From Thiogranum sp. (GTDB taxonomy: Bacteria > Pseudomonadota > Gammaproteobacteria > DSM-19610), in NCBI GenBank assembly GCA_030148915.1, contig JASBSN010000001.1:1-35667 (forward strand): a stretch of DNA of 35,667 nt, written 5' to 3'. Of the stretch, positions 1 to 35,667 are shown piece after piece. Positions within the stretch are counted from its first letter, which is position 1; every line of letters begins with the position of its first letter. Both the position numbers and the translations under genes were made by a program. The notes beneath the pieces were generated by a model that did no database searches, was not told the origin of the DNA, and saw only the letters and a list, made by a program, of their open reading frames with translations.

Positions 1-80
1 CTCGGCACCAATCTTGCCTTATTCACTGACGTTAACCGGTCTTAACAACCGGCCAGTTGTCATACAGGGAACGTTAAGTG

Positions 81-686
81 ATGAAAAAACTCTCCACAAC
101 GCTTGTCGGTATCGCTCTGTGCGTTATCACACACTTCGCCAGTGCAGCGCTGGTCGCGCTACCCTCAGATCCCGGCTTCAGCACCGTCATCGGCTTTGAT
201 TCACTGGCTGATGACACTGACGTTTTCGACCAATACGTACCTCTGGGCGTCAAATTCCGCGACGCGTTATCAACCTTTGCCAGTGCATCGACCGACACCA
301 ACTCATCCCCGGGCGACACTACCAACGAGGAATTTCGCAGTCCGCGCAATGCGCTTGAAGCCGAAGATGTTTTTGTGCTGTTCGAAACCCCCGCCTTGCA
401 GGTCGGTGGCTATGTTAGAAACGAAGATCACACGAATAACGTTACACTTACCGCCTATGGATCCGATCTCTCTGTTTTAGGCTCGGTTACGATTGCTCCG
501 GGTGACGTGTTTCTGTTTCTCGGGGGCGAGGACAATACACCGATCGCGGCGATCAGCTTTACCGGCGATGACTTTTTCCTTGACGACGTTGGGTTTAATG
601 TCGTCCCCGTGCCCGCAGCTCTATGGTTGTTTGGCTCCGGTCTTCTGGGGTTGGTCGGGTTGGCTAGAAAACGTAAAAGAGCTTAA
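81..686 (+). CDS. PEP-CTERM-type secreted protein
   Basis: A 201-residue exported protein of unknown function. It begins with a signal peptide (MKKL, a hydrophobic stretch, then FASA before ALVALP). It ends with the sorting tail VPVPAALWLFGSGLLGL followed by a basic cluster (ARKRKRA), the gammaproteobacterial variant of PEP-CTERM. In that family exosortase cuts at the tail and the protein goes to the cell surface or exopolysaccharide. No exosortase gene is in the window. The middle (residues about 25-175) is acidic and probably beta-rich, and I recognise no catalytic motif. ATG at 81 is preferred over the GTG at 78 because AGGGA lies about 10 bases upstream. The tail is a confident call, the function is not. 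Confidence 0.85.
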   Translation: MKKLSTTLVGIALCVITHFASAALVALPSDPGFSTVIGFDSLADDTDVFDQYVPLGVKFRDALSTFASASTDTNSSPGDTTNEEFRSPRNALEAEDVFVLFETPALQVGGYVRNEDHTNNVTLTAYGSDLSVLGSVTIAPGDVFLFLGGEDNTPIAAISFTGDDFFLDDVGFNVVPVPAALWLFGSGLLGLVGLARKRKRA

Positions 687-840
687 CGTCGCCGGTTACC
701 GTTGTGCCGACACAGCGGGCATTTTCGTGGATGCGCTGCATATCTACTTTTTTACGCAATAGCCCTGCTAGCATTTAGTGATAGACGTCTGTCGGGGTAT
801 GTTTGCGCTACAATAACCCAGGAATGACGGAGGAAGGTTT

Positions 841-1097
841 ATGAAGACACGTCTACTGAGCAGAGCATTCGCCTGCTTTGCGGCGGCATCTTTGTCAGCA
901 CCGGCATCCGCTGCGGTTTACGTATTCCACTGATTGTTGGCCAGTGTCTCGGGTTGGATGTCAATTTTGATATCGGTAGCGGTAATAGCCTGACCGTGCT
1001 TAGCGTCAGTTCGGTGCCGGTACCCGCGGCTGTTTGGCTGTTCGGCAGTGGTTTGATGGGGCTGCTATGGGCAGCGAGAAAAAAGTCGCGTAAATGA
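841..1097 (+). pseudogene. Degenerate PEP-CTERM protein gene
   Basis: ATG at 841 follows a strong ribosome site (GGAGGAAGG) and opens a good signal peptide (MKTRLLSRAF, then PASAAVYVFH) that stops at TGA 931-933 after 30 residues. From about 936 another frame, two bases off, carries a complete PEP-CTERM tail, VPVPAAVWLFGSGLMGLL then ARKKSRK, ending at TGA 1095-1097. The two halves look like the ends of one gene whose middle was lost by an out-of-frame deletion: family members usually exceed 150 residues, and here only about 85 codons remain. A TACAAT hexamer at 809-814 could be its -10 element. Alternatives are an assembly error, or a live 30-residue peptide. Confidence 0.7.
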
Positions 1098-1199
1098 ACA
1101 TGGCATCTAATACGTAACTACTCCTTAAGTATTACGCTTACGTCCGGTAACAATGCCGTTGTAGAGTGATACGCGTCTGCGTTGTAACCAGGAATCAAC

Positions 1200-1619
1200 A
1201 TGGCGTGTACCTTGAAAAAACACCTTTTTGCCGGCGCGCTGTACGCCTTAACCGCCGGTTGCGCATTAATGCCACCACCCGCTGACACGGGTGCGACCGC
1301 CGGAGGGTGCCAGGTACAGGATCAAAAAACAGTCCGCGGAGGGCGGCAGGGTCTGCAAATGACCAACAGCTGTGAGCAGTGTGCCGCGGTGGCGTTTGCC
1401 TATACCGACAGCGATTCGAAGCGCACTGTAAACGACGCCTGTTATGTGCCGGCCGAGACACGGGTGATCTATTGGCGGGTAAACGACTATCAGATCCTCA
1501 GCCAAAAAACGTGCAAGCAGGCCGAGCGCGAGGGCTTTTCCGGGATCGACGCTGCGCAACGGCTGCAGGAAAATTTCCGTAGTGGACGATGCGAAATGGT
1601 GGGTGATTTTGCGGATTAA
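1200..1619 (+). CDS. Small cysteine-containing lipoprotein, unknown function
   Basis: A 139-residue protein with a basic start (MACTLKKH), a short hydrophobic stretch and a lipobox LTAGC, so Cys21 is probably lipidated and the protein anchored in a membrane on the periplasmic side. The mature part has cysteines near CEQC, DACYV, KTCKQ and GRCEM, which could form disulfides. I do not recognise the family. ATG at 1200 has AGGA about 7 bases upstream. It follows the degenerate PEP-CTERM gene by about 100 bases, and a short stretch before each start is alike (AACCCAGGAAT versus AACCAGGAAT). It ends 54 bases from the convergent phosphoesterase gene. Confidence 0.75.
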   Translation: MACTLKKHLFAGALYALTAGCALMPPPADTGATAGGCQVQDQKTVRGGRQGLQMTNSCEQCAAVAFAYTDSDSKRTVNDACYVPAETRVIYWRVNDYQILSQKTCKQAEREGFSGIDAAQRLQENFRSGRCEMVGDFAD

Positions 1620-1631
1620 TTGAGACAGTTT

Positions 1632-1651
1632 CCCGGAAGTCCTTTTCCGGG
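1632..1651. terminator. Hairpin between convergent genes
   Basis: CCCGGAA (1632-1638) and TTCCGGG (1645-1651) form a perfect 7-base-pair stem with a 6-base loop, in the 54-base gap between two converging genes. There is no proper T-run on either side, so a bidirectional terminator is only plausible. Confidence 0.35.
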
Positions 1652-1673
1652 CCGTTGCGTAGTACTACTTTGC

Positions 1674-3391
1674 TTAGTCCAGCAGCTCAAAGCTAAAGGA
1701 TTGGCTGGCTTCCTGGCCAAATTCGTCCTTCGATTGAACGACGACCGCGTGCAGTCCCGCCGTCAGGTCCGCGGGCAGCTCGTACTCCCATATATGAGAT
1801 GACGGCTGCGGCGAAGAAAAGGCGTCAGGCGTCCCTGTGTATTTGGCGTGTTGACGGACCATGAAGGGGTCATTGCGTAACACATTGCGCATTTCGAGGA
1901 ATTGGCCGCCGTCAAATGAGACGTTGACGCTGTCTCTTTCACCCCCATCGTACAGATTGACGACCACCTTGGTGCCGGGAATCAAGCGCCCCCGGTTGAT
2001 TGCCACGATGTTGCCGTCTGCATCACGGGTGCCGTCCAGCAACGGGTCGAGCACGATGCGCATCCGTTCGTTGAGGTTGGCGTTTTCGCCCGAGAGGATG
2101 AACCTCGGCGTCACTTTTGCACCGTCGAAGTCGAGGACATAATAGCCGTTGGGGTTACCATCCTGCATGGTCGCGGCACGCACGTCGGTCTCGTCACGAG
2201 GCCCTTTGCTCCATCCGTTGCCGCGTACTTCGGCCAGTGTGTGCGCTATCCAGGGCGATCCGTACCAGCCGTGCGTGTGGTTTATTTCGACTTTCCAGCT
2301 GTTGCTGGTGTCATGGCCGCTATCGCGTAGATGTTCTTAAAGGGCATCAGTAGCTCGAGCAGTTTGTCCAGGTTGACGGTGTTGATATTGTCGCCCATGG
2401 CATAGCGCTCGCCCTGGCCGTCCAGCGCGTTGGTGACCAGCGGGATATGGGTGGTGATTACGATGAGTTTGTCCTTATCGACATATTTCAGATCATTGGC
2501 CAGCCACTGCAACTGCTCTTCGCTGATATAGCCCCGATAACTGGTATTATCGTACTTGCCTTGACCCGCGCCCTTGTACTGAACGTTGTTGAGGGCAACG
2601 AAGTGTACCTGTCCATAGTCAAAGGAATAATAGGTTGGCCCAAAATGGCGGCTATAGGTCGAGGTGGCGAGTTTGTTGTCCGGTGATTCAAAATTAAGAT
2701 CGTGATTGCCGGGTACATTCCACATAGGAATGCCGATTTGACCGAACATTCTGTTATGACGCTCATACAGGCTTAAGGTGTCAAACACGACATCGCCGGC
2801 TGTCACCCCGAATGCCGCGCCGAACGGATTGCCCGCCAGCTCATTAACCACGTCTTCACGAATCATGTCCTGTTCTTCGTCGGTTTTCGCCTGGGGGTCG
2901 GCGAAGGCCATGGCCTTGAATTCACTCTTGACTTTGGCGCGCATTAGCGGGAAGTCGATCGTCGCGGGCAGCGGGCCGGTCGGCTCAATGACGTCGTATT
3001 TCCACTCGGCCACTGCCGGGGTGCCCTCGGGATAGTGAATGTAATAGAACTGCGGGAGGTTGTCGGCGTTCAGCGGCACATCGAAATTGGCCGGTTTGCT
3101 GATGGAAAGAATGCTTTCCGGCGGCAGCGCAATGGCGTATTCACCACGACCGTTGGTCCTGACCACATCGATGCCGTTGGTGACGCTGACATCGGCAATG
3201 CCCGGTTCGCCGCGGTCGGCAATGCCGTTTTGGTTGCGATCGACAAAAACCCTGCCATGAGCGATATCGGTCTGATCCGCAAGCGGGTCACGTGAGCGAT
3301 GGGGTCGGTCTTCGTGCTCCTGATGAGAATAGGCGCCCGCGCTGAACAACAGACACGCGGTGGACGCCGTCAAGGTCAAACGTGTAAACAT
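1674..3391 (-). pseudogene. Calcineurin-like phosphoesterase, frameshifted
   Basis: The reading frame is broken once. The 5' part (3391 down to 2282) has a signal peptide (ends GAYSHQ), an N-terminal beta domain (GRVFVDRNQNGIAD, typical of MetallophosN), then phosphoesterase motifs: ADPQ, AGDVVFD, PGNHD and TTHIP. It runs into a stop after NIYAIA. One base inserted near 2317 (GCGGCC to GCGGGCC on the coding strand) restores AGHDTSNSW and a continuous frame to 1674, including a C-terminal domain (TMQDGNPNGYY). The repaired protein would be about 572 residues, normal for periplasmic MetallophosN/Metallophos/MetallophosC proteins. The metal motif usually written GHxH reads GHDT here. Start ATG 3391 has GGGAGG upstream. 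It may be a true pseudogene or a sequencing error. Confidence 0.85.
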
Positions 3392-3408
3392 TGCTTTCCT
3401 CCCGGTAC

Positions 3409-3414
3409 ATTATA
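3409..3414 (-). promoter_or_regulatory. -10 element (TATAAT) of the phosphoesterase gene
   Basis: On the minus strand a perfect TATAAT lies 18 bases before the ATG at 3391, with the GGGAGG ribosome site between. No clear -35 hexamer is visible at the proper distance. The TSS would be close to the ribosome site, giving a very short leader. Confidence 0.4.
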
Positions 3415-3543
3415 AAAAGACGTAACCGACCCTCAGAGGAGCCGGGCCGTCAGGCTAGCGCCGCAATGTGTCGGAGGGGTGAAGGGACAGTGAAGGCTTG
3501 GTGACTGTACGGGAGTTAATTGGTGCGCAGTTGTTTGCGGACC

Positions 3544-5103
3544 TCAGTGGCTGGTGCCGGTGGAACGATGGGTCTTGTTGTAGACGTTATATTTGCCTGA
3601 CGGTTTGACCATCGGCAGGCGCTTGATCTCTTGCAAGGTGGCGGCGTCGTAGACGACCACGGCACCATCTCTGTCCCAGATACTCAGCAGCGCACGTCGG
3701 CCGTCTTTATCGAATTCGACGTGGGCCGCGGTTTTGCCCGGCGCCGGGCGCAGTGTCTTGACGATCTCCAGGGTGCGTTTGTCGATTACGTGTACGGCGT
3801 CGCGGTTGGGCCCGAAAAAGACGTCGGCCCAGGCGTAGGGGGTGTTCTCGTGGCTGCGCATGAAAAAGCCCGGTCCCAGGGTTTTGATGTGTTTGATGGT
3901 TTTCCAGGTCAACATGTCGATGATGCTGATTTCGTTTTTTTTCAGGTTCGGGGTTGCCAGCACCGGTCGGCCCTGGTATTCCCAGGTGATACCGGAGCCC
4001 AGATGCGGCATACCGGCGAGTTCGAGTTCGGCGATTTTTCGGCCCAGGTCGAGGTTGACGACCTGGCCCTTTTTGCTGTTCCGCGCCGCACCGATCAGCA
4101 GGCGGTAAGAGGGGTCGAAGAAGAAGTCATCCAGATAGTCATCGAGCAGGATGCGGCGCACCGGAAGCCGTCCCTGCTGGCGGGCAACGCCTTCCTCCAG
4201 GCGGTAGTCGTGCATTGGGCCGTTATATATCGGCAGTGGGTCATCGTTGTAGGGAATCTCCCAGACTTCGGGCAGGTCTTTGAGTGCGACAATAAAACTG
4301 TGGCGCGGTGCGGCGTCATACACGGCGCTGACCCGGGAGCTATGCCCCTTGCCGTCCTCCGCCTGGATGACTTTGAGCGGGGAGAGATCCCCGGCGTCCA
4401 GCAGGACCAAGGTATGCGGCAGATAGTTGGCCACCATGACATAACGTCCGTCGGCAGAGACCGCCAGGTTGCGCGTGTTGATGCCGGCGCGCACTTCACT
4501 CACTACTTTCAGATTCCACAGGTCGAACTTGCTGATCCAGCCGTCGCGTGAGGCGAAGTACACGTAACGGCCCTCGGGTGAAAACTTGGGCCCGCCGTGC
4601 AAGGCATAGTGGGTCTTGAAGCGGTAAATCGGCTCCATGCGGTCCCCGTCAAGGATGGTGGCATGATGGTCGCCCAGTTCCACGACCACGAACAGGTTCA
4701 TCGGGTCGGCGTCATAGACGGGCCGATCGGCGAGGGCGCTGTCGGGCACCAGCAGCTTGTGCGACTCGCGGATTCGGGTCAGGTCCCAGATGGGCGCTGT
4801 CTCCGGCGGGGTATAAATGAGTTCCACCAGCGATTGAATTGCAGCGCGGTCGAGTTTGTCGGCAAAGGCCGGCATCTGCGTGGCCGGGCGCCCCCCGGTA
4901 ATCACCTGCGCCGCTTCACGCGGGGTCAGTCGAGCGAGGTTCTCCGGCAGCAACGCCGGGCCCATGGCGCCCAGCCGTTGTTCGCCGTGGCATCCGGCAC
5001 AGTGTTTCTGGTAGTGCGCCAGTGCCGCGGCGTGGCTGTCCGGGGCGAGCATAAGAGCCGCCGTGGCGAGCAGCCCTACATTCAGTAGCCGCGCACCGGT
5101 CAC
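3544..5103 (-). CDS. nirN: Dihydro-heme d1 dehydrogenase NirN
   Basis: A periplasmic c-type cytochrome fused to a cd1-type eight-bladed propeller, about 519 residues. In the known family NirN carries out the last step of heme d1 synthesis, oxidising dihydro-heme d1 in the periplasm. Seen here: a signal peptide ending DSHA, heme c site CAGCH (residues about 35-39), then a NirS-like propeller with ALHGGPKFSPEGRYV near the expected d1 ligand, GFFMRSHENTPYAW, and the closing PSGKYNVYNKTH. It is distinguished from NirS by sequence and by its position after nirJ. I choose GTG at 5103 because it overlaps the nirJ stop as GTGA; an ATG at 5151 would add 16 unlikely residues. It is the last gene of the nir unit. 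Confidence 0.88.
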   Translation of the reverse strand: MTGARLLNVGLLATAALMLAPDSHAAALAHYQKHCAGCHGEQRLGAMGPALLPENLARLTPREAAQVITGGRPATQMPAFADKLDRAAIQSLVELIYTPPETAPIWDLTRIRESHKLLVPDSALADRPVYDADPMNLFVVVELGDHHATILDGDRMEPIYRFKTHYALHGGPKFSPEGRYVYFASRDGWISKFDLWNLKVVSEVRAGINTRNLAVSADGRYVMVANYLPHTLVLLDAGDLSPLKVIQAEDGKGHSSRVSAVYDAAPRHSFIVALKDLPEVWEIPYNDDPLPIYNGPMHDYRLEEGVARQQGRLPVRRILLDDYLDDFFFDPSYRLLIGAARNSKKGQVVNLDLGRKIAELELAGMPHLGSGITWEYQGRPVLATPNLKKNEISIIDMLTWKTIKHIKTLGPGFFMRSHENTPYAWADVFFGPNRDAVHVIDKRTLEIVKTLRPAPGKTAAHVEFDKDGRRALLSIWDRDGAVVVYDAATLQEIKRLPMVKPSGKYNVYNKTHRSTGTSH

Positions 5104-6329
5104 GGTTGCTCGACGTCCACCGGCAGGCCGAGCCTGCGCGGTCGCCGCCACGGGGTGACCGCCAGGCGCGCCGGTCTGTCGGTGACGCCGATTTCCTCGT
5201 CACTGAGATAACAGCCCGGGTCTTCGGCCCAGGGGTTGCCGGTCAGCTGCCAGGCGCGGGTGCGGCTGTTGCCGCCGCACAGATCGAGAAAGCGGCAGTC
5301 CGCGCAGCGCCCTTCGAGCGGCCGCTGTGGTCGCTTCAGCCCCGCCATCAGGGGGTCGCTGGTATCCGCCCAAATGGCCGAAAAAGGTCGTTCGCGCACG
5401 TTGCCCAACGTGTAATCCCACCACATGGTGTCCGGGTGTACGTTGCCGAGGTTATCGATATTGGCAATGTTGACTCCGGAGGCGTTGCCACCCCAGCGGC
5501 GCAGCAGGTTTTGCAGCAGGGGGGCCTTGTCGGGGAAACGTTGTTTCACCCACTGCAACAGGTAAGGGCCGTCGGCGTCGTTGTTGCCGGTGACAAATTC
5601 CGCCGCCTGGCCGGCCACCACCTGCTGCCAGCAGGTTTCAAACAGCAGGTTCATGGCCGCGCGGGTCATTTGGTGCTGTACATCGCTGGCGCGGTTGCGG
5701 TTGCCGCGACCGGCGTAGTTCAGGTGCGAGAGGTAGAACTTGTCGATAGCTTCCTCTTCCATCAGTGCCAGCAATCCCGGCAGGTCGTCGGCGTTGTCGC
5801 GCGTCAGGGTAAAGCGCAGTCCGACCTTGATGCCGGCATCACGGCACAGGCGAATGCCCCGCAGCGCCGCGTCGAACGAACCCGCCTTGCGCCGAAACCG
5901 GTCGTGCGTGTCGCGCAAACCGTCCAGGCTGATACCCACATAGTCGTAGCCGACCGCGGCGATTGCAGCGATGTTGTCGGTGTCGATCAGCGTGCCGTTG
6001 CTGGACAGGCCGACATAAAAGCCCATGGCTTTGGCGTGGGCGGACAGAGCGAAAATATCCTCGCGCAGCAGCGGCTCACCGCCGGAAAGAATCAGCACCG
6101 GCACGCCGAAGCGTTGCAGATCGTGCATCACCTCCAGTGCTTCGTCGTGCTCCAGTTCACCGCTGAACGGGCGGTCGGCGGAGGTCGCATAGCAGTGCTT
6201 GCAGGTCAGGTTGCAGCGGCGTATCAGGTTCCAGATCACCACCGGCCCGGTGGGCGGTGCGGGCGCACTCCGGGTGGCGCTCGGTGGTGCGCCGGCCAGC
6301 TGCTGCAGATAACGGGTGAGGCGGAACAT
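5100..6329 (-). CDS. nirJ: Heme d1 biosynthesis radical SAM protein NirJ
   Basis: A 409-residue cytoplasmic radical SAM enzyme. NirJ removes propionate side chains from 12,18-didecarboxysiroheme to make the oxo groups of the d1 precursor. The radical SAM cluster site is RRCNLTCKHCYA (Cys39, Cys43, Cys46), followed by SGGEPLL and GLSSNG. The C-terminal part has further cysteines (CADCRFLDLCGG and DPGCYL), as expected for the SPASM/Twitch-like second cluster of the family. Length is normal. ATG at 6329 lies 10 bases after the nirGH stop with GGAG (of GAAGGAGTCC) just upstream. Its stop overlaps the start of nirN. Confidence 0.93.
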   Translation of the reverse strand: MFRLTRYLQQLAGAPPSATRSAPAPPTGPVVIWNLIRRCNLTCKHCYATSADRPFSGELEHDEALEVMHDLQRFGVPVLILSGGEPLLREDIFALSAHAKAMGFYVGLSSNGTLIDTDNIAAIAAVGYDYVGISLDGLRDTHDRFRRKAGSFDAALRGIRLCRDAGIKVGLRFTLTRDNADDLPGLLALMEEEAIDKFYLSHLNYAGRGNRNRASDVQHQMTRAAMNLLFETCWQQVVAGQAAEFVTGNNDADGPYLLQWVKQRFPDKAPLLQNLLRRWGGNASGVNIANIDNLGNVHPDTMWWDYTLGNVRERPFSAIWADTSDPLMAGLKRPQRPLEGRCADCRFLDLCGGNSRTRAWQLTGNPWAEDPGCYLSDEEIGVTDRPARLAVTPWRRPRRLGLPVDVEQP

Positions 6330-6339
6330 GGGGACTCCT

Positions 6340-7329
6340 TCAGGCGGCCAGCTGCAGCCCGGTTTTTTTCAGCACCGCGCTGCTGAAGAGGATCTCGTGG
6401 CCGTGGCAGAAGCGCCCGAGTCGTTGTTGAATCTGTTCGGCCTTGGCGTTCACCACCTCGCGGTCGCTACCGTGCAGCATGGCGAACAGGTTGTACGGCC
6501 ATACGCCGGCGTGGCGCGGACGCAGATAACAGTGGCTGACGCAGTCCAGGGCGCCGATTTCCTGGCCGAGCGTTGCGGCCATGTCATCGGGTACATCCCA
6601 GACACTCATGCCGTTACCGCGCAGACCCAGGCGGTAGTGATTGGGAACAGCGCCGATGCGCCTTATGACGCCGGCGGCGAGCATTGCACCCAATCGGGCG
6701 AGAACCTGTTGGGCATCGCTGCCCACCTGCCGTGCTATTACCGACCAGGGGTCGGTGCACAGCGGCAGGCCGGCCTGGGTGGCGCGCAGTAACTGCCGGT
6801 CGAGCGCATCGGCCCGCCAGTTCTCAGGCGTGACTTCGCTCTGCGCGGCGGGCCGGGTATCGATATGGCCGTTGGCGTCGAGCTGCAGCCACAGGCCAAG
6901 ATAGAAGGCCTGGCGGCGGGGAAAGTTATACACCGGCAGAGCGGTGCGCTGTTGGATTTCCGCTATCGCTGCGGCGATGCCGCCGGGTTGTTCGCTGGCG
7001 ATCACAAACCACATGTTCAGGCGGTGCTCGCGGCGGTAATTGTGCGCCACCGCCGGCAGGGCGTTGACCTCGGCGGTGACCTGGGGGTAGCGCTGCGGCG
7101 GAACTTCCAGCGCCGCCAGCGTCACCTCGCCACCCAGGCGCTCGGCATCGAATAGCGGGCCGAAGCGGCTCAGCAGACCGCGTTGCAATAACCCGTCAAT
7201 GGTATCGATCAGCCTGGCTTGGCGTGTACCCAGATGCTGCGCGAGTTCGGCGTAAGGTTCTGCCGTTAGCGGGAAACCGCCCTGAAAGCGGTTGATGAAA
7301 GCGCGCTCCAGTGGGCTTAACGGGCTCAT
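6340..7329 (-). CDS. nirGH: Fused siroheme decarboxylase subunits NirG-NirH
   Basis: A 329-residue protein made of two AsnC/Lrp-like siroheme decarboxylase halves. The N-terminal half (about 1-150) is of the NirD/NirG type with helix-turn-helix-like start and HNYRREHRLNMWFVI. The C-terminal half (about 165-329) is of the NirL/NirH type with CYLRPRHAGVWPYNLF and LHG. NirD/L/G/H proteins decarboxylate siroheme to 12,18-didecarboxysiroheme. The name follows the order D-L-G-H known from Pseudomonas aeruginosa, since separate nirD and nirL genes precede it; a NirDL-type fusion by sequence is possible. ATG at 7329 overlaps the nirL stop as ATGA; a 30-residue upstream extension inside nirL is rejected. 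Confidence 0.85.
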   Translation of the reverse strand: MSPLSPLERAFINRFQGGFPLTAEPYAELAQHLGTRQARLIDTIDGLLQRGLLSRFGPLFDAERLGGEVTLAALEVPPQRYPQVTAEVNALPAVAHNYRREHRLNMWFVIASEQPGGIAAAIAEIQQRTALPVYNFPRRQAFYLGLWLQLDANGHIDTRPAAQSEVTPENWRADALDRQLLRATQAGLPLCTDPWSVIARQVGSDAQQVLARLGAMLAAGVIRRIGAVPNHYRLGLRGNGMSVWDVPDDMAATLGQEIGALDCVSHCYLRPRHAGVWPYNLFAMLHGSDREVVNAKAEQIQQRLGRFCHGHEILFSSAVLKKTGLQLAA

Positions 7330-7859
7330 GACGAGGCTTCCCTGGGGGTATCCAGCGTGGTGTAACGGGCGCCGTTTTGTTTGAAGCAGCGCTGACTGAA
7401 CAGCACCTGGTGGGCGCAACCCTGCATGCCGCCGCTGTGCAGCAGCTGGTCGACCCGTGCCAGTACCTGGAGGCGGTCACGGCCGTGGATCATGGTGAAC
7501 AGATTGTAGGGCCAGTCCGGCAGACGCCGGGGGCGGCGGTAGCACAGCGTCACGAACGGCATCGCGCCAAGCCGGCAACCGGTCGCGCCGACGTTGTCGT
7601 CCGCCACGTCCCACACCACCATGCCGTTGGCGCGGTAGCCGAGCGCGCGGTGGCGGACCACCACGCCCATGCGCTTGATAATGCCCTGCTCCTGCAGGCT
7701 CTGTAGGCGCGCGATCACCTCGTCTTCGCCGATACCGAGTTGCTTGCCGATATGGGCATAGGGTTGCAGCACCAGGGGCAGACCGCGCTCCACGGCTTGC
7801 AGCAGGCGGCGGTTCACGGCGTCTTCCAGCGCCGGGTGGGGCGTTACGTTCATGTCCAT
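7326..7859 (-). CDS. nirL: Siroheme decarboxylase subunit NirL
   Basis: A 177-residue AsnC/Lrp-family protein acting in siroheme decarboxylation during heme d1 synthesis, probably paired with NirD. It has the NirL/NirH signature CYRRPRRLPDWPYNLFTM and HG, an N-terminal helix-turn-helix-like segment (PYAHIGKQLGIGEDEVIARL) and RANGMVVWDV. The last 15 residues (YTTLDTPREASS) look like a free tail. Two ATGs fit: 7859, or 7853, which overlaps the nirD stop as ATGA. Both give almost the same protein. NirL rather than NirH is assigned from gene order only, so the letter is less sure than the family. Confidence 0.85.
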   Translation of the reverse strand: MDMNVTPHPALEDAVNRRLLQAVERGLPLVLQPYAHIGKQLGIGEDEVIARLQSLQEQGIIKRMGVVVRHRALGYRANGMVVWDVADDNVGATGCRLGAMPFVTLCYRRPRRLPDWPYNLFTMIHGRDRLQVLARVDQLLHSGGMQGCAHQVLFSQRCFKQNGARYTTLDTPREASS

Positions 7860-8320
7860 TGCAGGCGGAATCCCAGGTCAATGAAATAGTCTTCGAGCAT
7901 TGGCAGATCGAGCACTTCCAGGCCGCTGCGAGCGCGGATGTCAGCCAGTACCTCGCCGAGGTGGGCACGGTCCGGCGCCGTGACCACAAACCACAGGTTG
8001 TAGTGGTGTTCGCGCTGATAGTTGTGGTTGACCTCCGGGTACTCGCTGACCAGGGCGGCGATCGTTTCCAGGCGCGCGGAGGGCGCCGCCACGGCGGCCA
8101 GCGTGCTGGCGCCGATACGGTTGGGGTGCAGCACCGGCCCGACGCGACTGACCACCCCGGCGGCCTGCAGGTGGCGCAGGGTCTCGACGACGGCCGTTTC
8201 GCTGATACCCAGTTGCCGGGCAATAGACGCGTAGGGGCGCGGCTCGAGCGGAAAGCCGTGCTGGAACTCGTCCAGCAGCCGTTGCTCGGTGGGTGTCAGT
8301 GCCAACGCCGGTGTGTTCAT
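7850..8320 (-). CDS. nirD: Siroheme decarboxylase subunit NirD
   Basis: A 156-residue AsnC/Lrp-like protein of the NirD/NirG type: an N-terminal helix-turn-helix-like region (PYASIARQLGISETAVVETL) followed by the typical NHNYQREHHYNLWFVV, whose histidines and arginine correspond to the substrate-contacting region of the family. With NirL it should take both acetate side chains of siroheme down to methyl groups. The ATG at 8320 is chosen because GAGG lies 9 bases upstream; a GTG at 8335 that overlaps the nirF stop as GTGA is the alternative. The letter D comes from gene order (after nirF, before nirL). Confidence 0.85.
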   Translation of the reverse strand: MNTPALALTPTEQRLLDEFQHGFPLEPRPYASIARQLGISETAVVETLRHLQAAGVVSRVGPVLHPNRIGASTLAAVAAPSARLETIAALVSEYPEVNHNYQREHHYNLWFVVTAPDRAHLGEVLADIRARSGLEVLDLPMLEDYFIDLGFRLQWT

Positions 8321-8331
8321 CGTTGTGGACC

Positions 8332-9516
8332 TCACAAACCGATGCGCTGGGCGCGCGCCGTGGTGAAAATGCCGCTGGGTTTGCGCGCCGGCAGAGTGCT
8401 GCGTTTGGCGAAAGTGGCGGTGTCGTAGACTTGCAGCTGGTCGCGGTCTCTCACCGAGATCCAGACCTCTTCACCGCGCGGCTCGAATTCCATGTGCAGC
8501 ACGCCCTTGCCAGGTGTGAGCGATTGCACAATCCGCAGGCTTTGCGTGTCGATAACCTGCACGGTATCGTTATCGGGCACGGCGAAATTGACCCAGACCT
8601 GACGGCCGTCCGGGCGCGCCATGACGAACACCGGCTGGCCGTGTACCGGGATCCTGCCGGCTAGCTCCCAGGTGTCGGTATCTATGACCAGCACTTCGTG
8701 ATGGCCTACCGCAGGCACAAAGGCCTGGCGTCCGGCTATGGCCCAGCCCTCTAGGTGCGGCATTTTATAGACAGGCAGTTTCTTTGCGCCCTTGCCGTAA
8801 CCCGGCAGAATGCGTTTCACTCCGGCATCCAGGTTCCACAGATCCAGCAGCGCCATGCCGTCTTCGCCGAACAGACCGGCCAGGTAGTAGCGCCCGTCGG
8901 GCGTGATCAGTGCGTCGTAGGGATTGCGGCCAACGTCGCTAAACTTTGTTATCGTCGGCCGTGCCGGGTTGTGCATGTCGGCCACCCAGATTTCGCCCGC
9001 ATTCCACAGGCTGAAGACGAAGCGTTGACCAGGCGCATCCACCAGTCCGATGACCTTGGAGGTCTTCTGGTGGCCCCAGGTGGCGGGAATATCCGCCACT
9101 TGCCTGAGCGTTGCGGCGTCGAACACCTTGACGCCACCGGGCACGTAGTTGGACACCGCGACCAGCCGGCCGTCCTGCGAAATAGCACCGCCGATACTGT
9201 TGCCGGCCTGCAGAGTACGCGCCACCAGGCGGCAGGTGAGCATATCAACTTTGCTCAGGCCGCCGTCACGGCCAAAGACGAAGGCGTAACGCTGGTCGCG
9301 TGAAAACACCGCCGAGGCGTGCGACAGGTCGCCCAGCCCCCCGACGCGGCACAGGCTGCTATTAGCGCTGGTCTCGACAATCTGTACCGTGCCCGTAGCG
9401 CGCTCCACCACTAAAGCGAGATCTCCGCTGCCGCGCAACGGGTCGGCTGCGGCATTGCCAAAATACACCAGGCTGAATGCCAACAAGAGAGTGGGAGAAT
9501 AGTGTAGCGGTTTCAT
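8332..9516 (-). CDS. nirF: Heme d1 biosynthesis protein NirF
   Basis: A 394-residue periplasmic beta-propeller related to the d1 domain of NirS. In known denitrifiers NirF is needed for a late step of heme d1 assembly and has been found to bind the precursor and to interact with NirN and NirS. Seen: an N-terminal signal segment (MKPLHYSPTLLLAF, ending near NAAADP) without a lipobox cysteine, unlike the lipoprotein reported for P. aeruginosa; repeated blade motifs; GWAIAGRQAFVPAVGHHEV; HMEFEPRGEEVW; and the end KPSGIFTTARAQRIGL. It has no heme c motif. ATG at 9516 overlaps the nirC stop as ATGA. Confidence 0.93.
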   Translation of the reverse strand: MKPLHYSPTLLLAFSLVYFGNAAADPLRGSGDLALVVERATGTVQIVETSANSSLCRVGGLGDLSHASAVFSRDQRYAFVFGRDGGLSKVDMLTCRLVARTLQAGNSIGGAISQDGRLVAVSNYVPGGVKVFDAATLRQVADIPATWGHQKTSKVIGLVDAPGQRFVFSLWNAGEIWVADMHNPARPTITKFSDVGRNPYDALITPDGRYYLAGLFGEDGMALLDLWNLDAGVKRILPGYGKGAKKLPVYKMPHLEGWAIAGRQAFVPAVGHHEVLVIDTDTWELAGRIPVHGQPVFVMARPDGRQVWVNFAVPDNDTVQVIDTQSLRIVQSLTPGKGVLHMEFEPRGEEVWISVRDRDQLQVYDTATFAKRSTLPARKPSGIFTTARAQRIGL

Positions 9517-9836
9517 CGCGGGGTCAGTCCGTGGCGTAATTCATCAATCATCCAGGCGGCCTCATCGCGGCTGAGCAGGGGGGCCCAGGGTGGCATGGCG
9601 GTGTCCGGTCGTCCGTTCAGGATCGTATCGATCAGCAGCTCGCGCGATCGGTCGCGCAGGGTCGCCGGCAGCAACGCCGGGCCCAGGCCGCCGCGCATGG
9701 TCAACCCATGGCACGAGCCGCAGTCCTGCACCAGCAGATCGTGCAGTTGTGCGCGTCGGGTCGCCGAGAGCGATTGCGCAGTCGCGCCGGTAAAGCATAA
9801 CAGGCTAAGTAGCGACGCCAATATCCAGCGCGACAT
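9513..9836 (-). CDS. nirC: Small c-type cytochrome NirC
   Basis: A 107-residue periplasmic monoheme cytochrome c: signal peptide ending TGATAQ, heme site CGSCH, a proline-glycine segment (GLGPALLP) and a probable axial methionine in TAMPPWAP. NirC of other denitrifiers can pass electrons to NirS and has been linked to d1 maturation. The assignment rests on size, the heme motif and the position directly before nirF. Its start lies inside the 3' end of nirE (32-base overlap), and its stop overlaps nirF. As no nirM is visible, it may be the main local electron donor to NirS (inference). Confidence 0.85.
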   Translation of the reverse strand: MSRWILASLLSLLCFTGATAQSLSATRRAQLHDLLVQDCGSCHGLTMRGGLGPALLPATLRDRSRELLIDTILNGRPDTAMPPWAPLLSRDEAAWMIDELRHGLTPR

Positions 9837-10599
9837 CTGCGTGCTCCGGTTGCGGGTTGAACCAGTCGAGCTCCTTGCTCAGCGCGACGGTCTGCCCGAT
9901 GACCACCAGTACGGGTGGTTGCAGTCCGGCGGCCGTCACATTGGCTGACAGGTTATGCAGATTGGTAATCACCCGTTGCTGTCGTGGCGTGGTGCCGTCT
10001 TGTATCGCCATGGCTGGCGTAAAGGCGGACAGTCCCGCCTCGACCAGAGCGTTGCACAGGCGTGGCAGGCTCGCCAACCCCATATAAATCACCAGCGTCG
10101 CTTCCGCATCGACCACTTGGCGGGCGTCGAAATCCAGGGGTTCGTCGTTTTTGAAATGCCCGGTTATCAGGTGCACCTGGCGCGACAGGCCGCGATGGGT
10201 CAGCGGAACGCCGGCGTAGGCGGCGCAGGCGGCGGCCGAGGTGACGCCCGGCACAACTTCAAACGCCACCTCGTGGCGCCGCAGATACAGGGCTTCCTCA
10301 CCGCCACGGCCGAAGACGAACGGATCGCCGCCTTTGAGTCTGACGACACAGCGGTAATTGTGCGCCAGGGTAACCAATAGTTCGTTGATCTGTGGTTGCC
10401 CGAGGCTGTGATGGCCGTCAGCTTTGCCGACGAATATTTTTTTTACGCTGGCGGGTATCAGTTCAAGGATAGCCTCGCTGATAAGCCGGTCGTAGACCAC
10501 GGCATCGGCGCTTTGTATCAAGCGCCACGCCTTTACCGTCAGCAGGTTCGGGTCGCCAGGCCCGGCTCCTGTCAAATAGACTGTGCCCGTAGGCTGCAT
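9805..10599 (-). CDS. nirE: Uroporphyrinogen-III C-methyltransferase NirE
   Basis: A 264-residue cytoplasmic SAM-dependent methylase that turns uroporphyrinogen III into precorrin-2, the entry to siroheme and heme d1. Motifs: VYLTGAGPGDPNLLTVKA near the start, YDRLIS, VRLKGGDPFVFGRGGEE, VPGVTSA and THRGLSRQVHLITGH, all typical of the SUMT/CobA family, with no CysG dehydrogenase domain. I use ATG 10599, which has GGGAGAG just upstream; the longer reading from 10680 adds 27 low-complexity basic residues. It lies 80 bases after nirS. The precorrin-2 dehydrogenase/ferrochelatase needed to reach siroheme is not in the window. Confidence 0.9.
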   Translation of the reverse strand: MQPTGTVYLTGAGPGDPNLLTVKAWRLIQSADAVVYDRLISEAILELIPASVKKIFVGKADGHHSLGQPQINELLVTLAHNYRCVVRLKGGDPFVFGRGGEEALYLRRHEVAFEVVPGVTSAAACAAYAGVPLTHRGLSRQVHLITGHFKNDEPLDFDARQVVDAEATLVIYMGLASLPRLCNALVEAGLSAFTPAMAIQDGTTPRQQRVITNLHNLSANVTAAGLQPPVLVVIGQTVALSKELDWFNPQPEHADVALDIGVAT

Positions 10600-10679
10600 G
10601 CATCTCTCCCGTTCTCGGTTTTGCCCCCCTGTCGGGCGTCGGTTCCCTCCAGGACTCCGGCCAACAGGGGAGCGCCTCA

Positions 10680-12440
<1,761 letters not shown>

Positions 12441-12455
12441 TTAAACTTAAAACTG

Positions 12456-12461
12456 AGTGTA
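12456..12461 (-). promoter_or_regulatory. -10 element of the nirS promoter
   Basis: TACACT on the minus strand at 12461-12456 predicts transcription from about 12449. That puts the FNR-type box at 12483-12496 at about -41, the class II activator position. There is no good -35 hexamer, as expected for an activator-dependent promoter. Confidence 0.5.
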
Positions 12462-12482
12462 GGAAGCCACCGGCAAGCGGCC

Positions 12483-12496
12483 TTGACAAAAGTCAA
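12483..12496. promoter_or_regulatory. FNR/DNR-type box upstream of nirS
   Basis: TTGACAAAAGTCAA is a perfect inverted repeat TTGAC-N4-GTCAA of the FNR/CRP superfamily, here in the form used by NO-responsive DNR/NNR regulators as well. Its centre is about 41 bases before the inferred nirS start of transcription and 85 bases before the ATG. Confidence 0.8.
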
Positions 12497-12531
12497 CTGA
12501 AGGGGCGGGCGCTTCGCAGACGTTGTGCTTA

Positions 12532-12545
12532 TTGATGCAGATCAA
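12532..12545. promoter_or_regulatory. Second FNR/ANR box upstream of nirS
   Basis: TTGATGCAGATCAA is a perfect canonical FNR palindrome (TTGAT-N4-ATCAA). It lies about 90 bases before the inferred nirS transcription start and overlaps the last codon and stop of the upstream nirI-like gene. Confidence 0.75.
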
Positions 12546-14044
12546 TCCGCGGGGGAGCCGAGTTTTACTGCGCGTTCGCGTTTTTTTCTTTTCTCCGCCA
12601 GCGGTGGACATTTGTGGTTGTCCCAGTAGGTGACCTGGCAGTCCAGACAGTAGTGACATTCGTTGTCGATAATCTCGCCGGTCGGACGGATGGCGCGAAC
12701 CTCACAGTCGCGCGCGCAAAGCTGGCAGGGGCGGCCGCATTCTTTGCGCCGGCGTAGCCAGTCGAAGATGCGAAAGCGGGCGGGAAAGCTCAGTGCCGCA
12801 CCCAGTGGGCACAGGTAGCGGCACCAGGCTTTGCGCACCACCATACTGAGCGCCAAGAGGAGCAGCGCATACACCACAAACGGCCATTGACGCCAGAAAT
12901 GCAGGGAAAAAACCGTCTTGAAGGGTTCGACTTCGGCAACCAGCTCGGCGCGCGCCAGCGACTGCAAAGACAAACCGAACAGCGCCAGTAGGATCAGGTA
13001 TTTCAGCGCCCACAGTCGCTCGTGAAGAATTTCCGGCGGTTCCCATTGGGTTAGCCCGAGCCGGCGCGACAGGCGAAACAGCAGTTCCTGCAAGGCGCCA
13101 AACGGACACAGCCAGCCGCAGTAGACGCCACGCCCCCACAGCAGTACGGTAAAGGCCACGAATGACCACAACAGGAAAAGCACCGGGTCAATGAGAAAGC
13201 TCTCCCAGCTGAAACCGTGCAACAGCGAGTGGGTGAACGTCAGTACGTTGACAATGGATAACTGGCCGCCGGCGAGTGCGCCGATAAACACTACGGTAAA
13301 CAGCAAAAACAGCGTGCGCGCCAGCAGCAGCAGGGCAGGACGGCGCGCCAGCCAGTCCTGAAACAAGAGGATGCCAAGCAGTATCGCCAGGCCGCTGACC
13401 AGCACCGCGATGGACGGGATACGCGCGCGCCAGAGCTGTCGCCACAGCGGCTCGGGGGGTTCGAAGCTGAAGGCTCCGCCGCTGGTCGGGTGCAGCAGGC
13501 CTCGCGCGGCGGCCACCTTCTTGACCCCGCTGCTGACAGTTTGATTAATCACCATGCTGGTGATGGTGGCGCCGCTCAGCCCGTCGATAACCGACCGTCC
13601 GGGTCGTTGTCGGCCGTCGATACGGATCTCGTTGGCGAGCGGCAGGTGGCGATACTGAGCGGTAAACCGCGCCAGATCCGCCGCAGTCAGGCCCACCACC
13701 AGAATCGGCTCCTGGTGCCGGACGATGCGCACACCGGTAAGTGTTCCGTGCAGATCGAAACCGACCAGGCAGTTCACCGGTTTGCCCGAGTAGGCGGGTA
13801 TCGGCAGGACGTCGTCGGTGAAGAAAATATAGCCCAGTTTGCGCCCGTCCCGCAGTACCGGCGCTGCGCGCGGCACGCCACTGAAAGCGCCGATACTTTG
13901 CGCCCGCGGGAACAGCTCCTGCACCCGCGCCAGTGGCGTTGTTGCTGCGGGCGCGGCGCGGGTTACGCCCGAGAGCATTAAGAGCCCAGTCAGAACCGGG
14001 ATGAGCAGCAGGACGCGGGTGAGCATGGCGGTGGCGGCAGTCAT
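12542..14044 (-). CDS. nirI: NosR/NirI-family flavo-iron-sulfur membrane protein
   Basis: A 500-residue inner-membrane protein. Order: signal/TM start, a periplasmic FMN-binding domain (about 40-175) with DGLSGATITS, where Thr160 is the likely site of covalent FMN; membrane helices from about residue 210 onward; two polyferredoxin motifs in loops (YCGWLCPFG and WCRYLCPLG); and a cytoplasmic ferredoxin-like end with CGRPCQLCARDC and CHYCLDC. NosR and NirI support electron supply or expression of nitrous oxide and nitrite reductases. NosR is usually over 700 residues; this short form next to nirS suggests a NirI role (inference). The nearest possible FNR box starts only 40 bases before the ATG. 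ApbE, which would attach FMN, is not in the window. Confidence 0.85.
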   Translation of the reverse strand: MTAATAMLTRVLLLIPVLTGLLMLSGVTRAAPAATTPLARVQELFPRAQSIGAFSGVPRAAPVLRDGRKLGYIFFTDDVLPIPAYSGKPVNCLVGFDLHGTLTGVRIVRHQEPILVVGLTAADLARFTAQYRHLPLANEIRIDGRQRPGRSVIDGLSGATITSMVINQTVSSGVKKVAAARGLLHPTSGGAFSFEPPEPLWRQLWRARIPSIAVLVSGLAILLGILLFQDWLARRPALLLLARTLFLLFTVVFIGALAGGQLSIVNVLTFTHSLLHGFSWESFLIDPVLFLLWSFVAFTVLLWGRGVYCGWLCPFGALQELLFRLSRRLGLTQWEPPEILHERLWALKYLILLALFGLSLQSLARAELVAEVEPFKTVFSLHFWRQWPFVVYALLLLALSMVVRKAWCRYLCPLGAALSFPARFRIFDWLRRRKECGRPCQLCARDCEVRAIRPTGEIIDNECHYCLDCQVTYWDNHKCPPLAEKRKKRERAVKLGSPAD

Positions 14045-14083
14045 CGACAGGGACCACGCTAAGTCGCCGTGCGGTGCCGCACC

Positions 14084-14097
14084 TTGACTAATATCAA
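14084..14097. promoter_or_regulatory. FNR-type box before nirI
   Basis: TTGACTAATATCAA reads TTGAC-N4-ATCAA, matching nine of ten conserved FNR half-site bases. It is 40 bases from the nirI-like ATG, which would leave almost no leader for class II activation, so it may instead repress or serve the divergent gene. Confidence 0.55.
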
Positions 14098-14124
14098 CCC
14101 TCCAGTATCAACCGTCCCAGCGGT

Positions 14125-14138
14125 AAGACATAAGTCAA
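14125..14138. promoter_or_regulatory. Degenerate FNR-type box (repeat copy 1)
   Basis: AAGACATAAGTCAA has one perfect half-site (GTCAA) and two mismatches in the other. Twelve bases, GACATAAGTCAA, recur exactly 34 bases downstream. Confidence 0.4.
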
Positions 14139-14158
14139 CGGGGGGCGTTGAGCGGAGG

Positions 14159-14172
14159 ATGACATAAGTCAA
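14159..14172. promoter_or_regulatory. FNR-type box of the DUF2249 promoter (repeat copy 2)
   Basis: ATGACATAAGTCAA is TTGAC-N4-GTCAA with one mismatch. It sits at about -41 from the transcription start predicted by the TACTAT element at 14194-14199 on the plus strand, so it fits class II activation of the DUF2249 gene. Confidence 0.6.
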
Positions 14173-14181
14173 GGTACAGGG

Positions 14182-14201
14182 GGATAGGATTGTTACTATC
14201 C
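14182..14201 (+). promoter_or_regulatory. -10 element inside an inverted repeat
   Basis: The -10 hexamer TACTAT (14194-14199) lies within GGATAG (14182-14187), 8 bases, CTATCC (14196-14201), a perfect 6-base inverted repeat. A repressor bound there would block the promoter. The repeat could also be chance. Confidence 0.4.
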
Positions 14202-14241
14202 TGCCGAACGACGCATAGCAGAGTGAAGGAGGAACCCACCC

Positions 14242-14286
14242 ATGATACGGGCAGACAACGTTTCAATGCACCGGCTTGCACCCTAG
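14242..14286 (+). CDS. Possible 14-residue leader peptide
   Basis: ATG at 14242 is preceded by the best ribosome site in the area, AAGGAGG (14226-14232), 9 bases upstream. The frame encodes MIRADNVSMHRLAP and stops at TAG 14284-14286, 22 bases before the ATG of the DUF2249 gene in another frame. It may be a translated leader coupled to that gene, or the original N-terminus of it cut off by a one-base frameshift. Confidence 0.4.
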   Translation: MIRADNVSMHRLAP

Positions 14287-14308
14287 CCTGCCTTCGGTGC
14301 CCGGCCCG

Positions 14309-14533
14309 ATGCAACACTTATTGGATGTCAGCGGTCTGCCGCCACCGGAACCCCTGGAGCGCGTGCTGGACGCGTTGGCCGATCTGCCCTCGGGTGACAG
14401 CCTGAAAGTCAGATTGCCGCTGGAACCGGTGCTGTTGTATCCCATGTTGCGCAGTATGGGAATGCGCTGGGAACACAGCCAGAGGGCGGACGCGTCGGTC
14501 GAACTGCTGATCTGGGAAGAGCCGCCAGGGTGA
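14309..14533 (+). CDS. DUF2249 domain protein
   Basis: A 74-residue cytoplasmic protein made of one DUF2249 domain: LLDVSGLPPPEPLERVLDAL at its start, then LPSGDSLKVRL, EPVLLYPMLRSMGMRW and a final ELLIWEEP. The domain resembles the TusA fold, and such genes are often found near nitrate, nitrite and NO respiration genes; their biochemical role is not settled. The canonical domain start matches ATG 14309, which has no good ribosome site; a TTG at 14276 is an alternative. An FNR-type promoter upstream, divergent from nirI and nirS, suggests joint anaerobic control. Confidence 0.75.
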   Translation: MQHLLDVSGLPPPEPLERVLDALADLPSGDSLKVRLPLEPVLLYPMLRSMGMRWEHSQRADASVELLIWEEPPG

Positions 14534-14602
14534 GCGCGGGCGGTGCGCAATGGAGTCAGGCCGAGCGGCTGCCGAGGGCGTTGTGGGCGGCTTGAAGCAC
14601 GC

Positions 14603-15598
14603 CTACGAGGGCGCGAATATGCGCTGCCATAGCCAGCGCAGCCTGGACCAGTTGCGTTGGAACTCCAGGCGCTGGGAGGGCACCGGCTTCACCTGCGGGT
14701 TACCGGCCTCTGCCACTTTGTAGCGAAATTCAAAATCCGGCTCCAGGCCGGCGCGCAGATCGATGACGACAATGTTGGCACCTTCGCGCCTGACGGTAAA
14801 AAAGCCCTTACTGAACCAGAGCAGGCGGCGCACCGGCCAGTGGTTCTCCAAGCCGTGCAGCAGCTCGGTGTTGCGCGGGCGGGCCTCAAAGTGGATGGCC
14901 GGTTGTGGGTCCAGCACCGAGTAATAGCCGATACGGTATTGCTCGTCGTCCACCACCAGTATTCGCCAGAGCAGGGTATTAAACGGCGTTGGCATGGTCA
15001 GGAAGCGGTCGTAGGTAATCGCCTGGCGGGCCAGTTCCTTGCCCACGACATCGTTGACCTGCAGTTTGACGGCAATGCTCCAGACAAGGTAAGCGCCGGC
15101 GACGCTCAAGCCAAGAGTGTTCCAATATCGGGCTTTGCGGTTGGAACGCTTACTCAGCAAGGTGCCCAGCACGCCCACCAGTAAGGGCAGGGTAAACAGC
15201 GGGTCGATAATGAAAATGGTGCCCCAGGTAACCGGCGCTTTGCCGAACGGCCAGAAAATCTGCGTGCCGAATACGGTCAGGCTGTCGAGCAGCACGTGGG
15301 TGGCGAAAACGGCGAACACCAGCACGATCCAGGTACGGAAGTGTTCGCGCGACGGTGAATGCGTCTTGGCGATCAGCCAGGCCAGCGGCGGCGCCATTAA
15401 CGCCAGCGCGAACAACGAGTGCAGCACCGAACGATGGAAAGTGGCGTGGCGCACGGCGTCGTCAAACGGTATCAGAACGTCGAGGTCCGGTATGGTGCCG
15501 CAAATCGCCCCCCACATCATGGCGCGGTGGCCGACTTTGCGCCCCAGGGTGGCTTCGCCCACGGCCGCACCTAAAAATAAATGGGTGAGCGAGTCCAA
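14603..15598 (-). CDS. YdjM/DUF457-type membrane metal-dependent hydrolase
   Basis: A 331-residue inner-membrane protein of the DUF457 family (E. coli YdjM is an LexA-regulated relative). The N-terminus LDSLTHLFLGAAVGE, then GTIPDLDVL, ATFHRSVLHSLF and THVLLDSLTVFG give the conserved Asp and His residues thought to bind metal. About five membrane helices fill the first 190 residues; the C-terminal 140 residues form a soluble domain. The substrate is unknown. I choose TTG at 15598, one base after the stop of the diguanylate cyclase gene, because the family starts with (M)DSLTHL; this implies translational coupling to that gene. An upstream extension to 15688 lies within the other gene. Confidence 0.8.
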   Translation of the reverse strand: MDSLTHLFLGAAVGEATLGRKVGHRAMMWGAICGTIPDLDVLIPFDDAVRHATFHRSVLHSLFALALMAPPLAWLIAKTHSPSREHFRTWIVLVFAVFATHVLLDSLTVFGTQIFWPFGKAPVTWGTIFIIDPLFTLPLLVGVLGTLLSKRSNRKARYWNTLGLSVAGAYLVWSIAVKLQVNDVVGKELARQAITYDRFLTMPTPFNTLLWRILVVDDEQYRIGYYSVLDPQPAIHFEARPRNTELLHGLENHWPVRRLLWFSKGFFTVRREGANIVVIDLRAGLEPDFEFRYKVAEAGNPQVKPVPSQRLEFQRNWSRLRWLWQRIFAPS

Positions 15599-15599
15599 A

Positions 15600-17084
15600 C
15601 TACAGCTCGCGGTGGCTGACGACGCGGTTACGACCGCCGGACTTGGCCTGGTAGAGCGCGACGTCGGCATCCTTGATACAACTGTCAATATCCAGCTCCT
15701 GGGAATAGCCGGCTACGCCAAGGCTGGCGGTGATGCGTGTTTCACCGTGCTGGATGCTGAACGTTGCTGTTTCGATCGAGGCGCGCAGGCGTTCGGCCTG
15801 TTCGGTGGCGCTGGCGAGATCGGTGTCGCTCAGCAGGATCAGGAACTCCTCGCCGCCCCAGCGCGCCAGTACGTCTGTTTCGCGCATCCAGCCGCGCATG
15901 CGCTCGGCGATACTGACCAGTATCTGGTCGCCGCCGTCGTGGCCGAACGAATCGTTGATGTGCTTGAAGTGGTCGATATCGAGCAGCACCAGTGAGAAAG
16001 GGTGGGTCGCGCGCTGATAGCGCGCCGCTTCCTTGTCGAGGATCTGAATCATGGCGCGGCGGTTGGGCAGTTGGGTCAGATAATCGGTGCGGGCGGTCTG
16101 CTGCAATACCGTCTCGATGCGTTCGCGTTCGCGGATTTCCTCGCGCAGTTTGTCGTTGGCGGCGAGCAATTCGGCGGTGCGCTTTTGTACCCGCAGCTCC
16201 AGTTCCTGTTGACCGGCTTCCAGTTCGCGGTGCGCCTGTTCGCTGTGTTCGCGGCTGAGTTCGAGGTGTCCGGCCATGGCCTCAATGGTCTGGCCCAGGT
16301 GGTCGAGCTCATCGCCGGGGCGCTGCTGGCCGACCGGCTCCAGCTGCGTGCGGGCAATTTCGCTGCAGCGTTTTACCAATTTGTGGATCCGTGAATTGAA
16401 GTGCCGGGCGAGAAGGCTCGCAAACACTACCACCAGCAGCAGCGACACCGCCAGGGAGATCGCCCCGGCCTGTTTTAACTGCTGCATTTTGGCGGCCACC
16501 TGATCGGCTTTCATGTCCAGCCCGATAAGGTACTCGCCCCGGCCATCATGCAGCGGCGCGTAACCGGAGAGGAAACTGCCCCATTTGTCGGTGGTGATTT
16601 GCGCGTCGACCGACGGGCGCCGAAAGCCTTCCATCAGCGCCGGCAGACCGTGCGGGTAGAGTTCTCCAGGCAAGGCCGGTTCCTGCGCGTCGGAATCGAG
16701 TACGAACTCGGCCCGGTTGCCGACTTTGCGCATAATATAAATGAAGGCGATGTCCGGGTTGCTGTCGGCCAGTTTGCGCAGACGCTCGACGAGTAACGCA
16801 TAGACGGGCTCCCGGGTGTCCTCGGGCGTGCGTAGTTGACTCAGTTTGTCGGCCGAAAACACTTCGCTGAGTATCGCCGCACTGTTCAGCAGGCGCGATT
16901 GCAGGCTGTTTTTCAGGTTATTGATGGCCGAGGTATAGAAGTAGGTGCCGATACTGCCCGAGACCAGAGCCACGGCGAGTAAATGACTGAAAAACAGCTT
17001 GGTATGGGTGGAAGCTTGCATCTGGGTGGCGGTGATTTTGGGCGCTCGGGCGGCGGATTCCATTACCGGGCTCGCTGGAGTCAC
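15600..17084 (-). CDS. Membrane diguanylate cyclase (GGDEF)
   Basis: A 494-residue sensor enzyme making cyclic di-GMP. From the N-terminus: TM helix (about 30-52), a periplasmic sensor domain of PDC/dCache-like size (about 53-203, with FIYIMRK and GYAPLHDGRGEYLIGLD), a second TM (about 205-227), a HAMP-like linker, a coiled coil (about 276-320), and a GGDEF domain. The active motif is GGEEF (410-414), with the feedback-inhibition site RETD (401-404) nine residues before. YLTQLPNRRAM and DIDHFKHINDSFGHDGGD are intact, so it should be active. Start is uncertain: GTG 17084, or ATG 17063. It is directly followed by the YdjM-like gene. Confidence 0.9.
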   Translation of the reverse strand: MTPASPVMESAARAPKITATQMQASTHTKLFFSHLLAVALVSGSIGTYFYTSAINNLKNSLQSRLLNSAAILSEVFSADKLSQLRTPEDTREPVYALLVERLRKLADSNPDIAFIYIMRKVGNRAEFVLDSDAQEPALPGELYPHGLPALMEGFRRPSVDAQITTDKWGSFLSGYAPLHDGRGEYLIGLDMKADQVAAKMQQLKQAGAISLAVSLLLVVVFASLLARHFNSRIHKLVKRCSEIARTQLEPVGQQRPGDELDHLGQTIEAMAGHLELSREHSEQAHRELEAGQQELELRVQKRTAELLAANDKLREEIRERERIETVLQQTARTDYLTQLPNRRAMIQILDKEAARYQRATHPFSLVLLDIDHFKHINDSFGHDGGDQILVSIAERMRGWMRETDVLARWGGEEFLILLSDTDLASATEQAERLRASIETATFSIQHGETRITASLGVAGYSQELDIDSCIKDADVALYQAKSGGRNRVVSHREL

Positions 17085-17113
17085 GGACGAAGTGGTTAGG
17101 GCAGGACAAATTT

Positions 17114-17142
17114 ACTTTATTTTTAACGGCTTGAACAGACAA
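17114..17142 (-). promoter_or_regulatory. Sigma70-like promoter of the diguanylate cyclase gene
   Basis: On the minus strand TTGTCT (17142-17137) and TAAAGT (17119-17114) are separated by 17 bases, about 30 bases before the GTG at 17084. Confidence 0.4.
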
Positions 17143-17246
17143 TTGATTGCAAGCGGTGGGTGCCGCAGAATAGCGGCCTTTGACCGGCGCCGTCCGAACC
17201 CGTGCGCGGTCCGGAATTTTTGTTACTGATCAGAGGAGTAGGTTTC

Positions 17247-17888
17247 GTGAAATTGATTCTTTTAGGCGCACCCGGCGCCGGTAAGGGCACCGTGGCTAAA
17301 TTGCTCACCGAGGTGGACGGTTCGGTACAGATTTCCACCGGCGACATCCTCCGTGGCGCGGTGGCCGCCGGCAGCGATCTCGGCAAGCAGGCCAAGGCCT
17401 TCATGGACGCCGGCGATCTGGTGCCCGATGACCTGATTATGGGCATCATGGAAGAGCGCCTCCAGGAGGCCGACTGCAAAAACGGCTTCCTGCTGGACGG
17501 GTTCCCGCGCACCATCCCTCAGGCCGAAGCGCTCAAGGCGCTGCTCGCGCGCCTGGGCATTGAGCTCGACATGGCCGTCAATCTCGACGTGCCGCGCGAT
17601 GTTATTCTCGACCGTCTGACCACGCGTCGCACCTGTACCGGCTGCGGCGCCATTTATAACGTCAAGAGCAAACCGACCAAAGTCGAGGGTATCTGCGACG
17701 TGTGTGGGGCCGCGGTGGTGCAGCGCGACGATGAAACCGAGGAGGCTATTTCCAACCGTCTCGATGTGTATAACGAGAAGACCGCGCCGCTGGTCGACTA
17801 CTACCGAAAAGAAGGCAAACTCGTCGACGTCAACGCGACTTCCAGCGACGTCGTGGTGCAGACCATCAAGGACAAGCTCGCCGGCTGA
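17247..17888 (+). CDS. adk: Adenylate kinase
   Basis: A 213-residue cytoplasmic enzyme (ATP + AMP to 2 ADP). P-loop GAPGAGKGT at the start, AMP site STGDILR, NGFLLDGFPRT and the LID arginines are all present. The LID carries CTGCG and, 17 residues later, CDVCG: four cysteines that should bind a structural zinc. Zinc LIDs are usual in Gram-positive and many deltaproteobacterial enzymes, whereas enteric gammaproteobacteria have a hydrogen-bonded LID without the cysteines. GTG at 17247 is chosen from the motif position and a GAGGAG ribosome site 8 bases upstream. A strong terminator follows. Confidence 0.97.
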   Translation: MKLILLGAPGAGKGTVAKLLTEVDGSVQISTGDILRGAVAAGSDLGKQAKAFMDAGDLVPDDLIMGIMEERLQEADCKNGFLLDGFPRTIPQAEALKALLARLGIELDMAVNLDVPRDVILDRLTTRRTCTGCGAIYNVKSKPTKVEGICDVCGAAVVQRDDETEEAISNRLDVYNEKTAPLVDYYRKEGKLVDVNATSSDVVVQTIKDKLAG

Positions 17889-17911
17889 ACCCGGTCGCCG
17901 CTGCGCTCGCC

Positions 17912-17940
17912 AAAACCCCCCCCCACTGAGCGGGGGTTTT
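17912..17940 (+). terminator. Rho-independent terminator after adk
   Basis: AAAACCCCC pairs with GGGGGTTTT across an 11-base loop, 24 bases after the adk stop. The hairpin ends in a short T-run on the plus strand. Confidence 0.85.
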
Positions 17941-18121
17941 GCTATGGGGGGCCGGGCTAGCGGCGATTGACGCGTCGTGCGCCCACGGTGCAGACTTGAC
18001 CGCATGCCCGTGCATTTCCCCGTGTCGCTTACCGGTCCTCCGTGCCCCTGGTGGTCGCGGCGGGGGCGCGCCGATGGACCGGGGCAAGGGCTCGGCAGAC
18101 GGCGCTACCGGCAGGTTGGGG

Positions 18122-19195
18122 ATGCCCCTCGCTAGTGCTCGGCGCGGCGTGCTGCTCTGCGGCCTGGGTGGGTTGCTGTGCATGGCCGGGTGCAGCGAAC
18201 TGGCCTACTACCGCCAGTCGGTCGCCGGGCAGATGGAGATCCTGAGCCGCCGCCACACCATTGATGCGTTGATCGCCGCCGACGACCGTCCCCGGCCGTT
18301 GCGCAGGCAACTGGAGCAGGTGTCTGCAATACGCGCCTTTGCCATCCATCAGTTGGGCCTGCCCGGCGCCGACAGCTTTACGACCTATGCCGACCTCGGC
18401 CGCGGCTATGCGGTACTGGCGCTGTACGCGGCGCCGGAGTTTTCCACCACGCTGAAGAGCTGGTGTTATCCGGTGGCCGGTTGTGCCGACTACCGGGGTT
18501 ATTTCGACCGCGATATGCTCCAGACCGATGCCGGGGCATTGCGCGACCAGGGTTACGATGTCTATGTGGCGGCCGTACCGGCTTACTCGACCCTGGGCTG
18601 GTTCAACGATCCGGTGCTGAACACGGTCATCGACTGGCCGCGCCCGCGCCTGGCCGGGCTGTTGTTTCACGAACTGGCGCACCGCCAGCTGTATATCAAA
18701 GGCGATACCACCTTTAACGAGTCTTTCGCCACCGCCGTGGAGCAGGCCGGTGTGGAGCTCTGGCTGCAGCGCCAGGGCGATGCACCGGCGCTGGCCGATT
18801 ACCGCCGCCTCGGGCAGCGTCGTCAACAGGTGGTGCAGCTGGTAGCCGCGACCCGCGAACGGCTGCACGCCCTCTACGAACGTCACTTACCGGTGCCGGT
18901 TATGCGCGCGCATAAACAGCGCTCCCTCGAACAGGCCCGGGAGCGCTACCAGGCGCTGCGTCGGAAATGGCAGCAGGATCCGGGCTACGACGCCTGGTTC
19001 AACGATCGGCTGAACAATGCGCGCCTCGGTTCGATTGCCGCTTACCACGGCTACGTGGCGGGTTTTCGCGCCATGCTGACGCGCCTGAACAATGATTTCC
19101 CGGCGTTTTACGCCGAGGCGGCGCGCCTCGGCGCTCTGGCGGCGGACGCGCGGCGCGTGTATCTGAGCCGTGGCTTTGATCCGCCCGCGGAGTGA
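18122..19195 (+). CDS. Putative zinc aminopeptidase lipoprotein (DUF2265/Aminopep)
   Basis: A protein of about 357 residues of the Aminopep family (PF10023). After MPLASARRG and a hydrophobic stretch comes a lipobox (CMAGC), so it is probably a lipoprotein facing the periplasm. The gluzincin motif is HELAH within LLFHELAHRQLY, with a downstream glutamate in FNESFAT that should be the third zinc ligand. The C-terminal third is helical and charged. Peptidase activity is inferred from the motif; the family is poorly studied. ATG 18122 is chosen for a normal signal peptide; ATG 18074 or longer is possible. It is followed after 3 bases by a LysR gene. Confidence 0.82.
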   Translation: MPLASARRGVLLCGLGGLLCMAGCSELAYYRQSVAGQMEILSRRHTIDALIAADDRPRPLRRQLEQVSAIRAFAIHQLGLPGADSFTTYADLGRGYAVLALYAAPEFSTTLKSWCYPVAGCADYRGYFDRDMLQTDAGALRDQGYDVYVAAVPAYSTLGWFNDPVLNTVIDWPRPRLAGLLFHELAHRQLYIKGDTTFNESFATAVEQAGVELWLQRQGDAPALADYRRLGQRRQQVVQLVAATRERLHALYERHLPVPVMRAHKQRSLEQARERYQALRRKWQQDPGYDAWFNDRLNNARLGSIAAYHGYVAGFRAMLTRLNNDFPAFYAEAARLGALAADARRVYLSRGFDPPAE

Positions 19196-19198
19196 CCC

Positions 19199-20056
19199 TT
19201 GGACACCCAACTACTGAAGACCTTTCTGGAAATCTATCGCACCCGGCATTTCGGCCAGGCGGCGCACAATCTGCATCTCAGCCAGTCGGCGGTCAGTGCG
19301 CGTATCCGCCTGCTGGAGGAGGAACTGGGCGTGTCGCTGTTCACCCGCGAGCGCAACAACATCCAACTGACCGCAGCCGGAGAAAAACTGTTACCGCATG
19401 CGGAAAACATCACCACCTCGTGGGGTCGGGTACGCCAGGAAATGGCCATGGGTGAAAACGGATCGGCGCTGCTCTCGGTAGCCGCCGTGCCGAGCTTGTG
19501 GGATATCGCCCTGCAGGACTGGGCGCAGCGCGTCTACAGTGACTGCCCCGAAGTCGGATTGAGCGCCGAGGCGCACGACACCGAGACGCTGCTACGCAAT
19601 CTGCTGGCCGGCAGTCTCGATCTGGCTTTCCTGTTCGACGCACCACGCGCAGCGCAGCTGAAAGTGGTCGAAGCCCTGCCGGTGTCACTGATCATGGTGT
19701 CCTCAAGCCCGGGTCTGTCGGTCGAGGAAGCCCTCAGCGGCGACTACGTGATGGTGGACTGGGGGACATCGTTTGCCATCAGCCACGCGCAGCAGTTCGC
19801 GGAGATGCCTAGGCCGCGTGCACGCGTGGGACTGGGGCGGATGGCCAAAGCCCTGCTGCTGGCGCGCGGCGGCTCAGCGTACCTGGCCGAGGCCATGGTG
19901 CGGGAGCAACTGCGCGCAGGGCACCTGCACCGCGTTGAAGGCGCGCCGGCGATCGAGCGCATGGCCTGCGCCGTCTACCGGCTGCAGAGCAGTCACGGTA
20001 AGATCATCGACAAAATCCTGCCGTGGCTCGCCCCGCGCCCGTCATCGAGCGCCTGA
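19199..20056 (+). CDS. LysR-family regulator, HdfR-like
   Basis: A 285-residue transcription regulator. The N-terminal winged helix starts MDTQLLKTFLEIYRTRHFG, with SQSAVSARIRLLEEELG as recognition region and LFTRERNNIQLTAAGEKLL, very close to the HdfR (YifA) type. The remainder is the periplasmic-binding-protein-like effector domain. The effector is unknown; in E. coli HdfR represses the flagellar master operon, but a flagellar role cannot be assumed here. The start is TTG 19199, just 3 bases after the aminopeptidase stop, with GCGGAG upstream, so the two genes are probably co-transcribed. Confidence 0.88.
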   Translation: MDTQLLKTFLEIYRTRHFGQAAHNLHLSQSAVSARIRLLEEELGVSLFTRERNNIQLTAAGEKLLPHAENITTSWGRVRQEMAMGENGSALLSVAAVPSLWDIALQDWAQRVYSDCPEVGLSAEAHDTETLLRNLLAGSLDLAFLFDAPRAAQLKVVEALPVSLIMVSSSPGLSVEEALSGDYVMVDWGTSFAISHAQQFAEMPRPRARVGLGRMAKALLLARGGSAYLAEAMVREQLRAGHLHRVEGAPAIERMACAVYRLQSSHGKIIDKILPWLAPRPSSSA

Positions 20057-20090
20057 AACCGGGCCGAGCGGGCGCCGCCAAGGCGGCGCG

Positions 20091-20348
20091 TCAGTCTTCG
20101 AACAACCAGTCGGCGACCAGTTGGCGCAAGTATTTTTCTTCGCGCCGGCGTTCCAGTTCGCGCCGTGCGCGCATCTGGCGCCGCACCCGCGAACTGTCCT
20201 TTTCCCGCCCGGCGCTGTTCAGCCAGTGTTCATCGTAATCGTCGCCGTCCCCCCAATTCTCGTCACTCGGAGCACCGACACTGTCGTCCACGACACGGTG
20301 TTTGCCGGCGCTGCGGCCTGGGTTGTCTGTTGCGATCGCTTTTGCCAT
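20091..20348 (-). CDS. Small charged protein, possibly PA3496-like
   Basis: An 85-residue protein with an acidic middle (ENWGDGDDYDEHW) and a strongly basic, probably coiled helix (RVRRQMRARRELERRREEKYL), ending VADWLFED. No signal peptide, membrane segment or catalytic motif. The acidic then arginine-rich layout recalls the PA3496 family of small gammaproteobacterial proteins, but this is only a resemblance. ATG 20348 has AGG just upstream. It converges with the LysR gene, ending 35 bases away. Confidence 0.6.
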   Translation of the reverse strand: MAKAIATDNPGRSAGKHRVVDDSVGAPSDENWGDGDDYDEHWLNSAGREKDSSRVRRQMRARRELERRREEKYLRQLVADWLFED

Positions 20349-20434
20349 ACCTGACTACTCATGGTGTCCGCCGGAGTGGTGGGTCTGAGCAGACATATAG
20401 GGATTGCGCGGTACAGATTAAAGCGAAAAATATT

Positions 20435-20447
20435 GATCGTGACGATC
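20435..20447. repeat. Short palindrome after the phosphatase gene
   Basis: GATCGTGACGATC (6-base arms around a central G) followed by AATATTTTT on the minus strand. It could end transcription of the kinase-phosphatase pair or be an operator for the small gene. Confidence 0.35.
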
Positions 20448-20474
20448 GAAAAAAGTAAAGATCGGCCCTCGGGC

Positions 20475-21290
20475 TCAGCCCGGCCGATAAAGAATAAAAC
20501 TCAGATCGTCGGGTTTGTGTGGGCGCACGTCTGAGGATTGCTCCATACGCGCCTGACAGACCTCAAGCAGGTTCTGCGCGGCCTGGGCCAAGGGGCCGAT
20601 GCGGATTATGTTGACGATTTCGTCGATAGGGATATTGTCGAACAGCCCGTCGCTGGCGAGCACCAGGGTGTCGCGCGGCGCCAGCTCGACCCGCGGCCCG
20701 ATTTCCACGCGCATGTCGTTGCAACCGATAATGTTGGACACCAGGTGGCGTTCCTCGTGATAAATGGCATCGTCCACTTCGACCAGCCCGGCCTCCACGG
20801 CGTAGCCGACCGGCGAGTGGGAGATGCTCTGGTAGCGGATTCGACCGCGCTGTCCGGTGATCAGAATCTCCGAGTCGCCGACGTGATAGGGGCGTACCGC
20901 GGCGCGGTCGATCTCAACCGCGGCGAAGGTGGTGCCCGAGCCCAGCCCCTGCGCGAGCACCGCGCGGTTGGCCTGCTCGATGGCATCGAGAATCGCCTCG
21001 CGCAGGGCCGGCGGGTCGTCGCCCACGGCGCTCACCCGACGGCTGAGCTGGCGCACCGCGGTGGCCGATGCCTGATCACCGGCGGGCAGGCCGCCCAGAC
21101 CGTCGGCCACCACCAGCACCAGGCTGCCGTCGGCGCGCGGCAGCAGCCCCAGAGAATCCTCGTTATCCGAGAGCTTGTCGGGCGCCCGGTGGGTGTATGC
21201 GCAGAGGCTGGCGCCGTCAAGCCGGTAGCTCTCGATGCCTTCGCAGTCCGCGCCCAGGTAGAGCTTGGGTTTTTCCAGTGTTATTGCCAC
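20475..21290 (-). CDS. PP2C-family serine/threonine phosphatase
   Basis: A 271-residue cytoplasmic metal-dependent protein phosphatase. Metal-site motifs are intact: DNEDS (42-46), VVADGLGG (Asp63, Gly64), GSGTTFAAVEI, VGDSEIL, LASDGLFDNI and PDDLSFIL at the end. It should remove phosphate from Ser/Thr residues, most likely on targets of the kinase encoded just before it. GTG 21290 is chosen: it overlaps the kinase stop by 10 bases and starts the fold (AITLEKPKLYLGAD). The open frame continues upstream to 21782 but that part is low-complexity shadow of the kinase gene. Confidence 0.88.
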   Translation of the reverse strand: MAITLEKPKLYLGADCEGIESYRLDGASLCAYTHRAPDKLSDNEDSLGLLPRADGSLVLVVADGLGGLPAGDQASATAVRQLSRRVSAVGDDPPALREAILDAIEQANRAVLAQGLGSGTTFAAVEIDRAAVRPYHVGDSEILITGQRGRIRYQSISHSPVGYAVEAGLVEVDDAIYHEERHLVSNIIGCNDMRVEIGPRVELAPRDTLVLASDGLFDNIPIDEIVNIIRIGPLAQAAQNLLEVCQARMEQSSDVRPHKPDDLSFILYRPG

Positions 21291-22024
21291 GCAATGTTTT
21301 CCAGATATTGGCGCAGTTGTCCCGCGGTTTTGAAATTTTTCAGTATCAAGGTGCGTTTCAGACCCCGGCAGATGGCTTTGATTTCGGGCGGCTGGTTTTT
21401 GTAGTGTTTCAGACCACCGAGTGCTTCGTAGAGCAGCCTCACCAGATCGATGACATCTTCGTGGATGTTCTCCGGGCGTGGCGCGCCCCAGTGATAGAAA
21501 TCCAGCAGTTTCAGATCGAAGCCCAGACCGTAGCGACGTACGATGATGTTCTCGGTGTGCAGGTCGCCGTGGTATTCCTTCATCTGGTGAATGCACTCGA
21601 TGCCGGTGGTCAAGGCGTGCAACAGGTGCAAGCCCTGAAAGGGCGTCAGGCGCCGGCCCGGCTGGCGTTTGAGAAAATGAGACAGCAATTCGCCCTCGAC
21701 GAACTCCGAAACCAGCAGCGTAATCGGCACGCCGCGGAAGGTGATGTTCTCGCGCGTGTGGTACTGGATGGCGATGGAGCAATGGCGCAGCTTATGCAAT
21801 TTGCGGGCGTTGAAATTGGCCGTGCGGTCATTGGGATTACGGTGCGGGTAGAACAGTTTGACCGCGCGTTCGATGTCGGTGGCGTGCTCGCGCACCAGAA
21901 AGACTTCGCCTTCCCAACCGGCCCCGAGCGGCTTGATCACTTCATATTTGCGCGCCAGCACGCGTCCCGCTTTGAAGTCGAAACTGTCGATAATCCGGCG
22001 GCTGGTGTATGAGGCCTTTCCCAC
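21281..22024 (-). CDS. Bacterial Ser/Thr protein kinase
   Basis: A 247-residue soluble protein kinase of about one domain. Nucleotide loop GAGWEGEVF (34-42), catalytic lysine in AVKLF (Lys56), catalytic loop HGDLHTEN (Asp154, Asn159), and DFYHWG (from Asp175) in place of DFG. The key residues for phosphate transfer are therefore present, though HGD and DFY are variants. No membrane helix or sensory domain is attached. Start is GTG 22024, with no strong ribosome site visible. It overlaps the PP2C gene and faces the amidoligase cluster across 138 bases, suggesting a reversible phosphorylation switch for it (inference). Confidence 0.85.
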   Translation of the reverse strand: MGKASYTSRRIIDSFDFKAGRVLARKYEVIKPLGAGWEGEVFLVREHATDIERAVKLFYPHRNPNDRTANFNARKLHKLRHCSIAIQYHTRENITFRGVPITLLVSEFVEGELLSHFLKRQPGRRLTPFQGLHLLHALTTGIECIHQMKEYHGDLHTENIIVRRYGLGFDLKLLDFYHWGAPRPENIHEDVIDLVRLLYEALGGLKHYKNQPPEIKAICRGLKRTLILKNFKTAGQLRQYLENIAWQ

Positions 22025-22162
22025 AATCGGTTTATGTTATGTCAGTTCCCGCAGGAATAACAGGGGTGCGCGCGGCGGCCCGTGCGCCGGAGCGGGAATT
22101 GTTCCAATGCAACGGTTAAAAGCGTGTATGCTGATACGCTGGCTTCGCTACAGAGGTAGGAC

Positions 22163-25100
22163 ATGGCAATACGGGTCGCGATCAATCACCAGACTGAATA
22201 CCGTTTCGACCGCCGCGTCAGTCTGTCGCCACATATCATTCGTCTGCGTCCGGCGGTGCACAGCCGCACGCCGGTGCACGCCTATTCGTTGACGGTGTTG
22301 CCCGAGAAGCACTTCATCAACTGGCAGCAGGATCCGTTCGGCAATTTCCAGGCGCGCCTGGTGTTCCCGGAAAAGACCGATCTGCTGAGTATCGAAGTGG
22401 ACCTGATCGCCGATATGGTGGTGTTCAACCCGTTCGATTTTTTCCTTGAGGAGCCGGCGGGGGAATTTCCCTTCGGTTACCAACCCCAACTGGCGCGCGA
22501 GCTGGCGCCGTATCGCGAGATACGCGAAGACGGCCCGCTTCTGCAGGCATGGCTGGGCGAGGTCTCGCGCGCGCCGCGCCCGACCATCGACTTTCTGGTC
22601 GAACTCAACCAGCGCCTGCAGCGCGACATCAGCTACAACGTGCGCATGGAGCCGGGGGTGCAGACCTGCGAGGAGACGCTCGCCAGGGGCAACGGCTCGT
22701 GCCGCGACACCGGCTGGCTGCTGGTGCAGATCCTGCGCCACCTCGGGCTGGCCGCGCGATTTGTCTCCGGCTACCTGATTCAGCTGACCGCCGATCAGAA
22801 ATCGCTGGACGGTCCCTCCGGGCCGGAACGCGATTTTACCGATCTGCACGCCTGGGCCGAAGTGTATGCACCCGGCGCCGGTTGGATCGGTCTGGATCCC
22901 ACCTCGGGCCTGTTCGCCGGCGAAGGGCACATCCCGCTGGCCTGCACGCCCGATCCGCTGAGCGCGGCACCCGTGACCGGCGCCAGCGACGAAGCCGAAG
23001 TGACCTTCACTTTCCATAACCAGGTGCGTCGCATTTACGAGGATCCGCGTGTTACCCGGCCTTACAGTGACAGCCAGTGGGAGGAGATTGTCGCTCTGGG
23101 GCAGCGCGTTGACGCCGAGATGCAGCAGGGGGATGTGCGGCTCACGATGGGCGGTGAGCCCACTTTTGTCTCTATTGATGATATGGAGGGGGCGCAGTGG
23201 AACACCGCGGCGCTGGGGGAAAAAAAGCGCGAGTTGGCCGCGCAACTGCTGCAGCGCCTGCAGCAAAGATTTGCCGCCGGCGCGGCACTGCACTATGGCC
23301 AGGGTAAATGGTACCCGGGTGAAATGCTGCCGCGCTGGGCGCTGAGCTGTTTCTGGCGCAGCGACGGCGCGCCGCTGTGGCAGGACCCGCGCTGGCTGGC
23401 GCAGGAAAGTCGCGACTACGCCTATGACGAGGCCGCGGCGCGGCGCTTCCTGGAGACCCTGTGCCGCTATCTCGGTGTCGCGCCGAGCGCGGTGCAGGCG
23501 GGTTTCGAAGATGTTCACTATTATCTGTGGAAAGAGGGCGCGCTGCCCGACAACCTCGACGTTATGGACAACCGGCTCGAAGACCCGCTGGAGCGCGCGC
23601 GCCTGCGCCGCGTATTTCAGCGCGGGCTGGACAAGGTGACCGGTTACGCCTTGCCGTTGAAGTGGCAGCGCACGCGCGAGCGCGAGGGTTGGCAGAGCGC
23701 GCCCTGGAAGTTCCGCACCGGGTCGATGTTCCTGTTACCCGGCGATTCGCCCATGGGTTACCGGCTGCCGTTGGAGTCGCTGCTCTGGGTCGCGCCTGAA
23801 CAGCGTGAGCAGGAGCCGCCGCGCTGCAGTTTCGAGCCGCGCCAGGCGCTGGGCGATAGCGGCGATGAAGTGGCACGGCGTTACCGCGAGTTTGTACCCG
23901 CGCCTGTCAGCCCGGCTAACGGCGCGCAGAAAGCGGCGGACAAAGACGAGGAGGCGGGCGAGCAACAGGGCAATGAACCGGTATACTCGGCGCTGTGCGT
24001 GGAAGCCAGAGACGGCCGCCTGTATGTTTTTCTGCCGCCGCTGACGCACCTGGAGCACTATCTCGATCTGCTCAGTTGTATAGAGGCGAGCGCCGCCGAG
24101 TTGCAGATGCCGGTGATCATGGAAGGCTACGAGCCGCCGCGGGATCCTCGTTTGCAGCGTCTGGCGGTGACCCCGGACCCGGGGGTTATCGAAGTCAACA
24201 TCCACCCGGCGGCCAGTTGGGAGGCGTTGCAGCACAACACGCTGGCGCTCTATGAAGAGGCGCGACTGGCCCGCTTGGGCAGCGAGAAGTTCATGCTCGA
24301 CGGTCGCCACACCGGCACCGGCGGCGGTAACCATGTGACCATCGGCGGCGCCACGCCGGCTGACAGTCCGATACTGCGCCGGCCCGACCTGCTGCGCAGC
24401 CTGGTCAACTACTGGCAGAATCACCCGGGCCTGTCGTATCTGTTTTCCGGTCTGTTCGTCGGCCCGACCAGTCAGGCGCCGCGGGTCGACGAGGCGCGCG
24501 ATGACAGTCTGTACGAGCTGGAAATCGCCTTCCAGCAGATGCCCGAGGGCGAGACGCCCGCACCCTGGTTGGTCGATCGCCTGTTGCGCAATCTGCTGAT
24601 CGATGTGACGGGCAACACCCATCGGGCGGAATTCTGTATCGACAAACTGTACTCGCCCGACTCGGTCACCGGCCGGCTCGGCCTGGTGGAGTTCCGTGCC
24701 TTCGAGATGCCGCCGCACGCGCAGATGAGCCTGGTGCAGATGCTGCTGTTGCGCGCGCTGATCGCCTGGTTCTGGAAGCAACCGTACCGGCGCAAGCTGA
24801 TACGCTGGGGCACACAGTTGCACGACCGTTTCATGCTGCCGCACTTTGTCGAGCAGGATTGCCACGAAGTCATCGCTGATCTGCAGCAGGCCGGGTTTGC
24901 CCTGCACAGCGAATGGCTTGCGCCGTTCGTGGAATTCCGCTTCCCGCATTGCGGGCGCACCGTGCAGCAGGACATCGAACTGGAACTGCGCACGGCCATC
25001 GAGCCCTGGCACGTGCTCGGCGAAGAGGTCGGCTCGCTGGGCACGGCGCGCTACGTCGACTCTGCGGTGGAGCGCCTGCAGGTGCGGGTCAGCGGTATGA

Positions 25101-25504
25101 CCGGCGAGCGTCACGTCGTGACCTGCAACGGCCGGCGCGTTCCGCTGCGACCTACCGGCCGGCGCGGCGAGTTCGTCGCCGGGGTGCGCTACAAGGCCTG
25201 GCAGCCGCCCTCCGGCCTGCACCCGGGGATCGGTGTCCAGGCGCCGCTGGTGTTCGATATTCTTGACACCTGGAACAGCACTTCCCTCGGCGGTTGTACC
25301 TACCATGTGACCCACCCCGGCGGGCGTAATTACGACACCTTCCCGGTCAATGCCAACGAAGCCGAAGCCCGCCGTATCGCGCGTTTCTGGGCGCACGGCC
25401 ATACCCCGGGGATTCTCCAGGCGCCGGCCGAAACGCTCAGCGCGGAGTACCCCTATACGCTCGATCTGCGCTGGCAGGCAGGCTCGGTACCGGGAAGCGC
25501 TTGA
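22163..25504 (+). CDS. Transglutaminase-like/DUF2126 amidoligase
   Basis: An 1113-residue two-part protein. The N-terminal part has a bacterial transglutaminase N-domain (1-85) and a transglutaminase core with Cys180 (NGSCRDTGWLLVQILRHLG), His229 (DLHAWAEVY) and Asp245 (GLDPTSG), the expected triad. From about residue 310 to the end is DUF2126, described as a putative amidoligase related to COOH-NH2 ligases, with RLTMGGEPTFVSID, EVNIHPAASW and GGGNHVTIGG. A charged, low-complexity insert lies near 590-610. Such proteins are encoded with circularly permuted ATP-grasp/alpha-E proteins and are predicted to make or cut peptide-like amides; no reaction is proven. ATG 22163 has AGGTAGG upstream. 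First of three genes. Confidence 0.92.
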   Translation: MAIRVAINHQTEYRFDRRVSLSPHIIRLRPAVHSRTPVHAYSLTVLPEKHFINWQQDPFGNFQARLVFPEKTDLLSIEVDLIADMVVFNPFDFFLEEPAGEFPFGYQPQLARELAPYREIREDGPLLQAWLGEVSRAPRPTIDFLVELNQRLQRDISYNVRMEPGVQTCEETLARGNGSCRDTGWLLVQILRHLGLAARFVSGYLIQLTADQKSLDGPSGPERDFTDLHAWAEVYAPGAGWIGLDPTSGLFAGEGHIPLACTPDPLSAAPVTGASDEAEVTFTFHNQVRRIYEDPRVTRPYSDSQWEEIVALGQRVDAEMQQGDVRLTMGGEPTFVSIDDMEGAQWNTAALGEKKRELAAQLLQRLQQRFAAGAALHYGQGKWYPGEMLPRWALSCFWRSDGAPLWQDPRWLAQESRDYAYDEAAARRFLETLCRYLGVAPSAVQAGFEDVHYYLWKEGALPDNLDVMDNRLEDPLERARLRRVFQRGLDKVTGYALPLKWQRTREREGWQSAPWKFRTGSMFLLPGDSPMGYRLPLESLLWVAPEQREQEPPRCSFEPRQALGDSGDEVARRYREFVPAPVSPANGAQKAADKDEEAGEQQGNEPVYSALCVEARDGRLYVFLPPLTHLEHYLDLLSCIEASAAELQMPVIMEGYEPPRDPRLQRLAVTPDPGVIEVNIHPAASWEALQHNTLALYEEARLARLGSEKFMLDGRHTGTGGGNHVTIGGATPADSPILRRPDLLRSLVNYWQNHPGLSYLFSGLFVGPTSQAPRVDEARDDSLYELEIAFQQMPEGETPAPWLVDRLLRNLLIDVTGNTHRAEFCIDKLYSPDSVTGRLGLVEFRAFEMPPHAQMSLVQMLLLRALIAWFWKQPYRRKLIRWGTQLHDRFMLPHFVEQDCHEVIADLQQAGFALHSEWLAPFVEFRFPHCGRTVQQDIELELRTAIEPWHVLGEEVGSLGTARYVDSAVERLQVRVSGMTGERHVVTCNGRRVPLRPTGRRGEFVAGVRYKAWQPPSGLHPGIGVQAPLVFDILDTWNSTSLGGCTYHVTHPGGRNYDTFPVNANEAEARRIARFWAHGHTPGILQAPAETLSAEYPYTLDLRWQAGSVPGSA

Positions 25505-25576
25505 GTCGTCGCGCGGGGGAATTTACAGTGGGCGGATGATGACCCATGACCCCGGTGACCGAGCGTGTCCGGTCCA

Positions 25577-28123
25577 ATGACAACAGGCCTTTTTTCCCCC
25601 ATGGGGGGCTTGTTTGCCGGCTACACGGGGGCGCCCGGCCGGTATGACGAAATGTGCGCCGCGCCGGGGCAAGTGCGCGGCCATTGGTCGCACCTGGCCA
25701 CGGCGCTGAACGCGCTCGGCGCCGCCGAGCTGCAGCGGTGCCGCGACGACGCCTGGCGCCAGATCCGCGACAACGACGTCACCTTCAACATCTACGGCGA
25801 TCCTCGCGGCATGGGCCGGCCCTGGGAGCTGGATCTTATCCCGCTGCTGATCGGCAGCGAGGAGTGGCAGGTTATCGAGGCCGGGTTGATGCAGCGCGCG
25901 GAGTTGCTCAACCTGGTGCTGAAAGATGTCTACGGCCCACGTCAGTTACTGAACCAGGGGCTGTTGCCGCCGGAGCTGGTCTATGGTCATCCAGGCTTTT
26001 TGCGCCCCTGTGCGGGTTTGCCGCAAGCCACCGGACGCGAACTGCTGTTCTACGCCGCCGACCTGGTACGCGGCGCCGACGGTCGGCTGAAAGTACTCGG
26101 CGATCGCGCCCAGGCGCCATCGGGCGCCGGTTATGCTCTGGAAAACCGCATGGTCGTATCGCGGGTGTTGCCGAGCCTGTTTCGCGATTCCCACGTGCAC
26201 CGCTTGGCGAATTATTTCCGCGCCGTGCGTGCCGCTCTCAACCACCTTTCGCCGCGCCCGGAGGAAGAGGCCAACATTGTCCTGCTGACCCCGGGGCCGG
26301 CCAACGAAGCCTATTTCGAACACGCCTATCTGGCCAGTTATCTGGGTTATACGCTGGTCCAGGGCGGCGATCTGCTGGTGCGCGACGGGCGCGTCTGGCT
26401 CGGCACGCTCGAGGGCTTGCGGCCCGTCGATGTGATCCTGAGACGCATGGACGACAATTACTGCGATCCGGTGGAACTGCGCGAAGACTCGTGCCTGGGC
26501 GTGCCGGGACTGGTCAATGCGGTGCGCTGCGGGCGCGTGGCTGTCGCCAATGCGCTAGGCAGCGGCTGGCTCGAATCGCCGGCCCTGCTGCCGTTTCTGC
26601 CACGCCTTTCACGTCACCTGCTGGGCGAGGATTTGCGTCTGGCTTCGGTGCCGACCTGGTGGTGTGGCGAAAAGCGCGGGCTGAGCCATGTACTGGCCAA
26701 CCTCGAACGCCTGGTGATCAAACCGGTGTACCGCGGCGGCGGTTTGCGCATGCAGTTCGGCGGCGATCTGGGTGCGCTGCAGCGCGCTGAGCTGGAGCGC
26801 TGCATCCGTGCCCGACCGCACCTGTATGTGGGCCAGGAGGCGCAGGCGATGTCCAGCGCCCCGGTCTTGGCCGAGCGCGGTGTCGCGCCGCGCGCGGCGG
26901 TGATGCGCAGTTTTCTGGTCGCCGACGAACACCAGTACCACGCGATGCCGGGCGGCCTGACGCGGGTCTCGGCCGCCGAGGATCAGCACAGCGTAACCAC
27001 CCAGTCGGGGGGCGTCAGCAAGGACACCTGGGTGCTCGCCACCGAACCGGAGAGACACAGCAGTCTGTGGCTGGAAAGCCGCCAGGCGCGCCATGTGTTC
27101 AACAGCAGCGACGAGCTGCCCGGAAGGGTCGCCGATAACCTCTACTGGGTGGGGCGTTATGCCGAAAGGGCCGAGTTCACCAGTCGCCTCCTGCGCCTCG
27201 CCCTGCGGTTTCTGATGACCGGCGAGGACGAAAACGCGACCTGTCTTGAATGCCTGCTGCAGGCGCTCGATCAATTGGCGCCGCCGCTGACAGTGGTGCC
27301 CAGCGGGGCCGCCGCGCAGGCGCGCGAGCACCAACTGCTGCGTTTGATCAGCGAGGACGACCGCCCCGGCGCGCTGGCGCAGACACTCAACGCGCTGTTG
27401 TCATCGGCACGCTCGGTGCGCGACCGGCTCTCCGGCGACACCTGGCGGGTGATTACCGAACTCGGCGAACAGTTGCGCTCGCTGCAGCGCCTCGAGGCGG
27501 CGCAGTTGCTCGATGCCCTCGACGAAATGGATAACCTGGTGCAAGCGTTCTCGGCGTTCTCCGGGCTGATCCAGGAAAACATGACGCGCGGTCGTGGCTG
27601 GCTGTTTCTGGATATGGGGCGGCGTATCGAACGGGCGATACTCACCACCCGTTTGTTGCGTGCGCTCCTGACACCGCCGGCGGCGCGCGGCGAGGAAGAG
27701 ACGCTGCTGGAATCGATGCTCTCGGCGCTCGACAGCCTGATGAGCTACCGCCGTCGCTATCGTCAAGGTGCGCGCGCCGACAACCTGTTGGAGCTGATCG
27801 TTTCCGATGAACGCAATCCGCGCTCGCTGGCGTATCAATTGAGCCGCCTGGAGAAGCGCGTCGGCGCCTTGCCGCGCGAACAGGACAAGGGTATCCGCAG
27901 CGAACTGGTACGCCTGACGCTGGAGGCGGCTACCCTGGTACGCCTGGCCGACGTCGGGCGCCTTGCCGAGGTGTCGCCCGAGAGCGGGCGTCGCGAGGTG
28001 CTGGAGCCCTTCCTGAATGCGCTGGGCGACCGTCTCCCGGCGCTGTCCGAGGCCCTGACCGCGGCCTATTTCCGCGCCGCCGAAACACCCCAACAGTTGG
28101 TCCGCTCGCGGGCGAGAGGCTGA
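25577..28123 (+). CDS. Circularly permuted ATP-grasp fused to alpha-E
   Basis: An 848-residue fusion. Residues 1 to about 505 are a circularly permuted type 2 ATP-grasp (DVTFNIYGDPRG, RPWELDLIP, LKDVYGPRQLL, VLLTPGPANEAYFEH, VIKPVYRGGG). Residues from about 512 are an alpha-E domain, all helical, starting LPGRVADNLYWVGRYAERAE. ATP-grasp enzymes join carboxylates to amines; with alpha-E and transglutaminase partners the family is predicted to synthesise peptides or modify proteins. In many genomes the two parts are separate genes; fused forms also occur. ATG 25577 is preferred; GTG 25565 is possible. Stop and the next ATG are 2 bases apart. Confidence 0.92.
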   Translation: MTTGLFSPMGGLFAGYTGAPGRYDEMCAAPGQVRGHWSHLATALNALGAAELQRCRDDAWRQIRDNDVTFNIYGDPRGMGRPWELDLIPLLIGSEEWQVIEAGLMQRAELLNLVLKDVYGPRQLLNQGLLPPELVYGHPGFLRPCAGLPQATGRELLFYAADLVRGADGRLKVLGDRAQAPSGAGYALENRMVVSRVLPSLFRDSHVHRLANYFRAVRAALNHLSPRPEEEANIVLLTPGPANEAYFEHAYLASYLGYTLVQGGDLLVRDGRVWLGTLEGLRPVDVILRRMDDNYCDPVELREDSCLGVPGLVNAVRCGRVAVANALGSGWLESPALLPFLPRLSRHLLGEDLRLASVPTWWCGEKRGLSHVLANLERLVIKPVYRGGGLRMQFGGDLGALQRAELERCIRARPHLYVGQEAQAMSSAPVLAERGVAPRAAVMRSFLVADEHQYHAMPGGLTRVSAAEDQHSVTTQSGGVSKDTWVLATEPERHSSLWLESRQARHVFNSSDELPGRVADNLYWVGRYAERAEFTSRLLRLALRFLMTGEDENATCLECLLQALDQLAPPLTVVPSGAAAQAREHQLLRLISEDDRPGALAQTLNALLSSARSVRDRLSGDTWRVITELGEQLRSLQRLEAAQLLDALDEMDNLVQAFSAFSGLIQENMTRGRGWLFLDMGRRIERAILTTRLLRALLTPPAARGEEETLLESMLSALDSLMSYRRRYRQGARADNLLELIVSDERNPRSLAYQLSRLEKRVGALPREQDKGIRSELVRLTLEAATLVRLADVGRLAEVSPESGRREVLEPFLNALGDRLPALSEALTAAYFRAAETPQQLVRSRARG

Positions 28124-28125
28124 GC

Positions 28126-29007
28126 ATGCGCTACCAGATCACGCATACCACACGCTATACCTACGATGTGCCCGTTTCGACCTGCCACAACATCGGTCGC
28201 CTGCGCCCGCGTCCGACCCCGCAGCAGACCTGCAACAACAGCCACTTGATCATTGATCCGCCGCCCGCGGTGTGTCACGAGTGGCAGGACATTTACGGCA
28301 ACAACCTGGACTTTTTTTCCATTCAGCAGGCGCACAGCGCCTTGACTGTCACCGCGCGCAGCGAAGTCGACGTGTCGCCGCCGGGCGCGCTGTTGCACGG
28401 CGCGTTCCCCATGCCCTGGGAACAGGTGCGCGACTACCTGCAGGGCGACAGCGCTGATGTGCAGGCATTGGCCGCGCGGCAGTTCGCGCTGGAATCCGAG
28501 TTCGTCGAGTTCAGCGGCGCGGCGGGCGACTACGGCGCCGAGTGCTTCGTCGAGGGTCGGGCGCTGCTGAGCGCGGTGGAAGACCTGATGCGACGCATCC
28601 ATCGTGATTTCACCTACGACCCCGACTTCAGCGAAATCGCCACACCCCTGGAAGAGGTACTGGCCCACCGCAAGGGCGTCTGTCAGGATTTTGCCCACCT
28701 GGCCATCGCCTGCCTGCGCATGCGGGGACTGGCGGCCCGTTATGTCAGCGGGTACCTGGAAACCATCCCCCCGCAGGGGCAGGAGCGCTTGACCGGCTGC
28801 GATGCTTCGCACGCCTGGTTCAGCGTCTACGTGCCCTATCAGGGCTGGGTGGATTTCGATCCTACCAACGATCAGCTACCCGCCGACCGGCACATCACCG
28901 CCGCCTGGGGCCGCGACTACGCCGATACCGCCCCGCTTAAAGGGGTGCTTTTCGGCGGTGGTAGTCAGCACGAACTGGAAGTGGCGGTCGATGTGCTCAG
29001 AATATGA
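28126..29007 (+). CDS. Transglutaminase-like cysteine peptidase family protein
   Basis: A 293-residue protein with a transglutaminase N-domain (RYQITHTTRYTYDVPVS) and core. The triad is complete: Cys186 in GVCQDFAHLAIACLRMRG, His229 in ASHAWFSVY and Asp245 in GWVDFDPTND. No signal peptide, so it acts in the cytoplasm with its neighbours. It is the third member of the amidoligase cluster and could hydrolyse or transfer amide bonds made by the ATP-grasp or DUF2126 enzymes (inference). Start ATG 28126 lies 2 bases after the preceding stop, so translation is coupled. Confidence 0.92.
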   Translation: MRYQITHTTRYTYDVPVSTCHNIGRLRPRPTPQQTCNNSHLIIDPPPAVCHEWQDIYGNNLDFFSIQQAHSALTVTARSEVDVSPPGALLHGAFPMPWEQVRDYLQGDSADVQALAARQFALESEFVEFSGAAGDYGAECFVEGRALLSAVEDLMRRIHRDFTYDPDFSEIATPLEEVLAHRKGVCQDFAHLAIACLRMRGLAARYVSGYLETIPPQGQERLTGCDASHAWFSVYVPYQGWVDFDPTNDQLPADRHITAAWGRDYADTAPLKGVLFGGGSQHELEVAVDVLRI

Positions 29008-29100
29008 AAAGGCGAGATCGTGATAGACTCAAATCCCGGGATAGCGCCGCTACGGAGCGTTCTCCCGACGTATTAACTGTGAGCTAAAGGAGCGGCAAGT

Positions 29101-29490
29101 ATGTATGGATTCACGGCGAAAGTAAGCGATGATTTTGACACTGCGGTAGAACGCGTCACCGCCGCGTTGCAGGAGGAAGGCTTCGGTGTTCTGACCGAGA
29201 TCGACGTCAAGGCGACGCTGAAGAAAAAGCTGGATATCGATCAGCGCCCCTACAAAATTCTCGGTGCCTGCAACCCGAAGCTCGCCCACCAGGCACTGGA
29301 GGCGGAACCCGATATCGGCCTGCTGCTGCCCTGCAATGTGGTCGTGCGGGAAGCGCAAGACGGCTCGGTGGTGGTCGGTTTCATGGATCCGGCCGCCGTA
29401 CTGGGGCTGGTCGAGCGTCCGGAACTGAAAACCCTGGGTGCGGAGGTGCGCAGCCGGTTGGAGCGCGTGCGAGACGCTATAGCGGGGTAA
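29101..29490 (+). CDS. DUF302 family protein
   Basis: A 129-residue cytoplasmic protein that is almost entirely one DUF302 domain: [26 protein letters not shown] in short, [27 protein letters not shown] and [13 protein letters not shown]. The cysteines in GACNP and LLPCN are typical. Function is unknown; relatives are often near redox or sulfur genes. ATG 29101 follows AAAGGAG by 8 bases. It lies 93 bases after the amidoligase cluster, so a separate promoter is possible. Confidence 0.88.
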
Positions 29491-29515
29491 AGCCCGTGGC
29501 GCGGATCCGTGCTGC

Positions 29516-29535
29516 GACAAGGTGCTCACCTTGTC
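29516..29535. repeat. Inverted repeat after the DUF302 gene
   Basis: GACAAGGTG, CT, CACCTTGTC: 9-base perfect arms, 26 bases after the DUF302 stop. A T-rich stretch (GGGTTTTCGTTTT) begins 12 bases later, so it may be a terminator, or an operator. Confidence 0.5.
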
Positions 29536-29761
29536 TAGCGGAATCTGGGTTTTCGTTTTGCTCGAAGCGCTGCTGACCCACGAAGGGGAAGAACAGCGCC
29601 GGGCCCATGGCAAGTTGGACTAACAGCACGCGACCGGTTCGCGAGGCGTAGGATTTTCATATCCGGCGCTACACCCCCGGGTAGTCGTGGGTCGCGCCAT
29701 GGCCGCCGGTCTGCTTGTGCAGCGACACTCACTCCCGGCTTCGCAAGTATGGCCCACGTGC

Positions 29762-29777
29762 GGTGCAAAGATGCACC
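29762..29777. repeat. Small hairpin in non-coding stretch
   Basis: GGTGCA, AAGA, TGCACC: a perfect 6-base-pair stem with a four-base loop, about 155 bases before the isomerase ATG. Confidence 0.35.
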
Positions 29778-29931
29778 ACAATGGGCCGGCGCGTCGTGCG
29801 GCAATCTCTTCTGAAATTAACTATGTGGGAGAAAACATGCGATTAACTCCGTAAAAAGAGACTGGCATGTTCGTTGCTGTGGCTAAGCGTAGAGTGCCTG
29901 ACCGCGGCGGTCGCGTTGGGGCGTGATATTC

Positions 29932-30801
29932 ATGGAACTGCTGCTGTGCAAGACCCTGTGGGGCCACACCGGCTCGCTCGATGAGGCGGTGCACGCTGCG
30001 CTGGCGGCCGGTTTTGCAGGCATAGAGGCGCCGCTTCCGGCGGGCAGCGTAGAGCTCGAGCGCTTTGGCGGGTTGCTCGACGCGCACGGTCTGATGTGGA
30101 TTCAGGAGATCTGTACAGCGGGCAGCTATGTGCCGAACCGGCACGCCGGGGTTAGCGAACACCTTCAGGATCTCGAGTCACAGTTGTATCGCGCTCGGGA
30201 CGTCGGTGCACGCTTCGCCAATGTCTTGGGCGGTTGCGACGCCTGGGACATCGAGCGCAGTGTGCGTTTTTTTGCCGAGGCACAGGAGATCTCTGCACGC
30301 CTTGGGGTTATCTGCAGTTTCGAGACGCACCGTGGTCGCAGTTTCTTTACACCCTGGAACACGGTGAAAATCCTTGACCGATTGCCGGAACTTAAAGTGA
30401 CCTGTGATTTCAGCCATTGGACAGTGGTCTGCGAAAGACTCATGGACAGCGAATGGGAGGCTATCCTGCGCGTGGCGCAACAAGCGCACCATATCCATGG
30501 CCGCGTCGGCTACGACCAGGGTCCGCAAGTGCCGCACCCCGGAGCTCCCGAGTATGCCGAGGCACTTGTTTCCCACCAGCGTTGCTGGGAAGCGGTTTGG
30601 GCAGCACAACACCAACGCGGCTACACCCACACTACCATGACGCCGGAGTTCGGCCCGGACGGCTATTTACACACGCTGCCCTTTACGGGCGCGCCAGTGG
30701 CCGACCTGTGGACACTTAATCGCTGGATCGCGACGACCGAAGCGGCTCACTTCGCAAGGTACTCCCGCCCGACGGCGGCGATCCAGGCCGGGCGAGGATG
30801 A
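29932..30801 (+). CDS. Sugar phosphate isomerase/epimerase-like TIM barrel
   Basis: A 289-residue cytoplasmic protein of the xylose-isomerase-like AP_endonuc_2 family. Metal ligands expected of the barrel are visible in order: Glu in CSFETHRGR, Asp and His in CDFSHW, His in HIHGRVG, and Glu in TPEFGPDGY. The substrate cannot be read from sequence; relatives act on sugars, inositols and hydroxypyruvate-type compounds. ATG 29932 is used; a GTG at 29923 gives three more residues. Its stop is 4 bases before the desaturase start, so the two are one operon, which points to a shared but unknown pathway. Confidence 0.82.
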   Translation: MELLLCKTLWGHTGSLDEAVHAALAAGFAGIEAPLPAGSVELERFGGLLDAHGLMWIQEICTAGSYVPNRHAGVSEHLQDLESQLYRARDVGARFANVLGGCDAWDIERSVRFFAEAQEISARLGVICSFETHRGRSFFTPWNTVKILDRLPELKVTCDFSHWTVVCERLMDSEWEAILRVAQQAHHIHGRVGYDQGPQVPHPGAPEYAEALVSHQRCWEAVWAAQHQRGYTHTTMTPEFGPDGYLHTLPFTGAPVADLWTLNRWIATTEAAHFARYSRPTAAIQAGRG

Positions 30802-30805
30802 TGCT

Positions 30806-31825
30806 ATGTCGCTCGCACGTCGCTATCTGAAAGACCCCTCGGGCCTCTGGTACGACATAGTGGCGCTGAGTTACATCGCGCTGAGTTACTTCGGCGGCTG
30901 GTGGCTGATGAGCCAGGCGCATTGGGCGCTGAACCTGGCCGGCTCGCTGGCCTGCGCACACGGCATGGTCATCGCCGCCTACCTGATCCACGATTGCGCG
31001 CACAACAGTCTGTTTCGGCAGGTGGAGCACAATGCCCGTCTGGGCAGGGCGCTCAACTGGATCACCGGTGCCTGTTACGGTCGCTACGAAGATCTGCGTT
31101 ACAAGCACATGCGCCACCACGTCGACAACGCAGATCCGCTGATTTTCGACTACCGCGCTGCGCTGCGGCGCCATCCGTGGCTGGCGCGCGGTGTTGTTGC
31201 GCTGGAGTGGGCATACGTACCGGCCGTCGAATTGTTAATGCACGCCATGCTGCTGGGGGCGCCGTTTGTATATCGCTCGAAGCGTGACCAGCGTGGCTAC
31301 CTGCTGCGCGTAGTGCTAGTGCGAGGCGCCCTGTTTGCGGCCTTGTGGTGGTGGAGTCCACGGGCGCTGGCCGGTTATGCTCTCGCCTATTTACTGCTGT
31401 TAACGGTGCTGCGTTTCATGGACAGCTATCAGCACAGCTATGATATTCTGTTCAACCTCGAGGATCCCGCGGCGCTATTCCCGCACAAGGGCGATCGGGA
31501 TTACGAGGAACACCATACTTATTCCAACTTTCTCTCTTCGCGCTGGCCGTGGCTGAATTTGATGGTACTGAATTTCAGCTATCATAACGCTCATCACGCG
31601 CGACCGATCGAGCCCTGGTATCGTCTGCCGGCGCTGCACCGCGAGTTGTACGCCGAGACGCCTTGTACACAGGAAATCGGTCTGCGCGAGCAATGGGTGA
31701 GCTTTCACCGCAATCGGCTGGCGCGAATTTACGGCGACGGTTACGCAGAGGCGGACGTCCGGCGGGCAATGCGACAGGGCGATGCGCTCGGGGCTAACGG
31801 CGTTAATTTTCTTACTGCGTTCTGA
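30806..31825 (+). CDS. Membrane fatty acid desaturase
   Basis: A 339-residue integral membrane di-iron enzyme. The three histidine boxes are present: HDCAHN (62-67), HMRHH (101-105) and HNAHH (260-264), plus EEHHTYSN (about 235-241). Hydrophobic segments near 20-60, 130-155 and 165-200 give the usual four helices. It should introduce a double bond (or hydroxylate) a fatty acyl or related lipid such as a carotenoid, using oxygen; position and substrate are unknown. GAGG lies 9 bases before ATG 30806. Co-transcribed with the isomerase-like gene. Confidence 0.9.
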   Translation: MSLARRYLKDPSGLWYDIVALSYIALSYFGGWWLMSQAHWALNLAGSLACAHGMVIAAYLIHDCAHNSLFRQVEHNARLGRALNWITGACYGRYEDLRYKHMRHHVDNADPLIFDYRAALRRHPWLARGVVALEWAYVPAVELLMHAMLLGAPFVYRSKRDQRGYLLRVVLVRGALFAALWWWSPRALAGYALAYLLLLTVLRFMDSYQHSYDILFNLEDPAALFPHKGDRDYEEHHTYSNFLSSRWPWLNLMVLNFSYHNAHHARPIEPWYRLPALHRELYAETPCTQEIGLREQWVSFHRNRLARIYGDGYAEADVRRAMRQGDALGANGVNFLTAF

Positions 31826-31872
31826 AACCGACTATGCCTTATCATGCGGCGGTCCGAGCGTCCGCGCGGCTA

Positions 31873-32949
31873 TCATATCCAGCGCTTGCGGCGAAACCAC
31901 ACCAACATGACGCTCACCACGATGAGAATCAGCAGCCATACCAGCGGGTAGCCGAAATACCATTTCAGTTCGGGCATCGCCCAGGGGCTGTGCTCGTTAT
32001 TGCCGAAATTCATACCGTAGATGCCGGTGATGAAAGTCAGCGGCATGAAGATGGTCGCGATTAGCGTCAGTACGCGCATCACGTCGTTGAGCCGCATGCT
32101 GGCGCTGGACATGTAAATATCGAGCAGGCTGGCGCTCATGTCACGGTAGGATTCCACCAGGTCCATGATCTGCACGGTGTGGTCGTAGCAGTCGCGCAGG
32201 TAGAGGCGGGTGTGTTCGGTGATCCACTCCTCGCCGTCGCGCAGGAGCCGGCTGACGACTTCGCGTTGCGGCCACAGACTGCGGCGCAGAAAAATCATGT
32301 TGCGTTTCACTTCGTGGATTTGATTGAGCGCGTCTCTATCCGGCGATGACACGACCGATTCCTCGAGCAGCTCGATGCGCACGCCCAAATGTTCCAGTAC
32401 CGGAAAGGCCTGGTCGATGATCAGATCGATGACTGAATAGAACAGGTAGTCGATACCTTGCTGGCGCACCTTTGTGCCGGCGACCTGGAGACGCTTGAGT
32501 ATCGACTCGAAGGCCTCGTCTTCACACGGGCTGAAGGTCACCAGATAGCGCTCGTGCAGAAAGATACTGATCTGGTGCAGCGAAATGCGCCCCTGGTCGA
32601 CGACCGGCAGGTGCATGACAACAAACAACTGTCCCTCATACGGCTCATGCTTCGGGCGTTGCCCACCATTTAGCACGTCCTCCAGGGCCAGCGGGTGCAA
32701 CTCCAGCGCTTGGCCAAGGTCGCTCATGAACTGCGCGGTCGGCCGGCCCTGGACCCGCACCCAGGTGACGCTCTGCTGACCGATGGCCGCTTTGCAGCGC
32801 GCGGCATCTACTCCGGGTTCGATGCTGAGTTCCGCCGCGGTGTAATCGATCAGGGTAATCTGCGCCTCGGGCTGATCGCCGTCGGTGCCGGAGAGCAGGG
32901 TGCCCGGTGGGGTGCCGGGCGGGTGGTAACGTTTGGGAAACAGCGCCAT
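31873..32949 (-). CDS. corA: CorA-family magnesium/divalent metal transporter
   Basis: A 358-residue inner-membrane channel for Mg2+ (or Co2+/Ni2+). The long cytoplasmic N-terminal domain (to about 290) has the CorA pattern LALEDVLNGGQRPKHEPYE and a helical stalk (VKRNMIFLRRSLWPQREVV); two TM helices close the protein, with the signature YGMNF at the end of the first, and a basic tail RRKRW. Length fits CorA. ATG 32949 has little ribosome site. It is converging with the desaturase gene and follows the VOC-like gene by 39 bases on the same strand. Confidence 0.93.
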   Translation of the reverse strand: MALFPKRYHPPGTPPGTLLSGTDGDQPEAQITLIDYTAAELSIEPGVDAARCKAAIGQQSVTWVRVQGRPTAQFMSDLGQALELHPLALEDVLNGGQRPKHEPYEGQLFVVMHLPVVDQGRISLHQISIFLHERYLVTFSPCEDEAFESILKRLQVAGTKVRQQGIDYLFYSVIDLIIDQAFPVLEHLGVRIELLEESVVSSPDRDALNQIHEVKRNMIFLRRSLWPQREVVSRLLRDGEEWITEHTRLYLRDCYDHTVQIMDLVESYRDMSASLLDIYMSSASMRLNDVMRVLTLIATIFMPLTFITGIYGMNFGNNEHSPWAMPELKWYFGYPLVWLLILIVVSVMLVWFRRKRWI

Positions 32950-32988
32950 AACAGTGTTCCGCGGATTAAAAAGGGCAGGTTCGCTAGG

Positions 32989-34227
32989 TCAGTCGACCTG
33001 AGATTGTGCCTGTAGTTCCAGTAACTCTTCCTCCTGGCCCGCGGCGTGGGTCAGTTGCGCCACATTTTCCTTGGCGAAGAAACCGTCGAACTCACCGAAG
33101 CGCTGCACGTACTCGATAATCAGCGAGGAGTGCTCGGAGGCACTGGAGAAAATCTGTTTCAGGCCCTGTTCTTTCGATCCGATCACATCGAGCAGAAAAT
33201 CGCGGCCCTGCGCGGCGATCTGACTGACCACGTGGTCGATATTTTCCCGTCCGTCGGTTTCTCCGTCACGAACCGCCAGGGCGATATGGTGTAGCCGCGG
33301 CCCGTAGTTGCGCACGAACGTCTCGGTGGGCGAGGGCAGTTGCTCCAGATGATTGACGAAATAGGGGGTGTTGTTGGCGGTGAACACCTTGGCTGGGCTG
33401 CGCGTCTCGTCGCGCTGGTGGACATTCTTGGTGACGTTGGTCGAGGAGTTCTGATCCTTGATGTCGTAAGAACCCCAGTAGTAGTAGCTCGACAGGGACA
33501 GCCACTCGAGGATGGCGACTTCGCGGTTCTGGCAGTATACGCGCGTCGCCAAGTGATCGATGGGCAGAATCAGATCGTCAATGCGCAGGGTGCGCTGGAG
33601 ATCCTTGGCGGCCTGGTAGACGGACTGAATATCGGGCCGTATTTCACTCAGACCCAGGGCGTAAACGCGCGGGTCGGCGTGCGCACGCTCGATGTAGGCG
33701 ACGATGTTGTGTGTGTAGGGCGAGGGTTTGCTCACGGCGAGATTGCCGGGCAGCTCCAGTTTACGGATCTGCTCCTGGGAGAAAAAGCGAAAGCCGCGCG
33801 CCTGCTGGCACTCCACCACGCTGTGCAGATTGTCGACGCGCAGAATTTCACCCATGTAGCGGCTGTTGGGCTTGCACGCGCCTATCGGGTAGACCTCGTT
33901 GAGGCTGCGGAAGATGCCACGGATATTCGCGTCCTTGACTTCACGCACCAGGAAGTCCGGCGCATCCGTGTCCACGCGCAGGACATGGGTCCAGTGGTGT
34001 TCACTCTCCAGCGTGACCAGATAGTGGTAGGGCGTCATCAGCGCCAGCTCGCCGATGTAGCGGATCGAGTGGCCGGGGTCGACGGTGATCATGATGGCAT
34101 CGATTTCGTCGATCATGCCGGTCAACCCGGTCTGGTCGCGCTCTTGTAGCAGGCGCTGCAGGTAATCCTCGAAAAATGCCGAGTTCTGTTTGTCTCCCTG
34201 ACGGGGAAAAGCGGTGGATGGGTTCAT
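32989..34227 (-). CDS. VOC-fold protein, distantly like 4-hydroxyphenylpyruvate dioxygenase
   Basis: A 412-residue cytoplasmic protein I do not firmly recognise. The second half looks like a vicinal-oxygen-chelate module: RLHHIALAVRDGE, about 75 residues on SSLIIEYVQRFGEFDGFF, then NVAQLT, reminiscent of the HPPD iron site (His, then Glu in a beta strand before a final helix). An earlier DHLATRVYCQNREVAILEWL could hold another ligand. The first 200 residues (DEIDAIMITVDPGHSIRYIGEL, YMGEILRVDN) have no assignment. ATG 34227 is chosen over a TTG at 34236. It precedes corA by 39 bases. Confidence 0.6.
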   Translation of the reverse strand: MNPSTAFPRQGDKQNSAFFEDYLQRLLQERDQTGLTGMIDEIDAIMITVDPGHSIRYIGELALMTPYHYLVTLESEHHWTHVLRVDTDAPDFLVREVKDANIRGIFRSLNEVYPIGACKPNSRYMGEILRVDNLHSVVECQQARGFRFFSQEQIRKLELPGNLAVSKPSPYTHNIVAYIERAHADPRVYALGLSEIRPDIQSVYQAAKDLQRTLRIDDLILPIDHLATRVYCQNREVAILEWLSLSSYYYWGSYDIKDQNSSTNVTKNVHQRDETRSPAKVFTANNTPYFVNHLEQLPSPTETFVRNYGPRLHHIALAVRDGETDGRENIDHVVSQIAAQGRDFLLDVIGSKEQGLKQIFSSASEHSSLIIEYVQRFGEFDGFFAKENVAQLTHAAGQEEELLELQAQSQVD

Positions 34228-34387
34228 AGTCGTCAAGATTAGCAGTAAACCGGGTGTGTTGTGTAGATGCGCGGCGCTATTGTCCGATGTCCAATCTTAC
34301 GTTGACTGTCAGGCGCGGGTCGATCAAGCTTACAGCGACGGTGATCACTGGACGCGCATGGCGATCCTTAATTCGGCGCGTAGCGGC

Positions 34388-35667
34388 ATGCAAAAATTTG
34401 ACTATGATCTGTTGGTTGTCGGCTCGGGTCCGGGAGGCCAGAGTGCGGCGCTGCAGGCCGCCGGCCTGGGGAAACGCGTCGGCCTTATTGAGCGCAAACC
34501 TTACCTCGGCGGCGTCAGCCTGCAGACCGGGACCATTCCCAGCAAGGCGTTGCGCGAGGCGGCCTATCTGGCGTCGCGCTTCGCCACGCGGGGTATGCGC
34601 CAGGCGGCGGCAGCCCGCGCCGGGGTGGACAGCGGGTTTCTCGGCGAAGCGGGGCTGCGCAAGCAGGCGGTCATCGATAAGCAGGAGGCCCTGCTGCTTA
34701 AGCAGCTGATGGCCGCCGGCGTGACACTGCTGCCCGGCGAAGCGGCCTTTATCGATCCGCACACGCTGGCTGTGAAGCGTCCCGACGGCAGCCAACAGCA
34801 ACTTCGGGCGGGGGTGATTGTGCTTGCCACGGGGTCGCGTCCGCGACGGCCCCCCGATGTTCCGTTCGATAAACAGCGGGTATTGGATTCCTCTTCCATT
34901 CTCAAACTGCGGCGCCTGCCGCAACAGTTACTGGTGGTCGGCGGCGGGGTCATTGCCTGCGAGTTCGCCACGCTGTTCGCGCCGCTGGGGGTGCAGGTGC
35001 AACTGGTGGACTCGCACCCGCACCTGTTGGCGTATCTCGACGAGGATATTCAGCAGATTATCGAGGCCGAACTCCTGGATATGGGTGTCGCGCTGCACAT
35101 GCAGTCTCCGCTCGAGTCGATCTCCCGGGAGGACGAACGCGTGGCCCTGCTCACCCGTTCCGGCCTGCGACTGGAGGCCGATGTCCTCCTCTATGCACTG
35201 GGGCGTGAGCCGAACTACGCCGGGCTCAATCTGCAGGGTGCGGGGTTGGTTGCCGACGATCGGGGGTGGGCGCGCGTCAACGCTCAGCAGCAGACCGCGC
35301 AAGCGCATATCTATATTGTCGGTGATCTGGCCGGGCGGCCGTCGCTGGCCTCGACCGCCATGGAGCAAGGGCGGCTGGCGGCCAGCCATGCTTTCGGTGA
35401 GGCTTACAGTGATCGCGCCGAATTGCTGCCCATGGCCATTTACACCATTCCTGAATTGTCGTATGTGGGTAAGACGGAACGCGAGCTGCGCGAGCAAAGC
35501 ACCGGCTACGTGGTCGGCCGGGCACACTTTACGGATAGCGCCCGCGGCGGCATCATCGGCGCCGAGCGCGGCTTTATGAAGCTGCTGGCGGCGCGCGACA
35601 ACGGTGCGTTACTGGGCGTGCACATTATCGGTGAATCGGCCAGTGAACTGGTCCATGTCGGGCAGAT
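34388..35667 (+). CDS. sthA: Soluble NAD(P) transhydrogenase SthA-like, partial
   Basis: The 3' end runs off the window; 426 codons are present of about 465 usual. A flavoprotein of the pyridine nucleotide-disulfide oxidoreductase fold: FAD motif VVGSGPGGQSAALQA, then GGVSLQTGTIPSKALREA, ATGSRPRRP, a NAD(P) motif VVGGGVIACEFA, and YIVGDLAGRPSLAS. Both redox cysteines of the lipoamide dehydrogenase group are replaced (Ser and Thr), matching SthA-type Si-specific transhydrogenases, which pass hydride between NADPH and NAD without a disulfide. ATG 34388 is chosen; an in-frame ATG at 34358 is possible. The C-terminal dimer domain is partly seen (AIYTIPELSYVG, GVHIIGESASELVH). Confidence 0.88.
   Translation, partial: MQKFDYDLLVVGSGPGGQSAALQAAGLGKRVGLIERKPYLGGVSLQTGTIPSKALREAAYLASRFATRGMRQAAAARAGVDSGFLGEAGLRKQAVIDKQEALLLKQLMAAGVTLLPGEAAFIDPHTLAVKRPDGSQQQLRAGVIVLATGSRPRRPPDVPFDKQRVLDSSSILKLRRLPQQLLVVGGGVIACEFATLFAPLGVQVQLVDSHPHLLAYLDEDIQQIIEAELLDMGVALHMQSPLESISREDERVALLTRSGLRLEADVLLYALGREPNYAGLNLQGAGLVADDRGWARVNAQQQTAQAHIYIVGDLAGRPSLASTAMEQGRLAASHAFGEAYSDRAELLPMAIYTIPELSYVGKTERELREQSTGYVVGRAHFTDSARGGIIGAERGFMKLLAARDNGALLGVHIIGESASELVHVGQ

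Follow-up and report, generated by a model that had tools for sequence, protein, structure and literature searches.

The window, by which we mean the whole analyzed stretch of 35,667 nucleotides from a Thiogranum sp. genome, carries the nirS gene for cytochrome cd1 nitrite reductase on its minus strand. Along this strand, a nirI-like gene is followed by nirS and then by a heme d1 cluster, which encodes a uroporphyrinogen methyltransferase, a cytochrome c, a second Cytochrom_D1 protein, siroheme decarboxylase-like proteins, and NirJ. The nirI-like product aligns with the C-terminal portion of NosR (NCBIfam NF046105, 622 bits, without reaching the cut-off of 1000 bits), and its gene goes here by the customary name nirI. 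Two FNR/DNR-type boxes precede nirS at a spacing of 49 bp, and all features of the region are collected in Table 1. The initial annotation had described both boxes as perfect and the upstream one as containing the TGA of the nirI-like gene, and both statements agree with the positions found. The boxes also lie well above chance, as the window contains three perfect TTGAN6TCAA sites against 0.20 expected from shuffling, and none of 100 shuffles reached three. Genome-wide, the pattern TTGAYN4RTCAA occurs 28 times and a reversed control pattern once, indicating that the motif is in use in this genome. The box centers were reckoned from the -10 hexamer TACACT (12461-12456), that is, from a predicted start. 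On the plus strand, a box with one mismatch, ATGACATAAGTCAA, was seen at 14159-14172, followed by GG and, 21 bases on, by TACTAT (14194-14199); this looks like a class II promoter of the divergent DUF2249 gene (14276-14533, Pfam PF10006), to judge from its layout. A weaker box copy, AAGACATAAGTCAA, lies between ATGACATAAGTCAA and the box at 14084.

Table 1. Features of the nirS promoter region and neighboring genes in the window.
Feature	Position	Strand	Remark
Proximal FNR/DNR-type box TTGACAAAAGTCAA (plus lettering), TTGACTTTTGTCAA (minus strand)	12483..12496	-	Perfect; predicted center at about -41.5
Upstream FNR/DNR-type box TTGATGCAGATCAA (plus lettering), TTGATCTGCATCAA (minus strand)	12532..12545	-	Perfect; predicted center at about -90.5
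TGA stop of the nirI-like gene, within the upstream box in T-TGA phase	12542..12544	-	Box bases 2-4
nirS -10 hexamer TACACT	12456..12461	-	21 bases past the proximal box
GG directional mark, adjoining the proximal box	12481..12482	-	Mark present at 71/88 proximal and 1/24 upstream boxes
nirS, cytochrome cd1 nitrite reductase	10680..12404	-	Pfam PF02239 Cytochrom_D1, E 5e-161
nirI-like gene (NosR/NirI family, 500 aa)	12542..14044	-	Domains FMN_bind, Fer4_5
Third perfect box, then GG and TAGCGT 22 bases on, pointing to the nirI-like gene	14084..14097	-	

For comparison, nirS promoters were gathered from the family of the window, a sample of 369 genomes representing its class, and two additional orders, as well as by a scan with the NirI-like protein. 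The class sample was spread across families without being exhaustive, many of the relatives are metagenome-assembled, and NirS starts were set by rule. The final set comprised 102 promoters after exclusion of NirS matches that had less than 66% identity, scored 250 bits or less, or started after residue 75. Near-duplicate promoters (L057, L060, L066, L158, L200, L203, L222) were left out, as were repeats of the window and loci with partial genes (L006, L007, L008, L022, L043, L047, L051), and 27 places at 48% identity or less do not enter these counts. An earlier set held 101 promoters under the same rules minus the identity limit, and the 82 of them with at least 66% identity were used. As the NirI-like scan was limited to the 80 best out of at least 581 relatives and is biased to nirI loci, the share of 61/102 promoters with an adjoining nirI should not be read as a frequency in the population. 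Of the 102 promoters, 88 had one or more perfect boxes within 300 bp of nirS, 24 had two or more, and 14 had none. Since 64 of the 88 carry a single perfect box and 14 of the 102 are boxless, a second box is not generally needed.

The two boxes of the window differ in their surroundings, and the same difference runs through the collected promoters. In the 82-promoter set, a TANNNT hexamer stood 20-22 bases past the proximal box in 34 of 69 cases, compared with 1-5 at nine control positions, and the hexamer peak over these 69 boxes lay 21-22 bases beyond; past upstream boxes, it was found in 1 of 19. The dinucleotide GG directly after the box followed the same division (71/88 proximal against 1/24 upstream boxes, p = 4e-12, 102-promoter set), and since a left-hand CC preceded the proximal box in only 10 of 88 promoters, the GG mark is directional. 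Reading the genome's 28 perfect boxes in both directions, a -10 was present in 7 of 12 directions with GG and in 7 of 44 without it (p = 0.006); two of the seven directions with both elements lie in the window. GG was also considered as a mark of DNR targets only, an idea that was rejected, as it follows boxes with a -10 at hemN-like, radical-SAM, and aldolase genes as well, so that GG marks class II sites and not one regulator. It could thereby serve as a simple sign by which accessory FNR-family sites can be told from promoter-proximal ones in this group.

The proximal box of the window, with GG and with TACACT 21 bases past it, is by its anatomy a class II activator site with a direction, in keeping with the position of about -41 given in the initial annotation, and its occupant would be a protein of the FNR family. 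The upstream box shows neither GG nor TANNNT at 20-22 bases toward nirS, and neither was found on the plus strand. With these elements at proximal and not at upstream boxes, the upstream box is to be regarded as an accessory site near -90. Over the 88 promoters, 24 extra perfect boxes lie upstream of the proximal one, against a mean of 0.065 and a maximum of 2 after shuffling. With both boxes also retained in the closest relatives (see below), the tandem arrangement can be taken as a genuine promoter plus an accessory site and not as a product of chance.

The initial annotation had suggested conservation of both boxes in relatives as a check, and this was borne out in the closest NirS proteins. 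A single tree, built by a quick method from the 102 NirS proteins, places the window in a branch of nine (SH-aLRT 84, below the 95 mark), alongside L023 from its own genus, six members of G271's family, and the Chromatiaceae record L054. Two perfect boxes are present in every one of the nine. They stand 49 bp apart in five (the window, L145, L201, L202, and L204), 38 bp apart in L054, L205, and L206, and 39 bp apart in L023, and the values of 49 and 38 bp are approximately one DNA turn apart. Outside the branch, L224 has the 49 bp spacing too, with one mismatch in its upstream box. In the alignment, the boxes are the best-conserved blocks upstream of the -10, and the DNA between them has diverged. 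TANNNT was present 21-22 bases past the proximal box in six of the nine and absent in L204, L145, and L201. No helical phase was shared over the 17 box pairs of the 82-promoter set (Rayleigh p of 0.27, 0.53, and 0.88 for 10, 10.5, and 11 bp), so the regularity of spacing belongs to this branch only.

Among ten other congeners with NirS of at least 70% identity (L024, L026-L034), a single perfect box is the rule, found in nine; the exception, L029, has two that are 180 bp apart. Because the congeneric L023 groups with the window and these ten sit elsewhere on the NirS tree, the window's nir cluster may have been exchanged with Chromatiaceae-type lineages, as far as the tree allows this to be read. 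A GCCGCG-centered motif was noticed a short way past the nirS -10 region in the seven branch members from outside the genus (L054, L202, L204, L205, L206, L145, and L201) and not in the window; it is perhaps a site for another regulator. The nirS promoters of L111 and L112 have three boxes, of which a one-mismatch box lies over the nirI stop and two perfect ones are 33 bp apart, a spacing common to five loci of one NirS branch (L095, L111, L112, L129, L130).

With regards to the stop codon, a perfect box whose TTGA supplies the TGA of nirI was found in 11 of 61 nirI-nirS pairs, and in 16 of 61 if one mismatch is allowed. Uniform placement of the 69 perfect boxes that these 61 loci contain would give 0.46 overlaps at that phase where 11 were seen, a count over related loci that are not independent. 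In the branch of the window, the overlap is present in six of the seven members with nirI directly upstream. L023, the closest relative (88% NirS identity), has kept both boxes with its nirI stop 105 bp before the upstream box, which suggests that the box is what is conserved. Mapped onto the tree, the overlap requires a minimum of 8 changes for the 16 rows, or of 7 for the 11 perfect ones, with gains and losses pooled, and a repeated gain appears likelier since the carriers sit on distant branches. Boxes in other frames were located in the last 60 bases of nirI at four loci, and eight open reading frames end in boxes at loci without nirI. As TTGA contains TGA, a box arising in frame at the end of a gene would become its stop codon, and sharing bases with the nirI stop might be an economy of space. 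In a narrow search of an open-access library, "overlaps the stop codon" and like phrases did not occur among the papers listed, and PMC3541799 makes no mention of boxes. The stop-codon overlap is an unusual, recurrent trait of a tandem FNR-family promoter, which is itself of a known kind.

The genome contains six matches to the Crp-type helix-turn-helix, five of them above the cut-off. Among these proteins, the FNR-type one is cysteine-rich at its N-terminus and resembles FNR structures (E 1e-76), and the DNR-like one matches the DNR structure PDB 3dkw (E 1e-40), so that the genome encodes both a cysteine-bearing FNR and a DNR-like protein, as looked for in a denitrifier. The recognition residues E..SR are shared by these two and by a third Crp/Fnr-type protein, L017. 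E..SR in the recognition helix reads TTGA, and L017 could on its residues be a further binder of the boxes. All 8 relatives searched from the branch have a DNR match (59-79% identity) and an FNR match (52-72%), with G517 used in place of L054, as their promoters are near-duplicates; the FNR match of G009 has one internal stop, and four of the 8 have a second, weaker FNR match. Boxes were also seen beside the regulator genes themselves. A perfect one separates the DNR-like gene from a divergent gene for a small cytochrome c, its GG pointing toward the latter (L138 / L020, G000 contig 108), and another separates the FNR-type gene from the ompW-like gene that follows it (G000 contig 51, L132). 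FNR control of ompW is reported for E. coli. In G009, the sister genome, a distant and presumably nirN-like NirS relative (28%) is the neighbor of the DNR match on the nirS contig.

The presence of both regulators invites the reading of the initial annotation, in which the half-sites TTGAC and TTGAT would allow sensors of NO and of oxygen to act on separate boxes. We consider this quite improbable. T-type halves make up 30 of 48 at upstream and 22 of 48 at proximal boxes (24 upstream boxes and their partners, Fisher p = 0.15), and the combination of a C..G proximal with a T..A upstream box is kept in only three of the nine branch members (the window, L023, and L202). Half-site discrimination was accordingly rejected on 82 and then on 102 promoters, with no systematic difference by position, and the two proteins have the same recognition residues. 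In Dinoroseobacter shibae, a single nirS box, TTAAC-N4-GTCAA, serves both DnrD, which is required, and FnrL as a co-regulator (PMC5398030). Another paper gives one consensus for both regulator families and describes the means of discrimination as unknown (PMC6152468).

Our main reading, to which we assign a probability of roughly 0.6, is that of an FNR/DNR-activated nirS promoter with a conserved accessory box that would act on nirS in either direction. Here, the NO-responsive DNR-like protein would occupy the box at about -41.5 as a dimer, possibly with FNR as co-regulator, and activate nirS from this class II site, and a second dimer at about -90.5 would alter the output by contacting the polymerase from upstream. 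Given this architecture, damping would come closest to even odds among the possible effects, co-activation would be a strong contender just below it, and a lack of effect would be rather improbable. In E. coli yfiD and in melR-derived promoters, a second FNR dimer at -85 to -95 represses (Green 1998; Barnard 2003; both as described in PMC11264516). Damping is slightly favored because these closest measured cases by position were damped by the upstream dimer; the box of the 38-bp members lies near -79.5, outside this repression range, which counts against a damping effect shared by the whole branch. A more specific and speculative idea, which we hold to be unlikely as it stands, is that the second box is a brake on a positive loop, in which NirS forms NO, NO acts through DNR, and DNR raises nirS again, so that, when much of the regulator is active, the second dimer at -90 or -80 would cap the output. 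If this were true, the box at the nirI stop would be a recurrent way to fix the spacing, found in two families within the branch and on distant branches.

The opposite sign is expected if the upstream box works as a class I site for co-activation, where the second dimer would recruit the alpha C-terminal domain and raise nirS output; this possibility overlaps with the main reading and is, on its own, a minority view to us. The spacings of 38 and 49 bp, being about one turn apart, speak for it, and the resulting positions of about -80 and -91 are close to the values of -82 and -92 given for E. coli in PMC6152468, though both are 1-3 bp off. It is weakened by yfiD, the nearest natural tandem promoter, which PMC11264516 describes as damped via its upstream site. 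That the upstream box is a relic with no effect on nirS would fit the many perfect-box promoters with only one box (64/88), but such a relic would hardly have stayed perfect in all nine branch members despite the diverged DNA between the boxes, nor would 24 extra boxes be expected where shuffling gives 0.065, and we regard it as improbable. Least probable of all appears a second promoter driven by the upstream box, as an upstream nirS start or as an antisense start into nirI: a perfect palindrome can be used in both directions, but the missing GG and TANNNT on either side of the window's box, and the single hexamer among 19 upstream boxes, argue against it.

Conserved two-box nirS promoters whose two main spacings differ by about one turn, found beside many one-box relatives, constitute a natural test set, with which the effect of box number and position on NO production in denitrification could be addressed. 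Compared with known systems, the arrangement resembles yfiD and the melR derivatives in combining a class II box with a second FNR-family box near -85 to -95 (here predicted at -90.5). It differs from them in preceding nirS, in the co-occurrence of an FNR-type and a DNR-like protein in the genome, in the box that shares its bases with a stop codon, and in the existence of 38-bp variants. With the nirS promoters that depend on DNR in Pseudomonas and on FnrL/DnrD in D. shibae, it has the TTGA-type palindromic box and the presumed DNR-type activation in common (PMC1274295, PMC5398030). In the D. shibae case, one box was shown to control the nirS promoter (PMC5398030), whereas here two perfect boxes are kept throughout the branch.
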